A stretch of 59,011 bases of DNA from a virus, in IMG/VR virus record IMGVR_UViG_3300049215_000847, positions 1 to 59,011 of that record; one strand, 5' to 3'. The position numbers were made by a program, and so were the translations under genes. Below are positions 1-59,011 of this stretch, piece after piece. Numbering within the stretch: position 1 is the stretch's first letter; the number at the start of each line of letters is the position of its first letter. The notes under the pieces are model-generated. The model was not told the DNA's origin, made no database searches, and was given only the letters and a program-made list of their open reading frames with translations.

Positions 1-519
1 ATGCACTGGTACGCACTCTCCTGCCATCCCAATTCCGACCGGAAAGTTGGGCAGAAGCTTGGCCTCCTGGGAATCGAGGCATTTTACCCGCACCGCACAA
101 TCCCAGCGAGGCACGGGCGCCGGGAAGCCGAGCAGCGTTTCTTCCCGGGCTATGTATTCGCCCGGTTCGATTTAAATATTGGCGCGCGCGCGGTGGCCAC
201 GATTCCCCAGGTGGTCGGCATCCTTGGCTATGGCAGTCCCACACCTATTCCCGAGCGCGAGGTCGAAGCGGTCCGCCGACTCGTCAACTCTCCCCAGGTG
301 ACGGGGGCCATTCACTCTGTCCCGCTTGAAGGCGCGGAAGTTGGCGATCGGGTGCGCGTGCTGTATGGGCCGCTTGTCGGGCTGGAAGGGTTTATCTCCA
401 GTCGCAAGGGTAGAGTGCTGTTCCGCGTCGGAATCGAGATGATGGGCCGGGCCGTCGGAACGGAGATTGACGGAGCGGCGCTCGAGTGGATTGGATCCCA
501 GCCGCGGAAAGCCGCGTGA
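1..519 (+). CDS. NusG/RfaH-like transcription elongation or antitermination factor
   Basis: The 172-residue product has the NusG N-terminal (NGN) pattern: a WYAL opening at residues 3-6, a FYPHRTIP stretch near 28-35 and the FFPGYVFARF segment at about 47-56. A KOW-type C-terminal part follows, with GDRVRVLYGPLVGLEGFI near 113-132. Such proteins bind RNA polymerase and suppress pausing or termination; specialised paralogues (RfaH, UpxY, LoaP) act on single long operons. Length matches the family. It lies at the very left end, so its upstream region is not visible. An inferred role is antitermination of the phage late operon. Family assignment is firm; the target is not shown. Confidence 0.85.
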   Translation: MHWYALSCHPNSDRKVGQKLGLLGIEAFYPHRTIPARHGRREAEQRFFPGYVFARFDLNIGARAVATIPQVVGILGYGSPTPIPEREVEAVRRLVNSPQVTGAIHSVPLEGAEVGDRVRVLYGPLVGLEGFISSRKGRVLFRVGIEMMGRAVGTEIDGAALEWIGSQPRKAA

Positions 520-527
520 GAACCTCT

Positions 528-707
528 ATGTCAACCAACGCCCGTCACCGGAAGCACTACAAGAGCGGCTCGAGTCTGGACCGGCATGCGCTCGGCCACA
601 TTTCCTTCGCCGGAAGGAAATTTCGCATTCTGCTCGATGCGGCTGAGGACTACTTCAGGCGCTTCATAGCGCCGCGGCGCAACGCCGCCGGCGCGAAGGC
701 GGCATAG
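528..707 (+). CDS. Small basic hypothetical protein
   Basis: A 59-residue basic protein starting at the ATG nine bases after the NusG-like stop; an in-frame upstream ATG at 486 overlaps the NusG-like gene and is less likely. It is rich in Arg, His and Lys and contains a central FAGRKFRILLDAAEDYFRRF segment likely to be an amphipathic helix. I do not recognise the family. Tight spacing suggests cotranscription with the NusG-like gene. Confidence 0.5.
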   Translation: MSTNARHRKHYKSGSSLDRHALGHISFAGRKFRILLDAAEDYFRRFIAPRRNAAGAKAA

Positions 708-711
708 GCTT

Positions 712-837
712 ATGGACACCCACGAAATCGACCGGATGGCCGATGAAGGCTGCCCCCATCCCCATGATTTGCCGGCCGAAGAGGCCGCCCACCCAGGCTC
801 TTCCGGAGAGGGCGGAGCTCCCCCATCGCGCGAATAG
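712..837 (+). CDS. Possible very small acidic protein
   Basis: A 41-codon frame opens with ATG five bases after the preceding stop and ends at TAG. The product is acidic, with His and Pro, and has a Gly-Ser-rich tail. No recognised domain and no strong ribosome binding site are visible, so it may be chance. Confidence 0.3.
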   Translation: MDTHEIDRMADEGCPHPHDLPAEEAAHPGSSGEGGAPPSRE

Positions 838-898
838 CGCGTAAGCGGCGTCCTGCCGTCGACGGAGGGCGCCGCGCTCCGCTTTTTCGAGAACCGCC

Positions 899-1096
899 AT
901 GTCCACGCTTGAAACCACCGTCGCCGTTCACACTAACCAGCTCGAGGCGGCTGAAAAGCGCCAGGACGGGTTCGAGGAATCGATGAAGGAATTCCGCGCG
1001 GATCTCGCCGGGCTTCGGACCTGGATCATGGGTGCAACTTTGGCGAGTTGTCTCGGCCTTCTCGGTGTGATTGCACAGCTTCTGGTAAAACGGTGA
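899..1096 (+). CDS. XhlA-like holin/hemolysin-type membrane protein
   Basis: The 65-residue product has an N-terminal helical, coiled-coil-like part (residues 1-40, charged with regular hydrophobics) and one C-terminal transmembrane helix (about 43-63, rich in Leu, Gly and Ala) followed by a Lys-Arg end. This is the layout of XhlA-type phage membrane proteins, which cooperate with holins in host lysis. It overlaps the next gene by four bases (GTGA). It is far from the endolysin at 33.6 kb, so a lysis role is an inference from architecture. Confidence 0.55.
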   Translation: MSTLETTVAVHTNQLEAAEKRQDGFEESMKEFRADLAGLRTWIMGATLASCLGLLGVIAQLLVKR

Positions 1097-1353
1097 CCTC
1101 CGCGGACAAAGCGCGTGCGGTGGCGGCAGCTGCCGCACACGACTTGAATGACGAGCTCACCATCGTGCTCGGCTGCCTGAACGCCGCTTTTATCAGCCTC
1201 CCGAGGGACGCACCAGAGCGACTCGTGCTCGCCGAAGCCCAGGATGCGGCCAGGCGGTGCGCATGGAAAGCGGCTGGCCTCCTGCGGTTCGGAGCTCGGG
1301 CCGGCAGACGGCCATCGGCCGCGACGATGGAGCAGGTGCTGTCAACGATCTAG
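1093..1353 (+). CDS. Orphan histidine-phosphotransfer (HisKA/DHp-like) domain protein
   Basis: Starting at the GTG that overlaps the previous stop (GTGA) gives 86 residues. Residues 14-28 read AAHDLNDELTIVLGC, closely matching the H-box of two-component histidine kinases (VAHDFNNxLTVILG pattern), with the presumed phospho-accepting His16. A second helix follows with the usual AxRGAxLxRQLLxFxR-like pattern at about 51-69. There is no ATPase domain and no sensor domain: after the two helices only about 15 residues remain. It could receive or buffer phosphate, or poison host kinases by forming mixed dimers. The family match is by motif only; the function is unknown. Confidence 0.6.
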   Translation: MTSADKARAVAAAAAHDLNDELTIVLGCLNAAFISLPRDAPERLVLAEAQDAARRCAWKAAGLLRFGARAGRRPSAATMEQVLSTI

Positions 1354-1359
1354 GAACCC

Positions 1360-2106
1360 ATGGGCCCATATAACTCGAGGCGCTATCGCCTCTGGAACGG
1401 CGACTGCCTCGACGTGCTGCCGCATGTAGCCGGCGGCAGCGTGAATATGATCCTCTGCGATCTTCCCTACGGCGTGACGGATTGCCGGTGGGACCGCAAG
1501 ATCGACCTTCCTGCTCTTTGGCTTGAATATCGAAGGGTACTGGCACCAGGTGGCGCAATAGCGCTTTTTGCGCAGGGGCATTTTGCCGCAGAGCTGCTGG
1601 CAGTGATCCCCCGGGCATGGTTCCGGTACGAGCTGGTCTGGGACAAGGCCGCCGCGTCTGGCTGGCTGAATGCGCGCCGGATTCCGATGCGTGCGCACGA
1701 ATTGCTCCTGATATTCGGCAGGCATCTCCGGTACAGGCCGCAAGGGCTCAAGTCTTGCCGTCGGCGGCTGAAGGGGCCTGGGGCGACAGAGGTGTATCAC
1801 GGCGTCCGCAAGGCCCGGGCGCAGACGCTCACTGGCTATGCCACCAGTTTGCTGCGCTTCCCGCGGGAGCGTGGAGCCCTCCCTTGCCAGAAGCCGGTTG
1901 CGCTCCTCGAGTGGGCAATCCGGTCCTACACCGCGCCTGGCGAGCTGGTGCTGGACAATGCAATGGGCCTCGGGTCCGCCGGCGTAGCGGCGATCCGGAG
2001 TGGGCGGCGATTCATGGGGATCGAACTGGATCCGCAGCGATTTTCCGCCGCCAAGAAGCGGATTTTACTGTCCCGGCGGAATTTGGCTGCCGAAGAGACG
2101 GTATGA
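1360..2106 (+). CDS. Phage DNA methyltransferase (N6-adenine/N4-cytosine, DPPY-type)
   Basis: The 248-residue product carries the catalytic motif IV as DLPYG (residues 34-38), a target-adenine pocket typical of N6A/N4C DNA methylases. Later come QKPVALLEWAI (177-187) and the SAM-binding motif I as DNAMGLGSAGVAA (199-211), then FMGIELDP. Motif IV before motif I defines the beta-type circular order. Length suits a solitary phage enzyme with a small target-recognition part, and no restriction endonuclease lies beside it. It probably protects phage DNA from host restriction or adjusts regulation. It overlaps the integrase start by four bases. Confidence 0.9.
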   Translation: MGPYNSRRYRLWNGDCLDVLPHVAGGSVNMILCDLPYGVTDCRWDRKIDLPALWLEYRRVLAPGGAIALFAQGHFAAELLAVIPRAWFRYELVWDKAAASGWLNARRIPMRAHELLLIFGRHLRYRPQGLKSCRRRLKGPGATEVYHGVRKARAQTLTGYATSLLRFPRERGALPCQKPVALLEWAIRSYTAPGELVLDNAMGLGSAGVAAIRSGRRFMGIELDPQRFSAAKKRILLSRRNLAAEETV

Positions 2107-2807
2107 GCCAAAAACCGGCAACAACCGAGGGATTAACGGCCGACGAGCAGAAGCTGGTCACCGCCGCGGTGGCGGCCGCCCTTGCGCAATTGGCTCATTC
2201 CGAAAACGGGGAGGGGAAAAGGACCCGCACGCCCCGCAAGCGCGACAAGGTCCCCGAGTACCTCACGGAAGGCGAAATCGAGAAGCTCTTCGCCTCCATC
2301 CCCAAGGAGAATGTCCGTGATCGAGCCATTTTCGCGCTGCTCTACTACCGCGGGTTGCGCGCTTCCGAAATCGGACTCCTTCAGGCAAGCGATTTTCATG
2401 CGGCAACCGGTAGCATACTGGTGCGCAGGCTGAAGGGATCGCGCGGCGGCGAGTATGTCGCCACTCCCGCCGAGCGACGCGCGTTGAAAGCATGGATGAA
2501 AAAGCGGGGCGCCGTGCCAGGTCCGCTCTTCCCGTCGCGCAAGCACGCGCCGATCGGCCGCATCCAGATCTTCCGACTGATGCGGCGCTACTGCTCGGTC
2601 GCCGGGATACCGCTCGAGAAGGCACATCCTCACGCCCTCAAGCATTCGTGCGGTACGCACCTTTCGGCACGTGAGCCGGATATTGTGGCGGTGCAGGCGC
2701 ACCTTGGGCACGCGCAGCTCGCGAACACCATGAAATACGTCCAGGTGTCCAGCCGGCGCCGAAATGAAGCCGCCGAACGTTTGATCCGCGACGGTTGGGG
2801 ACGGTAG
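2103..2807 (+). CDS. Short tyrosine-type integrase/recombinase
   Basis: Beginning at the ATG that overlaps the methyltransferase stop, the protein is 234 residues. The catalytic set is visible: Arg86 in RGLRASE, Lys111, His177, His203 in LGHAQ and the nucleophile Tyr212 in MKYVQVS. The second catalytic Arg of the HxxR box is Lys180 (HALKH), a variant. The N-terminal core-binding domain is very reduced: about 50 residues precede the catalytic domain, instead of about 100-150 plus an arm-binding domain. It should catalyse site-specific recombination between phage and host DNA, making the phage temperate. The palindrome just downstream is a plausible substrate. Confidence 0.88.
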   Translation: MSQKPATTEGLTADEQKLVTAAVAAALAQLAHSENGEGKRTRTPRKRDKVPEYLTEGEIEKLFASIPKENVRDRAIFALLYYRGLRASEIGLLQASDFHAATGSILVRRLKGSRGGEYVATPAERRALKAWMKKRGAVPGPLFPSRKHAPIGRIQIFRLMRRYCSVAGIPLEKAHPHALKHSCGTHLSAREPDIVAVQAHLGHAQLANTMKYVQVSSRRRNEAAERLIRDGWGR

Positions 2808-3070
2808 GAACCAGCCAATGCAACACTACAGTGAAAAACGCCCTCCGGATCTGGCATGTAAGTCTTTTGTTTCAATCGGCTGGCTCCAGGGAATGCAACA
2901 GAATAACTATTCTGTTGCATTCGGGCATTCTCTGAAAATCAACAACTTACGCGCCGACGCCGGTGACGGCGCGGGCGCCGCGGATCTCGAAAATCCGCCG
3001 CGCGGCGCACGAAAGTAGACATCCGCGAGGCCCTCCGCCTCCCTATAGGAGCGACCACCCCGGTATCGGT
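2808..3070. other. Noncoding segment downstream of integrase, candidate attachment region
   Basis: About 260 bases without a convincing gene. The segment is visibly more A/T-rich than its flanks. It contains the sequence AATGCAACA at 2817-2825, repeated within a perfect palindrome at 2891-2922. A 66-codon frame crosses it but would read through the palindrome and has no protein-like character. Position next to a tyrosine integrase makes it the best attP candidate in the window. Confidence 0.5.
2891..2922. repeat. Perfect palindrome with 15-bp arms next to the integrase
   Basis: GAATGCAACAGAATA is followed by two bases (AC) and its exact reverse complement. Read as a recombinase core, 11-12-bp arms around an 8-10-bp centre would fit a tyrosine recombinase crossover site. 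It is not followed by a run of T on either strand and the stem is A/T-rich, so a terminator is less likely. An operator is another possibility. Confidence 0.8.
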
Positions 3071-3361
3071 ATGCCTGTACCCCTCTCCGACGCCGGGCGC
3101 ATCATGCTCCTGGATGCCGTCAATCTCCTGGAGCGCGCCGCCAAACGTCGCATCGATGACCCGCAGGCCACTGGCGCGTTTCGAACTCGGCAGGACATCA
3201 AGATGGCGATCGATCTCCTTCGCCCTGCGCAGGGCTGGGTGTTGACGCTTTCCGGTCCCTCCCTCACGAGATCGAAGAGAAGCGCGAAGGCGGGGCAGTT
3301 CCGCCCAAGCGCAGGAGCCCGCGGTCGGCCGAAGCGATCGACAAACGAGAAGGCAAAATGA
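3071..3361 (+). CDS. Hypothetical protein with basic tail
   Basis: A 96-residue protein when started at the internal ATG at 3071; an earlier in-frame start gives a low-complexity, unlikely N-terminus. Residues 5-60 look like a compact helical domain (LLDAVNLLERAAKR, DIKMAIDLL), followed by a Lys/Arg/Ser-rich basic tail with a GRPKR patch that could contact DNA. Family not recognised. Confidence 0.55.
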   Translation: MPVPLSDAGRIMLLDAVNLLERAAKRRIDDPQATGAFRTRQDIKMAIDLLRPAQGWVLTLSGPSLTRSKRSAKAGQFRPSAGARGRPKRSTNEKAK

Positions 3362-3377
3362 TGGAGGAAGCCGATCG

Positions 3378-3737
3378 ATGACAGATCTTAACGAGCTACC
3401 CCGATACCGCTGTCACAAGCAGGTCCAGGCCTTCCGAATCCTGACCGTGGTTCCGAAGCCGCTTCCGGAATTCAGGCGGCCGACCTGCAAGGGCTGCTTT
3501 GCCCTGAAGACCGCTTGCGGAAACTGCGAAAGGTGCGATTGGGAGCGCCGCGGCGGACGGAACGCATTTCTGATCGGCGGCGACTCCTTCACCATCGAGG
3601 TCGGCGTCGATTACGTTCAGAAGCATGACCCGAAGCCCGGTGGCTATTACGTTCGGTATGAGGACGGGTACGAATCCTTCTCGCCGGCGGCCGCTTTCGA
3701 GAGCGGCTACACGCGCATCGAGGATCAGGTCGGATGA
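3378..3737 (+). CDS. Conserved phage protein with inserted cysteine cluster
   Basis: The 119-residue product opens with PRYRCHKQVQAFRI and ends with GGYYVRYEDGYESFSPAAAFESGYTRI. These paired ends are common in a family of small phage proteins of unknown function. Between them is a Cys-rich insert with CKGC near 38-41 and CGNCERC near 47-53, suggesting a zinc-binding ribbon not present in shorter relatives. It overlaps the next gene by four bases. Confidence 0.7.
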   Translation: MTDLNELPRYRCHKQVQAFRILTVVPKPLPEFRRPTCKGCFALKTACGNCERCDWERRGGRNAFLIGGDSFTIEVGVDYVQKHDPKPGGYYVRYEDGYESFSPAAAFESGYTRIEDQVG

Positions 3738-3991
3738 GACACCTCAGCGCAAGAATCGCAATCGTCCACATCGCCGGATCGATCCATGAACATGTTCAGC
3801 GGTGCCTCGCGTGCGGAGTTGTCCTGATCGACTACCGAGACGTCGCGGTGATGGCTCCGGTAGGCTCGCAACTCGGGCTCTCTTTTTGGCACGAGAACGT
3901 ACGCGTCGGAGTCGACGGCCGCTGCTCTTATGTGATTGACGAAAAGCGCTCTTTGGATGCAGACGAAGTGTTTTGCATCCCTGTGAACTGA
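3734..3991 (+). CDS. Hypothetical protein
   Basis: An 85-residue protein whose ATG overlaps the previous stop (ATGA), indicating translational coupling. The sequence is mostly beta-strand-like with an LACGV cysteine. No family recognised. Confidence 0.55.
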   Translation: MRHLSARIAIVHIAGSIHEHVQRCLACGVVLIDYRDVAVMAPVGSQLGLSFWHENVRVGVDGRCSYVIDEKRSLDADEVFCIPVN

Positions 3992-3992
3992 G

Positions 3993-4028
3993 AGAGTTTC
4001 CTTCAGAATCCGCAGAGTTTCCTTCAGA
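3993..4028. repeat. Two 15-bp direct repeats, 21-bp period
   Basis: AGAGTTTCCTTCAGA occurs at 3993-4007 and again at 4014-4028, in the 79-base gap before the next gene. Spacing is two helical turns, which suits a protein-binding site, but no -10/-35 pair is clear. Confidence 0.6.
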
Positions 4029-4070
4029 CTTCTCGGCGGGAGATCGTCTTCCCTTCCAGGAGAAAGCGCC

Positions 4071-4400
4071 ATGACCCCCACTATCGGTCGCACTGTAATC
4101 TACACGATCACCGAAGAGCAGGCGGCCACCATTAACCGCCGCCGCACCACCGGATCCGAGATTGCCGCGCGGATCCACACCTCCGAATGGCCGACGGGCG
4201 CGCAGGCACACATTGGAAACGGCGCATGGGGCGGCGAGGAATATCCGATGGTGATCGTCCGCGTTTGGCCTGACGAGTTCGGCATCGGAAAGCCCGGCAT
4301 CAACGGCCAGGTCCTGCTCGACGGAAACGACACCCTATGGGTGACCTCCGCCGGCGAGGGAGACGCTCCCGGGAAGTGGCACTGGCCAACTCGGGTGTAA
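4071..4400 (+). CDS. Conserved small phage protein
   Basis: The 109-residue product starts IGRTVIYTITEEQA and ends GKWHWPTRV, with NGAWGGEEYPMVIVRVWPDE in the middle. This layout is familiar from a widespread phage family of unknown function usually found among small early or packaging-flanking genes. A GGAG element about nine bases upstream supports the ATG at 4071. Confidence 0.65.
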   Translation: MTPTIGRTVIYTITEEQAATINRRRTTGSEIAARIHTSEWPTGAQAHIGNGAWGGEEYPMVIVRVWPDEFGIGKPGINGQVLLDGNDTLWVTSAGEGDAPGKWHWPTRV

Positions 4401-4402
4401 AA

Positions 4403-4615
4403 ATGCCTGCCACCGACCAGCTGGCCGACAGCCTCTTCGAAGCATGGCTCCGCGACCGCGGGGAAAGTGGCCGCCGCCTCACCGCCGCCGAAACGCAGCA
4501 GATTAAGGCGGCCCTCGTGGCTCGCGCGCGCGACGAGGCCGACCGGCTCGCCGCGCCGCTCGAGTATTGCCCCACGTGCCGGGTGCTCGCGCGCGGCGCC
4601 CACCGCGGAGCATAA
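4403..4615 (+). CDS. Small hypothetical protein with CxxC
   Basis: Starting at the ATG two bases after the previous stop gives 70 residues. Residues 1-55 are strongly helical and charged; the C-terminus carries CPTC. Family not recognised. Its place just before the terminase genes is typical of small packaging-region genes. Confidence 0.5.
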   Translation: MPATDQLADSLFEAWLRDRGESGRRLTAAETQQIKAALVARARDEADRLAAPLEYCPTCRVLARGAHRGA

Positions 4616-4627
4616 GACAGTCTCCAC

Positions 4628-5311
4628 ATGAGCGACGATCAGTTCGAGTTTCGCCTCACAGAAGCCCAGCTGACGGCGATCCAAGCGATGACCGCCGGCG
4701 GGATGCCGATCTCGCTGGTTGCCGAGGCGCTGCAGCTCCCCGAGGAGATCGTCAAGAACCAACGTCGGGAATGGCTGGTTGGCCGAATCGAGCGCGAACG
4801 GATCGCGGAGATCGAAACAGAACTCTTCGCGCCTCGCGAGTGCGCCAAGACCTGGTGGAAAGAAAACTTCCCCGACCTCTCGGCGAAGCAGCGCGCCTTC
4901 CTCGCTGCCTACGTCGTCACGGGAGGGAATCGCACAGAAGCAGCCGCTGCGGTGCCGGTCGAGCGCACGCTGACGTATCGGTGGGAGCACGAGCCGCAGT
5001 TTAGCCAAGCGCTTGAGGAAGCCGATCGCCAGGCCATCGACGTCCTGGTGGACACAGCCGTGAAAGAAGCGAAGGGCGTACTCGAGCCGATTTTCAATCG
5101 CGCCGGCGAATTGATCGGGCACAGGATCCGAAGATCCGGGCAGCTCCTGCTGGCGGCGATCGCGCGCAAGCGGCCGGAGTGGCGCCATCACATCTCGGCC
5201 GAGCTGACGGGCAAGGATGGCGGCCCAATCGAGACCAAACCGGCACTTCCGGACTGGCTTCTGGATGTCGTGAGACCGCCGGAGCCGCCCGCCGCTACCG
5301 ACACTCTATGA
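4628..5311 (+). CDS. Terminase small subunit-like protein
   Basis: The 227-residue product is helical and contains a helix-turn-helix-like segment where sequence around residues 83-118 reads LSAKQRAFLAAYVVTGGNRTEAAAAV and then a second helix. This is the usual TerS DNA-binding pattern (cell-like AFLxxY...G..xxAA). The last 100 residues should form the oligomerisation and large-subunit contact part. It overlaps the large terminase by four bases. TerS binds pac or cos DNA and loads the packaging motor. Confidence 0.8.
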   Translation: MSDDQFEFRLTEAQLTAIQAMTAGGMPISLVAEALQLPEEIVKNQRREWLVGRIERERIAEIETELFAPRECAKTWWKENFPDLSAKQRAFLAAYVVTGGNRTEAAAAVPVERTLTYRWEHEPQFSQALEEADRQAIDVLVDTAVKEAKGVLEPIFNRAGELIGHRIRRSGQLLLAAIARKRPEWRHHISAELTGKDGGPIETKPALPDWLLDVVRPPEPPAATDTL

Positions 5312-6732
5312 CGACGAAACGCCTTATTTTGGCCACCGCCGCATTCCTGATTTCCATGCCCAGCCAAGCAGAGGCAGCGAAAGGTTGGAAGTACGAGCCG
5401 CTCCGCAGCCAGCGCGAATTCCACGGCAATCTCCTGGACCCCACCAACCGGTATCTCGGCTTCTCGGGCCCGATCGGGAGCGGCAAGTCGCGTGCGCTCA
5501 TCTATCAGACTCTGTTTTCCGCGGCCCTGAATCCTGGGCTTCCCGGGCTCCTAGCCGCGCCGACATATCCGATGCTGCGCGACGCGACCCTCCAGAGCAT
5601 GTTCGACGTCCTGGGTGAGGAGGAAATCGATTATCGGCATGCGAAGTCGGAGAACGTGCTATACCTGCCGGATCCGCCTTTCCACGGCGCGAAGATTCTT
5701 TGCCGCTCCCTCGACGAGTTCGAACGCCTCCGCGGCACCAATCTGGCCTGGTTCGGCATCGACGAACTGACCTACGCGCCGCCTGAGGCGTGGACGCGCC
5801 TCGAGGGGCGCCTTCGACACCCCAAAGCGACCAGGCGGTGCGGCTTCGCCGTGTGGACGCCGAAGGGCTATGACTGGGTCTTCGAAGCATTCATCGGCAA
5901 TCCCAAGCCGGGCTATAAGGTGACGCTCGCAACGCCGCGCGAGAACCATTACGTGAACGCTACCGGCATGTATGACGCCCTGCAGGCCGGTTACGATGAG
6001 CGACTTTACAAGCAGGAGGTTCTCGGCGAATACCTGAGCCTGACATCGGGCGCGGCATATTACAGCTTCCGCCGGGAGCAGAACGTCCGAGAGCTGCCTT
6101 ATGACCACCGCCTGCCTCTCTGCTGGTCGCTCGACTTCAACATCAATCCGATGTGCTCGGTCATCGCCCAGATCGCCGACAACACAGATCCGATGGATTT
6201 CGCGCTCACCGGAAAGAAGTCTCTCGAGATCCGCGTGCTCGACGAGATCTTTCTCAGGGACTCGAACACTCCGGAGGCCTGTGAAGCATTCGTCGAAAAG
6301 TGCGCGCAGTATACGCGTCCCAATCCTCTGGTCGTCTACGTCTATGGCGATGCCTCAGGCAGCGCCCGCCAGCGCGCCGTCGGCTCCGGCGCGAACAGCG
6401 ATTGGGCAGTGATCAAAGAATTTTTTCGCCATCGCCGCGAGTTCAGACTCTCCTTCAAGTACAAAGCCTCGAACCCGGCCGTAAAGGACCGCGTCGGGGC
6501 GGTGAATGCGGCCCTGTGCAACTCGGAGGGCATCCGCCGGTTGTTGATTCATCCCCGATGCAAGAACCTCGTCAAAGACCTCGAGCAGGTCGTCTTCGAG
6601 CAGAGCAAAACGATTCTCGATCAAAAGACAGACCCAATGCTTACCCACGTCTCGGATGCGCTCGGGTACCTGACGGAAACCGAAATGGGGCTGCGCCAGG
6701 CCGGCGGTCCGCGCAGTATCTGGGTGGCATGA
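5308..6732 (+). CDS. Terminase large subunit (packaging ATPase-nuclease)
   Basis: 474 residues from the ATG overlapping the TerS stop. Walker A is GPIGSGKS (54-61), Walker B is FGIDE (Asp152, Glu153), and the RNase H-like nuclease acidic residues sit in SLDFN (Asp276), YGDAS (Asp348) and a C-terminal SDALGY. It cuts concatemeric DNA and drives it into the prohead through the portal. The first 24 residues, with a hydrophobic run and a MPSQAEAA end, look oddly like a signal peptide; translation from the ATG at 5356 would remove the hydrophobic run. Confidence 0.95.
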   Translation: MTTKRLILATAAFLISMPSQAEAAKGWKYEPLRSQREFHGNLLDPTNRYLGFSGPIGSGKSRALIYQTLFSAALNPGLPGLLAAPTYPMLRDATLQSMFDVLGEEEIDYRHAKSENVLYLPDPPFHGAKILCRSLDEFERLRGTNLAWFGIDELTYAPPEAWTRLEGRLRHPKATRRCGFAVWTPKGYDWVFEAFIGNPKPGYKVTLATPRENHYVNATGMYDALQAGYDERLYKQEVLGEYLSLTSGAAYYSFRREQNVRELPYDHRLPLCWSLDFNINPMCSVIAQIADNTDPMDFALTGKKSLEIRVLDEIFLRDSNTPEACEAFVEKCAQYTRPNPLVVYVYGDASGSARQRAVGSGANSDWAVIKEFFRHRREFRLSFKYKASNPAVKDRVGAVNAALCNSEGIRRLLIHPRCKNLVKDLEQVVFEQSKTILDQKTDPMLTHVSDALGYLTETEMGLRQAGGPRSIWVA

Positions 6733-6744
6733 GGAGCTCGATTT

Positions 6745-7062
6745 ATGCAAGCCAATTCATTCGGCCTCGTAACCGATACGGCCGGCGCCGCCACGCCGTT
6801 GACGACCGACACCACGATCCGCTGCTGCAAGATCCGCTTCCGCGCACGGAACGCGAACACCGGCCTGGTCAACGTGGGCATCGTCGGCTTCACGCCCGGG
6901 GGCGCCGGAATGATCGGCGAGGTGCTCAAGCCGTCGTCGGGCTATTCGGATCAGATTGACATCGACTCCTCGGATGGCGGCAACCTGCTCTACCCGGCGG
7001 ACTACGCCGTCAAGCCGGCGGTCAATGGGGAGGGGGTATATGTCTCCTACTGGATCCGATAG
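6745..7062 (+). CDS. Putative virion-associated protein, beta-rich
   Basis: A 105-residue protein with a repeating short-strand, Gly/Thr-rich composition (TDTTIRCCKIRFRARN, GLVNVGIVGF) resembling small structural beta-sandwich proteins. It lies between the large terminase and the portal. No named family recognised; a role as a head decoration or accessory protein is inference. Confidence 0.5.
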   Translation: MQANSFGLVTDTAGAATPLTTDTTIRCCKIRFRARNANTGLVNVGIVGFTPGGAGMIGEVLKPSSGYSDQIDIDSSDGGNLLYPADYAVKPAVNGEGVYVSYWIR

Positions 7063-7294
7063 CGTAGCCGGCAATTTCGGCACGGTCGGCGCACTCTATG
7101 CGGCGCGCATCTTGCCCCTGTGTCCCAAGGCCGGCATTATTTTGGTTGGAAGTGGTCTGCTCGCCTACCGGTACCGCGAATCGACCGAGCAGTTGACGAT
7201 CACGAATTGCGACGGCGCCGTCGTCTTCCCGGCGCTGAGCGGCGCCGATGCCAGGACCGCGCTGGCCGAGATTCAATCTCTCCCGCATGCCTAA
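7040..7294 (+). CDS. Hypothetical protein
   Basis: 84 residues from the ATG at 7040, overlapping the previous gene by 23 bases and the portal gene by eight. It has a hydrophobic ILVGSGLLAYRYR patch that may be a strand pair rather than a membrane segment, and ends in a helical segment. Function unknown. Confidence 0.5.
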   Translation: MSPTGSDSVAGNFGTVGALYAARILPLCPKAGIILVGSGLLAYRYRESTEQLTITNCDGAVVFPALSGADARTALAEIQSLPHA

Positions 7295-8888
7295 TTTCCC
7301 TCAATCCGCGCCGGTGAAAAAGCTCAACCAGGAGCATCCCGACTACTCCTTTTACAAAGAGACGTACGATCAGATCGACGCGCTCTATGAAGGCGGAGTC
7401 AAGATCCGCGAGGCTGTGGTCCGCGGCGGTCAGTTTTTGGTGAAAAACCCCAAGGAACTGCCGGAGGTCTTCGCGACGCGGCAACTGCGGTTCAGCTACA
7501 CCAACCTGCTCGGCAACATCATCGGCTGGTATATCTCGGCGTTATTCAAGCAGGCACCCCAGATCATCAAAAAGCGGGAAGGGGCGGCCGGTGAGGCGGC
7601 AACCAAGATCCCAGAGGACATTGCCGCATTCTGCGCAGCATTCGAGAAGGATTGCGACCGCGGACAGACGGAACTGAACGGCTTCTGGGGCCAGGTGGCC
7701 GAGACGGCGCTCCTCTACCGCTGCGCCTATGTGCTCAAAGACCTGCCCGCGCCAGGGGCCGGCGATGATATGCCCCTCAGCCTCCAGCAGCAAAAGCAGC
7801 AAGGGCTTCTCGATCCATACCTCGTGCTTTATAGACCGGCCAACGTCATCAACTGGGAAACCGACGCCCACGGCAACCTCGAATGGATCATCATCTACGC
7901 GCGAGTCCAGGAACAAGAATTCCTCGGCGATCCCGCGGTCACCGACTACTGGTATTTCTTCGATCGTCAGCAGGTCGTTCTCTATGAGCGCGAAGTAAAG
8001 ACCGGCAACGTCTCGACCGACACCGGAGGCCAGGAAGAGATGGCTATGCTGGTCGAGGGGTATCCGCGGCGCCATGCCATGACGGACCAGGACCAGGTTC
8101 CGATTTGTAAGATCGAGCTTCCCGAGGGCCTCTGGCTCGCCAACCGCGTCTTTCTTCCTCTCGTGAATCACCTCAACCAGGACAATGCCCTCGACTTCGG
8201 CCTCATGCAGGCGAACCTGCCGCAATTGGTTATCGAGGACGGGGACCAGGGCTCCTATGAGGAGCCGGTCACGATTTCTGCAGTGGGCTACCACCACATT
8301 CCGCACGGCGGCAAGATGTACTACCTGGAGCCCCAGGGTAAGGCGTATGAGGCGTCGCAGAAGCGGATCGATGGTCTCGAGGAGCGGGTCTACAGGGCCT
8401 GCTATTTGATGGACCAGGCGCGGACCAATCGGTCGACGCCGACGGCCCAGTCCGGCGTCTCGAAGCAACAGGACAAGACACCCTCCCGCGACGCGCTGTC
8501 CAAGATCGGCGACGTCCTCCGCCCGGCTATGCAGAATGCCTACCGCGACGTTCTCGCAATCGCGGGTTATGACAATATCGAGCCCGATGTCCGCGGTTTC
8601 GATTTCTCCGATCGCGCCACCGCCGAGGATATGAGTCTCCTCGAGCAGGCGAGCGTAGTCGAGGTCAATTCCCCGACCTATGAACGAGAACTGGGGAAAA
8701 AGGCCGTCCGCCTCACCCTCCCCGACTTGAACCCGGAAACGCTCGAAGAGATCGACGGCGAGATCGAGACGAACCCCACGCCGTCGGCTCAGGCCGCCGA
8801 GGCGAAGGAGCAGCAGCAGGCCATGATGGTCCAGAAGTTCCAGGCTTCCATGAAAGGCGCGGCCGGAGGAGGTCCGGCAACAGAATGA
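7287..8888 (+). CDS. Portal protein
   Basis: 533 residues from the ATG at 7287. Residues 1-90 show the portal-family opening (DYSFYKETYDQIDALYEGGVKI, then a run into NLLGNIIGWYISALFKQAP). The middle has the long mixed region with VFLPLVNHLNQDNALDFGLMQ, and the end is a Gln/Ala-rich basic tail. Position directly after terminase and before scaffold and coat supports the call. It forms the dodecameric DNA channel at one capsid vertex. Confidence 0.85.
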   Translation: MPNFPQSAPVKKLNQEHPDYSFYKETYDQIDALYEGGVKIREAVVRGGQFLVKNPKELPEVFATRQLRFSYTNLLGNIIGWYISALFKQAPQIIKKREGAAGEAATKIPEDIAAFCAAFEKDCDRGQTELNGFWGQVAETALLYRCAYVLKDLPAPGAGDDMPLSLQQQKQQGLLDPYLVLYRPANVINWETDAHGNLEWIIIYARVQEQEFLGDPAVTDYWYFFDRQQVVLYEREVKTGNVSTDTGGQEEMAMLVEGYPRRHAMTDQDQVPICKIELPEGLWLANRVFLPLVNHLNQDNALDFGLMQANLPQLVIEDGDQGSYEEPVTISAVGYHHIPHGGKMYYLEPQGKAYEASQKRIDGLEERVYRACYLMDQARTNRSTPTAQSGVSKQQDKTPSRDALSKIGDVLRPAMQNAYRDVLAIAGYDNIEPDVRGFDFSDRATAEDMSLLEQASVVEVNSPTYERELGKKAVRLTLPDLNPETLEEIDGEIETNPTPSAQAAEAKEQQQAMMVQKFQASMKGAAGGGPATE

Positions 8889-11101
8889 CGTCACTCGCCC
8901 GTTCCGTCGCTTCGTCTGAGCTGCTCGACCTTGCCCTGATGGTCTCCGGCAGCTGCTGGGGCGCCAAGGAATATCTGCCGGCGAAGCGAGCCGCCCAGCT
9001 CGCCCTTCAGATCGAACCCGCATGCGTGGAGGCCCTCACCCGGTTGGGGCGCGTGGCACTCGTCGAGCGGGACTTCGTGCGCGCGGAAGAGTACTTCGAG
9101 CGCGCAGCCACAGCGCAGGGCGGTTTCGACGCAACTACGGCCGTCAATCTCGCGATCGCCCAGGGGAGCCGACACCGATTCGGCGCAGCGTTGCAGATGT
9201 GCGACCTCGCGCTCTCGCTTGGCCCCGAGTTCCTCCCGGCCCACATTCACCGCGCGGCGCTCAACGAGGAGATCGGCCAGATCGAGGAGGCCGAGCGCCT
9301 CGTCGTGGATTCACTGCGCAGATTTCCCGGCCATCCGGAGTTGTTGTATGCTCTCGCGCTTTATCAGTTGAAGCGCGGCGACTTTGCAAACGGGTGGCTC
9401 AATTATGAGAACCGGCCGCCGCGGCTTCACCTGGCGTCCAAGCTCGAAGAATATCCCGAATGGGCCGGCGAGCCCCTCGACGGAAAGACGGTCCTGGTTT
9501 GCGGCGAGCAGGGGATGGGCGACCAGATCATGTTCGCGCGGTACATCCCGCTTCTCGAGGCGATCGGCGCCAAGGTGGTCTTCTTCACCCTTCCCGAGCT
9601 CGCGCGATTGTTCGCCGGAGCGCTCCTGAACTGCCGGGTCATCACTGGCGACGCCGAGCTGGCCGGCATCGAGCCCGATTACTGGGTGGCGGCCGGTAGT
9701 CTTCCGCTGAAATGGCGGACCATTGAGAACATCGATGTTGTCCGGTCTCCCGCGCAGGACCCGGCGCTGTTTCCATACCTGTGGGCCCCGCGCGCCGAGA
9801 TCGATCGCTTCGGCGCGCTGATCTCCGGTACCGGTAACCTGCGCGTGGGCCTCTGCTGGAAGGGGAATCCGAAGCATCGCCGCGATGAATATCGCTCCAT
9901 GCCGTTCGCCGAGTTGAAGCCGCTGCTTGAAATTCCCGGGATCGATTTTTATTCGCTGCAGCGAGGCGATACCGAGTCCGGGCTGATCGATCTGACGGCC
10001 TACTGCCATGACATGGCGGACACTGCCGCGGCGATCGCGAATCTCGACCTTGTGATCACGGTCGACACCGCGGTCTTGCATCTTGCAGGCGCGATGGGCA
10101 AGCCGGTTTGGGGCCTGATCTATACGCCGGGCGATTGGCGGTGGGGTTCGGCGGAGGCCCGCGCGACACCCTGGTATTCGAGCGCGCGCCTGATACGGCA
10201 GCGGAAGCAACTCGTCTGGGGGCCTGAGATTGGGCAGCTCGCATGCGACCTTTGGCTGAGAAGGTGCAGTATCGCCGGCAAGGAGAACAAGGTCCGGCGT
10301 GCTTACACGGATGGCAAGTTCACCGGTTTTGGCAACTGCAAGTATGGCGCCATGAGCTGGCCCGGGAACGATCACTACATCGGCCGCGCCCTCGATCTCT
10401 ACGGCGAGTATTCCGAGTCGGAAATGGCGATGCTGCGAAGGGTGCTGGCGCCCGGCGACACCGTCGTCGAAGCGGGAGCCAATGTCGGCGGCCTCACGGT
10501 GCCGATTGCCCAGCACGTCGGGATTGAGGGAAAGGTACATGCGTTCGAGCCACAGCCGGCCTATTTCCGATGCCTCACGGACAATCTCTTGCGAAACACT
10601 GTTGCGGTGCGCGCGCCGATGGCGCTCGGCTGCGCCGCCGGCAGGATGACGCTTCGACGGGTTGAGGAAGCGAAAGTCCATGCGCCCGGCTGGGCATCGA
10701 CAGGGCCGGAATTCACGGTGGGCGTCACGACGGTGGACGCGCTTGGGCTGGAGACCTGCCATCTCATCAAAATCGACGTCGACGGCGCCGAGCACGAAAT
10801 CCTGAGAGGCGCTGAAGCGACGATCGGCCGATGCCGGCCGTTTATCTACGTCGAGTACGATAAGCCGACGGAATATCCCGAGATGCTCGCCTGGCTTGCG
10901 ACGAAGGGCTATCGGCTGGGCTATCGGCTTTATCGTCACGCAGCGCCGTTGTTCAATCCGCACAATTGGTGGGGCAACCAGGTCAATGTGTTCGGCTCGC
11001 TGGTGAGCCTGATGGTGTTAGCCGTTCCCGCCGAGCGTAAGGGGATCCACCCGACCGAGTGGGGCATCGAGCGGATCCAGATCGATCACGAAGTTTTGTA
11101 A
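8885..11101 (+). CDS. TPR - glycosyltransferase - FkbM methyltransferase fusion
   Basis: 738 residues in three parts. About 15-175 are tetratricopeptide repeats (A...LALQIEPACVEAL-type helices). About 190-460 resemble the GT-B glycosyltransferases of the heptosyltransferase/TPR-OGT-like group: GEQGMGDQIMFARYIPLL (207-224), RVGLCWKGNPKHRRDEYRS, and the nucleotide-sugar site with ITVDTAVLHLAGAMGKPVWGL (391-411). About 475-725 are an FkbM-type methyltransferase: SAM loop VEAGANVGGLT (528-538), FEPQP (554-558), LIKIDVDGAEHEIL. The protein likely adds and then O-methylates a sugar. It overlaps the portal by four bases, so it is expressed with the head genes; capsid glycosylation is an inference. 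Confidence 0.88.
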   Translation: MTSLARSVASSELLDLALMVSGSCWGAKEYLPAKRAAQLALQIEPACVEALTRLGRVALVERDFVRAEEYFERAATAQGGFDATTAVNLAIAQGSRHRFGAALQMCDLALSLGPEFLPAHIHRAALNEEIGQIEEAERLVVDSLRRFPGHPELLYALALYQLKRGDFANGWLNYENRPPRLHLASKLEEYPEWAGEPLDGKTVLVCGEQGMGDQIMFARYIPLLEAIGAKVVFFTLPELARLFAGALLNCRVITGDAELAGIEPDYWVAAGSLPLKWRTIENIDVVRSPAQDPALFPYLWAPRAEIDRFGALISGTGNLRVGLCWKGNPKHRRDEYRSMPFAELKPLLEIPGIDFYSLQRGDTESGLIDLTAYCHDMADTAAAIANLDLVITVDTAVLHLAGAMGKPVWGLIYTPGDWRWGSAEARATPWYSSARLIRQRKQLVWGPEIGQLACDLWLRRCSIAGKENKVRRAYTDGKFTGFGNCKYGAMSWPGNDHYIGRALDLYGEYSESEMAMLRRVLAPGDTVVEAGANVGGLTVPIAQHVGIEGKVHAFEPQPAYFRCLTDNLLRNTVAVRAPMALGCAAGRMTLRRVEEAKVHAPGWASTGPEFTVGVTTVDALGLETCHLIKIDVDGAEHEILRGAEATIGRCRPFIYVEYDKPTEYPEMLAWLATKGYRLGYRLYRHAAPLFNPHNWWGNQVNVFGSLVSLMVLAVPAERKGIHPTEWGIERIQIDHEVL

Positions 11102-11180
11102 TAAGTCCAACCCCGCCGTGGGGGCGTAATCACGGGTCAGTTAGCAAACCGGCCGGGCGGTCACCCGGGGAGAACCACAG

Positions 11181-11951
11181 ATGATTAAGTTTTGGCTGAA
11201 CAGTCCTCTGCGCGAGCAAGCCGGTGAAGGCGCCGGCGGGTCGGGCGGGGGCAGCGGCGCCGGAGCCGGCAATTCCGGGGCAGTAACCTTCGATCCCGGG
11301 GCTTTCAAGACCGAGATCCTGGGTGAGTTTAACAAGACCATCAACGGCGCTCTGAAGTCACTCAAAACCGACTTCACGAAGGCGCTCGAAGGGTTGAAGC
11401 CCGCGGCTGGCGGCACTGGGGGCGGCGCTGGCGAAGGCGCGGGCGGATCCGGTTCCGGCACGGGAGAAGGCGCCGGAACCAAGGGCGCCGATCCCCAGGT
11501 GAATGCGCTCCAGTTGGAGTTGAAGAAAGAGCGCGAGCAGAATGCCGCACGGATCAAAGCTCTCGAGGATCAGAGCAAGGCCGACAGGGATCGGGCCGAG
11601 CAGATGGCCCTCGGAGGTGCTCTGCGCGATGCTCTATCGAAATACGATTTCGTCGGCGCCGATGCCCAGGCGGACGCGGTCGCGCTGTTCACACCCCAAG
11701 TCCAGAAAGCTGAGGACGGCTCGTACGTCGCCGGCGATCTTCCCCTCGATAAATTCATCGAGCAGCAGCTCAACGGCAAAAAGGGATACCTCCTCAAGCC
11801 GAAAGACGTGAGCGGCGCCGGCGCACGCACCGGCAAAGCCGCGGGCTCGAAGAAGTGGGACCTCGATACGGTCCTGAAGCCCGAGAACTTCTCGAAGCTC
11901 ACTTCCGCAGAACAAGCCGAGGTTCGGCAGCAAATCGCCTCCAGCCTGTAA
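11181..11951 (+). CDS. Capsid scaffolding protein
   Basis: 256 residues directly before the coat gene. Two Gly/Ser/Ala-rich linkers (about 14-36 and 77-100) flank a helical stretch, followed by a charged coiled coil (about 112-150) and a C-terminal basic/helical part ending LTSAEQAEVRQQI. Low-complexity linkers plus coiled coil plus a short basic C-terminus that would contact coat are typical of scaffold proteins, which shape the prohead and then leave. Confidence 0.75.
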   Translation: MIKFWLNSPLREQAGEGAGGSGGGSGAGAGNSGAVTFDPGAFKTEILGEFNKTINGALKSLKTDFTKALEGLKPAAGGTGGGAGEGAGGSGSGTGEGAGTKGADPQVNALQLELKKEREQNAARIKALEDQSKADRDRAEQMALGGALRDALSKYDFVGADAQADAVALFTPQVQKAEDGSYVAGDLPLDKFIEQQLNGKKGYLLKPKDVSGAGARTGKAAGSKKWDLDTVLKPENFSKLTSAEQAEVRQQIASSL

Positions 11952-12005
11952 GACGGCCTCCGCGATTGAAGCCGAGTTGCCCGGCAGAAGGAAACGAAAC
12001 GCAAA

Positions 12006-12917
12006 ATGGCAAATGAAATCCTTTCTCAAAACGCCCTGATGGCGATTCCGAAGCTGGTGGCGGCCGATGTGCTGCCGGCGGTGGTTGGAAACCTCGTCAT
12101 GGGCAACCTGGTCAATCGCGACTATGAGGCGACCCTGGCGCAGGCCGGCGACGTCGTAAACGTGCCGATCGCGCCCAACCTGACCGCCAACAACATCGCC
12201 GAGTCCGGCACCGTCACCAACCAAAACAAGTCGCTGGGCAACGGGCAGATCACTCTTTCCCGGCACTTCGAGTCCAGCTTCTCGATTCCGGACGTCACCC
12301 AGGTGTTCACCCGTCCGGACCTGGTCCGGACCTTCATGCAGTCCGCTGTCATCGCCGTGGCCGAGCAGATCGAGACCGATCTGCTGAGCGTTTACGGCCA
12401 GCTCAACTACAACACCGCGGCCGGTTCGTCCAACACTGCGTTGACCGAAGCGACCGTCGACACCGCCGAGACCAACCTGTTCAACGCCAAAGTGCCGGGC
12501 GGCCTGCCGAAGTTCCTGGTCGTGAGCGGGACCGCCTACGGGCAGCTCCGTCAGATCGGCCGGTTCACTGAACTGCAGACCGCGGCGCTCGGCCTCACCG
12601 GGCCCAACCCGATCCTGACTGGCCAGATCCTGCAGGTGAAGGGTTTCAACGTGCTCCGTAGCCAGTATGTCCAGAAGGTGGGTTCGACCACCTACAATCT
12701 GGCGTTCGTGCGCGACGCGATCGCGCTCGCCGTCCGTCGGCTGCCGGTCGTGCCGCCGGGCATGGGTGCCATCCAGACGTATGCCGAATATGGCAACTTC
12801 GGGATGCGCATCACCATGTCCTACGTGCCCGGCCAGCTCGAGCAGCAGTTCACGGTCGACGCTCTGTGGGGCGCCGGCGTCCTGCGCAACAACTTCGGCG
12901 AACAGGTTCTCAGCTAG
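12006..12917 (+). CDS. Major capsid protein, P22 coat-like (HK97 fold)
   Basis: 303 residues. The N-terminus (ILSQNALMAIPKLVAADVLPAVVGNLVMGNLVNRDY) and DVVNVPIAP block match the P22 gp5-like coat family, with the typical FSIPDVTQVFTRPDLVRTFMQSAVIAVAEQIETDL spine-helix region and a C-terminal P-loop region. It is shorter than P22 coat (about 430), lacking most of the insertion domain. It follows scaffold as expected and should form the icosahedral shell. Confidence 0.92.
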   Translation: MANEILSQNALMAIPKLVAADVLPAVVGNLVMGNLVNRDYEATLAQAGDVVNVPIAPNLTANNIAESGTVTNQNKSLGNGQITLSRHFESSFSIPDVTQVFTRPDLVRTFMQSAVIAVAEQIETDLLSVYGQLNYNTAAGSSNTALTEATVDTAETNLFNAKVPGGLPKFLVVSGTAYGQLRQIGRFTELQTAALGLTGPNPILTGQILQVKGFNVLRSQYVQKVGSTTYNLAFVRDAIALAVRRLPVVPPGMGAIQTYAEYGNFGMRITMSYVPGQLEQQFTVDALWGAGVLRNNFGEQVLS

Positions 12918-12976
12918 TCCAAACCCGAGCCGGGGCGGCCTTTGCGGTCGCCTCGCGCCCACCCAAAAAAGGAACT

Positions 12977-13393
12977 ATGGCAATCAGCATCAAAGAGTAC
13001 TGGAGATCCGTGCGTGCCCTGGCGGCCAAGCTCGACCCCGAGGCCGCCAAGCTCGATCAGGAAGAAGTCGAGCGCGACCAGCGCGTGCATCTCGAGCGCT
13101 CCCAGAAAGAGATCTGGCTCGTCTCAGTCGATAGCGAGAATACGGGAGGCGTCACCGGCCAGGTGGTCAGCGCCAGACCGTTCGTCGCGGCGCGCTGGAT
13201 CAAGGACGGAACCCATGTGCTGGCGACCCCCGAGCAGGTCGCGGTACATAAAGCGGAGCTCGGCAAGCGCAAAGAGGGAATCGAAAAGGAAGAGGCCGAC
13301 CGGAAGGGAGTGCCTACCTCGAAGCTTCTCGAGAAGCTTACCGATGCCGTTTCCGCTCAGACCGGCGGGCGCAAGGGCGCGCGCGGGGAGTAG
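12977..13393 (+). CDS. Hypothetical head-region protein
   Basis: 138 residues from the ATG at 12977, chosen because GGAAC precedes it and the earlier frame overlaps coat. It starts with a helical EYWRSVRALAAKLDPEAAKLD segment, has a strand-rich centre (EIWLVSVDSENTG) and ends in a Lys/Glu-rich helix with a basic tail. Function unknown; position suggests a head accessory protein. Confidence 0.6.
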   Translation: MAISIKEYWRSVRALAAKLDPEAAKLDQEEVERDQRVHLERSQKEIWLVSVDSENTGGVTGQVVSARPFVAARWIKDGTHVLATPEQVAVHKAELGKRKEGIEKEEADRKGVPTSKLLEKLTDAVSAQTGGRKGARGE

Positions 13394-13415
13394 TAGCTAA
13401 GGAGCAATTTCCACC

Positions 13416-13799
13416 ATGTCCATCTCGAACATCACCACCGGCGCCCAGACCGTCACCGCGACGGGCGCCGTAACCGCCACGACCGGCCTCGATATCTCCG
13501 GCATCACCGGCGATTGCACGGTCCACCTGCGCGTCCAGGGCCTGTCGGCCGCATCCGGGACTCCCAAGGCCACGATCCAGATCGAGGACTCGGTCAACGG
13601 CTTTACGGCCGTCCAGCCGGTCTGCATGAAGGAAGTCCAGGGCCCCATCGACAGTAAGACGGAGATCCACTTCTCCTGGCGCAAGTACGAGCTGCCCAAT
13701 GCCCGCTTCGGCACCGCGAGTGCCGTGCTGCGCGCCAACGTCATGGTCCTCGGCGGGACCACCCCGAGCCTGACGCTGGACTCCTGGCTCGAAAACTAG
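13416..13799 (+). CDS. Putative capsid decoration/structural beta protein
   Basis: 127 residues, strongly beta-rich and Thr/Gly-rich, with a single domain that fits head-decoration or head-fibre proteins. It lies between coat and connector genes, and a strong terminator hairpin follows, implying that coat and this protein are made in excess over downstream genes. Family not recognised with certainty. Confidence 0.6.
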   Translation: MSISNITTGAQTVTATGAVTATTGLDISGITGDCTVHLRVQGLSAASGTPKATIQIEDSVNGFTAVQPVCMKEVQGPIDSKTEIHFSWRKYELPNARFGTASAVLRANVMVLGGTTPSLTLDSWLEN

Positions 13800-13811
13800 C
13801 CCGGAGCTCCT

Positions 13812-13856
13812 GCCGCCGGCGGCCAGCCTGTGTGGGCCGCCGGCGGCTCTTTATTT
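13812..13856 (+). terminator. Rho-independent terminator after coat/decoration genes
   Basis: A perfect 13-bp stem (GCCGCCGGCGGCC at 13812-13824 and its complement at 13835-13847) with a 10-base loop is followed by TCTTTATTT. It probably terminates part of the head transcripts, raising coat levels relative to tail genes. Confidence 0.85.
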
Positions 13857-13869
13857 CCTCCTCCGCGCC

Positions 13870-14847
13870 ATGTCCCTCTTCACCGATAACGACATTATCG
13901 ATTCGGCATCGCTTGCCGCGATGGATTCCGAAGTGTCTGCGGCCGCGGCGGCCACGAAGCCCGCGATCGTACTCGACGGCACCGGCTCGATCTGCGAGCT
14001 GGCCTGGCAGGAGTGCGGCCGGAAGATGCTGCAGGCGATGCAGTCGTACGTCAGCTATCCGGCGCAGACCGGCATGCCGGCAACGCACATTGCGGCGGTC
14101 ACAAATGTCGGCGTGCCGTCCCGGACGCAGCCCCGCGTGCGCCTCAATCAGATCGTGGCAACCGAGATCAATTACGCTGGCATGCCCTCCGCGATTGAAC
14201 TTTGGGTCTCTTATCACGCTCTGCTTCTGCTCTTCCGGGATGCCTCGGCCCGCCTGGGCAAAGACCGGTACGAAGAGAAAATGCAGCGCTATCAGGATGC
14301 CGCCCAGCGCGCGTGGCGCGGGCTGAAATCCGAAGGGTTGCCGATGCTTTACCAGCCGCTCGAGGCCCCGGGCGCCAAGCACGGGTTCGCGGCAGGTACT
14401 TGGGGAACGGCCAGCCTGACGGCGGCAGGGGGCGGGACGAATCCGAACCCGCAGAACGTTTTTGTCGCGATCACTTGGTACGACGCCTCGAAGTACGTGT
14501 CTCAGGCCGACAAGCACAATGCCGAATCCGCACCGTCAGAAGCCGTGCCGTTCGTGATTCCCGCCGACGGGCTGCTGCGAGCTGATATCTCCACGCTCAA
14601 TCCGCCGAACGGGAATGCCGACCCGGTCGGTCTCTCCCAGGGCACCTGGACACCGCTGAACGCGACCCATTGGAATCTCTGGGTCGGTCCGACCGAAAGC
14701 GCCCTCTACCTGCAACAGGAAGGCATTCCGATCGGAACCAAGACCTGGACGCTCGCCGGAGATCCGATTTCCTCTGGAACCGTGCTCGGCCGCGGACAGT
14801 ATCCTGACCTGAACCTGGTCTTCATGAACCTGGCGATGCGCGGATGA
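13870..14847 (+). CDS. Putative head-tail connector or neck protein
   Basis: 325 residues starting MSLFTDNDIIDSASLAAM, a typical opening of head-tail adaptor proteins, with a helical first half (SICELAWQECGRKMLQAMQSY ... DRYEEKMQRYQDAAQRAWRGLK) and a beta-rich second half containing a Trp/Gly-rich segment. The position immediately after the head genes fits an adaptor or neck component. Unusually long for a simple adaptor, so it may combine adaptor and collar functions. Confidence 0.55.
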   Translation: MSLFTDNDIIDSASLAAMDSEVSAAAAATKPAIVLDGTGSICELAWQECGRKMLQAMQSYVSYPAQTGMPATHIAAVTNVGVPSRTQPRVRLNQIVATEINYAGMPSAIELWVSYHALLLLFRDASARLGKDRYEEKMQRYQDAAQRAWRGLKSEGLPMLYQPLEAPGAKHGFAAGTWGTASLTAAGGGTNPNPQNVFVAITWYDASKYVSQADKHNAESAPSEAVPFVIPADGLLRADISTLNPPNGNADPVGLSQGTWTPLNATHWNLWVGPTESALYLQQEGIPIGTKTWTLAGDPISSGTVLGRGQYPDLNLVFMNLAMRG

Positions 14848-14993
14848 CCACCTGGGATGACATGCGCCTCATGGGCTGGATGGGGGCAGCATTCTCCGCT
14901 CTCCAGTGCCAATGGGCGTCCCTCGCCCTGTCCGCCGGCGTGATCCTCATAGCCGAGTGGAAATTGCGGAATCAGCCGCCAGCGGCTTCCTAG
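14844..14993 (+). CDS. Tiny membrane protein
   Basis: 49 residues from an ATG overlapping the previous stop (ATGA). The middle (about 12-38) is hydrophobic enough for one membrane helix: WMGAAFSALQCQWASLALSAG and beyond. Family not recognised; it might be an accessory lysis or superinfection protein. Confidence 0.5.
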   Translation: MTTWDDMRLMGWMGAAFSALQCQWASLALSAGVILIAEWKLRNQPPAAS

Positions 14994-14994
14994 A

Positions 14995-15846
14995 ATGCCC
15001 TCCATATCCGACATCCAAACCCTGCATAATCGCTACCAGGACTCGATGGTCCAGGCATTCGAGCTTCATCTGCGCGAAATCGTGATGCGGGTTCAGGCGC
15101 GGGTCATAGCAAAGCTGCAGGGCGAACTCACGACGGTTGGCGGCGTCATCGAGGCGACGCCGGCGAACCTTCTGAAGCTCCGCCGGGCCCAGCAGCTGTT
15201 CATGAAGGAACTCGACGATGCGGGATATCCGCGGCTGGTCAATGCCTTTGTCGGTGAATTCAAGGGCACGCTCCAGTTCCTGGACCAGACGATCGAGCAA
15301 CTCGGGGGCCAGGCCGGGCAGGAATGGAAGGCGCAACTGACGAGGCGCGACCAGAACCTCCTGGCTACCGTGCAGGCGAATGCCGCCTGGACGATTGAGG
15401 ACGCCATGCGCGCAGTCGCCGGCAACGCCATCACACGGGGGCTGTTCAGCGTCGCGGGGCTGCGATTCGGCTCCCTGGTGGAGATGCTGACCGACCGGCT
15501 CGATGTGAGCATTGCCCGGGCCCGCACGATCGCCGACACCGCGATGTCCCATTTCTACGCCACCGCGGCCGCGCGCGCGTATGACAAAATCGCCGCGGAC
15601 CTGCCGGAGCACGTACTGCTCTACAGGTACAGCGGGCCCGTGGACACGCTCGAGCGGCCATTCTGCCGGCATCTGACGGATCTCGATCAGGGCTATACGC
15701 GCGATCGAATCGACCGCATGGACAACGGCCAGATCCCGAACGTGTTCATCAGCCGTGGCGGCTGGAATTGCCGGCACCAATGGATCATCGATACGAGACC
15801 GCTCGAGGAAAAGCGGCCGGCCGTGGCGCAAAGGAAGGCCGCATGA
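14995..15846 (+). CDS. Minor head protein (head morphogenesis, Mu F/SPP1 gp7-like)
   Basis: 283 residues. The first two-thirds are helical. The last 60 residues carry the signature of phage head-morphogenesis proteins: RPFCRHLTDLDQGYTRDRIDRM, then GGWNCRHQWI, with paired Cys and His. These proteins bind the portal or head interior and may be ejected with DNA. The start ATG is one base after the previous stop. Confidence 0.8.
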   Translation: MPSISDIQTLHNRYQDSMVQAFELHLREIVMRVQARVIAKLQGELTTVGGVIEATPANLLKLRRAQQLFMKELDDAGYPRLVNAFVGEFKGTLQFLDQTIEQLGGQAGQEWKAQLTRRDQNLLATVQANAAWTIEDAMRAVAGNAITRGLFSVAGLRFGSLVEMLTDRLDVSIARARTIADTAMSHFYATAAARAYDKIAADLPEHVLLYRYSGPVDTLERPFCRHLTDLDQGYTRDRIDRMDNGQIPNVFISRGGWNCRHQWIIDTRPLEEKRPAVAQRKAA

Positions 15847-15998
15847 TCGTCGACTCCAAAGGCAATCCGGTCCGGCGACGGCCGGGGTTCCTCGGCGGCC
15901 TGATCGTCGAACAGCCGGAACGGAAGCCAGGGGAGGTTCTCCCACCCGCGGTCGGCTTTGAAGCGCCCGCAGACGAAGAGGAGCGGTCGGACCAATGA
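15843..15998 (+). CDS. Small hypothetical protein
   Basis: 51 residues, with ATG overlapping the preceding stop and its own stop overlapping the next start. It is Pro/Glu-rich with an RRRPGFLGGLIVEQPER segment. Coupling on both sides supports it being translated; function unknown. Confidence 0.5.
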   Translation: MIVDSKGNPVRRRPGFLGGLIVEQPERKPGEVLPPAVGFEAPADEEERSDQ

Positions 15999-16792
15999 GC
16001 GCGGCGGCGGCGACATTCACGGCGCCGGGTGGCGAGCCGGCGGGGACGGCGATTCGGTACGAACTCCAGATCCTGACCGGAGTCACGATCGGCGATCTGC
16101 TCTATGTCGGCCATGTGTTTCGAGCGCGGATCCGTCAGCGCACGCTCGCGGGGATCGACGTGAACGGAGCCCCGTTCCGGCCCTATTCGACGAAAGGTCC
16201 TTACTATTTCTACCCGAACCGCGATGTGGGCAGCACGAGGAGAATCTCCGGCACTCGATCGCTGACCCGCGACCAAATCCGGGGCGCGCGAGCGACGGCG
16301 GCGGCAAACCGGTTCGCGAAAACCGCCCGGATCGGCATCCGGACGCCGTTCGGCATCCGCTATGAGTCCTATGCGGCCGCCAAAGCCGCGCACGGCGTAC
16401 CCACGGTAAACCTCTACGGCATGGAGCAGCATACCCACATGCTCGACACCATGGTCGTCAAGGTCGGTGGAATGGAAATCGACCAGGCCGCCGGCGAGTT
16501 CCTGGGATCCGGCTCTGACCTCGCCGCATTCGAGCAGAACACCCCGGCGAATCAGCTCCTCGTCGGGTTTTACGGCCCCGAAGCCGAGCGGGCGAAGGGG
16601 CAGAACGAAGGGAATTCGAAGACGCCGGCGCGAAAGTTCTTCGCGCTCAATGCCGACGACCTGGCTCTCGGTGAGCGCGCGATCGCCGAGCGGCAGCAGA
16701 TCCGGGCGGCCCGCGGCTCCCAACCCTCCGCGGCGCAGCAGATTGCGGTGGTGCCGTCCGGGCCGATCACGGACGAGGATCTCGGATTCTAG
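15995..16792 (+). CDS. Putative virion morphogenesis/tail completion protein
   Basis: 265 residues. The C-terminal part RKFFALNADDLALGERAIAERQ resembles the end of Mu gpG-like virion morphogenesis proteins (FLGLSxxDxxxI pattern), and residues 40-60 (FRARIRQRTLAGIDVNGAPFRPYS) match the IDxxGxPFxPLS block of the same group. Such proteins complete the tail or connector. It lies directly before the tail-terminator-like gene. Confidence 0.6.
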   Translation: MSAAAATFTAPGGEPAGTAIRYELQILTGVTIGDLLYVGHVFRARIRQRTLAGIDVNGAPFRPYSTKGPYYFYPNRDVGSTRRISGTRSLTRDQIRGARATAAANRFAKTARIGIRTPFGIRYESYAAAKAAHGVPTVNLYGMEQHTHMLDTMVVKVGGMEIDQAAGEFLGSGSDLAAFEQNTPANQLLVGFYGPEAERAKGQNEGNSKTPARKFFALNADDLALGERAIAERQQIRAARGSQPSAAQQIAVVPSGPITDEDLGF

Positions 16793-17314
16793 ATGGCGCA
16801 GATCAGCAAGTACGTACGGGATGCCCTCAAGGCCCAGCTTTCGGCGGTAGGCACGGGCTTCAATGACCGCCTCGCCGCGATCGCGACGACTTACGGCATC
16901 GGGGCATGGACGGTGGATTGGTCGGCCGAGAGCACGAACTTCCTCTTCGGCCGTGTGAACCCTCAGGCGATCGAGGAATCGAGCGTCCTGACGTACCCAC
17001 TGCTGACGATCGACACGCTGCGCAGCCAGCACACCAACCGCGTGAAGTTCGCCACCTTCGCGGGCCCGGTGCAGGCCATCGTCGAAGTGCACCACAGCTG
17101 GCAGCAGGAGTCCGTCCTGGCGGATTTCGCGTCCTGGGTGGATGCTACCGAAGACGCGATGGTCGCCGCGCTCAACGACCAAAGTGCCCAGTTCTGGCCG
17201 GGTAATCTCCTCTGGGCCGGGCAGGTGGCGTTGCAGCGCGGGCCGATCGCGATGGGTGGCTACGGCTGGCTGCAGACGGCTGTTTTCGCCTGCAATTTCG
17301 AACTGATCGCCTGA
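16793..17314 (+). CDS. Putative tail terminator/neck protein
   Basis: 173 residues beginning on the base after the previous stop codon. Mixed alpha/beta with a long helix at 1-25 and strands bearing VQAIVEVHHSW. Size and position (between virion morphogenesis and tail tube) fit a tail-terminator protein, which caps the tail tube. No direct sequence motif proves it. Confidence 0.5.
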   Translation: MAQISKYVRDALKAQLSAVGTGFNDRLAAIATTYGIGAWTVDWSAESTNFLFGRVNPQAIEESSVLTYPLLTIDTLRSQHTNRVKFATFAGPVQAIVEVHHSWQQESVLADFASWVDATEDAMVAALNDQSAQFWPGNLLWAGQVALQRGPIAMGGYGWLQTAVFACNFELIA

Positions 17315-17326
17315 ACAGGAGTTTCC

Positions 17327-17665
17327 ATGAAATACATTCTGATCGGTGGGCCCTTCGAGGTCTACGACACGCAACATTCCGGGGAAGGCCATCTCGCCAG
17401 TTGTACCCTAGGCGGTGAATTCGAGATGGATCAGGCGCTCGCCGAACGCGCCATTGTGGAGGGAGCCGCACTCCTCCCGGCGTCGGCGTTCGAAGCGCTG
17501 CCGAAGCCTTTCACGGCGGAGGAGCTCAAGCGCTACCCCAATCCCCGGCTCCAGGCGGCCGCGCCGCCCGACTTTCACGAGAAGCTGCTCGCGGCGCGCA
17601 TCGCACTCCACGACTTCCGCCAGCAGCTCATCGGCGCCCCTGGGGCGCCCCCCAAGGAGGCGTAA
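17327..17665 (+). CDS. Hypothetical tail-region protein
   Basis: 112 residues with AGGAG upstream of ATG. The first 40 residues are strand-like (KYILIGGPFEVYD), the rest helical with a Pro/Ala-rich tail. Located just before the tail tube gene. Function unknown. Confidence 0.5.
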   Translation: MKYILIGGPFEVYDTQHSGEGHLASCTLGGEFEMDQALAERAIVEGAALLPASAFEALPKPFTAEELKRYPNPRLQAAAPPDFHEKLLAARIALHDFRQQLIGAPGAPPKEA

Positions 17666-17671
17666 TCCACC

Positions 17672-18721
17672 ATGCCGCAATTCACCTCACCCAATTTCGA
17701 GCGTGTCGTCGTGCAGCCGCAGACGACCTTCAACACCGTGCCGAACACCGGAGGCACCTGGACCACGACGGGGGCCAAGCTCATCCGCAGCGTCGTCAAC
17801 GGCTGCAAGATCAAGGCGGACCCGCCGCTTGTCCCTGTGCCGTGGAAAACGGGCACCCGCTCGCCCCAGCCGGGCATCGTCGGCCGCAAATCGAACGCGA
17901 CGTTTGCCTTGACCAACCTGCCCGTCATCCCCAGCGGAACCGCGGGCACGGCTCCCGATGCGGATTGCATCTTCCAGGGAATCTTCGGCGCGGCGCCCAC
18001 CGTGAGCGCTGGCGTGAGCGTTTCCTACGCCTTTGCCGATTCGACGTTCAAACCGTTCATCGTCTCGCGCTTCCAGCACGGCTTCTCCGGCCTCACGAAC
18101 CAATTCGGGATTGGGGCAATCCCGACCGACTTCAGCCTTGCGCTGAACGGCGACATTTTCACCATGGGAGTCAACGGCCCGTTGTTTTGGGCGCTCGACT
18201 CGGAGAACTTTGCGAACGAGGACACGGCCGGGCTCGCCGGCCTGACCTCGTTTCCGGCGGAGCTGTCGAGCCCGACGGTGGCCGGTTCGATCCTGCAGGG
18301 CTTCACCGGTATCGCAACCTTCGATGGCAACGGCATGGACACCACGACCGCGCCGCTGGTCGCGTGCTCGATCCGCGGCCGCACTGGCGCCGCCTACGTG
18401 CTCGACGCCTTCGGGAATGCCTATCCGGCGCTGCCGGTCGGCGGCCCACGTTCGGTGAGTCTTTCCTGCACCTTCGCGGACACGGACGCCTCGGCGCTCA
18501 ACAACCTGAAGGTGAAAGCAAAGTCGAAGACGCCGCTCAACGTCACCATTCAGGTAGGCACCACCGCTGGCGCGATCGTCACCATGACTCTGAAGTCGGT
18601 CCAACTCTCGGTGCCCGACTACGCCGATGACAATGCGCGCGTGACGGTCGCGTTCGGCGAGTCGCCGGCGCACGCGACGGCGATCGCCAACGTCGACGAC
18701 TTCACGGTTGTCTTTACGTAG
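17672..18721 (+). CDS. Major tail tube protein
   Basis: 349 residues, beta-rich throughout with Gly/Thr/Ser-rich strands and no long helices. It precedes the frameshifted chaperone pair and the tape measure, the invariant location of the tail tube gene in siphophages. The extra length relative to a minimal tube protein (about 200) suggests a C-terminal surface domain. Confidence 0.75.
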   Translation: MPQFTSPNFERVVVQPQTTFNTVPNTGGTWTTTGAKLIRSVVNGCKIKADPPLVPVPWKTGTRSPQPGIVGRKSNATFALTNLPVIPSGTAGTAPDADCIFQGIFGAAPTVSAGVSVSYAFADSTFKPFIVSRFQHGFSGLTNQFGIGAIPTDFSLALNGDIFTMGVNGPLFWALDSENFANEDTAGLAGLTSFPAELSSPTVAGSILQGFTGIATFDGNGMDTTTAPLVACSIRGRTGAAYVLDAFGNAYPALPVGGPRSVSLSCTFADTDASALNNLKVKAKSKTPLNVTIQVGTTAGAIVTMTLKSVQLSVPDYADDNARVTVAFGESPAHATAIANVDDFTVVFT

Positions 18722-18739
18722 GCGAAAAAGAGGAAAGCT

Positions 18740-19378
18740 ATGTCGTTCTCTCCCACAATCACCCACGACTCCAAGACCGTGCCGGGCGTCCGGTTCACGG
18801 TTCGCCGCATGGGCTTCGGCCGAAGGGTCGATCTCGATTTTAAGACCCTCGAGCTGAGACAGCGGCTCCGGGAGCTCGAGATTGAAAATCCCCCGCTGAC
18901 GGATCGCGAGAAGGAACTCGCCGAGCAGTTGTCTATCGCGCGGAAGAAGGCGATGGCGGTCCCGCCGGAGGAATTCGAAGCGGTTCTCGCCGGGGATGTC
19001 AGGCCCCTCGTCGAACTGCTGGCGGCGGCATCCGACGTTTCGACTCGCAAGCGCCGTGCCGCGCTTGCTGAGGAGTACTCCGTCGTCGAGCTGAAGATTC
19101 GAGCCGAATGGATCCGAGCCGGCCTGGTCTCGATCGAACACAAGCCCGACGGCAACGAGAAGGGCGAGTATGACGGGATCACAGCCGAACAGATCCTGGC
19201 GGATGCCCCTCCCCAGTTGGCGCTCGAAATCTATGACTCCCTCGCGAAGGACGGCAAGATCGCCGGAGACGACGCAAAAAACTCGTTCTCGCCTACCACT
19301 TCTGGCGCACCGGTGGGTGGAAAAACCGACGTTTCAACTGCGCCCACTGCCGAGCTCCAGCCGGCGGCCACTTCGTAG
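18740..19378 (+). CDS. Tail assembly chaperone, short (G-like) form
   Basis: 212 residues, helical (DLDFKTLELRQRLRELEIENP and a long helix at 55-85), ending in a low-complexity Ser/Thr/Pro/Ala tail. In siphophages this gene sits between tail tube and tape measure and its product keeps the tape measure soluble. The reading frame contains a slippery heptamer at 19276-19282, where a portion of ribosomes would shift into the longer product. Confidence 0.85.
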   Translation: MSFSPTITHDSKTVPGVRFTVRRMGFGRRVDLDFKTLELRQRLRELEIENPPLTDREKELAEQLSIARKKAMAVPPEEFEAVLAGDVRPLVELLAAASDVSTRKRRAALAEEYSVVELKIRAEWIRAGLVSIEHKPDGNEKGEYDGITAEQILADAPPQLALEIYDSLAKDGKIAGDDAKNSFSPTTSGAPVGGKTDVSTAPTAELQPAATS

Positions 19379-19716
19379 ACCGGAACTGCTTCAAGTACTT
19401 CGCGGCCGATGTAAAGCCGCGCCGCCGAAAGTGGTGGCGGCCCACATTTGAAGGGCGCCGGCGCGGGAAGCACGGTATCGAGCCGTTCTATTGGTCCACC
19501 GCCGAGCCGGCCGAAAGCGAATGCCCGGTCTCGGCGATCACGGCCAGGTCGATCGAGCTCGTGCAGATTGTGAACTCCTTGCACATCGTGCAGCAATCCT
19601 CGGGCGCCGGTGTTTCCGCCGATCGTCTGCCTGGCGCAATTGCCGACGCAATTCGCATCTGTGAATACGAGTCGAAGACGATCGAAACCGCCATGGACGA
19701 AGCCCTGAACTCCTAA
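18740..19716 (+). CDS. Tail assembly chaperone, frameshifted (GT-like) form
   Basis: Slipping -1 at A_AAA_AAC (19276-19282) joins the first 181 codons to an open frame that runs to the TAA at 19714-19716, giving about 325 residues. The downstream frame has no convincing start of its own (an upstream stop lies at about 19234). It is clearly coding, with a CxxC-bearing segment reading FNCAHCRAPAGGHF, Arg/Trp-rich patches and a final helical part. It stops five bases before the tape measure start, as expected of GT. The T part binds tape measure and tail tube in the known lambda model. Confidence 0.85.
19276..19282 (+). promoter_or_regulatory. Programmed -1 ribosomal frameshift site A_AAA_AAC
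   Basis: In the G frame the codons are GCA AAA AAC, placing the canonical X_XXY_YYZ heptamer in the right phase. A long open -1 frame follows at once. This site type is well known in bacterial translation and in siphophage tail chaperone genes. Confidence 0.88.
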
Positions 19717-19720
19717 AGTC

Positions 19721-22588
19721 ATGCCATACGATATGCAAATCAACGCCGGGGTCACCGGCGTCGATCAGGTCGAGCGGCTGGGGGCGGCGACCGAACAGCA
19801 GACTGCCCGGACCACGCGTCTCAACGAGGCGATCCAGCAGTACATGCTTTCCAATGACAAATTGTTGGAGAAGTATGTGCAAATGCAGGCGCAGGAAGTG
19901 CGCCTCGAATCGCTGCGCGAACAGCATCGGATGCAGACGGAGCGGCTCGCGGCCGCAGAATCCCTGCTGGCAAAAGGGATTGAGGAGTCGACCGTGGCGG
20001 CCATTGTGGGGGCTCGTGCGCAAGACGGCCTCGCATCGAGTACGGGCCGTATGACCAGCAGCACGATGGCGGCTACGGCGGCGCTGCGCGAACTCGAAGG
20101 CGGCATGTCGATTCGGGCGGCCGGTAATTTCCTGATGACGATCCAGGGGGTCGGGACGGCCTTGCAGGCGGCGTTTCCCCTAGTCGGCGCAGTCGCTCTC
20201 CTGGGCGTCCTGGATCAGATGGGGAACAAGCTCGGAATCCACCTGGATTTTTGGAACGATATCGCCCGCGCCCAAAAAGACTCTCACGCCGAGTTGCAAA
20301 AAGCCACGGCCGAATACGACCGCCAGCTCCAACAATTAAAGGAAATCCAAAAGCAGGAGCGTAGGCGATCGCTCATCGCGAAGGATCCGAAGAACGGGGC
20401 GATGATGGCTGACGTCGCCGATGCGACGGATGTAGGCGATGTCTCCTCCATCTCGTCTCGCGTGCAATCCCTTCGCCAGGATCTCGATTCCTTGCGGCGT
20501 ATGGCATCGCCGACAAAGCTTCTACCGCTTCGTCCGGAGGATATGGTCAGGGCGGGGTTGATGGGCGTCGATACGATCGGCGAGGCCGAGGCGCGCATCC
20601 CTGACACCCAGAAGGCCCTCATCGCCGCCGAGGCCGGACTCCGGACGGCGATGGAGCAACTCCGGCTGGACGGCGAGAAAGTCGATGAGGACATTGCCAA
20701 GAAGCGTGAGGAAGCCAATCGCAAGAGCCTTCAGGTTGAGCAGCAGATCGCGGAGCTGCGGAAGCGGGGACTAGAAGCCTATGAAGCGGCCGCACTCGGG
20801 AATAATCCGATCGCGCGCGCAATGGCGGCTCAGTCGAAGGTCGGCATCGATAAGGCCGACGAGATAAGGCGCCTCACCGCTGAGGGACGTCCGCTCACCG
20901 CGCAAGAACGCACCGATGTTGACCTGGCCTTCTTCTACCGCGGATTAGCAGCAAGCGCAGACCTTCAAGCCGCGATCAACAAGGACGCGCACGATCGCGC
21001 GGAGCGGATCAAGGACGTGCCGATGCCCTGGGATCGGATGGAGATGCTCAAGGCCATGCGTCTCGACGTCAGAGAAGGCCAGGAAGATCCGGACTCGATC
21101 TTCTCGTTTCGGGCGACCCTTCCCAGAATTCCCCCACCTCCCGGTTATCGCTCCCCCGAGCAGCAGCTTCGCGATTCCCGCGATGATGAACGCCGGTTCT
21201 TCGGCACGTTCCGCGCTAGCGCTGCCCTGTCCGGCATGCCGGAGGGCGACCAGGTTGAAGCGACCTATCAGGCGCGGCTTCACTTCGCAGACGAAGAAAT
21301 GAAGGCTCAGCTTCGCATTGCGGACGCCAAAAAAGACATAGCAGCTCGCGAGGATGCGCTCGACGAAGCCCAGCAGAAGCGCTACGACGCGGCTCTCGAA
21401 CGAGAGCAGGCGCTACTTGAGATCGCCGTCAAAGAAAAGGACCAGTTTGCCTCGACCGTGGTGGGCCTCGTCGGCGCCGCCCGCTCCGGCGGGAGCGCCG
21501 GCGTCGGTCGATTCTTTATGGGCGAGCTGAACAAGATTGAGGACACCGTTGTTGGCAATCTCGCCAGAATGGCTTACGGCGATCCCACGAAAGGGACGGG
21601 GCTCTCGGGCCTTATCCCGCACGCCCAGAGCGGATTCTTGAGCAAACTTCTGCAGGGAACCGCCTTCGGCCCTGACCCGCTGAAAAGCGCGGGACTGACC
21701 CTGTCGGCGGCCGGCGCCAAGCTGGATCTTGCCGCACAGCACCTTCTCTCCATCTCCAGCACGGGAGGCGGTGGTGGCCTGGTACGGGGCGCCGCGTCGG
21801 TAGCTGGCAGCGCAACGGCTGGATTTGGGGGCGGCGGGTATGTCGATCCCACTACGGGCGATTACATCAACGAGAACGGCGATGATCTTACGGCCGCGCT
21901 TGGCGATTTCAACACCCTCGATTCGGGCCTCGGCGCTCCGATGGGAGGGATGCCCTCGTGGGCCGGCAGTAGTGCGGGCAGCGCAACCAGCTCCCTTGCC
22001 AAGGTGGCCGGGGTAGCCGGCGGCGCCTTCATGGGCTATCAAGGCATCAGCAACATCCTGAAGGGTGGCACCCAGAACGCGATCGGCGGCACGGGAGAAC
22101 TCCTGAGTGGCATTGGCGCGATCCTGCCGGCGATCAGCTCCTCTCTCGCCATCGCGGGTCCGATCGGCATGATCGCGGGCCTCGGCCTGGGGTTCATCTC
22201 AAGCATGATCGGGGATCCCAAACAGAACCGCGAAAATCAGATCTCCCGGACCCTCCAGATGGGCCAGTACATCGCGCCGGTCTCGATTAATGCGGCGATG
22301 AGCACCAGCGGCACCTACATGGATTACGACCGCTTCGGAGGCTTGAGGAGTTCCGATCTCTCGCCCTTCCCTACAATCCAATCGGGCTACCTCGATCCCT
22401 GGAACCACAACACGATCATCCCGGGGCGGACGACCAGTTCATTCGGGGCGCCCACGGGCGGCACGACGGTGAATATCAGCGCCCTCGATGCCAAGAGCAT
22501 CCTCGACCGTCATATGGATATCGCCGACGCGGTCCTGCTGGCCCTGGATCGGGGTACTCCCCTCGGCGAAAGAATCCAGCACTCCTGA
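19721..22588 (+). CDS. Tape measure protein
   Basis: 955 residues, the first half strongly helical with coiled-coil stretches (about 25-85 and 195-340), a hydrophobic segment near 140-170, and a Gly/Ala/Ser-rich C-terminal half with a hydrophobic stretch near 785-830 that may be inserted into the host membrane during DNA entry. At 1.5 angstrom per residue a helix this long implies a tail of roughly 140 nm. Position after the chaperone pair confirms the role. Confidence 0.9.
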   Translation: MPYDMQINAGVTGVDQVERLGAATEQQTARTTRLNEAIQQYMLSNDKLLEKYVQMQAQEVRLESLREQHRMQTERLAAAESLLAKGIEESTVAAIVGARAQDGLASSTGRMTSSTMAATAALRELEGGMSIRAAGNFLMTIQGVGTALQAAFPLVGAVALLGVLDQMGNKLGIHLDFWNDIARAQKDSHAELQKATAEYDRQLQQLKEIQKQERRRSLIAKDPKNGAMMADVADATDVGDVSSISSRVQSLRQDLDSLRRMASPTKLLPLRPEDMVRAGLMGVDTIGEAEARIPDTQKALIAAEAGLRTAMEQLRLDGEKVDEDIAKKREEANRKSLQVEQQIAELRKRGLEAYEAAALGNNPIARAMAAQSKVGIDKADEIRRLTAEGRPLTAQERTDVDLAFFYRGLAASADLQAAINKDAHDRAERIKDVPMPWDRMEMLKAMRLDVREGQEDPDSIFSFRATLPRIPPPPGYRSPEQQLRDSRDDERRFFGTFRASAALSGMPEGDQVEATYQARLHFADEEMKAQLRIADAKKDIAAREDALDEAQQKRYDAALEREQALLEIAVKEKDQFASTVVGLVGAARSGGSAGVGRFFMGELNKIEDTVVGNLARMAYGDPTKGTGLSGLIPHAQSGFLSKLLQGTAFGPDPLKSAGLTLSAAGAKLDLAAQHLLSISSTGGGGGLVRGAASVAGSATAGFGGGGYVDPTTGDYINENGDDLTAALGDFNTLDSGLGAPMGGMPSWAGSSAGSATSSLAKVAGVAGGAFMGYQGISNILKGGTQNAIGGTGELLSGIGAILPAISSSLAIAGPIGMIAGLGLGFISSMIGDPKQNRENQISRTLQMGQYIAPVSINAAMSTSGTYMDYDRFGGLRSSDLSPFPTIQSGYLDPWNHNTIIPGRTTSSFGAPTGGTTVNISALDAKSILDRHMDIADAVLLALDRGTPLGERIQHS

Positions 22589-22593
22589 CTGCT

Positions 22594-23361
22594 ATGGCCG
22601 GCACGCTCCCCACCGTTCGCGGCACCGCCCAGGCGCTCTACCCGGTGACACGCCGCATCGAGTTCCTGACCGACGTCGCGATCGCGCTCAACTACACCGA
22701 GCAGCGCTCGAAGCTCCGGCCACCTCTCACCCGGTTCGTCTTCCCGTACAGCCGGATGACGGCCACTGACATGGCATCGGTCCGCAGTTTTCTCGAATCC
22801 CAAAAAGGCCAGTTCGATACGAGCTGGTCGGTGACGCTGGGAGCGACAACGTACAACCACCTCACCTTAGAGGATTCGGTGTTCGAGGTCCTGGAGCAGG
22901 CCGAGACGAAGACCACGTATGGTTTCACCCTGCGCTGCCGGCAGACGCAGAACCCCGGGCAGACGGCAGGATCGCCGGGCGGGACCTTCCCGACGCTTTC
23001 CGCCGGCGTCACCTGCCAGCTGCCCTATACCCAGATCCGCCGCTATTCGGTCCTGCTGAACGACAACCCGACCTCCGGGAATCGGTATACCTGGACCTGG
23101 TTCGGCGGCGGCCTGTCGGGATTTCCCACGGGCTCGCTGCACGGATGGACGCTGGCGTATCAGGTTCTCTCGGACGCCGACCTGGCCACGCTGGAGACCT
23201 TTTACCGGAACCAGTGGGGCCGCTGGTCCAGCTTCACCTTTGTGGACCCCGAGACGAACATCAGCTATTCGAAATGCCGATTCGATGACGACGCGCTCGA
23301 AATCTCCCACCAGCAGCCGAATGTCAGCAGCCTGACCCTGAAGATCCTCGAGACCAATTAG
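22594..23361 (+). CDS. Distal tail protein/minor tail protein (DUF2460-gpM-like)
   Basis: 255 residues with two related halves: YPVTRRIEFLTDVAIALNYTEQRSKLRP and, later, a strand-rich repeat with SDADLATLETFYRNQWGRWSSFTFVDPETN. The pattern LxxFYxxxxGxxxxFxFxDP is characteristic of tail proteins of the DUF2460/minor tail group, which connect tube to tip. Located directly after the tape measure. Confidence 0.75.
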   Translation: MAGTLPTVRGTAQALYPVTRRIEFLTDVAIALNYTEQRSKLRPPLTRFVFPYSRMTATDMASVRSFLESQKGQFDTSWSVTLGATTYNHLTLEDSVFEVLEQAETKTTYGFTLRCRQTQNPGQTAGSPGGTFPTLSAGVTCQLPYTQIRRYSVLLNDNPTSGNRYTWTWFGGGLSGFPTGSLHGWTLAYQVLSDADLATLETFYRNQWGRWSSFTFVDPETNISYSKCRFDDDALEISHQQPNVSSLTLKILETN

Positions 23362-23364
23362 CCC

Positions 23365-26300
23365 GTGTCCCTGACCACTATCCCAGCATCGAAAGAAGGC
23401 CCTTACGCGCCGTGTCTCCTCGCGACGTTTACGTTCCCGGACGGCTCGGTGCTTCGCGCCTCGACCCACAATTACAATTCGGCCGAGGGCGGAAACCAGT
23501 ACGCGGGAAACGACTATCTGGCCAGAGTCGACAGTCACGATATAGCCCAGATCCAGGCGCGCAGCGCGCAGGGTGTGGACCGCATCTCGGACGTCACGAT
23601 CCATCTGTATAACGCGGATCAGTACGTCTACCTCAACTATGAGGCAGCCGCCGGGAAGGGCTTCAAGGGCGCCATTCTGAAGCTCGCGATCGTCCTGATG
23701 GATATCGACCCTTCGACTGGACTCTACACTTTCTCGACGGATTCGCCGGCGCCGACTAAGTTCCAGGGTATCTGCGAGGCGCCGCAGGGCAGCGATGGCG
23801 GGGCGCAGACGCTGAGCATCCGGGCCACCACATCCCACAACCTGGCCAAGGTGGACTTCCCGATTGTCCATGTCCAGCAGCGGTGCGTGAACTACTTCCC
23901 CGCGAACGCGGCACAGCGTCTCGCCGGAGCGACCGACATCTCGAGCTGGTGGTGGAGCTGCGGGTACAACCCGGACCAGGCCGGCACGGATCCGGAGATC
24001 GGCGGGGACTGCCGGCGTGGCAACACGACGACGCCGTACGCGACGGATGCGCTCGGAAACGTCATCGCCGACGGCGCTGGAATCTACATTTCCTGCGGTT
24101 ACACGAAGGCGGACTGCCAGGTGCGGGGCATGTATACCTCAGACTCATCGAGTCGTGCCACCGGCCGGTTCACCGCCATCCAATGGGCGCCGCTGAACCG
24201 CGTCCAGCAGAGCAAGCAGTACTCGAGCGGCAAATGGGTTACAGTCCTGTCAGGTCGGAACGACTCGATTTACACCCGTTCCTATCCGATGCTGTACGGC
24301 AACCAATGGGTGAAGCAGCCGATCGTCGCGAATGTCCTCGGGGACGCGAACAGCACGCGGTGCGAGGTGGTGCTTTGCGTCGGCGATATTGGCCCGGACG
24401 GCATCGTCGAAGTGGTCGTCAATGGAGTGATCGTCCCGCCTCTGGGCTCGGCGTCGCCGCTGCTCGGGACGGGGCCGGACCCGCTTTTTCGCTGGAACTT
24501 CCTCGACCAGCTGACGACCACGTCTACCCACACCGGCAGCCGCAACGGGCGCGTGAACGGGGACCTGGGATGGAATGGGCAGGGAGATCCGTATGGAGGG
24601 CTCGCCACGATCGAGATCGTCGTGTACGCCGACCTGGCACAGTCCGGCGCTGCACCGTCGGTGCAGATCTGGGGAAAGGGACCGCGGATCGTCAAGTATG
24701 CTCCGATCGCATCCTACAACAACGGCGTGATCACGCTTCCGGCGGGCGCTGCAAACGTCGACATCGCCGGTAATTCGCCGTTCACGGTTCAGGTTCTCGG
24801 GAATTCGCTCGCCGCCGCCAATGGAGTTTTTCATCTCAGCACCTGGTCCTACGGGCCGCCCGGCACGGTCACTCTATCCGGAGGGCCCTCCGGCACGGGC
24901 ACTGGCGGATACATCCGGTATTTGGCACGCACGAACAATCCGGCCTGGGTGCTCTTCGATGCTCTCGTCTGGGGGAACTACAGCTTCCCCGAGCTCGATG
25001 TCGACTCCGTCATTGCCGCCGCGGCGATTTGCGATGTGCCGGTCAACTACCTCGACCTGAACGGCAATACCGCGACACACGCGCGCTTCATCGCCGAGTT
25101 CTCGGTGGAGGACCGACGCAAGGGGAACGAGCTGGTTGCCTCGCTTCTCCGGTCATTCCGGGCGCAGCTGATTCCGAATTCGGAAACCGGTCTCACCCAG
25201 GTCTTCATCCGGCAGACTCTGGCCGACCAGCACCCCTCTCCGATCGCCGGGTCGAACTACAATACGGCGGTCGCCTCGATCACGGCCGCCGGCGCGGCCG
25301 CGAACGGTTACGTGGCCTACCTGATCGACGAGTCCGTCATCCTGCAGGATGGCAATGGCAAGCCGAGCATCCGCGGGCCCTATTCCCTGGCCAATGCGCA
25401 GGCCGCCAACCAGGTCAGCTTCCCCTTCCAGGATGCGGATAACCAGTACGCCGACGATTCGATCCAGGTGGCGGACCCGGACGACGTCGCCCGGGCGGCC
25501 GGCTACCAGCTGGGCGGCCAGGCGATCGACGCCGGCCTCGCGGTAGTCGGCGTTTCGAGTTTCGATCAGGGCATCCGGATCGCCAATGTCATTATTGCCG
25601 AGGCGCTGCGCGGGAACGAGAGCCGCGACACGCGCGGCACCAGGTTGTGGGACGTCACCACGACGCACCGGCTTGAGCACCTGAAGGTCGGGCAGATCGT
25701 CCTCTTCCGGTATCAGGCGCTGCAGCTCCAGCCAGCCGTTCCTCTCCAGTCGCCGTCGGGCACCAACATCACCGGGATCCTCTGCCGGGTGGACGCCATC
25801 CAGCCGACGACCGACTACCGGCGCATGACGGTGACCCTGCGCTGGCACGACGACTACTGGTACACGGACTCCTATGGCCAAAAGGCCGCGCCGCCCTATT
25901 CCGAGCCTGGCACAGTCCTACCCACGCGGCCGCCATACCCGTGGAAGCCCTACGGCGAGCAGCCGGTGTCGGGAGACTCGATGTGGGCCGCGAGCGAATG
26001 GAACTTCGCCCTGGCGCAGTCTTATCCATCGGCCGCGAATGGCTGGGCATTGGCGTCCCTGACCGTCGCCGGGAATCCGCCGCTGAATCAGCCGATCGGG
26101 ACCGCGCAGCCGCCCCTGATGGCGCGCCAGGGGGCGACGGCCAACACCGGCGGCTCAATTCCCGGTGGCAGCCGGGTCTACGGCGCGATCGCCGTGCAGG
26201 ATGCGGCCGGCAACTGGTCGGTGCTGTCGAAGCTCTTCTCGGTAGATATTCCCGCCGGTACCGATACCAACGCCGTCACAACGCCGGCGATTGCCTGGCA

Positions 26301-27480
26301 AACCGGAACGGTGTCCTGGGCTCTGTTCGCCGGCGCCGACGAACTGCGGATGTGCTTCCAATCCTCCGGGAGCGCGACCCCGTCGACGATCAGCATCACG
26401 GCCCTACAGATCGCCTCATACGGGGCGCCCGATCCGCTGGCCGACTCCCTGGTCTTCCGCGTGAAGCGCATCTTCCATGGGGGTGTCTGGGGCGATGAAT
26501 GCACCGCGGTAGCGTCGAACGGCGACGGGACCGGCACGATCACCTTCGCGACGGCCACCACAACCCATCAATTTCAGCAGATCGATTCGACTCATGGGTA
26601 CGACCTGACGCTGCTCGCCAAGCCGCTCGGCGACGCCGGTAACGTGCCGATTGCGGATTTTCACGTCATCGACAACACGGGCGGGGTGTACCACGTGTCC
26701 CCCGATCCGGTGGCGGTGGGGCTATCGACCTCAGGCGGGTATGTGTTCGAGATGCGGGCGTTGCCGACCGTGGTGACCTCGACTACGATCGGCGACCCCA
26801 ATTTCGTCAACGCGTATGCCGCTGCCGGGTTCGGCGGGGCAGGAAACGAGGAAGCGAATCGTCTGATCCGGATCGTCCGCGGAAGGGGCCGCGGCCAGGT
26901 CCGGCGAGTGGCGTCGAACAATGCCACCACGCTGACGATCGAGAAGGCCTGGGATACGACGCCGGACACCACCAGCCGCTTCATTATCGAGGAGCAGGCC
27001 TGGCAGCCCGAGTTGACAGCCAAAGAATCCTCGGCGGCGCTCACCAGCTCGCCGGCGCCGACGGTGGCCAGCCTCTCGATCGATAACTACCGTCAGCAAA
27101 CGATCCTCGTTGAGGCGCTTGTGGCCGATCCCAATGGCAACACCTCCTTGAGGCGCTGGTCGCCCATGCGCGAGATCTATGTGTGGGGCGCACAGGGCAC
27201 GGTCTACCTGCCAAATCCCCAATATCCTGGCAATTCCTATACGATCCAGCCAACCGACAGTCTGATCGTCGTGGATTGCTCTGTGAACGGCGCTCCCTTC
27301 GTTGTCACGAATCCGGTTTTTTCGTCGGTGCCCAACCAGACCTTCCAGGTCGCCAAGAAGGACTCCACGGCCTACACGGTCACGGACCAATGCCAGGCTG
27401 GCGATACCTATGATGACGGCTCGACCTCGACGGTGCTCTACAACCGCGGCGATTCCACAACTTTCAGGGTGCACGGCTAG
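23365..27480 (+). CDS. Tail tip/central hub protein (gpL- and gpJ-like fusion)
   Basis: 1371 residues from a GTG, four bases after the previous gene. The first 330 resemble the lambda gpL/DUF2163 type, with a cysteine pattern RCVNYFPANA, SCGYNPDQ, GDCRRG and ISCGYTKADC plus AIQWAP, as in Fe-S-binding gpL. About 530-840 resemble the gpJ-type hub: NPAWVLFDALVW, AAAICDVPV, RFIAEFSVEDRRKGNELVASLL. The rest is a set of fibronectin-like beta domains. A single protein thus seems to replace two lambda genes at the tail tip and probably starts adsorption and DNA release. Confidence 0.75.
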   Translation: MSLTTIPASKEGPYAPCLLATFTFPDGSVLRASTHNYNSAEGGNQYAGNDYLARVDSHDIAQIQARSAQGVDRISDVTIHLYNADQYVYLNYEAAAGKGFKGAILKLAIVLMDIDPSTGLYTFSTDSPAPTKFQGICEAPQGSDGGAQTLSIRATTSHNLAKVDFPIVHVQQRCVNYFPANAAQRLAGATDISSWWWSCGYNPDQAGTDPEIGGDCRRGNTTTPYATDALGNVIADGAGIYISCGYTKADCQVRGMYTSDSSSRATGRFTAIQWAPLNRVQQSKQYSSGKWVTVLSGRNDSIYTRSYPMLYGNQWVKQPIVANVLGDANSTRCEVVLCVGDIGPDGIVEVVVNGVIVPPLGSASPLLGTGPDPLFRWNFLDQLTTTSTHTGSRNGRVNGDLGWNGQGDPYGGLATIEIVVYADLAQSGAAPSVQIWGKGPRIVKYAPIASYNNGVITLPAGAANVDIAGNSPFTVQVLGNSLAAANGVFHLSTWSYGPPGTVTLSGGPSGTGTGGYIRYLARTNNPAWVLFDALVWGNYSFPELDVDSVIAAAAICDVPVNYLDLNGNTATHARFIAEFSVEDRRKGNELVASLLRSFRAQLIPNSETGLTQVFIRQTLADQHPSPIAGSNYNTAVASITAAGAAANGYVAYLIDESVILQDGNGKPSIRGPYSLANAQAANQVSFPFQDADNQYADDSIQVADPDDVARAAGYQLGGQAIDAGLAVVGVSSFDQGIRIANVIIAEALRGNESRDTRGTRLWDVTTTHRLEHLKVGQIVLFRYQALQLQPAVPLQSPSGTNITGILCRVDAIQPTTDYRRMTVTLRWHDDYWYTDSYGQKAAPPYSEPGTVLPTRPPYPWKPYGEQPVSGDSMWAASEWNFALAQSYPSAANGWALASLTVAGNPPLNQPIGTAQPPLMARQGATANTGGSIPGGSRVYGAIAVQDAAGNWSVLSKLFSVDIPAGTDTNAVTTPAIAWQTGTVSWALFAGADELRMCFQSSGSATPSTISITALQIASYGAPDPLADSLVFRVKRIFHGGVWGDECTAVASNGDGTGTITFATATTTHQFQQIDSTHGYDLTLLAKPLGDAGNVPIADFHVIDNTGGVYHVSPDPVAVGLSTSGGYVFEMRALPTVVTSTTIGDPNFVNAYAAAGFGGAGNEEANRLIRIVRGRGRGQVRRVASNNATTLTIEKAWDTTPDTTSRFIIEEQAWQPELTAKESSAALTSSPAPTVASLSIDNYRQQTILVEALVADPNGNTSLRRWSPMREIYVWGAQGTVYLPNPQYPGNSYTIQPTDSLIVVDCSVNGAPFVVTNPVFSSVPNQTFQVAKKDSTAYTVTDQCQAGDTYDDGSTSTVLYNRGDSTTFRVHG

Positions 27481-30156
27481 ATGGGACTCGCAGTCAGAAT
27501 CGCAGGAAACGGCGCCGCAGGCAGCGGCTCCGGCGCCCTCCCCGGGTTCACCATCGGCACGCTGTCCTGCGCCTGGGTCGCGCCCACGAGCCTCGAAGCC
27601 GGGGACACGAGCGAGTTCGATATCTTCGTCCCGGTGACGCCGCCGTCGGACCCGCGGGTGCTCGGGGGGCATCTCTATCTGGAGATTCCGGACACGTCCT
27701 TTGACGCGTCGCAATGGGTCCTCGGCTCGACGCCGCTCGGCAGCGGGCGCCTGGCGGGCGCCTGGAACCCACAGGATTACGGCCAATTCTCGTACGTGGC
27801 ATCCCAGCAGCCCTGGAGGGTCCGCGTGCGCAATGTGGCGATCCGCGCGGTGACCGACATCCGCGTGTACGTGCAGCCGTATTCCGCGACGTATGATCCC
27901 CCCCCGGTGCAGGCGAACCAGGCGGGGGCCACGCCCTCCGCTGTCGTCGCGGTTGCACCGAACAGTTCCCCAAAGCCGGCCTCGGGCGCCAATGTCACCG
28001 GCTATCTGGTGCCCGGCATCAGTGCCACCGTTGGGGCGAGCGTTTACGTCAACGGCCGCCTTCAGACGCCGATCTCGGTGACGGTGGACCTGACCGGCCT
28101 CCCGAACCCGCTGCCGGACGGGTGGGCGTACCAGCTCCTCGGGTATGCCAACGGCGATCTCACGACCCAGCCTGTCTTGGCCTCCGGATATCTCCGCACC
28201 TCCGGCCTCGTTGCGTCAGGAGCGGACGGAATCTCGACGCCGCACACCTTTGGCCCGGTGACGCCGGCGACTGCCGCGGCGGTAGTGATTTATGCCGTCG
28301 CTGGCCTGATGGAGGCTTCGACGGCGCAGAGCGGGGGCGCCGGCTCGACGGGCGCCCCCGTTTTCGTATCGAACAACATTGTCGCGGGGATCACGGCGAG
28401 CGCGACGGTGACCTTTGGGGCAGTCATCGCTTCGGTGAGCGTGGCGGAGGCCGGCAGCCGGTTTCAGAATCCGCCTGGCGGTAACACCTACACCACGATT
28501 CGCACGACGCCTGCATTCTCGGGCGTCAGCGGGGCGGTGAATCTGACGGAGTGGTTCTCGCTCGACGGCGGCAGCACCTGGACGTGGCAGGGCGTCTTTC
28601 CGTTCCAGAGCGCCACGTCCCAGGACGTGCAGATCATTATCCCCCTCGGCTCTAGCAGTTTTATCGCCCGGGTGTTGCCGGGGAGTTGGCCAGGAGGGCC
28701 CGCGGCAATCCCGACCGCGTCGCTTCCGGCAGGCACCGTCGCGAGCAACACGCTGTCGCTCGCGATAGGCGCTCCCTCGTCCACGGGCGTGACCTTGGGC
28801 ATCACGAACCTCGCGGGCTCGGCTCCAACGGTATCGAACATCTTCACCGGCATCAACTCCGCCGGCGGCGCAACCGCGCAGGTGCTGTTTTCCATCGCCG
28901 CTCCGGGCAACAGCGACACCGCGCCGTACTTCTACGACTTTTGGCTCGAGTGGACGGATGCTTCTGGAAATCCGGTCAACCCCGGCGGCATGGCGAATAC
29001 TTCGGGGTGGCAGCACTATTGGGAAACCCCGAACGACGGTCGGACCCACAAGAACAATCTGGTCATCAACTACCCCGCGGGCGACTATTATCTGACGATT
29101 CAGGTGTGGGGCCGGTCTCGTAACTCGACGGCCGATAATCCTCCCTTTTCCGGCGATCCCGCCGCGGTCCTGCAGCAGTGGCCAGGCGGCCTCACGTACT
29201 ACAGGCTGCATGTTGGACGTCCGCCGGGCGGCGCGAACCAAGGTACGTCCCAGAACACCAACCAGGGGGCCTCAATCCTCACCGATTGGAGCTTCGAGTT
29301 CTCGGCGGCAGGTCTCGTAGCCGGCGGAACGGTGACCGGCTACCTTAATCCGCGTTGGAGCACGACCTACTCGACCGGCTCCATCGCGGTGAACAACGGC
29401 GGGGGGAACAGCGGCTCCAATTATGTGCGACTGACCGGGCCATCATCCCAGATCAGCCAGAACTTCGCGGTGCAACCCGGACAGCCGATCTACGTTCAGG
29501 TGTACCTCCGCAGCAACAATCCGGGCGGTACGCACAGCGTGACTGTGACGGTCTACTGGTACGACAGTTCCGGCGCGCTGATTTCGTCGTCTGTGATCGG
29601 CAGTGTCAGTGGCTACGTCTCAAGCTGGACCCTTGGGCCCAGCGGGGCGGCGTCAGCTCCGGCCGGCGCTGCTTCGGCGGGGATCGCGATCTCGAACAGC
29701 GCCTCTGAAACCTCCTCCGGCTATTGGGACGTTGATGACGTGTTTGTGCAGCCCGTCCCGAATCAGACGAGTAGCGGCCAGACCGGCGTCCTGTTCGGCA
29801 ACGGCACTGTACAGACCAGTGCTGCTCAGTCCATCGCCTCCAACACCAATGCGAATCCGTGGTATGGCACGCCAACGAGTTCACGCGCGTTGGGGGTCAC
29901 ATATCAGAATCTCACTGGTAAGTTATTGTTCGTGTGCGTCGTGGCCCTCAGCGCGATCAGCACGTCGGCGACCGTATCTGGGTACTGCTCTCCAGCGAAC
30001 CCGCCGACCGGAAGGACAGTCGCATCTCAATCGGTTTTCCCCACCACCGGGAGCACCGGCTTTGTAACGGCGACGTTTCCCGTTCCGGCTAACTATTACT
30101 ACACGGTCGTGGCATCAGGCTCGGCCTCCTTGTCAAGTTGGGCGGAGTACGAATGA
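27481..30156 (+). CDS. Tail fibre/receptor-binding type protein with carbohydrate-binding-like domain
   Basis: 891 residues, all beta, starting on the base after the hub stop codon. Several Ig/Fn-like blocks rich in Gly, Thr, Ser and Pro fill residues 1-590. About 600-760 look like a jelly-roll carbohydrate-binding module (ILTDWSFEFSAAG, SQNFAVQPGQPIYVQVYLRS, SGYWDVDDVFVQP). The last 130 residues form another strand-rich domain. Likely a side or central fibre that contacts host polysaccharide. Confidence 0.75.
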   Translation: MGLAVRIAGNGAAGSGSGALPGFTIGTLSCAWVAPTSLEAGDTSEFDIFVPVTPPSDPRVLGGHLYLEIPDTSFDASQWVLGSTPLGSGRLAGAWNPQDYGQFSYVASQQPWRVRVRNVAIRAVTDIRVYVQPYSATYDPPPVQANQAGATPSAVVAVAPNSSPKPASGANVTGYLVPGISATVGASVYVNGRLQTPISVTVDLTGLPNPLPDGWAYQLLGYANGDLTTQPVLASGYLRTSGLVASGADGISTPHTFGPVTPATAAAVVIYAVAGLMEASTAQSGGAGSTGAPVFVSNNIVAGITASATVTFGAVIASVSVAEAGSRFQNPPGGNTYTTIRTTPAFSGVSGAVNLTEWFSLDGGSTWTWQGVFPFQSATSQDVQIIIPLGSSSFIARVLPGSWPGGPAAIPTASLPAGTVASNTLSLAIGAPSSTGVTLGITNLAGSAPTVSNIFTGINSAGGATAQVLFSIAAPGNSDTAPYFYDFWLEWTDASGNPVNPGGMANTSGWQHYWETPNDGRTHKNNLVINYPAGDYYLTIQVWGRSRNSTADNPPFSGDPAAVLQQWPGGLTYYRLHVGRPPGGANQGTSQNTNQGASILTDWSFEFSAAGLVAGGTVTGYLNPRWSTTYSTGSIAVNNGGGNSGSNYVRLTGPSSQISQNFAVQPGQPIYVQVYLRSNNPGGTHSVTVTVYWYDSSGALISSSVIGSVSGYVSSWTLGPSGAASAPAGAASAGIAISNSASETSSGYWDVDDVFVQPVPNQTSSGQTGVLFGNGTVQTSAAQSIASNTNANPWYGTPTSSRALGVTYQNLTGKLLFVCVVALSAISTSATVSGYCSPANPPTGRTVASQSVFPTTGSTGFVTATFPVPANYYYTVVASGSASLSSWAEYE

Positions 30157-30509
30157 TCGACACCCAAGAACTCAGTAAGATTTCAGCCGCCGAGCTGATA
30201 CAGCTTCATCGGGCGGCGGTGCACGTGCGACTCTGCGAGGAGGAGATGACGAAGAGTCATCCCTTGCGGAGTTTCGCCCTGCGCCCGGAGGAATGGACGG
30301 AACTGAAGGCGCACCTGACGGATGGCGGTGGCGCGCTGGATGATGCCCCCCTTGGCCGCGAGTTACTCCAGGCCTTGATCGACGACGACCAGGCGGCATT
30401 CTGGAGCGCGCTAGTCCACCTGATGAAGGCATGGCTCAAGATTCGGTGTCACATCGAGCCGCTGCCGAGCGGCGGCGTCAAATTCAACGGCGTAGGAGAA
30501 CGGCCATGA
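30153..30509 (+). CDS. Hypothetical protein, possible fibre accessory
   Basis: 118 residues from the ATG overlapping the fibre stop. Mostly helical in the first 45 residues and acidic in the middle; the C-terminus is strand-like (IRCHIEPLPSGGVKFNGV). Coupling on both sides (its end overlaps the next ATG) suggests cotranslation; it may be a fibre chaperone, but no motif proves it. Confidence 0.55.
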   Translation: MIDTQELSKISAAELIQLHRAAVHVRLCEEEMTKSHPLRSFALRPEEWTELKAHLTDGGGALDDAPLGRELLQALIDDDQAAFWSALVHLMKAWLKIRCHIEPLPSGGVKFNGVGERP

Positions 30510-30775
30510 GTGAGAAGGAGAAGCCAGCAGAGCCCGAGTCGAAAGTCTATCGACTGACGGAGGCGGAGCAACTAAGCATGCAGCAACTGGACGGGCAGTT
30601 GCAGCGCGCCAAAGCACAGATTTTCGACCTCAACGTTCAGCTCGAATTGGCGCAAAAGACCTTGATGACGGCCGAGGCGCGATTTCACGGCGCCGCGGCA
30701 ATGCTGACCGATGCGCGAGGCTGGAAGACGGGGCAGTTCGCCCCGGACTTCAGCAGGTACACGAGGAAGGACTAA
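30506..30775 (+). CDS. Small coiled-coil protein
   Basis: 89 residues with a long charged heptad-like helix (about 17-60: LTEAEQLSMQQLDGQLQRAK and onwards). Located between two fibre genes, it is a candidate assembly factor or structural spacer. Family not recognised. Confidence 0.6.
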   Translation: MSEKEKPAEPESKVYRLTEAEQLSMQQLDGQLQRAKAQIFDLNVQLELAQKTLMTAEARFHGAAAMLTDARGWKTGQFAPDFSRYTRKD

Positions 30776-30782
30776 AAGAAAA

Positions 30783-31934
30783 ATGGGCTGGCTTTTTCCC
30801 AGCACGTGGGTCAACGGTCAGATTCCCGGCGGACCCGACCTTAATAGCATTGCCCACGACATTCAGCATTGGGGCGGCAATGTTGACGCCGCGAACAATC
30901 AACTAACCAACTGCGGGGGGATAACGTTCTCCACGGCGTTGGATACGGCGCATAACCTTTTTGTCGGTACCGGCGCAGGGGTGTCTGTGACGTCGGGGAC
31001 CTACAATCTGTTCTTCGGATACCGCGCGGGCACTGGCGTTACGACGGCATCGAATAACATCGCCATCGGCTCAGGCGCGCTGGCGAGTCTCACCGGCGGC
31101 AGCGGGTCCAACCTCTGTATCGGGCTCAACGCCGGAGCAACATTGAGTAACGGTTACGTCAATACCTTCCTGGGCACAAACACCGGCAGTTCCTGTACGA
31201 CGGACAATGAGCACACGCTCGTCGGGTACAGTGCCGCCCCTGTGATGAACGGTGCGGTGCAGAATGCCGGTTTTGGGGTTGAAGTGTTTTACGCCACCAC
31301 GACGGGCAGCTTCAACTCAGCGTTCGGTACCGGTTGCATGGAGAATAATGTCACCGGTTCGTACAACTCCTGTCTAGGCAACCACGCGCTGCACGGTGTG
31401 TTGGGTAACGGCAACGTCGGTATCGGTAACTATTCTGGTTTCTACGAAACCGGCAGCAATCAGTTCTATCTAGGCAATGTCGATCAGGGGAGTAATGCCG
31501 GTGAGCGGCTGTACGACCTGATGTGGGGGACATTCAACGGGGTCGCTGGTGGTCTCTCCGGTCAGCAGTTGACGGTTAATGGTAATCTCAGGGTTGCTCC
31601 GGTAACTGGAAACGGGATTGTCATATCTTGCCAAGGGCGCAGTTCCGCAGAGCGTGATTGGGGCTGGACCGCAAGTTTCGCGGCAGACGGTGATTTCGCT
31701 CTGTGCCAAAGCACCGCGGCGCTGGGAAACCCGTTTGTCGGCGTGGGCAACGTCGTGGGGTATTTCGATAAGACCGGCAATTTCGGAGTGGGGACGTATC
31801 AGCCGACGTCCAGGTTGCATGTGCTTGGGCTGGCCGCATATGCCAACAACGCTGCGGCCGTGGCCGCGGGCTTGACGGCGGGGGCGTTTTACCGCACCGG
31901 GTCAGACCCCGACGCAGTGTGCGTCGTGCATTAG
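30783..31934 (+). CDS. Tail fibre with YadA-like head repeats
   Basis: 383 residues from the ATG at 30783 (AAAGAAAA upstream). About 60-240 consist of Gly/Asn/Ser-rich repeats such as NIAIGSGALAS and NTFLGTNTGSS, the trimeric left-handed beta-roll pattern seen in YadA-type adhesin heads. The C-terminus GAFYRTGSDPDAVCVVH is a common end of phage tail-fibre proteins. It probably forms a trimeric receptor-binding fibre. Confidence 0.8.
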   Translation: MGWLFPSTWVNGQIPGGPDLNSIAHDIQHWGGNVDAANNQLTNCGGITFSTALDTAHNLFVGTGAGVSVTSGTYNLFFGYRAGTGVTTASNNIAIGSGALASLTGGSGSNLCIGLNAGATLSNGYVNTFLGTNTGSSCTTDNEHTLVGYSAAPVMNGAVQNAGFGVEVFYATTTGSFNSAFGTGCMENNVTGSYNSCLGNHALHGVLGNGNVGIGNYSGFYETGSNQFYLGNVDQGSNAGERLYDLMWGTFNGVAGGLSGQQLTVNGNLRVAPVTGNGIVISCQGRSSAERDWGWTASFAADGDFALCQSTAALGNPFVGVGNVVGYFDKTGNFGVGTYQPTSRLHVLGLAAYANNAAAVAAGLTAGAFYRTGSDPDAVCVVH

Positions 31935-32113
31935 GCAGCAGCACGGAGCACTCAGGCCAAACTTTAGCCGTCCGACAGCAAGCAGATGCTGCGGGACTTT
32001 GGGCCAGGCTGTCTGGCACGCCGGCCGCGGCCGGCGCGTTTCCGTACACCATAACGGCGACCGATGCGGCAGGCTACAGCGCTTCAGTTTCCGGGACCAT
32101 TACCGTCGGATAA
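31919..32113 (+). pseudogene. Remnant of an Ig-like (He_PIG-type) domain
   Basis: A 64-codon frame overlapping the last bases of the fibre gene ends in LSGTPAAAGAFPYTITATDAAGYSA, the C-terminal strand pattern of bacterial putative-Ig (He_PIG) domains. Only the last part of such a domain is present, without a proper first half or start. It looks like the broken end of a longer fibre that lost the intervening sequence or shifted frame. Confidence 0.45.
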
Positions 32114-32166
32114 GCAGCCGCAGCAGGGCGCAGCGCACCAGCCTTCCGAATCAAAGAGGACATCTC

Positions 32167-32904
32167 GTGAAATCCAGAGCCTTTCTTCAAATCGCCGCTG
32201 CTGTTGCGCTTCTTTCGGTTGCGGCATTCTTCTGCTGCCTGACGTGGGAGGCGCGCCGTATTCCCGCGGCGCTCGATCAGTTGGAGTCCGATGTTAACTC
32301 TCGGATTGCGGCCGCAACGGTGACGCTGGCGAGCCAAGTCGAGGCGGCGCGGAAGGATCTCATCACGACGTCTTCCGCCCAGCTCGCGACCTCCCGCCAG
32401 GAGGTTCTGACAGAGGTGGACCAGACCCGTGCCGCGCTCCTTTCCGCCGTGTCCATGGCTGCCGCGCCCGCGCACCAGGCTGCGGGGACGCTCCAGCAGC
32501 TCGCCGATGGGCTAAAGCCGATTGTCCAGCACGCGCAGAACATTTCCGCTCGCGTCGATGACGCGTCCGGCATACTTCTGCGGCGCGACGCTCTGCCGGC
32601 GCAGATTCTCGGAACTGTGGCGGCCGCCAAAACCACGCTGGGCCAGACCACCCTTACAATGCGCACCTTTCAGCAGGCAGAGCCCAAGCTGCTCGACGCG
32701 GCGCAGAAGGTGGCGGACAATTCCGATGCCGCGACCGCGAAGACGGTAGCCGCGGCGGAGGAAAGCCGCCGCCTGCTCCACAACCTCGCTGAAAATACGA
32801 CCCCGTTGCCGAAGTGGCTACGGTACCCGCTGCAGGTCATCGGCCTGGCAGGCTCAGCGGCCGTTCCGGTTGTCACCCTCCAGAAGCTCGAGACCGTGAA
32901 GTAA
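32167..32904 (+). CDS. Membrane-anchored coiled-coil protein of the lysis region
   Basis: 245 residues from a GTG. An N-terminal signal anchor (about 4-25, AFLQIAAAVALLSVAAFFCCL) is followed by a long Ala-rich amphipathic helical region (30-215), and a second hydrophobic segment near the C-terminus (about 220-240) after PLPKWLRYPL. The topology suggests a periplasmic helical rod tethered at both ends, reminiscent of spanin or holin-accessory proteins, though no family is certain. Confidence 0.55.
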   Translation: MKSRAFLQIAAAVALLSVAAFFCCLTWEARRIPAALDQLESDVNSRIAAATVTLASQVEAARKDLITTSSAQLATSRQEVLTEVDQTRAALLSAVSMAAAPAHQAAGTLQQLADGLKPIVQHAQNISARVDDASGILLRRDALPAQILGTVAAAKTTLGQTTLTMRTFQQAEPKLLDAAQKVADNSDAATAKTVAAAEESRRLLHNLAENTTPLPKWLRYPLQVIGLAGSAAVPVVTLQKLETVK

Positions 32905-32935
32905 AGCAAGTTCCAATCTCTCCAAAAGGATCACC

Positions 32936-33418
32936 ATGAAAACTCTGAATACGTTTCTGCTCCTGGTGTGCGCCTTCGCGACGCATGCCCAAACCTCCAT
33001 CTACGTTGGCGGCGGCCCGAGCGCCGGGCTTAGCGGTGCCGCCTTCAACATCACCACGGGAATCTGCGACGCGACCTCGACGAACTGCGCGCTGATTAAC
33101 TATGCCGCGAGCGGGTCCGTCCGGGATCTCAAGTCGATCACCTATACCACCACCGCGAGTGCCCGGCGTGTCCTGGCCACGGTTGCCGCCGGAAAGGGGG
33201 CGGTCGATCTGTTCGGGCTGTTCAGCGCAGGCGCGGCCGTGAACGGCTCCGGGCCGTCCTTCACCGGCGCCGGCGGCGGTGGCCTGACGTTTCACCCCGG
33301 CAGCGCGCCGAACTGGGGCTTCACCGTGGCCGCTCAGGGCGCCTACGATTCCCAAAACAAGGCGCATCCCGACGTGTATTTCCAGGCGGGCTACACGTTT
33401 CGCCAAGCCTTGAAGTGA
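32936..33418 (+). CDS. Secreted beta-rich protein, outer-membrane-like
   Basis: 160 residues with a clear signal peptide (KTLNTFLLLVCAFATHA, cleavage probably after AHA). The mature part is Gly/Ala-rich with alternating strands and ends in YFQAGYTFRQALK, similar to the final strand of small outer-membrane barrels. AAGGA sits upstream of the ATG. A phage gene for an exported protein next to lysis genes could alter the lysogen surface and block superinfection; this is inference. Confidence 0.65.
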   Translation: MKTLNTFLLLVCAFATHAQTSIYVGGGPSAGLSGAAFNITTGICDATSTNCALINYAASGSVRDLKSITYTTTASARRVLATVAAGKGAVDLFGLFSAGAAVNGSGPSFTGAGGGGLTFHPGSAPNWGFTVAAQGAYDSQNKAHPDVYFQAGYTFRQALK

Positions 33419-33422
33419 GCGA

Positions 33423-33614
33423 ATGAAACCCCAGCAGATGCACGATCTCGGGAGCACGATCGCCGGCGGAGGGGCGGGCATGGGCATGCTCCTGACCGTC
33501 AAATGGGAACTGGTCCCGCAAGGCGAAACCGTCAAAGTGACAGTGGCGCTCCTGCTGATCCTGCTGGGGTACTTCGCCTATCGCGATAGGACCCCTCCAG
33601 GAGCCTCAGCATGA
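33423..33614 (+). CDS. Holin-like small membrane protein
   Basis: 63 residues with a Gly-rich hydrophobic N-terminal region (about 10-27) and a definite membrane helix at 38-55 (VKVTVALLLILLGYFAY), ending in a short basic tail. It overlaps the endolysin start by four bases, the classical holin-endolysin order. Confidence 0.7.
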   Translation: MKPQQMHDLGSTIAGGGAGMGMLLTVKWELVPQGETVKVTVALLLILLGYFAYRDRTPPGASA

Positions 33615-34174
33615 ATCTGTCTCCATCTCTCATCCTGCCCCTCTTTCCGGGCGCCAAGTTCGCCAACGTGGCCGCGAACCTACCGGACGTCCTGTCTGCG
33701 CTGGAGGCTGCGGGCTTGGCGGATAAGCCAATGCTTCTCGTTGCGCTCGGGACGATCCGGGCCGAGACCGCGGGTTTCCAGCCGATCGGCGAGCGGATTT
33801 CCCGATTCAATACCTCGCCCGGCGGCACGCCCTTCGACCTCTACGACCGCCGCGCCGAGCTCGGCAACCAGGGGCCTCCGGATGGCGAGCGGTACCGCGG
33901 CCGCGGCTTCGTGCAGTTGACTGGACGCGCCAACTACGCGCAGCACGGCCAAGCCATTGGCGTGGACCTGGTCTCAGACCCGGACCGCGCCAACGATCCG
34001 GATATCGCCGCCCGCCTGCTGGCGAGCTTCCTGAAATCCAGGGAACCGCGCATCCGGGCCGCCGTCATGGCGGACGATCTGGCCGCGGCCCGCAAGCTGG
34101 TCAACGGAGGCACCCACGGCCTCGACGCGTTCACGGATGCGTACCGCAAAGGCGAGGTGTTGATCGCCGCCTGA
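33611..34174 (+). CDS. Endolysin, GH19 chitinase/lysozyme-like
   Basis: 187 residues. IRAETAGFQPIGE (49-61) provides the catalytic glutamates (Glu52 and Glu61) and RYRGRGFVQLTGRANY (94-109) is the hallmark of family 19 phage lysozymes. It cleaves peptidoglycan glycan strands. There is no signal peptide, so export relies on a holin. It is the last gene of the late operon, followed by a strong terminator. Confidence 0.92.
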   Translation: MNLSPSLILPLFPGAKFANVAANLPDVLSALEAAGLADKPMLLVALGTIRAETAGFQPIGERISRFNTSPGGTPFDLYDRRAELGNQGPPDGERYRGRGFVQLTGRANYAQHGQAIGVDLVSDPDRANDPDIAARLLASFLKSREPRIRAAVMADDLAAARKLVNGGTHGLDAFTDAYRKGEVLIAA

Positions 34175-34211
34175 TTCCCGACGCACTTCGACCGGTTCTC
34201 CCGCAGGCATC

Positions 34212-34251
34212 GGCCGGCTCTTCCGAGAGGAGGGGCCGGCCGTCGCGTTTT
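34212..34251 (+). terminator. Strong terminator of the late operon
   Basis: A 13-bp stem (GGCCGGCTCTTCC, 34212-34224, pairing with 34229-34241, with two or three G-U pairs) closed by a GAGA tetraloop is followed by GTCGCGTTTT. It ends the + strand morphogenesis-lysis transcript and lies between two converging genes. Confidence 0.85.
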
Positions 34252-34925
34252 CAGGGGGTCCATCCGGGAACGAGGGCACGGCCGACGATCCCCGTCAGGT
34301 TGCGCGAGCGGAGCTCGATATCTGCAATAGCCTCACGGGAGAGGAAGCGCGGTTCGCGCCCCGGCCGGAATACCGCAATTTCCAGCCCGCCCACCCCACA
34401 TGGATTCTCGTCGGCGGCAGCAAGAATGGTATATCCCGCCAGGAAAATCAGATCGTCCACGGGCCTGAGGTAGCAGCCCTCGGCGTACTGCTTGATGAAA
34501 TGGCGCGCCGTATTTTCGGTATCCCCGGCAATGACGCGATCGAGACGCTGGTTTGCGATGGAACGCTCTCCTACCTCCAGCAGCCAGAGCGTCTCGTTAT
34601 GCGCCGCGACCAACACCTTCCTGGGTATGACGAACAACGGTCCGGCGAGCTTTGCCATGCGCCGATACTCCCCGTCCCCGGCTTCGATGAGGGCCCGCCG
34701 GATCTCTTCTTTTTCGCGCGGAATCGCGGCCCAGTCGAGGCGATGCACGGCGTTCGCCGCGTGCTCGGCCACGCTATCGCCCGACCAGCAGCAGGTCACG
34801 CCCGGCGCACTCAGAAACTTGCTGATCAGCCCGCGGTGAAGTTCCGTGCCCTCGAATTGCTTGAGCATCTGGTCGCTCGCCAGCACGAAGCCGTCGGCTC
34901 CCACCAATCCCACCTGGTACGTCAT
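34251..34925 (-). CDS. Proteasome-like Ntn-hydrolase superfamily protein
   Basis: 224 residues if started at the ATG at 34925, which has AGGAG nine bases upstream; a longer frame starts at 34964. The start gives MTYQVGLVGADGFVLASDQ, the pattern of proteasome beta/HslV/Anbu-type hydrolases, where Met removal would expose Thr1. Asp18 (ASDQ) and Lys36 (LISKF) match the positions of the catalytic Asp and Lys, and CCWSGDSVAEHAA follows the pattern IxxSGxxAD. Probably a self-activating amidohydrolase or protease-like protein. It sits alone on the - strand, a typical moron. Activity is unproved. Confidence 0.65.
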   Translation of the reverse strand: MTYQVGLVGADGFVLASDQMLKQFEGTELHRGLISKFLSAPGVTCCWSGDSVAEHAANAVHRLDWAAIPREKEEIRRALIEAGDGEYRRMAKLAGPLFVIPRKVLVAAHNETLWLLEVGERSIANQRLDRVIAGDTENTARHFIKQYAEGCYLRPVDDLIFLAGYTILAAADENPCGVGGLEIAVFRPGREPRFLSREAIADIELRSRNLTGIVGRALVPGWTP

Positions 34926-35012
34926 CGTCTTGAACTCCTGCTCGTACAGCCATTGCATAGGCACACGCTCCGGTGGGATGATGTGGTGTCAATCAGTCCG
35001 TCAGAACGTCCG

Positions 35013-35043
35013 CCGCGGGGCCGACCGGTAATCGGCCTCGCGG
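35013..35043. repeat. Strong hairpin in the Ntn-HicA intergenic region
   Basis: A 12-bp stem (CCGCGGGGCCGA, 35013-35024, with its complement at 35032-35043, one G-U pair) encloses a 7-base loop. On the + strand it is followed by TTCCTATTTT. It may stop transcription reading towards HicAB, or be an mRNA leader structure. Confidence 0.7.
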
Positions 35044-35123
35044 TTCCTATTTTCACCCGTTTTGCCCACCGCCTGGGGCAAGTACTCACATCTGGCTGGG
35101 CGCGCCAGTCCTGAGGCAGTCAG

Positions 35124-35173
35124 CAGATTCGCTTACGATTCAGCTTGACTCAGTAAGCAAATCTGATTACTAT
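35124..35173 (+). promoter_or_regulatory. hicAB promoter and inverted-repeat operator
   Basis: TTGACT (35145-35150), 17 bases, TACTAT (35168-35173) form a good sigma-70-type promoter. Arms CAGATTCGCTTAC (35124-35136) and GTAAGCAAATCTG (35153-35165) are inverted repeats matching at 12 of 13 positions and flank the -35 box. The HicB antitoxin HTH probably binds here to repress its own operon. Confidence 0.8.
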
Positions 35174-35179
35174 TGAGAC

Positions 35180-35362
35180 ATGACGGCGAGCGAGCTCAAG
35201 CGGAAACTGGCAAAGGCCGGATGCACGTTCGAGGATCGCACGCGCCACACCCGGATCTTCTTCGAAGGCCGCGAATCGATTATGCCTCGGCACCCCTCGC
35301 AGGAGATCAAGAAAGGAACGCTTCGGGCGATTCTGAAGCAGCTCGGAATCCAGACTCTATGA
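35180..35362 (+). CDS. hicA: HicA-family mRNA interferase toxin
   Basis: 60 residues. The sequence follows the HicA fold: an N-terminal helix SELKRKLAKAGC, central strands with the presumed catalytic His23 (RHTRIFFEG), then PRHPSQEIKKGTLRAILKQLG. HicA toxins bind and cut mRNA when HicB is lost. The promoter's -10 box ends only six bases before the ATG, so the transcript is probably leaderless. It overlaps hicB by four bases. Confidence 0.9.
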   Translation: MTASELKRKLAKAGCTFEDRTRHTRIFFEGRESIMPRHPSQEIKKGTLRAILKQLGIQTL

Positions 35363-35787
35363 ACTACCAGGCTTTGTTCGAACCCGCCGAGGAAGGCGGG
35401 TTTGTGGTTACGTTCCCCGGCTTCGAGTTCGGGGTGACACAGGGAGATACGGAGGAGGAGGCGCTGGAGATGGCGGCGGACGCGCTGGCGCTGGTGATCG
35501 AAAGCTATATCGAGCAGGGGAAGCCGCTTCCCAAGCCATCGCAGTACCGCGGGCGGAAATACCGTACGGTCCGGCTGCCGGCGATGCAGGCGATGAAGGC
35601 GGAGCTGTACCGCGAGTTCCTTGCCTCCGGAATGCGCAAGGTGGATCTTGCGCGCCGGCTCGGCATCCCCAAGACAGTAGTGGATCGGCTGTTCGACCTG
35701 AACCACCATTCGCGGCTGGATCAGATCGAGGCGGCGTTTCGGGCGCTGGGGAAGGAACTGGCGATCGAGGTGCGCGGGGCGGCGTAA
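35359..35787 (+). CDS. hicB: HicB-family antitoxin with C-terminal HTH
   Basis: 142 residues from the ATG overlapping the hicA stop. Residues 1-60 are the HicB fold (YQALFEPAEEGGFVVTFPGFEF, then TEEEALEMAADALALVIESY). The C-terminal 65 residues form an XRE-like helix-turn-helix (FLASGMRKVDLARRLGIPKTVVDRLFDL) that should bind the inverted repeat upstream. It neutralises HicA and autoregulates. The order toxin then antitoxin is usual. Confidence 0.9.
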   Translation: MNYQALFEPAEEGGFVVTFPGFEFGVTQGDTEEEALEMAADALALVIESYIEQGKPLPKPSQYRGRKYRTVRLPAMQAMKAELYREFLASGMRKVDLARRLGIPKTVVDRLFDLNHHSRLDQIEAAFRALGKELAIEVRGAA

Positions 35788-35797
35788 GGAAACGACT

Positions 35798-36067
35798 CTA
35801 GCGGTCGTGGCCACGGTTTATTCTGGTCCCGCGCGGGGATACCCTGACTTCCGATTGCACGTCCCGCCTGGCCGGGCCGATCGCCACGGCGAGAGGGATC
35901 TGGCGCGCACCGCGCGGGTCCGCCGCCTTCACCTCATACCAGCGGACGACGACGTCGTAAGGAGCCGGGCAAGAGAGCAGGCCTTGGATACTGCCGAGCT
36001 GGACGGCGCGGCGAAAGTCCGCCTCGAGGATTGCCGTGATCAGACTCTCCGCCTCCTGAACGCTTAT
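35798..36067 (-). CDS. Protein-like frame lacking a standard start codon
   Basis: An open frame of about 89 codons follows the next upstream gene. Its product reads like a real globular protein (QEAESLITAILEADFRRAV and YDVVVRWYEVKAADPRG), yet no ATG, GTG or TTG lies near its beginning: the first usable codon is ATA at 36067. It ends 11 bases from hicB, convergently. It may use a rare start, be joined to the upstream frame by a frameshift, or be a decayed gene. Confidence 0.4.
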   Translation of the reverse strand: MSVQEAESLITAILEADFRRAVQLGSIQGLLSCPAPYDVVVRWYEVKAADPRGARQIPLAVAIGPARRDVQSEVRVSPRGTRINRGHDR

Positions 36068-36069
36068 CC

Positions 36070-36288
36070 CTACTTAGCAGCCGGCGGCGTCGCGCCGCGG
36101 ACGAATTCCGCCAGGGCGCGCAGGGCGCGGAGGTAGCGGGCTCTGGTTTCCTCGTCCGGGCGGGCGAGGCATGCCCGGCGGGCGAGCTCGATTTCGCGGC
36201 GGAGGCGCGCACTGCGGTCTTGCTGCTCTGGTGCGATCGGTTCGATGTCTTTTAGACTAATCGGGAATGAACGGAAAACAGCGGCCAA
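36070..36288 (-). CDS. Small helical hypothetical protein
   Basis: 72 residues from a TTG start. The product is an Arg/Glu/Ala-rich two-helix protein (RSARLRREIELARRACLAR, ETRARYLRALRALAEFVRG). No ATG alternative exists in frame. Family not recognised. It probably shares a transcript with the upstream gene at 36383-36796. Confidence 0.45.
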   Translation of the reverse strand: MAAVFRSFPISLKDIEPIAPEQQDRSARLRREIELARRACLARPDEETRARYLRALRALAEFVRGATPPAAK

Positions 36289-36382
36289 TCATGCGGGGCA
36301 CCCTGAGCGCAATTGAGGGGATTGGGAGCGTTTGGACTTAGCCGCGGCGCGCCGGACCGTGACTTGCTCTGCCTCGGAGCTG

Positions 36383-36796
36383 TTACCGAGCGTCCGGAAA
36401 GCGGAAGAAGAGATCGTCCAGGGCCTTCCGGCTTACCTGCCACAATTCCAGCATATCGGAGAGGCCTTCAACCACAAGCAGGCAATCGCCGCCTGGCGTG
36501 AGGACCGGCTTGGCGGAAAATAGCGGCCGCTCTTTCCCGACCATATCGACCTCCCGGACCTGGATTTCATTCGCTGAGAGGAAAAAGACCACGTGGTGAC
36601 CTTCGCTGAACCCTGCGAGATCCCTGACGCGCGATACGACGATCCGGTCCTCGCGGCTGACATTGAGCGAAAAGCGGAGTCCCTGCCGGTTCAGCCCGTT
36701 GGCGGCGGCGACGTCACGCTGTAGCCGATCCCGCAGAGCGCCGAAGACACCGGGTAATGAACAGGCCGCCCGCGCTCTTACCCAATCGAAGTCCAT
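36383..36796 (-). CDS. Hypothetical protein
   Basis: 137 residues starting MDFDWVRARAACSLPGVFGALRDRL, with helices in the first 30 residues and a strand-rich remainder (FSLNVSREDRIVVSRVRD, HHVVFFLSANEIQVREVDM). Good protein-like composition in an accessory region, but I do not recognise the family. Confidence 0.6.
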   Translation of the reverse strand: MDFDWVRARAACSLPGVFGALRDRLQRDVAAANGLNRQGLRFSLNVSREDRIVVSRVRDLAGFSEGHHVVFFLSANEIQVREVDMVGKERPLFSAKPVLTPGGDCLLVVEGLSDMLELWQVSRKALDDLFFRFPDAR

Positions 36797-37002
36797 GCCT
36801 CAACGATAGCAGCGAACACAGTGGCGCGCGGTGGGTTCGTCCTGTAATTTTCCTCAGGCATCCGGAAACAGGAAAGATCCGAATGGCCTCCGCAGCATCT
36901 TCAGCCGAGATGCACTTCGAGCCGAGATACAGACTGGCTGTCCAATCGTCGGAACCCCGAATCCGAGGCGCAGCGGTAGCTTGTGTTGGGAACGTGGGCG
37001 CT

Positions 37003-37209
37003 TCATATCAGGCGAGACACCAAATAGAGAAGTCCGGCGGCAATGCTGAGGACCACCCACCATACGAGGATCGCCTTGATGGTGCGGAGGGAACGATCAA
37101 TCGAGGAGAGAGCTGCGAGCTGGTCGTCCTGCTTGCCCGTCAGGACATAGCCACAGACTTCACACTTGTATCCCCCTCCGACTACATGGGCACATGAGGG
37201 GCAGTTCAT
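37003..37209 (-). CDS. Zinc-ribbon membrane protein
   Basis: 68 residues from the ATG that overlaps the upstream stop. CPSC (residues 3-6) and CEVC (16-19) make a zinc ribbon, followed by a linker and one C-terminal membrane helix (about 46-66, AILVWWVVLSIAAGLLYLV). Paired with the preceding membrane gene; probably a small membrane complex of unknown function. Confidence 0.65.
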   Translation of the reverse strand: MNCPSCAHVVGGGYKCEVCGYVLTGKQDDQLAALSSIDRSLRTIKAILVWWVVLSIAAGLLYLVSRLI

Positions 37210-37478
37210 TTCTTTACTGCATTCCGGATCGCTCGCAGGTCCTTCAGTGCCTCCGAGAACCCGAGGAACAGAATACCGGTCGGTATTCCGGCAACTGCCA
37301 TGCTCCAATATTGAGATACCTCCGCTTGGTACGTAGTTAGCGCAACCAGCACCATCGCGCCGGACGCAACAAATGACAGCAGTCCCAACCAAACGAGGGC
37401 GGCTGCCACCGGATGACCATTGGACGCGGGCTCTTCCGCAACAGAGGCCTTATTCTCAATATTCAAAAATTCACTCAC
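37206..37478 (-). CDS. Two-helix membrane protein
   Basis: 90 residues with an acidic soluble N-terminus (1-22), two membrane helices (about 24-47 and 56-75) and a basic C-terminal tail. Its stop overlaps the ATG of the zinc-ribbon membrane gene, so the two are translationally coupled and probably act together. This stretch is more A/T-rich than the phage core genes, consistent with later acquisition. Confidence 0.65.
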   Translation of the reverse strand: MSEFLNIENKASVAEEPASNGHPVAAALVWLGLLSFVASGAMVLVALTTYQAEVSQYWSMAVAGIPTGILFLGFSEALKDLRAIRNAVKK

Positions 37479-37569
37479 GCGTGGTTCTCCTTTCTCATGG
37501 AGGCCGAACGCATGAGGTCGAAGATTCCGTGCGTTTCGCCCACGGCTCAGCCTTTGACGATAACGCGCT

Positions 37570-38178
37570 TTATAGCTTCAGATGCTGAGAGTTCATTATT
37601 TCCGCAAGGCCGTCGAGCTTGAATTTTATCGTTCGCGGCGCGCTCTCGAAATAGCTAAACTCCACTATCAGCACGCTGTGCCGAAGCAACTCGCCGATGA
37701 ACTGCTTTTCTTTGCCATAAGGGAATAGCATTTGCCGATCGTCCGAGATGCCCCAGGTCTCCCGGCGCGGTCTTCCATCGTCGAACTTCAGCCGAACCGT
37801 AGTACTGTACTCCGAGTCCATTGAAATCGGATTAACCGTCCCGTGGACGTTTACTCCGACAGCTATGTGTTTGCCGGGGCGGATTTGACCGTCATCGAAA
37901 TGAAGCCGCAATTCAGCGTAATGGAGCTTTCCAAAATCGATTCCGTCCGGATCGATGGATTGCATGGCCAGCAACTGCGTGGCCTTGCCGTCCATCTCGC
38001 TGACGAAAGGCCCGACATCAACCCAATGCGGTTCCCATCCGCAATGAGGATCTGACTCGCGCAGCGATTCGCACGGGTCTAGCTTGCGAGCTGCCTCAAT
38101 TGAGCTGCCCTTTTCGCGTGTTCCACAGCCGGAAAACGCGAGATAGCACATGAGAAGCGGCACGACTAGTCTCTTCAT
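37570..38178 (-). CDS. Lipoprotein, possibly of TagO/VasI-like type
   Basis: 202 residues from the ATG at 38178. A signal peptide ends in the lipobox FSGC (Cys19 approximately), so the mature protein should be lipid-anchored. The C-terminal half (STTVRLKFDDGRPRRETW, FIGELLRHSVLIVEF, IKFKLDGLAEI) resembles the domain of VasI/TagO-type T6SS-associated proteins found also as solitary lipoproteins. A surface lipoprotein on a prophage suggests superinfection exclusion; this is inference. Similarity is by eye only. Confidence 0.6.
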   Translation of the reverse strand: MKRLVVPLLMCYLAFSGCGTREKGSSIEAARKLDPCESLRESDPHCGWEPHWVDVGPFVSEMDGKATQLLAMQSIDPDGIDFGKLHYAELRLHFDDGQIRPGKHIAVGVNVHGTVNPISMDSEYSTTVRLKFDDGRPRRETWGISDDRQMLFPYGKEKQFIGELLRHSVLIVEFSYFESAPRTIKFKLDGLAEIMNSQHLKL

Positions 38179-38239
38179 GAACGGTTCCTTTCCGGCAGGC
38201 TGCAATTCGGCTTTCCGGTCGTGCCTCCGGTCAGCGCAT

Positions 38240-38440
38240 CTAGGCAGCTTCCTTCTTCTTCTTCGGTCTTCCAACCGGCCGCGGGGTTTCGTCCCAGTGA
38301 ATCTGCTTGCAGCCAGGACATTGACGCGGCCGGGCTAACGTGCGCCGGAGCCACCGATGGCCGCATCGCTTGCATTCAAGCATCATGTCGGCCGGAAACT
38401 CGCCAGGCGGACCCGTGGAAGCGCCGGACTTTTTGCTCAT
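38240..38440 (-). CDS. Zinc-ribbon protein with AT-hook-like tail
   Basis: 66 residues from the ATG at 38440. CKRC and CPGC pairs form a zinc ribbon, and the C-terminus RPVGRPKKKK contains the AT-hook core GRP surrounded by basic residues. It is the first gene leftwards of a shared divergent promoter, so it is a candidate regulator of that region. Family not recognised. Confidence 0.6.
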   Translation of the reverse strand: MSKKSGASTGPPGEFPADMMLECKRCGHRWLRRTLARPRQCPGCKQIHWDETPRPVGRPKKKKEAA

Positions 38441-38444
38441 GCGG

Positions 38445-38492
38445 TTATGATACACAATTTTTCTTGACTTCATTAATTGTATATCATAATCT
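38445..38492 (+). promoter_or_regulatory. Divergent promoter with inverted-repeat operator
   Basis: TTGACT (38464-38469), 17 bases, TAATCT (38487-38492) drive the rightward gene at 38499. Arms TTATGATACACAATT (38445-38459) and AATTGTATATCATAA (38475-38489) match at 14 of 15 positions as inverted repeats around the -35 box, the same layout as at hicAB. The region is distinctly A/T-rich. Confidence 0.75.
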
Positions 38493-38498
38493 ATAAAC

Positions 38499-38828
38499 AT
38501 GAACGGGCCTACTGACTTCCTCACCCCCGGCGAAGCCGCCTACGAGAACCGTCCTGCCGACCGCGGCTGTCAGAACTGCGGCCGCCAGGAAGACTGGTAT
38601 CGCCTGGTCGACTACCGCACCGACTACGGCGAGGACCTGGAGCTTTGCACGGACTGCGCCGCCGAACAGCGCCGGATCGAGGCGCTGGCTGTCGAGCTCG
38701 CCGACGTCGACGGTTGCGGCGACCGGGACCGCCTGGTCCACACAGCGCGGAGCGCCGGCCAGCTCGTGAACCGGCTCCAGCACCACGATACGACCTGCGC
38801 GGCCTGCCGCGTGGCGGAGGCGGCGTAA
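38499..38828 (+). CDS. Cysteine-rich small phage protein
   Basis: 109 residues with CQNCG near 24-28, CTDC near 50-53 and CAAC near 100-103, suggesting one or two zinc sites, between helical segments. It is the first gene of a rightward set. Family not recognised; typical of small phage zinc-binding early proteins. Confidence 0.6.
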   Translation: MNGPTDFLTPGEAAYENRPADRGCQNCGRQEDWYRLVDYRTDYGEDLELCTDCAAEQRRIEALAVELADVDGCGDRDRLVHTARSAGQLVNRLQHHDTTCAACRVAEAA

Positions 38829-38830
38829 GC

Positions 38831-39007
38831 ATGCGCTGCCAGGGAAAGACGCGCCGGCGGAAGCCGTGCTCCCGCGAGGCTACACACGGGGTGTTCTGTC
38901 GAGGCTGCCATGAGCGCCGCCTGCCCCGCGAACCGCGCCGGTGGTGGTGGCCGGATTCGCTCGAAGCGCAACGGAGATTTGCGGAGTATCTGAAAGGAGA
39001 AGGGTAG
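38831..39007 (+). CDS. Small Cys/Arg-rich protein
   Basis: 58 residues from the ATG two bases after the previous stop. CQGKTRRRKPC and HGVFCRGCHERR provide Cys/His pairs typical of a small zinc knuckle that recognises phage or nucleic acid partners. This pattern (KTRxxxPCxxxAxxxxxCxxH) is frequent in bacterial phage and plasmid proteins of unknown function. Confidence 0.6.
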   Translation: MRCQGKTRRRKPCSREATHGVFCRGCHERRLPREPRRWWWPDSLEAQRRFAEYLKGEG

Positions 39008-39012
39008 GCGCC

Positions 39013-39198
39013 ATGCAACGCGAAGAGGCAGTCCAACTGATCATTACCGGCCTTTTGGCCGCCCGCGCGTGTCCCCGGTGGGAAGCTCGCGAGCAGGCCG
39101 AGACGCTGCTCGACGAATACCTCCGGCATTCCCTTTACTGCATCAGCGGTGTGGACGTTCCGGTGGAAATGGTTGCGGAAATTGTGGCGGAGATATGA
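39013..39198 (+). CDS. Small helical protein
   Basis: 61 residues from the ATG six bases after the previous stop. Helical, acidic, with no cysteine pattern beyond isolated residues. Converges with a - strand gene three bases away. Function unknown. Confidence 0.5.
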   Translation: MQREEAVQLIITGLLAARACPRWEAREQAETLLDEYLRHSLYCISGVDVPVEMVAEIVAEI

Positions 39199-39200
39199 CG

Positions 39201-39506
39201 CTAGTCGATGCCCAGTTCGCGCGCCTCACGGTCCAGTCGAGCGATTTTTTCCTTGAGCGCCGCGTGCTCGCGGATCAGATTCGCGAGCGGGGATGGATCG
39301 AGGAACTGGGCCTGCTCCCTCAGAAGCTCCAGGGGAGCCTGTACTCCCGCCTGGTGGTTTGTGATGTACCGAAGCGAGTGGGCCAAGGACTCCAGTACTT
39401 CCGCCGCGCGCGCCAGTTGAGACTCGATCGCGGCCCGTTGGCGCCTGGCCGCCGAGCGCTCTCTGACGAGCTGCGCAATGATGGCGTCGAACTGCTCATC
39501 GCTCAT
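39201..39506 (-). CDS. Coiled-coil protein
   Basis: 101 residues from the ATG at 39506. Almost entirely helical with charged heptads (DAIIAQLVRERSAARRQRAA, IREHAALKEKIARLDREAREL). It lies on the opposite strand to its neighbours. A structural or regulatory dimer is likely, but no family is recognised. Confidence 0.55.
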   Translation of the reverse strand: MSDEQFDAIIAQLVRERSAARRQRAAIESQLARAAEVLESLAHSLRYITNHQAGVQAPLELLREQAQFLDPSPLANLIREHAALKEKIARLDREARELGID

Positions 39507-39566
39507 AACATCAAGTTGTAACACGATCAAGCCGCGAGGCTTAAAAGCGCAAGGAAGGATTGGCAG

Positions 39567-39794
39567 ATGGCAAAAGAAAACGACGACCGATCGTTGCTCG
39601 AAGCCGCACTGATCGGATATCGGCACCAGCTCGCCGGGCTGCAGACCAAGATCGACGAGCTCCAGCGCCTCATCGGCGGAAAGACGCGCCCTGCGGCCGA
39701 GCCCCAGAAGAGGCACCGGATCTCGGCCGCCGGCCGCGCGCGGATCGCCGCGGCGCAGCGCAAACGCTGGGCGGCGGCAAAGGGGGAGAAGTAG
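39567..39794 (+). CDS. Basic histone-like small protein
   Basis: 75 residues. The first 35 are a helical LLEAALIGYRHQLAGLQTKIDELQRLIG, and the last 25 form a basic RISAAGRARIAAAQRKRWAAAKG patch that likely binds DNA. The N-terminal helix pattern recurs at the start of the HNH protein at 52004-52966. I associate this basic motif with Acidobacteriota genomes and their phages. Function unknown; perhaps a nucleoid-type or DNA-binding accessory. Confidence 0.6.
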   Translation: MAKENDDRSLLEAALIGYRHQLAGLQTKIDELQRLIGGKTRPAAEPQKRHRISAAGRARIAAAQRKRWAAAKGEK

Positions 39795-39796
39795 CC

Positions 39797-40018
39797 ATGT
39801 ACGTCGACATAGTCTTCGATGGGCCGCCCGGACCGGAATCCGGCCGCTTCGTGGAAGTTGAGAACGCCCACGGCCGCAGCGTCGATATCGGCGAATGGGT
39901 ACGCCGGACGGACGGTTACTGGGCGCTCCGCTTCACTCCGGATGACGTCCGGAGGATCGCGAACATGGAGCCGCCGGATGCGCCCGGCTTCGAGGATGGA
40001 TTCGCGCCGAACCATTGA
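39797..40018 (+). CDS. Small hypothetical protein
   Basis: 73 residues from the ATG two bases after the previous stop. Acidic, strand-rich (VDIVFDGPPGPESGRFVEVEN, GYWALRFTPDD) compact domain that recalls small phage proteins of unknown function. Confidence 0.55.
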   Translation: MYVDIVFDGPPGPESGRFVEVENAHGRSVDIGEWVRRTDGYWALRFTPDDVRRIANMEPPDAPGFEDGFAPNH

Positions 40019-40125
40019 GCGCGCGCCGCCGGGAGCGGGGGTCCCGGCATGGCCCCAGGCTGGACGCCTCCACGATGGCGGGGCTGGATGATTCGAACCG
40101 AGTGCCAGCAGAAGGAGACCAAACG

Positions 40126-40338
40126 ATGTTTTTCTGGACGATCAATCTTTGGCTGGTCAGCCTGCTGAATTCGCCCTCGCCGGCGAACCAGGCGATCGCG
40201 GCAACCGCCATCGCCTCCGGCGTGCAGGTTTCGGCCTGCATCACCTGGGACGAAAGCGGAAACGCGGTTCAGGCCCCCGACAGTAGCTGCTCAGGGGCGA
40301 AGCCGCAATATAACCCGGCCACCGGAACGATTCAGTAA
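40126..40338 (+). CDS. Small hypothetical protein
   Basis: 70 residues from the ATG at 40126 with GAAGGAGA upstream; longer frames would overlap noncoding sequence. A hydrophobic first 15 residues (FFWTINLWLVSLL) may be a membrane or signal segment; the rest is small and Ala/Ser-rich with two cysteines. Function unknown. Confidence 0.5.
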   Translation: MFFWTINLWLVSLLNSPSPANQAIAATAIASGVQVSACITWDESGNAVQAPDSSCSGAKPQYNPATGTIQ

Positions 40339-40365
40339 GGACTCCCAGGAGAAGGAGAACGCAAG

Positions 40366-41469
40366 ATGCCACAACACGTGAACGGACATGCGGCCACGGC
40401 CGGTGCAGCAACACCGGCCGCAGCCTTGACCACTGCGGTTAGCAGCAGCCACCACAACAACCACGATGGTACCAGCTTCGATCTGGTGCCTACCATCCCG
40501 GCGGACGTTGCCCGGTTCATGCCGGTCATGCCGATCGAACAGGCACTGCAGCGCCGGCAGATGATCGTCGATGCCACTGCCAGGCTGATGAAGGAGGGCG
40601 TCGATTTCGGGACCATCCCTGGCGCCGGGGATCGTTCGACGCTGCTGCAGCCCGGCGCCGACAAGCTGTGCAACCTCTTCGGCCTCGTTATTCAGTATGA
40701 GGTCATCAAGTCGATCGAGGACTGGACGGGCGAAGAGCATGGCGGCACGCCATTCTTTTTCTACGAGATCAAGGGCCGTGCCTATCGCGGCGAGTTTTTG
40801 ATGGGCGAGGGAATCGGCTCCTGTAGCTCCTGGGAGTCGAAATATCGCTGGCGCAGGGCCGAGCGGGCCTGCCCGAGCTGCGGTAAGGCGGCGATTCGGA
40901 AGAGCCGCGATGCCGGCGGCGGATGGTTCTGCTGGAGACGGCTTGACGGCTGCGGTGCCACCTTCAAGGATGGAGACTCCTCGATCGAGCACCAGGAAGT
41001 CGGCCGGAAGGTGAATCCGGACATGGCCGACTGCGTGAATACCATCTTGAAGATGGCCTACAAGCGCTGCAAGGTCTCGACTACTATCAACGCCACATCC
41101 GCCTCGGAGTTCTTCACCCAGGACGTCGAGGACGCGCCCGTCGACGACGATCCCCATGGCCGGAACGTCGACATCGGCAATGCCGCCTACGGCACGCGCG
41201 AAGCCCAGCAGTCCGTAGCTGCTCGCAAAATCGACGAGCTGAAAGCGAAGAAGGGTCTCCCGATCCCGTCCGAGCTTCCCACCGCCAAGTCCGGTGAGAT
41301 CCGAGACTTGTTCGCCAAGCTCCGGGAGATCCTCGGCGAAGTAGCCTATCTCGAAGAGATGCAGATCGCCGGCGTCCGCGGGCCTTTCGACCTGGGCACG
41401 CTCGATAAGATCCGGGCGCTCTACGCCCGCATGTGCCAGCGCGCGATCGCGCAGCAGGAGGCCGCATAA
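40366..41469 (+). CDS. Conserved phage protein of recombination context
   Basis: 367 residues with signature blocks of a widespread phage/mobile-element family: MKEGVDFGTIPGAG, LLQPGADKLCNLFGL, GEGIGSCSSWESKYRW, and NTILKMAYKRCKVSTTINATSASEFFTQDVED. A zinc-ribbon insert (CPSC ... CWRRLDGCG) lies at about 166-195. The family is usually unnamed; its position before a Gp157-like gene fits a recombination or replication module, and a single-strand annealing role is a guess. Confidence 0.6.
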   Translation: MPQHVNGHAATAGAATPAAALTTAVSSSHHNNHDGTSFDLVPTIPADVARFMPVMPIEQALQRRQMIVDATARLMKEGVDFGTIPGAGDRSTLLQPGADKLCNLFGLVIQYEVIKSIEDWTGEEHGGTPFFFYEIKGRAYRGEFLMGEGIGSCSSWESKYRWRRAERACPSCGKAAIRKSRDAGGGWFCWRRLDGCGATFKDGDSSIEHQEVGRKVNPDMADCVNTILKMAYKRCKVSTTINATSASEFFTQDVEDAPVDDDPHGRNVDIGNAAYGTREAQQSVAARKIDELKAKKGLPIPSELPTAKSGEIRDLFAKLREILGEVAYLEEMQIAGVRGPFDLGTLDKIRALYARMCQRAIAQQEAA

Positions 41470-42122
41470 TGGCCGCCGCCCGCGCTCTCGCTGTCATTCC
41501 CGCCCCGGTTTCCGGGGCGGGGCTCACTCTCTATGAGCTCGAAGAGCAGCTTGCCGCCTTGGTAGAAACCCAGGCCGGCGGAATTCCGCCTGAGCTCGAG
41601 CAGCAGTTTCTCACCGAGCTCGAGGCGACCCTGAAAAGCACCGCGGACAAGCGCGACCGCGTCGGCCAATTCCTCAACCACCTGGAAGCCCAGAAGCAGT
41701 TTGCCGATGCCGAAATCCGACGCCTGGAGGAACGGCGCGCCCGGCTGGCCGCCGCACTCGAACGCCTCGAAGCCTATGTGATCCGCGTGATTCAGGGGCT
41801 TGGCATGGAAAAGGGGAAATATCGAAAGCTGGAGGGGAACACCATCACCCTCCGGATCCAGCGCTGTCCCGATTCGGTCGAGGTCGCCGACGCGGCTGCC
41901 GTCCCTCTGGATTACCAGAAGGCGGAAGTCACGCTGCCGGCGGCGCTCTGGGAGCCCATCCTGGACCAGCTCGACTTCGACTTCCGCGTGCAAGTCAACG
42001 CCGCGATCCGCAAGATCGAGCTCGATGTGTCGAAGACGGCGATCAAGGCCGCGATCGACGCCGGCGCCGAAGTCCCGGGCGCCCGCCTGGTCAAGGACAA
42101 ATACACCCTGAGGAGGAGCTGA
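41469..42122 (+). CDS. Siphovirus Gp157-like protein
   Basis: 217 residues from the ATG overlapping the preceding stop (TAATG). The first part is a coiled coil (LTLYELEEQLAALVETQ, then long Glu/Arg-rich helices), and the C-terminal part has NTITLRIQRCPDSVEV and DVSKTAIKAAIDAGAEVPGARLV, the Gp157 signature. The family has been linked to phage resistance and phage DNA metabolism; here it sits in the recombination block. Confidence 0.85.
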   Translation: MAAARALAVIPAPVSGAGLTLYELEEQLAALVETQAGGIPPELEQQFLTELEATLKSTADKRDRVGQFLNHLEAQKQFADAEIRRLEERRARLAAALERLEAYVIRVIQGLGMEKGKYRKLEGNTITLRIQRCPDSVEVADAAAVPLDYQKAEVTLPAALWEPILDQLDFDFRVQVNAAIRKIELDVSKTAIKAAIDAGAEVPGARLVKDKYTLRRS

Positions 42123-42331
42123 TGCCGCGGCGCGATTTCGGCTTCTCCATCCAGATCATCCACCAGAACGGCGCCCCGGCGCCGTTCGCCTGGCGAAGAC
42201 AGCAGGACAAGGCCATCGACCTGGCCGAGGAGACGGCAAGGACCACGGGCCTCGAGGTGCGGGTTTGGAACACCCGCATATCGAGGGTCGTCTATATGGT
42301 GCCGGCAGCGGACTGCCGGGAGGTGGCCTGA
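42122..42331 (+). CDS. Small hypothetical protein
   Basis: 69 residues with ATG overlapping the Gp157-like stop. Alternating strands and helix; a compact single domain. Family not recognised. Confidence 0.5.
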   Translation: MPRRDFGFSIQIIHQNGAPAPFAWRRQQDKAIDLAEETARTTGLEVRVWNTRISRVVYMVPAADCREVA

Positions 42332-42332
42332 G

Positions 42333-42461
42333 ATGCGCCGCCTCCGTCCGCTCCTGATCGAGAGCAGAGAAATGGTCCGAGCACTTCGGGGCGGCCTGCC
42401 CGGGCTGCTCCTGGCGGCTCTCTTCATCGCGGCGGCGGTCCTCCTTGGAGGGCGGCCGTGA
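42333..42461 (+). CDS. Tiny single-pass membrane protein
   Basis: 42 residues starting one base after the previous stop. Arg-rich first half and one membrane helix at about 23-39 (PGLLLAALFIAAAVLLG). Positive-inside rule predicts a cytosolic N-terminus. Function unknown. Confidence 0.45.
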   Translation: MRRLRPLLIESREMVRALRGGLPGLLLAALFIAAAVLLGGRP

Positions 42462-42479
42462 AGAGTGCGGAGTTTCTGC

Positions 42480-42510
42480 TTGACTTATAGGTCCCTGAGT
42501 CGGGTATGGT
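42480..42510 (+). promoter_or_regulatory. Candidate promoter of the ATPase-STAS operon
   Basis: TTGACT (42480-42485), 19 bases, TATGGT (42505-42510), then 17 bases to the TTG start. The -35 box is identical to those at hicAB and 38464; the long spacing and imperfect -10 suggest a weak promoter. Confidence 0.5.
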
Positions 42511-42527
42511 AGTGGAAGTCTCTTCGC

Positions 42528-43538
42528 TTGAAGCATCTTATTACCAAGACCCGATGGAAGGTACACCTCGCCGCCCGCGATCGGTCCGAGGCTAAGGCCA
42601 GAAAGCGATTTGCCGACTACAGGCGTCGGCGGAACTTGGAGCTAGGCCGAAGGCGGAGGCGGAAGCATTTCCGCAAAACAAGCGAAGTCATAGCGCCTGC
42701 CAACTTCTCATTGATTCACAATCCTGCGGAAACAATAGAATTCTTCAATCAGATTCGCCGACTCGTCGCCGAGCGGAACGTCTTCGTTGACCTCTCCGGC
42801 GTTACTCGTCTGACGCCAGATGCCATTGCCGGACTTCTGGCTGCAATTCACCATGGCGTCAGAATGAACGCGAATATCCAAGGTAATGTGCCCGGCGATC
42901 CGCACCTGCAAGACATGCTTAACCACTCCGGATTTCGGGAGTACGTGAGAAGCCCGGCCGGCGTCAACTATAGGACCAATTTGGGCCGCGTCCGGAAGCA
43001 TAGCCGTGAGGCCGTGAATATCAAATTCAACCAAACGGTCGCGAATGAGTTGATTGAGTTCGGCATGGAGAGTTTGACTGGGAATCCGAGCCCACACCGG
43101 CCGAGCTATAGCATACTCGGCGAGGCCATGCTGAACACGCTAAACCACGCTTCCGCAGGAAATACGCCCGTGCCTTGGTGGGCTTCAGTGTTCGTCGATA
43201 TGGAACGGCATAGGGCTTGTTTTACGTTTATCGACCAGGGAGTTGGAATCTTCTGTAGCGGAAGGCTGATCCGTCGGCTAAAGTTGCTCAGCGCACTTAA
43301 GTTCTACGGCAGAGCGCAAATACTTCAGCGCCTCCTGCAGGGCAAAATTCCATCAACTACCCGGGTCCCAGGCAGAGGCAATGGTCTTCCAGGAATGTAT
43401 GCTCACTGTAAAGCCAATCGAGTCAAGAACTTCACCGTTTTGGCCAATGACGTGATCGGCTACGCCGAAACTGAATCCTACCGACAGCTCAAGACATCGT
43501 TTGAAGGGACGATATTATACTGGGAAGTGGAAGCATGA
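42528..43538 (+). CDS. GHKL-type ATPase with basic N-terminus and STAS-like region
   Basis: 336 residues from a TTG start. Residues 1-50 are extremely Arg/Lys-rich, suggesting nucleic acid or membrane binding. About 55-145 look like a STAS-like domain (VFVDLSGVTRLTPDAIAGLLAAI, GFREYV). About 165-335 form a histidine-kinase-like ATPase: N-box Glu199/Asn203 in LGEAMLNTLNHA, G1 box DQGVGI (236-241), G2 box GRGNGLPGM (282-290). No phospho-acceptor helix is present. It overlaps the DUF4325 gene by four bases, the first of three coupled genes. Likely an ATP-driven switch of unknown signal. Confidence 0.75.
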   Translation: MKHLITKTRWKVHLAARDRSEAKARKRFADYRRRRNLELGRRRRRKHFRKTSEVIAPANFSLIHNPAETIEFFNQIRRLVAERNVFVDLSGVTRLTPDAIAGLLAAIHHGVRMNANIQGNVPGDPHLQDMLNHSGFREYVRSPAGVNYRTNLGRVRKHSREAVNIKFNQTVANELIEFGMESLTGNPSPHRPSYSILGEAMLNTLNHASAGNTPVPWWASVFVDMERHRACFTFIDQGVGIFCSGRLIRRLKLLSALKFYGRAQILQRLLQGKIPSTTRVPGRGNGLPGMYAHCKANRVKNFTVLANDVIGYAETESYRQLKTSFEGTILYWEVEA

Positions 43539-43873
43539 CCGGCCAGATGATCAACCTAAACATCGCTGCGGAGTTCGCCGTTACGCCTGGACCGCGAAAG
43601 CGGACCGAAGGAGATCACTCTGGCCAGGAATTTCTGGAAGATTTTCTGCGCCCGAGGTTCCTGTCAGCTCGTGGTTCCGGCGTCTTCCTGAATGTCAACC
43701 TGAATGGCGCAGCCGGCTACCCCACGTCGTTTCTTGAGGAGGCGTTCGGCGGTCTCGCCCGTGCTTTCGGTGAGCAGGCCGTTACCGAAACGCTGCGACT
43801 AACATGTGACGACGAGCCGTACATTGCTGATGACATTCGTAGGTATATTCGGGAGGCCAACGTCCAAAGGTGA
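43535..43873 (+). CDS. STAS-like DUF4325 protein
   Basis: 112 residues. The block HSGQEFLEDFLRPRFLSA, VFLNVNLNGAAGYPTSFLEEAFGGLAR (Ser65-Leu74 core) is the DUF4325 pattern: RTGxxFRxxxLxP and SFLDEAFGGL. STAS domains serve as phosphorylatable or switchable partners of GHKL ATPases, as with anti-sigma/anti-anti-sigma pairs, so this is probably the direct partner of the upstream ATPase. Both ends overlap neighbours (ATGA, GTGA). Confidence 0.8.
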   Translation: MTGQMINLNIAAEFAVTPGPRKRTEGDHSGQEFLEDFLRPRFLSARGSGVFLNVNLNGAAGYPTSFLEEAFGGLARAFGEQAVTETLRLTCDDEPYIADDIRRYIREANVQR

Positions 43874-44424
43874 AGTGGCTGTTTGGCGGGCTGCTGCTAC
43901 TGATAGGGGCACTCGCAGGCTGGTTCCTGCCTGTCGTCACGCGTCTTCGCTTTGCCGACGAGATTGATCCCGGGAATTTTCTCGTCGCTTTAGTCACCCT
44001 CGTCGTAGCCTTTTTCCTCGGCTACGTGTACAAAGAGAGCGTTTCCTCCAAAAAGGCCGACACGGATCTGTTGTTGGAATGTGTACGAGACGCTCGAACG
44101 TCGCTCACCACACTCCAGTCCGCGGCGCTGCCTTGTCATCGCGGGAAGAAGCTGACGATCGCGGAGCAGGCCTCCATCACGATTACAGAGCGAGATCTCT
44201 CAAATTCGATCCACTCGTTAGAACTAGCTGCCGGCTTTTGTCCGAAGCCGCGCGCCTTGGATCTTGGAAAGTTGAAGGATGCGCGCGTCGCCCTGAAGGA
44301 CAGCCTTACGGACACTCCATTCCCCGGTCCCTATGGTGAAGTGAGTCGATCTCGAATAACGGCCGCCTTTAAGCTGCTGCGTGACGAGCTGATTCGCATC
44401 TCATTCGCCATTACACGACGTTGA
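43870..44424 (+). CDS. Two-helix membrane protein, likely effector of the operon
   Basis: 184 residues from a GTG overlapping the DUF4325 stop. Two membrane helices lie at about 3-23 and 36-54, followed by a cytosolic helical domain (about 60-180) with Cys82 and Cys117 as notable residues. Small two-helix proteins with soluble tails are frequent effectors of anti-phage systems that act by damaging the membrane. No family recognised. The triad's coupling argues that the protein is controlled by the ATPase-STAS pair. Confidence 0.65.
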   Translation: MKWLFGGLLLLIGALAGWFLPVVTRLRFADEIDPGNFLVALVTLVVAFFLGYVYKESVSSKKADTDLLLECVRDARTSLTTLQSAALPCHRGKKLTIAEQASITITERDLSNSIHSLELAAGFCPKPRALDLGKLKDARVALKDSLTDTPFPGPYGEVSRSRITAAFKLLRDELIRISFAITRR

Positions 44425-44454
44425 AGGGGCCATACTGCCGAGGGTCGCGCCCCC

Positions 44455-46146
44455 TCATGCGAACAGATCCTCGCTTGCGCGCAGCGCTGACCGCGGCCCC
44501 ATGATCAGTTCCCGTGTTCGCAACTCGCTGAGCATGTTCCCAAAATGCCCGGCGGTGGCCACCTTGCCTATCCGCTCGCCGATCTCCTGATCGGACAGGG
44601 CGCGCGGATGGACGCTGATCAGGACCCGCAGGATTTCCGCCGCCCCCTTGGGCAGGCGGGATAGCCACCAGGCGTGCAGATCACGGCCGGTGGGCAGGGG
44701 TTCGTACGAACCCAGTGCGGCCAAGCCGGCGCTCGTGATTCGCAATGCCGAACGCTCTCCTTCGACATATGCCGCGGTCCGCAGCTCCGAAAGCAGATTC
44801 CCAAAGTGCCCGGCGCTGGCGACCAACCCTGTGAGGGCTCCCAGTTTGGTGTCGGCCGACTCGCCGAACTGAGCGAGAGCGGTGAGAATCCGGCGGCCGC
44901 CCTTTGAAAGTTTGCCGGCGCCCGGGCTCGGCGCGGTCGTGGCTGGCTTCGGACGCGCGGGGCTCTGGACGGACGGGGCGCCTGCCGCCGCCTGGAGCCG
45001 ACGTGGCAGCGTAATCGTATCGACGAACTGCGCCAGGTGCCGCGCCTGAACGAGCGCCTCATTCAGCCTGTCCGCGGCTCCGGCGATATCGAGAATAATC
45101 TCGCCATACTCCTGATGGACGGAGCGAGCCGCCTCTTTGCGGATTTCTGACTCTCGTGCCAGTGCGATCGTGGGATCGGCAGGAGGCTTCCGGCCCAACT
45201 CCGCACGCAGGCGCGCTATCTCTGCCCGTAGCTCCCGCGGATCCTCTGCCTTTGCCTTCTCAAACTGCGCCGCCAGACGCTCGCGCACGGCCGCTATGTC
45301 GACCTCGGCCAGCTGCTTCGGTTTCTTCGCCGCCTTCCCGGCCTTCGGTGTAGCGCTCGAGTCGAACGTTTCGATCGGCTCGACCTCGACCCGCTGGAAG
45401 ACGTCCAGCCAGCCCGGAGACCAGAACCAGGCCGTGCCGACCGGAAGCGAGGGAAGGGACACCATCAACTCGTCTCCCTGCTCTTCGCTACCGTGGACGC
45501 GGATCCAAGCCTCGATCGCCGCGCGGTCCTGAGGCGCGATGGTGCGCAGCGCGACGAGGACCTCCGCCTGCGTAAGGACGTCCTTATTGATCACGGCGGC
45601 GCGCTGTGTAATGAGCGTGACACCGATGCCGCGGGCCCGGCCGCGCCGTACGATGTCTTCGATCGCGCCAAGCAGCCGCTCCTGCCCCTTGAAGGGCTTC
45701 TGCGGTGCGAACGCATCAGCCTCGTCGAGGAAGAGGTGGAGAGCCTCCCGGTTGGAATGGTAAAGCCGTTCGGCAAAATCCGTCATGAAGCGCGTCTGCT
45801 CATTCTTCCGGAATTGGGAGAGATCGAGGACTGCGGAGAGGCGCTCCTCCACCAGCATGCGAGCCACAATTTCGCCGGCGCCGACATCGAGCGGCGCATC
45901 CGCGTACTCGCCTCCGAGGACAAGGATCGGCAGGCCAGGCCCCCTTCCGTCCGCCGAGCTGCGCAATCCCCACCACACGCCGATCGGGTCGACGACAGCG
46001 ATCGGGGCCGCGGCGGCCTTGAGCATCTGTTCCGCCATCTTTTTGGCGGTGTATGTCTTGCCGACGCCCCGCTTCGCCAGGATGGCGAACGTCTCCGTGA
46101 CGGCCTCCGCCGGCAGCGTAAAATCTTTCCCGATCCGCAGTTTCAA
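44455..46146 (-). CDS. HerA/FtsK-like ATPase with C-terminal winged-helix repeats
   Basis: 563 residues. Walker A is AKRGVGKTYT (Lys30), followed by PIAVVDPIGVWWG, and Walker B is LHLFLDEADAF (Asp141, Glu142), with the HerA-type ITQRAAVINKDVLTQAEVLVAL block. A coiled-coil region (about 285-365) precedes two related winged-helix-like units with the repeated words AGHFGNLLSELRT and AGHFGNMLSELRT. HerA-like ATPases translocate DNA or assist recombination; in phages and islands they are also defence components. Last gene of the long leftward operon. Confidence 0.85.
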   Translation of the reverse strand: MKLRIGKDFTLPAEAVTETFAILAKRGVGKTYTAKKMAEQMLKAAAAPIAVVDPIGVWWGLRSSADGRGPGLPILVLGGEYADAPLDVGAGEIVARMLVEERLSAVLDLSQFRKNEQTRFMTDFAERLYHSNREALHLFLDEADAFAPQKPFKGQERLLGAIEDIVRRGRARGIGVTLITQRAAVINKDVLTQAEVLVALRTIAPQDRAAIEAWIRVHGSEEQGDELMVSLPSLPVGTAWFWSPGWLDVFQRVEVEPIETFDSSATPKAGKAAKKPKQLAEVDIAAVRERLAAQFEKAKAEDPRELRAEIARLRAELGRKPPADPTIALARESEIRKEAARSVHQEYGEIILDIAGAADRLNEALVQARHLAQFVDTITLPRRLQAAAGAPSVQSPARPKPATTAPSPGAGKLSKGGRRILTALAQFGESADTKLGALTGLVASAGHFGNLLSELRTAAYVEGERSALRITSAGLAALGSYEPLPTGRDLHAWWLSRLPKGAAEILRVLISVHPRALSDQEIGERIGKVATAGHFGNMLSELRTRELIMGPRSALRASEDLFA

Positions 46147-46149
46147 GTC

Positions 46150-46518
46150 CTACCTCCCCTGCTGAAAATGCTCAAGCCCTGTTTGCATTCGCGCTACCAC
46201 GGCTTCTCGATCCGTGCACCACCGGCAGAAACCTAGTCCTTCGAGGATAGGGTGGCCCTCGACATTCGAGAGCAGAACCCGGATGACTTCCGATCCGTCG
46301 CCGTCGTAGCCGCGGTTCAGGTGTGGGCAGGCGGTCTTGGTGTGGATAGGGCTCAGTCGAACCCCGCCTCCAGATTTTCCCGTGCTCACAAGTGCGGCGC
46401 TCCACTTCGCCATCCGGACATAGCCCCATCGCTCCGGATCCCGGTCGTTCTTCGGAACCAGGCCGCCGGCGCACACCACGCGCTCGACCCCATCGACGGA
46501 CAGACTATCGGCCGGCAT
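46150..46518 (-). CDS. Hypothetical protein with Cys/His pairs
   Basis: 122 residues starting at the ATG at 46518, overlapping the upstream gene by 14 bases. It contains TACPHLNRGYDGDG and GFCRWCTDREAV, which could bind zinc. Internal starts are possible. Function unknown; directly upstream of the HerA-like ATPase with a three-base gap. Confidence 0.5.
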   Translation of the reverse strand: MPADSLSVDGVERVVCAGGLVPKNDRDPERWGYVRMAKWSAALVSTGKSGGGVRLSPIHTKTACPHLNRGYDGDGSEVIRVLLSNVEGHPILEGLGFCRWCTDREAVVARMQTGLEHFQQGR

Positions 46519-46708
46519 ATACCGCGCATTCGCCCGCCGCCCGGTTATGGAGCAGGGCTCTGATCTCGAGCAGCTTGGCTTCGGTCTGGTTGTAGGTGTC
46601 GACCGCCGCTTTCCGTTCGCGGATCGCCTGCATGTAGATCGCGGTGTCGCCGATGCCGATGACGATCAGCAATAGAATTGCGAGGAAGGGAAGAATTCGG
46701 TGGGTCAT
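46505..46708 (-). CDS. Small single-pass membrane protein
   Basis: 67 residues from the ATG that overlaps the upstream stop. One membrane helix at about 4-26 (RILPFLAILLLIVIGIG) then a charged helix (RERKAAVDTYNQTEAKLLEIRALL). The layout recalls Rz/spanin-like or holin-accessory proteins but lies in the early operon, so another role is likely. Confidence 0.6.
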   Translation of the reverse strand: MTHRILPFLAILLLIVIGIGDTAIYMQAIRERKAAVDTYNQTEAKLLEIRALLHNRAAGECAVYAGR

Positions 46709-46962
46709 AGCTTCAACCTGTTCTTGACCGCCGCGGCGTGCACGGGACAGTAGTCGGTATCCGGCTCGATGTGGTGCGCGCAGGCCTTGCAGAGGACCGC
46801 GTCGCAGGTCTTCGGCTTTGCGGACGCAACGCCAAGCCGGTAATCGCAGAGCCGGAAGTCGGCGGTCTTCCGCCGGCACACCGAGCAGGTGCGCGGTCGC
46901 TTGGCGGCGACTCTCACAAGCGCATGGGTGCCATCCGAAAGAGCGACGTGTTTACAGGGCAT
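46705..46962 (-). CDS. Zinc-finger-rich small protein
   Basis: 85 residues from the ATG at 46962, chosen because GGAGG lies seven bases upstream; a TTG two codons earlier is possible. CSVCRRKTADFRLCDYR, CDAVLCKACAHH and a final CPVH give several Cys/His ligands. Typical of small early phage proteins. Its start lies inside the end of the ASCH gene. Confidence 0.65.
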   Translation of the reverse strand: MPCKHVALSDGTHALVRVAAKRPRTCSVCRRKTADFRLCDYRLGVASAKPKTCDAVLCKACAHHIEPDTDYCPVHAAAVKNRLKL

Positions 46963-47530
46963 GCGCAACCTCCTGCCGGTGCACTACCGCGCTGGCTGGC
47001 GGTTCGACATCCACCCAGCGCAGGATTTTAGTCAACGGGTCTGGGACCGCCTGGCGCGCCGGATTCCAATGGTTGATTGCGCCCTCAAAGGGGAGCCTGC
47101 CCGTCCAGAACGACATCATGAGCTGGAAAGCGTCTCCGGGATTCGTCAGCGTCGATCCAGCCGGCCGGAAGCCATCACGCCATGCCAGAGCCTGCAATTC
47201 GTCGCCCGCCAGGCGCCGCAACGGCCCGCCGAACCTGCTGCCATACACCGGCGCGCCAGTCCGCTCGTCCCGTTCCGAATCTCCGTATCCGAGGCTGAGA
47301 CCGGTGCTGATCCGGTGCTGACGGTTCGGACCGCCCTCGATGACGATGTACTCCGTCCGCACGCATTGCGCCCTCATCAGGCAGCGCGCGCCGGGGCGGC
47401 GCAGACCGACGTAAAGGTGCATCACGTTGCCCGGAAGGTCGGAATGGACCCGTTCGCTGCGGATGGTATGGCGCTTCGACCAGTTCAGAATGAAGGGCTC
47501 AAATTGATATTGGAAGTTGTAAAGTCCCAT
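46952..47530 (-). CDS. ASCH-domain-like RNA/ligand-binding protein
   Basis: 192 residues from the ATG at 47530. FILNWSKRHTIRSERVHSDLPGNVMHLYVGLRRPGARCL near the start is the ASCH signature (K-TIR, G-xxxYxGxR). ASCH domains belong to the PUA-like fold and bind RNA or modified nucleotides. The remainder is a strand-rich part with cysteines. It shares a TGATG overlap with the upstream gene. Function in phages is unproved. Confidence 0.7.
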   Translation of the reverse strand: MGLYNFQYQFEPFILNWSKRHTIRSERVHSDLPGNVMHLYVGLRRPGARCLMRAQCVRTEYIVIEGGPNRQHRISTGLSLGYGDSERDERTGAPVYGSRFGGPLRRLAGDELQALAWRDGFRPAGSTLTNPGDAFQLMMSFWTGRLPFEGAINHWNPARQAVPDPLTKILRWVDVEPPASAVVHRQEVAHAL

Positions 47531-47928
47531 CAGGCTGCCGCCTCCGCGGCTTCCCAGGAATTCCAGTGCTCCATGCAGTAGTGCGTTCGGTCCGAGACCT
47601 CGCGGAGGTGTAGATCGCAGACGGGTTTTTCGCATCGCTGGGAGCAGAACACGTTCACCCGGTCCCGGCCATAGAGGTAGTAGAGAAAGTAGCGGTCATC
47701 CGGAAACCGAAGCGCATACATCGTCACTGGAACCCGCAGGACTCCGGGCCCCGGAAAATTGAATCGCCGCACCGTCAACGGTTGCAAGTGCCGATGGCTT
47801 CCGTTCGTAACGATGACATGGTCCTCGTCGAGATCCCAATGCGAAATGCTGGTCGGCTTCTCTACCGGCCACCGGCAGAAATGGACCGCTGGATTCGCAC
47901 AGAAGGCGCAAGTCGGATTTCCACTCAT
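47530..47928 (-). CDS. Zinc-finger protein
   Basis: 132 residues. N-terminal CAFCANPAVHFCRW and C-terminal FCSQRCEKPVCDLHLREVSDRTHYCMEH supply paired Cys/His sites at both ends, flanking a strand-rich centre. This looks like a small phage zinc protein. Its stop overlaps the ASCH start and its ATG is next to the HNH stop, so it is translationally coupled. Confidence 0.6.
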   Translation of the reverse strand: MSGNPTCAFCANPAVHFCRWPVEKPTSISHWDLDEDHVIVTNGSHRHLQPLTVRRFNFPGPGVLRVPVTMYALRFPDDRYFLYYLYGRDRVNVFCSQRCEKPVCDLHLREVSDRTHYCMEHWNSWEAAEAAA

Positions 47929-48258
47929 CTACACCGCCTCTTTCAAGAAGGTCAAAATGGGTCGTTTCGCTTCCGCCTCATCGAGCTTTCGTTCGCGCTC
48001 GGCAATCAGCCATGCTCGAAACTTCGGCCACCAGGCCGCGTAGTCCTGCGCCTTATGGCAGGTGTTGCAGAGGGTCGCCCGGTTCTCCGGTGCGTTGTTC
48101 GCGACATCGCCATCTAGGTGCGCGACCTCGAGAGCGCTGCGCAGGCCTCGCGGGCGATCGCCTGTGCCGCACCGCACGCACTCGTAACAGTCCCGAGCCA
48201 GGGTCTCAGGGCGAAGAACGGTGCGCCAGCGGTGGTCGTAAGGAGATGACGTAGCCAC
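47929..48258 (-). CDS. HNH endonuclease
   Basis: 109 residues from a GTG overlapping the previous stop (TAGTG). CYECVRCGTG, EVAHLDGDVANN and ENRATLCNTCHKAQD form the HNH beta-beta-alpha metal motif with two CxxC pairs, His51 and the final His near 73. Phage HNH proteins often nick or cleave DNA during packaging or as homing enzymes. Placed within the early operon. Confidence 0.85.
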   Translation of the reverse strand: MATSSPYDHRWRTVLRPETLARDCYECVRCGTGDRPRGLRSALEVAHLDGDVANNAPENRATLCNTCHKAQDYAAWWPKFRAWLIAERERKLDEAEAKRPILTFLKEAV

Positions 48259-48437
48259 TAGGGAAGCGTCTCCTCCTCAGCTTCGGTTGTGCGCTTCATC
48301 GCCTTCCAGGCGCCGTGAGGGCCGTAGAAGAGTCTTCCGTCTGGCGAGGCCCACATGCCCCGTCCGGTATACTCCCAGCCGGTGGCCATCAGCTCGGCCT
48401 TCTGTTGTTCGATCGTCGGAGGTGCGTCCAGGGTCAT
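48258..48437 (-). CDS. Small hypothetical protein
   Basis: 59 residues from the ATG at 48437, preceded by AGGAGG-AGAGG; a longer frame begins 18 bases earlier. TGWEYTGRGMWASPDGRLFYGPHGAW is a compact Gly/Trp/Tyr-rich strand pattern common in small phage proteins. Function unknown. Confidence 0.55.
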   Translation of the reverse strand: MTLDAPPTIEQQKAELMATGWEYTGRGMWASPDGRLFYGPHGAWKAMKRTTEAEEETLP

Positions 48438-48465
48438 CCTCTCCTCCTCATACACAACCTCGGCC

Positions 48466-48724
48466 TCAAGCGCTCTTCTTTATTCCGCGCCACCAGTCGC
48501 GCGGCAATTTCCTTTTCTGCGCACCTTTCGTCACTGCGGCATCGCGAGCGGCAACCGCGTCGCGAATCCGCCGAGCTTCGGCAAAACACCTTGAAGCGAA
48601 AGCCCCCCCCCGCAATCGCGGCCCGGCCGAGCGGGTTCCTTCGCGATGTGGCGCGGACCGACGAACGGATGCCGCGGGCCTCCAGCCGCGCCGCCTTTCG
48701 AAGCGCGCGTTCACGCCGTGTCAT
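48466..48724 (-). pseudogene. Small basic protein broken by a G9 run
   Basis: The ATG at 48724 overlaps the upstream stop, so this frame is coupled and real at its start (TRRERALRKAARLEARG). In the present sequence the frame continues after the run of nine G into a Cys/Arg-rich nonsense-like stretch to 48434. Removing one G would switch to the frame that reads ASRCFAEARRIRDAVAARDAA and ends at 48466, giving a normal 85-residue basic protein. Either a sequencing indel, a decayed gene or slippage-controlled expression. Confidence 0.55.
48603..48611. repeat. Run of nine G on the - strand
   Basis: Nine C on the + strand inside the coding part of the small basic gene at 48466-48724. Its length decides the reading frame. 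It is one of three G runs of nine or more in the leftward operon. Confidence 0.9.
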
Positions 48725-49257
48725 CCGGCCTTCCTTTCCGCCGGCGCGGTGATCTTCCGAAAGGCATCTTCCTCGGCGCCGATGGCCTTGCTGAGGCGAT
48801 ACAGCTTACGCAGGAGATCCTCTGCGTCGATGAAAAGGATCGCCAGCTCTCCTAACGACGCGCCCGCTGGCGGCTGGATTCGCACGCAGCCGGTCAGTTC
48901 GCGAAGCAGCGTCCATTCGTCGCCGGCCTGGGTATGGATCGGGATCCGGCGCAGTCGCTGCTCCTCATTGGCAACTGCCAAGCTCTCGGCCAGTTTCCTC
49001 CGGCGCGCCGTTTCGCGGATTGCTTCGGCCGCCTCGGGCGAGTTCTCGACGTAGGCCAGGAGATTATCCCGAGAGATCGTCAGTGGAAACCCCGGCCGCG
49101 CAGTTGCTCCTGCAACGGACAGGATCTCTTTTGCTTGGGTCGCCGAGACGCGGAACAACTCCCGCACCTGGGCAGTCCCATAGCTCTCGGCGTCTCCGGA
49201 TTTTAGGTGCTCTACAATCGCTGAAACGCAGGAAATCCAGGACTTCGGCCGCGGCAT
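48721..49257 (-). CDS. Putative DNA-binding regulator
   Basis: 178 residues from the ATG at 49257. Helical, with a helix-turn-helix-like segment SYGTAQVRELFRVSATQAKEILSVAG near 25-50 and TISRDNLLAYVENSPEAAEAI next. The C-terminal half is helical with a long final helix (AILFIDAEDLLRKLYRLSKAIGAEEDAFRKI). Probably an excisionase- or repressor-type regulator; family not fixed. Confidence 0.55.
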   Translation of the reverse strand: MPRPKSWISCVSAIVEHLKSGDAESYGTAQVRELFRVSATQAKEILSVAGATARPGFPLTISRDNLLAYVENSPEAAEAIRETARRRKLAESLAVANEEQRLRRIPIHTQAGDEWTLLRELTGCVRIQPPAGASLGELAILFIDAEDLLRKLYRLSKAIGAEEDAFRKITAPAERKAG

Positions 49258-49259
49258 CG

Positions 49260-49823
49260 CTATTCTCCCTCCGTCTCGGCATTTCCGGCTGGTTTCCGGC
49301 CGCCCCTCGACGAAGGAACAGCAGCAGCAGCCGGCGCGCCCGTCGTGCGGCGGATCGGGAGGAGTCCGCCGAACGCGCCGCTTGACGCCTCGATGGAGTC
49401 GCAGAAGGCGATGATCCGCCCTTCCGAGGCATGCTGGCCATCCCACTCGCCGGCATAGGCCGGTCCTTTCCCGCGGTCCGGCGAGTGGAAGCTGACCTGG
49501 CCCTGGGGAAGTTCGACGTAAAGCACCCACGACGTGCGGCCGTCGAAGACCACGGCTGGATCTTCCTTCCAGCCCCAGACCAAGCCAAGTTCTGCGCCGT
49601 GCGCCTCGAGCAGCCTGCACGCTTCATCGATGCTCCAGCTCTTTACGTCGTATGCGGCGCGCCGGTAACGGCCCGGCCTGTAGTCCTTGGCACGGCTGCT
49701 GCGCTTCTGCGCGCGAAACAGCGCCACGGCGACCTGGCCGGCGGGACCGCAGCTGTTGAGCTGCGCGTAGTATGCGCTGGTGACCTCCCCGTTTTGCTGG
49801 GTGAAGACCTGGAGCGCAGTCAC
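49260..49823 (-). CDS. Conserved phage protein, unknown function
   Basis: 187 residues from a GTG with GGGAGG seven bases upstream. The text ALQVFTQQNGEVTSAYYAQL and VAVALFRAQKRSSRAKDYRPG, followed by YDVKSWSIDEACRLLEAHG, WGWKEDP and LPQGQVSFHSPDRGKGPAYAGEWDGQ, is a familiar phage/prophage protein of unknown function. Always among early genes. The C-terminus is a Pro/Ala/Gly-rich tail. Confidence 0.75.
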   Translation of the reverse strand: MTALQVFTQQNGEVTSAYYAQLNSCGPAGQVAVALFRAQKRSSRAKDYRPGRYRRAAYDVKSWSIDEACRLLEAHGAELGLVWGWKEDPAVVFDGRTSWVLYVELPQGQVSFHSPDRGKGPAYAGEWDGQHASEGRIIAFCDSIEASSGAFGGLLPIRRTTGAPAAAAVPSSRGGRKPAGNAETEGE

Positions 49824-50026
49824 GGGCACCTCCCTTCGGCCTGGCGACGCATGCGACGCGGCACGCGACATCCGCCGCTTGATTTTGGGCCGGCGCTGGC
49901 CTCGACGTGAACGTCTTTGAGCCCGCACTTCTCCATGTGGAAGCGCACCGTCTCTACGAGTGCCTCTAACAGGCAGTTCGGAAGATCGAACGGATAGTCG
50001 CCAGTCGCCGTAATTTCGACGTGCAT
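49820..50026 (-). CDS. Small hypothetical protein
   Basis: 68 residues from the ATG sharing TGATG with the DUF5131 stop. Opens HVEITATGDYPFDLPNCLLEALVETVRF, a strand-helix pattern, with a basic C-terminal tail. Family not recognised. Confidence 0.55.
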   Translation of the reverse strand: MHVEITATGDYPFDLPNCLLEALVETVRFHMEKCGLKDVHVEASAGPKSSGGCRVPRRMRRQAEGRCP

Positions 50027-51069
50027 CAAGCGCGGCCTCCTCGCTTCGCGGCGGGGCCCCTTCCGTGGGGCGTCACGGTCACGGGAATGGGGAATTCACA
50101 CCATTGGCGACCGTCAAGGAGACGGCCCGCCGCCTTCTTCCCGACGCGGTACATGATCGGTCCGAGGTCAGCTTCGTCTACCCAGTCGTCGGAGCACTCC
50201 ACCCATCTCTCGTCGAAAAGCACGCAGGAGGGGTGTTTGCGGCTATCGGCAACACATTCGCCCGGCGCCCAATCGCCCCATTGCTTGAATAGGAAAGGCA
50301 CCCGTGACCTGACGCAGATATCGCGAATTTGCCGGACCCACTCGGGATGAGTCGGGCGTGCGCCACTGCCGGATTCCCCTCCGACAATCACCCAATCGAT
50401 AGCAGGGAGCACCGGTTCCCATGTCATCCCAACGCGTTGGAAGCGGCCCACCATGGAACCGTCTGGCGCGTCATAATCCGGGTCGGTCACATCGAAGGAT
50501 TGTCCCCAGACGTGGTACTGAATGTCTACCGCTCCCAGCAGCGGTTCCATGCTCAGACCCCGAGTGGCGAAAGGCGTCTTCAAGAGATCATCCGCGCGCC
50601 AAAGGCACGCGGCGGATTCGACGGTAGTCATGCCGCAAACGTTGGGCCGGGGATGCTGGAGCCATTCCTCTGGCAAGAACCGCCGGAAGTTTTGGGGCCG
50701 CTTTGTGAGCAGAAGCCATTCGAGATATGGCGTCTCCTCGATCAGGCAGTACAGCCGCTCGCGATCAGGCGCGAGTTCCGGCCGATCCTCCATGACATCG
50801 GCCATCGAGGCGCAGAACACGCGCCGCCGCACGCCATCCTTCTCCGCGGCTCTGTTCCAGGCGAGAGGCTCCCGCCAGTGCCCGTCACCAAAGACACGCC
50901 GTCCCGCGTCCTTGCCCCAGATTGGAAACCGGAAACCCCCCTCGCCATATCCGTACCGTTTCGAGTCACGTTCCGCGTAGCAGTTGTCGCACGCGGGTGA
51001 CACCTTGGTGCAACCCCACCACGGATTAAAGGTGTGATGACACCATTCAATGCCGGTCTTGGCGCCCAT
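50026..51069 (-). CDS. DUF5131 (phage Gp37/Gp68-like) radical-SAM-type protein
   Basis: 347 residues from the ATG at 51069 with GGAGG nearby. TGIEWCHHTFNPWWGCTKVSPACDNCYAE (residues 5-33) holds Cys20, Cys27 and Cys30, the three-cysteine iron-sulphur motif, and the later IDWVIVGGESGSGARPTHPEW and FLFKQWGDW are family hallmarks. The family is common in phages and mobile elements and resembles spore-photoproduct-lyase-like radical SAM enzymes; its substrate is unknown. Confidence 0.88.
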   Translation of the reverse strand: MGAKTGIEWCHHTFNPWWGCTKVSPACDNCYAERDSKRYGYGEGGFRFPIWGKDAGRRVFGDGHWREPLAWNRAAEKDGVRRRVFCASMADVMEDRPELAPDRERLYCLIEETPYLEWLLLTKRPQNFRRFLPEEWLQHPRPNVCGMTTVESAACLWRADDLLKTPFATRGLSMEPLLGAVDIQYHVWGQSFDVTDPDYDAPDGSMVGRFQRVGMTWEPVLPAIDWVIVGGESGSGARPTHPEWVRQIRDICVRSRVPFLFKQWGDWAPGECVADSRKHPSCVLFDERWVECSDDWVDEADLGPIMYRVGKKAAGRLLDGRQWCEFPIPVTVTPHGRGPAAKRGGRA

Positions 51070-51248
51070 CAGTCTTCCTCCCCCTGGAAGTGGCTGCAAC
51101 GCGCCTCTTCACACGTCATCGGGTGATGACACTCGGTGGCATGACCGTAAGAGCAGAACCAGCACGCGATCGGATTTACGGCCTCGATCGGGCAAGCGCC
51201 GTGCTGGATCAGTTCCATGCCCATCGGATAGGCTTTGGCCTCCGCCAT
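51069..51248 (-). CDS. Small Cys/His-rich protein
   Basis: 59 residues. CWFCSYGHATECHHPMTC and EARCSHF in the last half supply many zinc ligands. Its stop (TGA at 51069-51071) overlaps the start of the DUF5131 gene by one base, so translation is coupled; a redox or Fe-S partner role is conceivable. Family not recognised. Confidence 0.6.
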   Translation of the reverse strand: MAEAKAYPMGMELIQHGACPIEAVNPIACWFCSYGHATECHHPMTCEEARCSHFQGEED

Positions 51249-51250
51249 AA

Positions 51251-51745
51251 CTATTGGCCCTTCCCTGCCGGCACAATCGGCGATCCGACGAGTACAATCG
51301 GCGATCCGACGAGCATCTTCTGCACGACATCGAAAATGTGCACTATGCCGCGGCCGTAGTACCGGAGATGGGTGAGCAGGTCCAGATCGACGTCCTTGCT
51401 GGCGGCGGGCCGAGCCGCATAGCAGATCGAAAGAAGGAGAGGAAGGTTATGCACCTCGCACGCACGGTCGAGGGCCGCCAGGATCGGCGCGATTTCCGCG
51501 TCCAGAGCCGCCTCGGCGTCGAAAGGAACGATTTCCCCGAGCTCGACCGTAACGGTGGCGGCCGCCTTGGCGGTGCCCGAAAGCGGCGGAGGCGCGTCCA
51601 ACTCCCGGATCGCCTCGCGAATCTTTGCCGCGATTCCTTCCATTTCAAAATCCGGCGCGCCCTCCGTAGCAGCCATGGCGGCCGCGGCGGCGGCGCGATT
51701 CAGGGCCGCATTCAGCAGAAGCAGGGCCCGATCAACAGATTTCAT
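51251..51745 (-). CDS. Helical hypothetical protein with tandem-repeat tail
   Basis: 164 residues from an ATG overlapping the previous stop (AAATGA). Ala-rich helices fill residues 1-60, a strand-helix domain follows (DAEIAPILAALDRACEVHNLPLLLSICYAARP), and the tail repeats LVGSPIV twice because of a 21-bp tandem repeat. Family not recognised, though the central block resembles a small phage domain of unknown function. Confidence 0.55.
   Translation of the reverse strand: MKSVDRALLLLNAALNRAAAAAAMAATEGAPDFEMEGIAAKIREAIRELDAPPPLSGTAKAAATVTVELGEIVPFDAEAALDAEIAPILAALDRACEVHNLPLLLSICYAARPAASKDVDLDLLTHLRYYGRGIVHIFDVVQKMLVGSPIVLVGSPIVPAGKGQ
51272..51313. repeat. 21-bp tandem duplication in coding sequence
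   Basis: Two adjacent copies (51272-51292 and 51293-51313), identical except for the first base, encode a duplicated heptapeptide at the C-terminus of the gene. In-frame and probably recent. Confidence 0.85.
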
Positions 51746-52017
51746 TTAGCACCCCCCCCCCCAGTTGCGATCATGCGCGGGCCGCCGAGCTGCCGCCGGC
51801 GATCCGCCTCGGCGACGTCGCCGAAGAACTCACTCCCGGAGCTGGCCTCGATCGCCCGGACGAATTCGACCTCGACCTTGGCCGATTCGATGATGGTCTG
51901 TGCCACCTGGCTAATGGCGCGGGCGCGGTCCAACTCCATCGGCTTCTCCGCATCCTTGAGTGCCTCCAAAGTCTCGAACAGGTGGTTTCGAAGATCGGAC
52001 ATTTTATTCTTGGCCAT
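51742..52017 (-). CDS. Conserved small phage protein
   Basis: 91 residues. KMSDLRNHLFETLEALKDAEKPMELDRARAISQVAQTIIESAKVEVEFV is a well-known phage pattern of a helical hairpin protein of unknown function. The C-terminal TGGGGAK comes from the run of eleven G just before the stop. Overlaps both neighbours. Confidence 0.7.
   Translation of the reverse strand: MAKNKMSDLRNHLFETLEALKDAEKPMELDRARAISQVAQTIIESAKVEVEFVRAIEASSGSEFFGDVAEADRRRQLGGPRMIATGGGGAK
51752..51762. repeat. Run of eleven G on the - strand
   Basis: Eleven C on the + strand. On the coding strand the run lies at the 3' end of the gene at 51742-52017 and seven bases before the next ATG, so it might also strengthen ribosome binding there. 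A slip here alters only the last residues or the coupling. Confidence 0.9.
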
Positions 52018-52966
52018 TGGACATCCTCCTCAGCTTTCTCTTCAGAGCTCCGTTCAGCAGGATGACGTCGATCAGTTCCTGCGGGAACCGGTTCCACATC
52101 GCATTGCGCTTCGCCAGTTCGCCTCGCGAAACGCATTCGAGATTCCCGATCGCGCAATTGTTGCGATCGCCATCCCGGAAGCCAATCGCGTGCCCTTCCG
52201 GAACGGGTCCGTGGGCCTCGGTCCAAACCAGATGGTGGACGAGCGGCCAGACGGTCGGACACCATCCATGCTCGCCTGGGCCGTGCTCCTTCACCTTGAT
52301 CCGGAGGTAGCCCTCGTGATCCGGCAGGACCGTGCCGACAGGCTTCCAGGTATGCGGCCGGTGGCCTTTCCGGAATTGCGTTTCCGTCATTCGGCCGGCC
52401 GCCCAGCCCGGCCGGCGCACGCCCTTGTTGGCCGGGACGTGGCCCTTCGGAAACCGAAACTCGGCGCCCACCTGGCTGCCCTTCTGCAGACCGACGGTCT
52501 TCATATACTCCGCAGTCTTGCGGAGCCCGAGTTTGTCCGCAGCTTGGTAGACGCTCAATACCGATCTGCCGAGCTTCTCGGCAATCTCGCTCGTGGGGCG
52601 GTCCGCGTACAACTCCCGAACGACTTGCAGCTCCTCCGCGGACCAGAACTTCCGCTTTCCCAGGCGGAGGACCTTCGCCTTGCTCAGGACGCTTTTGACC
52701 GACCGGCCGAGAATCTCGGCGACTTTGGCGGGGCGGTGGGCCGCGTATAGCTCCCGAAGGCGCTCGATCTCCCGGGGAGACCACAGCCTGACGACTCCCC
52801 AGCGGCCTCGTCTCGCCGGCATCGAACGTTTTCGGCAGGCAATGCGCTGACGGCGAGTTCTGATTATGCGGTGGCTGATTTCCGCGATCTTGGTCTTGAT
52901 GACATCCAACTGCAGCTCATAGCCCTGCAGCGCGGCTCGGAGTAGGTCGATGCGTGACGCCTCCAT
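52004..52966 (-). CDS. HNH homing-type endonuclease with DNA-binding repeats
   Basis: 320 residues. The first 35 form a helical LLRAALQGYELQLDVIKTKI segment related to the protein at 39567. About 60-155 contain two SANT/HTH-like repeats (WSPREIERLRELYAAHRPAKVAEILGR and WSAEELQVVRELYADRPTSEIAEKLGR). The C-terminus has the HNH_3 pattern LVHHLVWTEAHGPVPEGHAIGFRDGDRNNCAIGNLECVSRGE. Freestanding HNH enzymes of this type spread by cutting homologous phage DNA. Confidence 0.85.
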   Translation of the reverse strand: MEASRIDLLRAALQGYELQLDVIKTKIAEISHRIIRTRRQRIACRKRSMPARRGRWGVVRLWSPREIERLRELYAAHRPAKVAEILGRSVKSVLSKAKVLRLGKRKFWSAEELQVVRELYADRPTSEIAEKLGRSVLSVYQAADKLGLRKTAEYMKTVGLQKGSQVGAEFRFPKGHVPANKGVRRPGWAAGRMTETQFRKGHRPHTWKPVGTVLPDHEGYLRIKVKEHGPGEHGWCPTVWPLVHHLVWTEAHGPVPEGHAIGFRDGDRNNCAIGNLECVSRGELAKRNAMWNRFPQELIDVILLNGALKRKLRRMSNGQE

Positions 52967-52976
52967 CGCATACTCC

Positions 52977-53216
52977 TCAATTCACCGTCGGGTTGGGGCC
53001 GCCGACCGCCGCCACGATCAGCGTTCCCTTTTTCCCGCAGCCGCATTCGATCGGCATGGTCGCCAGGATCTTACTCGTCGGCTGTCCGCCGCCCGACCGG
53101 TGGATCCGCTCCGGCTTGTAGATTGAACCGCCGATCGGACACTCGCCATGGATTGCATACCGGCCGGCGACAATAGCCACGAGATCCTTGCAACGTCCGC
53201 AGATGACCGATTTCAT
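52977..53216 (-). CDS. Small zinc-binding protein
   Basis: 79 residues. MKSVICGRCKDLVAIVAGRYAIHGECP provides CxxC and C, and IECGCGKKGT another pair near 57-60, consistent with a small zinc ribbon. Its ATG (53216) is coupled to the previous gene by ATGA. Confidence 0.55.
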   Translation of the reverse strand: MKSVICGRCKDLVAIVAGRYAIHGECPIGGSIYKPERIHRSGGGQPTSKILATMPIECGCGKKGTLIVAAVGGPNPTVN

Positions 53217-53878
53217 CGGATACCTACCTGGGCAGTCTCGGGCGCTTCAATCCTTATCGCCGCAACCGCCTCTACTTCCGCGGAGACGAGCACCGGGCGT
53301 TCCGCCGAATTCGCCGCCTGCTCCGCTGAATCGCTTGCCGCCTTCTTCGCCGCACGATTCCCTCCGAGCTCACGGAGCCGGGATCCATCGAGCTCCTCCA
53401 ACGCCCCGGCACGGATCTTCAGTCCTCCATCCTCGATGGCATCGGGGCTTCGGGCGTCGACGAGGCGCCGCATGATGCGGCGCATCACCGTCACGGTGAG
53501 GCCCGAGCGCTCCGCGGCTGCCGGCGCCTTCAGCCACGGGCCACGGTCGCGGCCCACAGGCTCCAGCAAGGGAAGCGCGCGCTGGGCAACCCGATCGAGC
53601 AGGGTCAAAAGATCGCTGCGGCCGGCCTGCAAAGCGGGCGACAGGGGGCCGATCCCGGAATCCGGGGCGAACACGGCTGCCCCCGGCTCCTGCTCCGCCT
53701 TGATCCGATCGACGTCGGCCGGACTGTAACAGGGCTCCGGCTTCCGTCCGGCGATTGGGCGTGACCTCCGCTCGATCGCCCAGCCCCGCCGCTGGATCTT
53801 CTCGTTGAGGGTCCGGGGGCTACACCCGAGGATCTCGCAGGCTTTTTTCTGCGAGTACCAGCTGGAAAAGTCGGTCAC
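53213..53878 (-). CDS. Helix-turn-helix DNA-binding protein
   Basis: 221 residues. Residues 8-35 read YSQKKACEILGCSPRTLNEKIQRRGW, a MerR/excisionase-like HTH, followed by a hinge with EPCYSPADVDRI. A second HTH-like region appears near 115-140 (ERSGLTVTVMRRIMRRLV). The C-terminus is Ala/Glu-rich. A phage regulator of early genes is likely. Confidence 0.65.
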   Translation of the reverse strand: MTDFSSWYSQKKACEILGCSPRTLNEKIQRRGWAIERRSRPIAGRKPEPCYSPADVDRIKAEQEPGAAVFAPDSGIGPLSPALQAGRSDLLTLLDRVAQRALPLLEPVGRDRGPWLKAPAAAERSGLTVTVMRRIMRRLVDARSPDAIEDGGLKIRAGALEELDGSRLRELGGNRAAKKAASDSAEQAANSAERPVLVSAEVEAVAAIRIEAPETAQVGIR

Positions 53879-54192
53879 CGGGCACCGCCTTTCCCCGCGG
53901 CCACCGCCCGGGGACGACGAGCGTGCTCAGTGGTCTCCGCTCGATTTGCCGCGACAATTCCCTGCTGCCTCTCCGCTTCCCGCCGTAGCGCGGCCCACGT
54001 CGGGCGCCTCGCGTCGAAACCCCACGCCACAATAGCCTGGGCAGCACGATCACAAGTAGTGCATAGGTCGGTATCGGCCCAGCCACACCCGTCGGCGCAC
54101 GCATCCACTTCCGTGCAACCGCACACCCGGCATCTGACGAAGCCGTTGCGATCGCGTTTCACCTCTCGAAGCTGTTCTGAGCTGTTCCCCAT
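53875..54192 (-). CDS. Zinc-binding phage protein
   Basis: 105 residues from the ATG at 54192, chosen over an upstream start because an inverted repeat lies just before it. VRCRVCGCTEVDACADGCGWADTDLCTTC is a common phage motif with alternating CxxCxC and C...C, forming a small zinc domain. The remainder is a helical, basic tail. Confidence 0.75.
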   Translation of the reverse strand: MGNSSEQLREVKRDRNGFVRCRVCGCTEVDACADGCGWADTDLCTTCDRAAQAIVAWGFDARRPTWAALRREAERQQGIVAANRAETTEHARRPRAVAAGKGGAR

Positions 54193-54570
54193 CTCGGCTC
54201 TCCCAATACGGGACCGCCGCATTGGGAGTACGGCGGCCCCAGCCTTCGACTTGCACTTATGTTCCGCGAGCACCTCGCGTCGGTCTGCCGCGGCAACGCC
54301 CCGCGGCGCAGCGCCCCCAGGAGAAGGAGCTCGGATCGAGCCGGCGCCGCCCTCGTGCCCTGACGGCGCCGGCTCTTCGACTACGGCGCGGACCGTCCGT
54401 AGCCGGCAGCTCGCCCGTGGAAAACCTCTTCACCGACACGAGCTGCGAACTGGTTGGCCGGCTCAGCAGCGATGCCCTTTCGTTCGTTGATCGAGGAAAC
54501 ATCGGCCATTCCGGCTGTCTCTTCGCATCGCTGGGTTGAATTTGAGCCGGCCAAAATCAAGAACATGAGA
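54193..54570 (-). other. Sparse interval between coupled early genes
   Basis: About 380 bases with no convincing gene. A 42-codon frame (54381-54509, starting MADVSSINERKG) is the best candidate but has only a weak ribosome site. Competing frames are Arg-rich and unlikely. An inverted repeat at 54200-54228 is the only clear structure. Confidence 0.45.
54200..54228. repeat. Inverted repeat before the zinc-binding gene
   Basis: CTCCCAAT (54200-54207) and ATTGGGAG (54221-54228) are exact inverted repeats with a 13-base spacer, just upstream of the ATG at 54192 on the - strand. It could be an operator or an mRNA hairpin controlling this gene. Confidence 0.6.
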
Positions 54571-54780
54571 TCACCCACGGCCTCCGGCCGCGCACGTTTG
54601 CGCCGGCGGCGCCAACGCCGGAGAAGCCATCTCGGCCATCCGGGGTCCGATTTTCGGGACCCGCAGAAGATATGCGACCTCGACGTCGAATTCGCGATGC
54701 CTGCACGGCCCCAGCCGCTCGCAGATGAAGCACTGGCGCGTCGCATAGGAGTGGGCCACCAGGTCCGACATCGTCCTCAT
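54571..54780 (-). CDS. Small Cys-rich protein
   Basis: 69 residues with ATG overlapping the upstream stop (ATGA). RQCFICERLGPCRHREFDVEVAYL is a short CxxC/CxH zinc motif near 18-27 followed by a beta strand. A Pro/Ala-rich tail ends the protein. Family not recognised. Confidence 0.55.
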   Translation of the reverse strand: MRTMSDLVAHSYATRQCFICERLGPCRHREFDVEVAYLLRVPKIGPRMAEMASPALAPPAQTCAAGGRG

Positions 54781-55064
54781 GGCTCGACCTCGAAAGTCAT
54801 CGGCGCCCCCATGGGAAGCGCTCCGCCGAATACCCAAACCGCTAAAAGCAGGCCGAGTACGATGCCGATGACCACGATGTCGAGCCACGGGATTTGGGAA
54901 CTTGGAGCTGCCCTCTCTCGCTCGATCAGCCTCCTTTCGTGCTCCCAGTCCGACATTCCCATCACGGTGAGGTACGCCCGGTCCGGCCCTTGACGCTCCG
55001 CGATTTCCCGGATTTCCCGCTCGCAACGCGCGAGCTCGCGATCGAAATCTCGGCCGACGCTCAT
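54777..55064 (-). CDS. Membrane-anchored helical protein
   Basis: 95 residues: a charged helix at 1-55 (FDRELARCEREIREIAERQG) followed by one membrane helix at about 62-82 (IVVIGIVLGLLLAVWVFGG). Overlaps both neighbours by four bases. A small inner-membrane phage protein of unknown role. Confidence 0.6.
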   Translation of the reverse strand: MSVGRDFDRELARCEREIREIAERQGPDRAYLTVMGMSDWEHERRLIERERAAPSSQIPWLDIVVIGIVLGLLLAVWVFGGALPMGAPMTFEVEP

Positions 55065-55837
55065 GATGCCCTCCGGTCGGGGTGGGCCTCGCGGAAGACC
55101 CGCAGTTGTTCGGGCGAACTGCCGGGCGTGGCTGCCTGTCGCCCCTGCTTCATGAGTTCGACGTCGATGGCGCCTTGAATTTGGGCCCGCCGGCTATCCG
55201 GCACAGAAGAAGGTTTCAGGAGCAGCGGGCCGGGCGCCTCACGAGGTCCGGACTCCTCGATGGATTGCATCGCGCGCCGCTGCTTCGCCGCTGTCGAGCA
55301 GGCTGGGCAAACGATGCGCCGGTCGCCGCCGTCGAGCAGCAGGGTCCCCTTCCCGTGGCAGGTGTCGCATATCTCCTCGGCCACTACCTCGATGGCGTCC
55401 CCCGGTACGGTGCCTTTCCCGGCGCAGGCCAAGCAGCGCCTGGAACCGATTCCCTTCGGTCCCCGAACTTCCTGCCAGCCGGTCCCGCCGCAACTCCTAC
55501 ACTCCGGTCCGGCGGGACGCGAGAATGTGAGCTGTTCCGACGCGGCCGACCGAAGAAAGCGCTGCTGATACACGGCATAGAGCAGCGCGATTCCGCCGAG
55601 CTCGTCCCACTTCTCGCCCTTTCGGCAAGCGACATGGACCGCCTCGACAACGATTTCGCCCGCCTGCTCGGCCGGCGTGTACCGCTGGTTACCCACCCAA
55701 GCCCCATGGCACCAACCGACCAGGCAGTTAGCCACCATCTCGATGGGCTGGTTTCCCCACGGAAAACCAGCGATGACGGTCAGCGACCCCGCGATCCGCC
55801 TGGCCTCCTCAAATTCGAGCAGTTCGAAGTCAGCCAT
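55061..55837 (-). CDS. DnaJ-type zinc-finger protein
   Basis: 258 residues. The middle carries CxxCxGxG-like repeats: ECRSCGGTGWQEV, RCLACAGKGTV, ICDTCHGKGTLLLDG, VCPACSTA (about 110-190), as in the cysteine-rich zinc domain of DnaJ. There is no J-domain. The N-terminus is a helical region (EARRIAGSLTVIAGFPWG). Located directly downstream of the replication gene; may modulate replication-protein folding or complex formation, as lambda O/P needs DnaJ, but this is inference. Confidence 0.75.
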   Translation of the reverse strand: MADFELLEFEEARRIAGSLTVIAGFPWGNQPIEMVANCLVGWCHGAWVGNQRYTPAEQAGEIVVEAVHVACRKGEKWDELGGIALLYAVYQQRFLRSAASEQLTFSRPAGPECRSCGGTGWQEVRGPKGIGSRRCLACAGKGTVPGDAIEVVAEEICDTCHGKGTLLLDGGDRRIVCPACSTAAKQRRAMQSIEESGPREAPGPLLLKPSSVPDSRRAQIQGAIDVELMKQGRQAATPGSSPEQLRVFREAHPDRRAS

Positions 55838-57020
55838 TCGGCACCCCCAGTCGACGCTTCATCGCGCGGGCAATCGCGCTATCCTCGCCCGACCCGCTGC
55901 CCTTTGCCCCGGCCGAAGCCGGCTTCTTCTTCGTGAACGATTGCCACTTCTCCGGAACGTCCTTGTCGAAGAAGAGCGGCAACCAGGACAGGTTGAACGG
56001 CTTCGCGCCCGGCCTCTCGACACGCTCCTGCACCACCAGACAGGCGATTTCGGGAGCACACCCCTCCGGGAGCTTGGCCGCGAGATCCGCGGCCATCGAG
56101 TGGCTGACCGCCAGGCTCAACTTCCGGAGACCCCGCGCGAGGCGATCGACCTCGTCGGGCTGCGGGGCAGGGGGGCGCTCCTTCTTCCCCCGCGTGGCCG
56201 GCTCCGGTTCCTCCTCACCAGCCGCTGCCTGGGTGACCTTTACCAAAATCTGGCCGGAGGGTGCTATCGTAGCGGTACACCCGACTGGGTGGTCGGTTTC
56301 GAGTACAACCGTCCCCCATTTGACGGCTTCGCCGCTGGTCGGATCGGTGTAGGAGATGGTCGCCAACTCCCTTGGGTGACCAGGCAGGACAATCTCGGGC
56401 CGCGGTCCTGGAGTTCTGCACCCCCCCTCCTTATCCGTCTTGTTTTCAGCCGGTTCCGATTTCGGATTGTTGCCGGTTTCCGGTGTTTCCGGCTCCGACT
56501 CCGGTGTCTGGCTGCCGAAGCGCTCCGCCAGTTCTTCCGGATCCGCCGCATTGGGGGCGCGGCGCATGGCGTCGTAATCGACGCGATATTGGACCCGCGC
56601 CTCTCCGGTTTTCCCCCGACGAAGAATGAACGCCTGCTCAACGGCCCAGGTGGTCGCCTTCAGGCATTGGCGCTTCGTGTAGCCGGTGAGCTTTGCCAGG
56701 TCCGAGGTCGTGAGGTTGGGCGACCACTCCCGCGGCTTCTGGTTGCGCGGCTGAATCTTGAGTTTGTTGCTGCCGCCGGGCCCCAGTACCCGGCCCGCGG
56801 TATGCATCTCGATTGCAGAGATCACCGCCGCCTTGGCGCCCCCGCCGGTGGTCCGGTAGAGATCCGGCAGCAGGCGGGTCGATATCACCGCCCACCTGGT
56901 GGCGTCCATCAGCTCGAGGAGCTGCGCGCGCTTGAGCGCCTCGTACGTCCCGACGACGCTCTGATCACGAGGCGCCGGCGGCTTCGCAGGGCGCCGTTTG
57001 ACGGAGGCCGCGGCGCTCAT
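55830..57020 (-). CDS. Putative phage replication initiation protein
   Basis: 396 residues from the ATG at 57020. A helical N-terminus (about 10-85) is followed by a winged-helix-like segment LTTSDLAKLTGYTKRQCLKATTWAVEQAFILRRGK (about 98-132), a proline/glutamate-rich linker (about 160-190), and an Arg/Lys-rich C-terminal region. Position, first large gene of the early operon, and this layout suit a lambda O-like or RepA-like initiator that loads the host replisome. No catalytic motif is visible, and no helicase gene lies beside it. Confidence 0.6.
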   Translation of the reverse strand: MSAAASVKRRPAKPPAPRDQSVVGTYEALKRAQLLELMDATRWAVISTRLLPDLYRTTGGGAKAAVISAIEMHTAGRVLGPGGSNKLKIQPRNQKPREWSPNLTTSDLAKLTGYTKRQCLKATTWAVEQAFILRRGKTGEARVQYRVDYDAMRRAPNAADPEELAERFGSQTPESEPETPETGNNPKSEPAENKTDKEGGCRTPGPRPEIVLPGHPRELATISYTDPTSGEAVKWGTVVLETDHPVGCTATIAPSGQILVKVTQAAAGEEEPEPATRGKKERPPAPQPDEVDRLARGLRKLSLAVSHSMAADLAAKLPEGCAPEIACLVVQERVERPGAKPFNLSWLPLFFDKDVPEKWQSFTKKKPASAGAKGSGSGEDSAIARAMKRRLGVPNG

Positions 57021-57058
57021 CTGGCACCTCCGGTGGTAATCTGGCACAGGGCCGTTAT

Positions 57059-57697
57059 ATGAAGACCTTCCTGAGCTGGTCCGGAGAGAAGAGCCGGATG
57101 TTCGGAGAATCGTTCAAGCCCTGGCTCGAACAAGTACTTCCGGGTAACGACGTGTGGCTGTCGAGCGAGGACATCGATAAAGGGACCATCTGGTTCACCG
57201 AAATCGTTGGCGAGCTCGAGAAGTGCAATTGCGGCATCATCCTCATCACCCGCGAAAACCGGAATGCGCCGTGGATCCACTTCGAGGCCGGCGGTATGGT
57301 CAAGGGCCTCGGAAAATCGCGCGTCGCTACCGTGCTCCTGGACCTCGATTATTCGGAGCTGAGCCCTCCGTTGAACCAGTTCAACGGCACGCGGGTGAAC
57401 CGGCAGGGCGCATGGCATCTGGTCAAGTCGCTGAACCGGCTGGCCGGGGACCGCGCCATCAAAGACCGCGTCCTTGAGAAGACCTTCGACAAATTCTGGC
57501 AGGAGCTGGATGACGAATACCGGATGCAGTTTCCGGATTCCCATCGGGAGGCCGCGGCGGAGCCGAAGCCCGTCTATATTGCTCCGCCGCCGGCCGCCGT
57601 CGACATCCCCTTGCTGGGGACTCTGGCAAAGACCGGGAAAAAGAAGAATAGCGGCTACGGCGAACAGCCCGGCCTTTTCAACGGCATCAAGGAATAG
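57059..57697 (+). CDS. TIR-domain protein
   Basis: 212 residues. KTFLSWSGEKSRMFGESFKPWL (2-23) is the TIR beta-A/helix pattern, DVWLSSEDIDKGTIW (31-45) follows, and GIILITRENRNAPWIHFEAGGM (59-80) holds the presumed catalytic Glu76. The rest (VATVLLDLDYSELSPPLNQFN) matches the bacterial TIR-like group. The last 60 residues form a Pro/Ala tail and a basic end. TIR domains hydrolyse NAD+ or make cyclic ADP-ribose signals in anti-phage systems. It is the only + strand gene among the early operon, at its head, suggesting a moron. Confidence 0.85.
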   Translation: MKTFLSWSGEKSRMFGESFKPWLEQVLPGNDVWLSSEDIDKGTIWFTEIVGELEKCNCGIILITRENRNAPWIHFEAGGMVKGLGKSRVATVLLDLDYSELSPPLNQFNGTRVNRQGAWHLVKSLNRLAGDRAIKDRVLEKTFDKFWQELDDEYRMQFPDSHREAAAEPKPVYIAPPPAAVDIPLLGTLAKTGKKKNSGYGEQPGLFNGIKE

Positions 57698-57702
57698 TTT
57701 CT

Positions 57703-57891
57703 TCACCGCCGCCCTCCGGCCGCGGCCTTCGCCTGGTCGACGGCCGCCCGCACGTCGATGCAGGTGCGGCACTGGCACACACCCGCATCGTCCGGCATCT
57801 CCGGCTCGACCTTGTGAAGCCGCGCGACCACGACGGCCGCCCACATGGATTCGGGCCGAACAGCCCATTTGTCAGGCGCCGCGATTTTCAT
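57703..57891 (-). CDS. Small Cys-bearing protein
   Basis: 62 residues. CQCRTC near 39-44 gives three cysteines; the remainder is helical with a basic end. Its ATG is preceded eight bases upstream by a run of eleven G. It converges with the TIR gene. Function unknown. Confidence 0.5.
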   Translation of the reverse strand: MKIAAPDKWAVRPESMWAAVVVARLHKVEPEMPDDAGVCQCRTCIDVRAAVDQAKAAAGGRR

Positions 57892-57899
57892 TGGAGGTA

Positions 57900-57910
57900 C
57901 CCCCCCCCCC
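57900..57910. repeat. Run of eleven G upstream of a - strand start
   Basis: Eleven C on the + strand, ending eight bases before the ATG at 57891. It may act as a G-rich ribosome site or change spacing through slippage. The third such run in this operon. Confidence 0.9.
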
Positions 57911-57932
57911 GGCGGCGCTGGAAGCCTGAAGA

Positions 57933-57962
57933 GCGGGGCGGAGAAGAGAACGTCCGCCCCGC
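57933..57962. repeat. Strong hairpin in the leader between two - strand genes
   Basis: GCGGGGCGGA (57933-57942) pairs perfectly with TCCGCCCCGC (57953-57962) around a 10-base loop. No T run follows on the - strand, so it is more likely an mRNA structure or attenuator than a simple terminator. The gap 57892-57986 holds only this hairpin and the G run. Confidence 0.75.
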
Positions 57963-57986
57963 GAGCCGGTCGAGTCTGCGGTGTCC

Positions 57987-58322
57987 CTATGCGGGAACGG
58001 GAACTGCATCTGCGGTGATGACACCTGCTTTTCTCCTTGTGCGGTTGAGCCGCTCGGCGCGACGAACGGACTTGGCCCGCTCGAAGCGGCTGTCGATAAG
58101 CGATCCCTCCGCCTCGTTCGTCGCCATTTGAAGCGCGATCTGGTTCCAGCCGCGGACGATCTCCGTCTCGCTTTCATCGAGCTGAACGCTGGTGAGGGCG
58201 CCGCAGTCGTCAGCGTTGAAACAGGTCCAAATCCTGGCACGTTCCGCCGAATCCCAGAAGTCGATCTGGACAACTCCCGCGAACATCCGCTTGCCCGTGA
58301 AAAAAAACTGGCCTCTAAACAT
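57987..58322 (-). CDS. First gene of leftward early operon, hypothetical
   Basis: 111 residues starting FRGQFFFTGKRMFAGVVQIDFWDSAERARIWTCF. Mixed strands and helices, ending in a basic Arg-rich tail. A good promoter lies directly upstream (58354-58383), so this is the first early product to be made; such genes often encode host-takeover or anti-host factors. Family not recognised. Confidence 0.6.
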   Translation of the reverse strand: MFRGQFFFTGKRMFAGVVQIDFWDSAERARIWTCFNADDCGALTSVQLDESETEIVRGWNQIALQMATNEAEGSLIDSRFERAKSVRRAERLNRTRRKAGVITADAVPVPA

Positions 58323-58353
58323 CGTCCGAAGGGCTCCTTTACCCCTCGACCGT

Positions 58354-58402
58354 ATTCTACAACTACATTGTAATAGTAGTCAACGCTAAAATCTACAATT
58401 GT
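58354..58402 (-). promoter_or_regulatory. Leftward early promoter with operator-like repeats
   Basis: On the - strand TTGACT (58383-58378), 18 bases, TAGAAT (58359-58354) form a strong promoter reading into the gene at 58322. TACAA-CTACA-TTGTA (58358-58372) and the palindrome ACAATTGT (58395-58402), plus a repeated TCTACAA, look like operator half-sites. The interval 58323-58426 is A/T-rich and divergent. Confidence 0.7.
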
Positions 58403-58426
58403 TTGCTGATGTGGTAAGCTGGCGGC

Positions 58427-58603
58427 GTGGCGAAAAAGGATCTGTCGCGCGTGTCGGCGAAAGAGTTCTTTTCGGAACTCGGTCGTCGGCGCGCAGCGGC
58501 CAGGACTCACTTTCACGGGGGCCGGCCGGCAACCTGCAATTGTGGAACCTGCCCGAAATGTAAGAAGCGGGAAGCAATGCGCCGCTGGCGATCTAAGCAA
58601 TAG
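58427..58603 (+). CDS. Small basic Cys-rich phage protein
   Basis: 58 residues from a GTG. The C-terminal GRPATCNCGTCPKCKKREAMRRWRS pattern is common in small phage proteins: four cysteines in CxCxxCxxC array with basic flanks, likely zinc and nucleic acid binding. Divergent from the early operon, so it may be the first rightward early gene or a regulator. Confidence 0.65.
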   Translation: MAKKDLSRVSAKEFFSELGRRRAAARTHFHGGRPATCNCGTCPKCKKREAMRRWRSKQ

Positions 58604-58629
58604 ACATTCAGAGGGGGATCCAACTCCAA

Positions 58630-58806
58630 ATGGCACATAAAGAGCCGAGCGTAGACGCGCACACGTGGCTGCACGCCAAAACGAGCGTTCAATCTCTTGA
58701 CCGCGAAATTCTGAGGACGACTGAGTATCTTCAGAAACTAAAAGATCTCCGCAAGAGCCAGTTCCGCGTTCTGGCGCGGGCATCCAAGGCATACCGGCAG
58801 AAGTAG
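58630..58806 (+). CDS. Small helical protein
   Basis: 58 residues, nearly all helical and charged (LDREILRTTEYLQKLKDLRKSQFRVLARASKAY). No recognised family. Follows the Cys-rich gene by 26 bases and is probably cotranscribed. Confidence 0.5.
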   Translation: MAHKEPSVDAHTWLHAKTSVQSLDREILRTTEYLQKLKDLRKSQFRVLARASKAYRQK

Positions 58807-58846
58807 TCGTCGGGGCCTTTGTCCCCGCATCGCCTGTATTGAAACC

Positions 58847-59011
58847 ATGCGCTATGTCAATGTGCTTCTCGAGGAGCGACTGATCGATCTCGTGGACGAT
58901 TTTCGATTCAAGAATCGCCTGCCATCGCGAACCGAAGCCATACGCTGGCTCATCCGTGCGGCGCTCGATGCCAAACTGGCGCCCCCGAAGGAGGAGCGGA
59001 AAGCGAGCTGA
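58847..59011 (+). CDS. Ribbon-helix-helix regulator
   Basis: 54 residues ending exactly at the right edge of the window. YVNVLLEERLIDLVDDFRFKNRLPSRTEAIRWLIRAAL is the Arc/MetJ/CopG-type pattern: a beta strand (YVNVLL), helix A, then the SRTEAIRWLIR second helix. Such dimers bind operators; it could control the divergent promoter at 58354. A short GC hairpin (58811-58827) precedes it. Confidence 0.85.
   Translation: MRYVNVLLEERLIDLVDDFRFKNRLPSRTEAIRWLIRAALDAKLAPPKEERKAS

Follow-up and report, generated by a model that had tools for sequence, protein, structure and literature searches.

A single-chain TPR, glycosyltransferase and FkbM methyltransferase protein encoded beside a phage portal gene, a candidate modifier of virion proteins

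The stretch of DNA analyzed here (the window, 59,011 bases) is one entire IMG/VR record of an uncultured virus of bacteria. Its head operon contains a gene that encodes a TPR part, a glycosyltransferase (GT) and an FkbM methyltransferase in a single chain, located between the portal and scaffolding genes. The genes and features of the locus are as follows.

5179..6732, plus strand: large terminase gene (phrog_2, E 6e-34)
7248..8888, plus strand: portal gene, the stop of which overlaps the start of the fusion gene by 4 bp (phrog_145, E 7e-38)
8885..11101, plus strand: TPR-GT9-like-FkbM fusion gene, 738 aa, ATG start (ORF list, Pfam, NCBIfam, AlphaFold2)
8885..9454, plus strand: TPR part of the fusion, residues 1-190, helical repeats (Pfam TPR at residues 49-168; AlphaFold2 helices at 2-186)
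9455..10294, plus strand: GT-B glycosyltransferase part, GT9-like, residues 191-470 (Glyco_transf_9 match, AlphaFold2 model, conserved motifs)
9503..9523, plus strand: GEQGMGD motif, residues 207-213, with E208, G210, G212 and D213 invariant in 54/54 (alignment of TPR-GTs)
10064..10081, plus strand: DTAVLH motif, residues 394-399, presumed donor site, with D394 in 53/54 and H399 in 54/54 (alignment of TPR-GTs)
10295..11098, plus strand: FkbM methyltransferase part and conserved C-terminal tail, residues 471-738 (PF05050, TIGR01444, AlphaFold2, PDB match 2py6)
10469..10489, plus strand: EAGANVG SAM-binding motif, residues 529-535, intact (alignment of FkbM sequences)
11181..11951, plus strand: scaffolding protein gene (phrog_206, E 2e-5)
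12006..12917, plus strand: gene of the P22-type coat (major head) protein, a candidate acceptor (phrog_283, E 8e-32; PF11651)
13416..13799, plus strand: gene of a 127-aa Ser/Thr-rich small protein after the coat, a candidate decoration protein by its sequence, with similar proteins in relatives

The relatives of the terminase align with it from about residue 62 onward, so the start codon called is probably too far upstream. Elsewhere in the record, a NusG-like (possibly RfaH-like) protein is encoded at the very start (1-519), a HerA-like ATPase and a DUF5131 protein (E 8e-70) lie on the minus strand (44455-46146 and 50026-51099), and a TIR-domain protein (TIR_2), a possible defense or counter-defense gene, is found near the end (57059-57697). 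The ORFs of a tyrosine integrase and an N6/N4 DNA methylase (1617-2807 and 1360-2106), both Pfam matches on the plus strand, lie in different frames with an odd overlap of some 490 bp, and one of the two starts may be too far upstream.

The sequence-only reading had described a 738-residue protein with TPR, GT-B and FkbM parts, and this is borne out by the exact ORF, the Pfam and NCBIfam matches and the AlphaFold2 models. The Pfam TPR families match between residues 49 and 168, Glyco_transf_9 matches at residues 378-415 (25.7 bits against a cutoff of 22, over a span of only about 40 residues), and PF05050 at residues 530-678 (E 2e-19, 70.6 bits against a cutoff of 22.7), while the NCBIfam model fkbM_fam (TIGR01444) scores 84.0 bits against a cutoff of 37.7. 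The NCBIfam heptosyltransferase I model matches the C-terminal region of the GT at 23.3 bits and does not reach its equivalog cutoff of 185.3 bits, so the GT part is named GT9-like here, rather than a heptosyltransferase. No OGT-type (GT41) catalytic family was found in the GT part by Pfam at E<=0.01. Judged by its sequence, the GT resembles the GT9 family (heptosyltransferases) rather than GT41/OGT. The protein is similar to the GT9 heptosyltransferases and TibC-like enzymes in the two matches of its C-terminal GT region, but these are short or low-scoring, and it has its own N-terminal TPR and C-terminal FkbM parts.

The AlphaFold2 models, based on alignments of related loci, are confident for both the TPR and GT-B parts (residues 1-470, pLDDT 93.7, pTM 0.92) and the methyltransferase (residues 470-738, pLDDT 90.4, pTM 0.89). 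The top solved match to the methyltransferase model is an FkbM methyltransferase (PDB 2py6). For the TPR-GT model, the nearest full-length structures are viral TPR-GT proteins in BFVD (TM 0.72-0.73), and the best PDB matches by Foldseek are SPY and OGT, for which the TM-score is low (about 0.4) and the TPR part may dominate. OGT and SPINDLY resemble the fusion in carrying a GT-B domain after a TPR superhelix, but the GT part of the fusion has a GT9-like match only in Pfam, and neither OGT nor SPINDLY has an FkbM domain.

The integrity of the enzyme was assessed in alignments of 54 TPR-GTs and 41 FkbM sequences. The GT part contains a GxGD and a DTxxxH motif, one in each Rossmann half. In heptosyltransferases, the donor is bound by the DTxxxH region, and the N-terminal GxGD motif supplies the Asp that presumably acts as the base. 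The fusion of the window retains all the invariant or near-invariant GT residues listed above, and also Y431, which is invariant in the 54 sequences. In the FkbM part, the SAM motif, E555, K629 and D631 are retained, but Ala is found at position 600 and Asp at position 633, where 39 of the 41 sequences have Asn and Glu, respectively. These two substitutions (N600A and E633D) at near-invariant positions indicate that the methyltransferase could be altered or weak.

The relatives of the fusion were obtained by scanning IMG/VR with the GT alignment; a single-sequence scan of genome_contigs recovered no relatives. A fusion with the same three domains in the same order adjoins the portal gene in four other contigs, L186 (706 aa), L187 (890 aa), L190 (733 aa) and L231 (722 aa), and is 36-45% identical to that of the window over nearly its full length. 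The fusion lies between the portal and the scaffold and coat genes in L231, between the portal and the coat in L190, and by the portal with the scaffold downstream in L187, while the contig of L186 stops before the point at which the scaffold and coat would be reached. In a fifth contig, L188, there is a 4-bp overlap between the portal and a 452-aa TPR-GT, shortly after which the sequence stops. The gene order had been proposed beforehand as something to be sought in other phages, and these contigs provide it. The recurrence of the protein beside the portal, together with a GC3 of 0.78 that is in line with the adjoining genes, argues that the fusion is not an accident of assembly, and the GC3 gives no indication of a very recent acquisition. 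In L187 (9221-9592), roughly 140 additional residues lie between the GT and FkbM parts, which are missing from its close relative L186. In the annotated phage records searched, the best matches span less than 60% of the fusion, and TPR-GT-FkbM fusions are unnamed.

The portals of the fusion-positive contigs are only 32-35% identical to that of the window, so the 36-45% identity of the fusions points to long retention at one site. Their terminases are 46-68% identical to that of the window. Between L186 and L187, dN is 0.080 and dS is 0.407 for the whole fusion (dN/dS of about 0.2), with values of 0.080/0.476 = 0.17 for the GT and 0.058/0.223 = 0.26 for the FkbM part, which is indicative of purifying selection on both domains. 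The reading frame and the GT motifs are intact in all the full-length copies.

The placement of the gene, overlapping the portal and ahead of the scaffold and coat, was also part of the original description, and it holds, given the 4-bp overlap and the identification of all three neighbors by PHROGs. No promoter-like site was found between positions 6600 and 13500 of the window and, given its absence between the portal and the fusion, the gene is likely to be expressed late, together with the head genes. The earlier suggestion of expression in step with head assembly is thus considered likely.

The fusion is nevertheless absent from L006/L008 and L009-L013. In six closer portal relatives (L008 and L009-L013; portals 50-62% identical to that of the window, coats 48-84%), the portal and scaffold genes have no fusion between them, so that the gene is an accessory with a fixed site but a patchy distribution. 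No match to the fusion was found elsewhere in the available contigs of the fusion-negative relatives, and their portal-scaffold gaps returned only chance-level matches to a remnant. The head module of the window is a mosaic relative to L008 and L186. Its coat is 84% identical to that of the fusion-negative L008, which is its sister in the portal and coat trees, whereas its terminase is 68% identical to that of the fusion-positive L186, and groups with L186/L187 in the terminase tree. This patchy presence and the conflicting trees point to gains, losses or exchanges of the gene at a single fixed position and, as L008 has almost the same coat but lacks it, the gene is dispensable for that kind of head. 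A single coat column (Thr137 in the window) separates the three fusion-positive coats, which all have Ser or Thr there, from the six fusion-negative ones, which all have other residues; given the small number of sequences, this may be due to chance, and it was set aside as evidence. A portal search of 396 Acidobacteriota genomes for the host returned only two distant matches (29-30% identity).

Genes of these kinds are found well beyond this lineage, with at least 582 TPR-GT and at least 490 FkbM relatives in IMG/VR. Some of these are embedded in head or packaging modules, for example, in the order TerS, TPR-GT, FkbM, TerL, portal in L002, TerS, TPR-GT, TerL in L003, TerS, TPR-GT, TerL, FkbM, portal in L070, and major head protein, TPR-GT, GT2-FkbM in L072. 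A TPR-GT, an FkbM or both lie downstream of the major head protein in L200, L202, L210 and L243, adjoin TerL in L230, and are found within the head or packaging modules of ctDrO704 and ct2t2046. A head or packaging gene was detected, by a crude criterion, near at least about 13 of the 52 non-redundant TPR-GT loci, which is a raw count and not an enrichment. The pooled neighbors of the phage TPR-GTs also include replication genes (clamp loader, DNA polymerase and helicase), and further TPR-GTs sit by tail fiber genes, so location alone cannot fix the target. A place among the head genes is thus well established for the window's own TPR-GT-FkbM lineage, but cannot be extended as a rule to phage TPR-GTs at large. 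In L014 (Synechococcus phage BUCT-ZZ01), a 571-aa GT9-like protein (5734-7449) is encoded beside tail fiber genes; it was rejected as a GT-FkbM fusion, as no FkbM domain is recognized by HMM or Pfam, although its C-terminal part, which is not FkbM, looks methyltransferase-like by eye.

The favored reading, which is held with some confidence, is that the fusion acts on a virion protein as the particle assembles, adding a sugar and probably a methyl group. Its translation would take place late, as part of the head operon and in coupling with the portal gene, and its TPR part would dock on a virion protein, in the head or elsewhere, with the coat, the scaffold and the procapsid as possible partners. 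From a host nucleotide-sugar, the GT9-like GT-B domain would then move a sugar onto the docked protein or its glycan, and the FkbM domain, with SAM, would methylate the transferred sugar, probably at a hydroxyl. TPR domains are typical protein-binding modules, and this, together with the position in the head operon, the portal overlap and the lack of an internal promoter-like site, makes a virion protein the likeliest acceptor. The succession of GT and FkbM in one chain suggests that the sugar is added and then methylated. It counts against this reading that none of the tested ORFs of the window was recognized as a gene for nucleotide-sugar synthesis. Catalysis and the order of its steps are inferred, as are the identities of the acceptor and the sugar and any advantage to the phage, be it in particle stability, adsorption or shielding. 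For the capsid as the target, and for a sugar that is added and then capped, as first proposed, the support is only indirect.

The main rival, considered rather unlikely, is that the fusion acts on a surface glycan or glycoprotein of the host, such as O-antigen, flagellin or pilin, which it would modify and methylate, altering phage receptors in a form of surface conversion or superinfection exclusion. It owes this standing to the tyrosine integrase, by which the phage may be temperate, and to the similar enzymes of bacterial surface glycosylation loci. FkbM genes are present in flagellin glycosylation islands (PMC5109656), FkbM and TPR-GT genes are paired in the bacterial chromosomes of L106 (overlapping) and L114, and are fused as a 1964-aa FkbM-TPR-GT protein in L118. 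Fusions of the reversed order, FkbM-GT, also follow tail genes in L030 and L040. A host-directed enzyme fits less well, however, with a gene that has no promoter-like site of its own, begins within the portal gene, and occupies a site in the head operon in the window and in four or five other phages, and no GtrA/GtrB-like membrane partner was noticed beside it.

That the target is DNA, through hypermodification, or a non-virion protein of the phage, is improbable. The TPR module and the fixed place beside the portal run counter to it, and no base-hypermodification genes were recognized among the ORFs tested, even though certain phage TPR-GTs lie near replication genes and DNA-modifying phage GTs are known (review). 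Least probable of all is that the gene is a neutral or decaying accessory, taken from a host and retained fortuitously where the portal-scaffold boundary tolerates insertions, which would accord with the patchy presence and the two substitutions in the methyltransferase, but not with the low dN/dS of both domains, the intact frames and GT motifs, or a site kept among such divergent portals.

The reading of the fusion as a virion-modifying enzyme has counterparts in known systems. In the Corndog-type (cluster O) mycobacteriophages, an O-methyltransferase (gp35), glycosyltransferases (gp36-37) and a GlcNAc-transferase (gp38) are encoded between the portal and the capsid protease, and capsid modification has been proposed for gp35-38 (PMC4351075). 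As in these virion-glycosylation modules, the GT and methyltransferase functions of the window are both located inside the head operon, between the portal and capsid genes. The likeness is one of gene order. The Corndog genes are separate, rather than a single TPR-GT-FkbM chain, and belong to another phage family and host. The A064R protein of chlorovirus PBCV-1, in turn, joins two GTs and a methyltransferase, and the two rhamnoses and the methyl group that it attaches are part of the glycan on the major capsid protein (PMC9614988). It is similar to the fusion in the joining of GT and SAM-methyltransferase in a single protein, but differs in having two GT domains, the first of which is GT-A, with no TPR described, and in its early expression in a eukaryotic virus, and no relationship is claimed.

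Such fusions had been described beforehand as rarely discussed. This stands for the phage TPR-GT-FkbM proteins, for which no description was found in the open literature searched, but not for the general arrangement of GTs and methyltransferases encoded between the portal and the capsid genes, which has already been published for the Corndog-like phages. The concept thus has precedents, but in the open literature searched neither a single-chain form conserved at one site nor a set of near-identical capsids that differ in the presence of the fusion has been described.

More tentatively, the fusion may be a bacterial-virus counterpart of A064R, in which the TPR part docks on the assembling head, a coat or decoration protein is glycosylated and methyl-capped, and the gene is a cassette that can be exchanged where the portal and scaffold genes meet. 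The number of relatives in IMG/VR indicates a widespread group, and capsid glycosylation by phage enzymes has been demonstrated in very few phages. If this counterpart reading is true, near-identical capsids exist with and without a methylated glycan coat. A one-gene enzyme of this kind in the head operon, present in some phages and absent from others with nearly the same coat protein, would make the role of capsid glycans testable both by the comparison of such natural pairs and by the deletion of a single gene.
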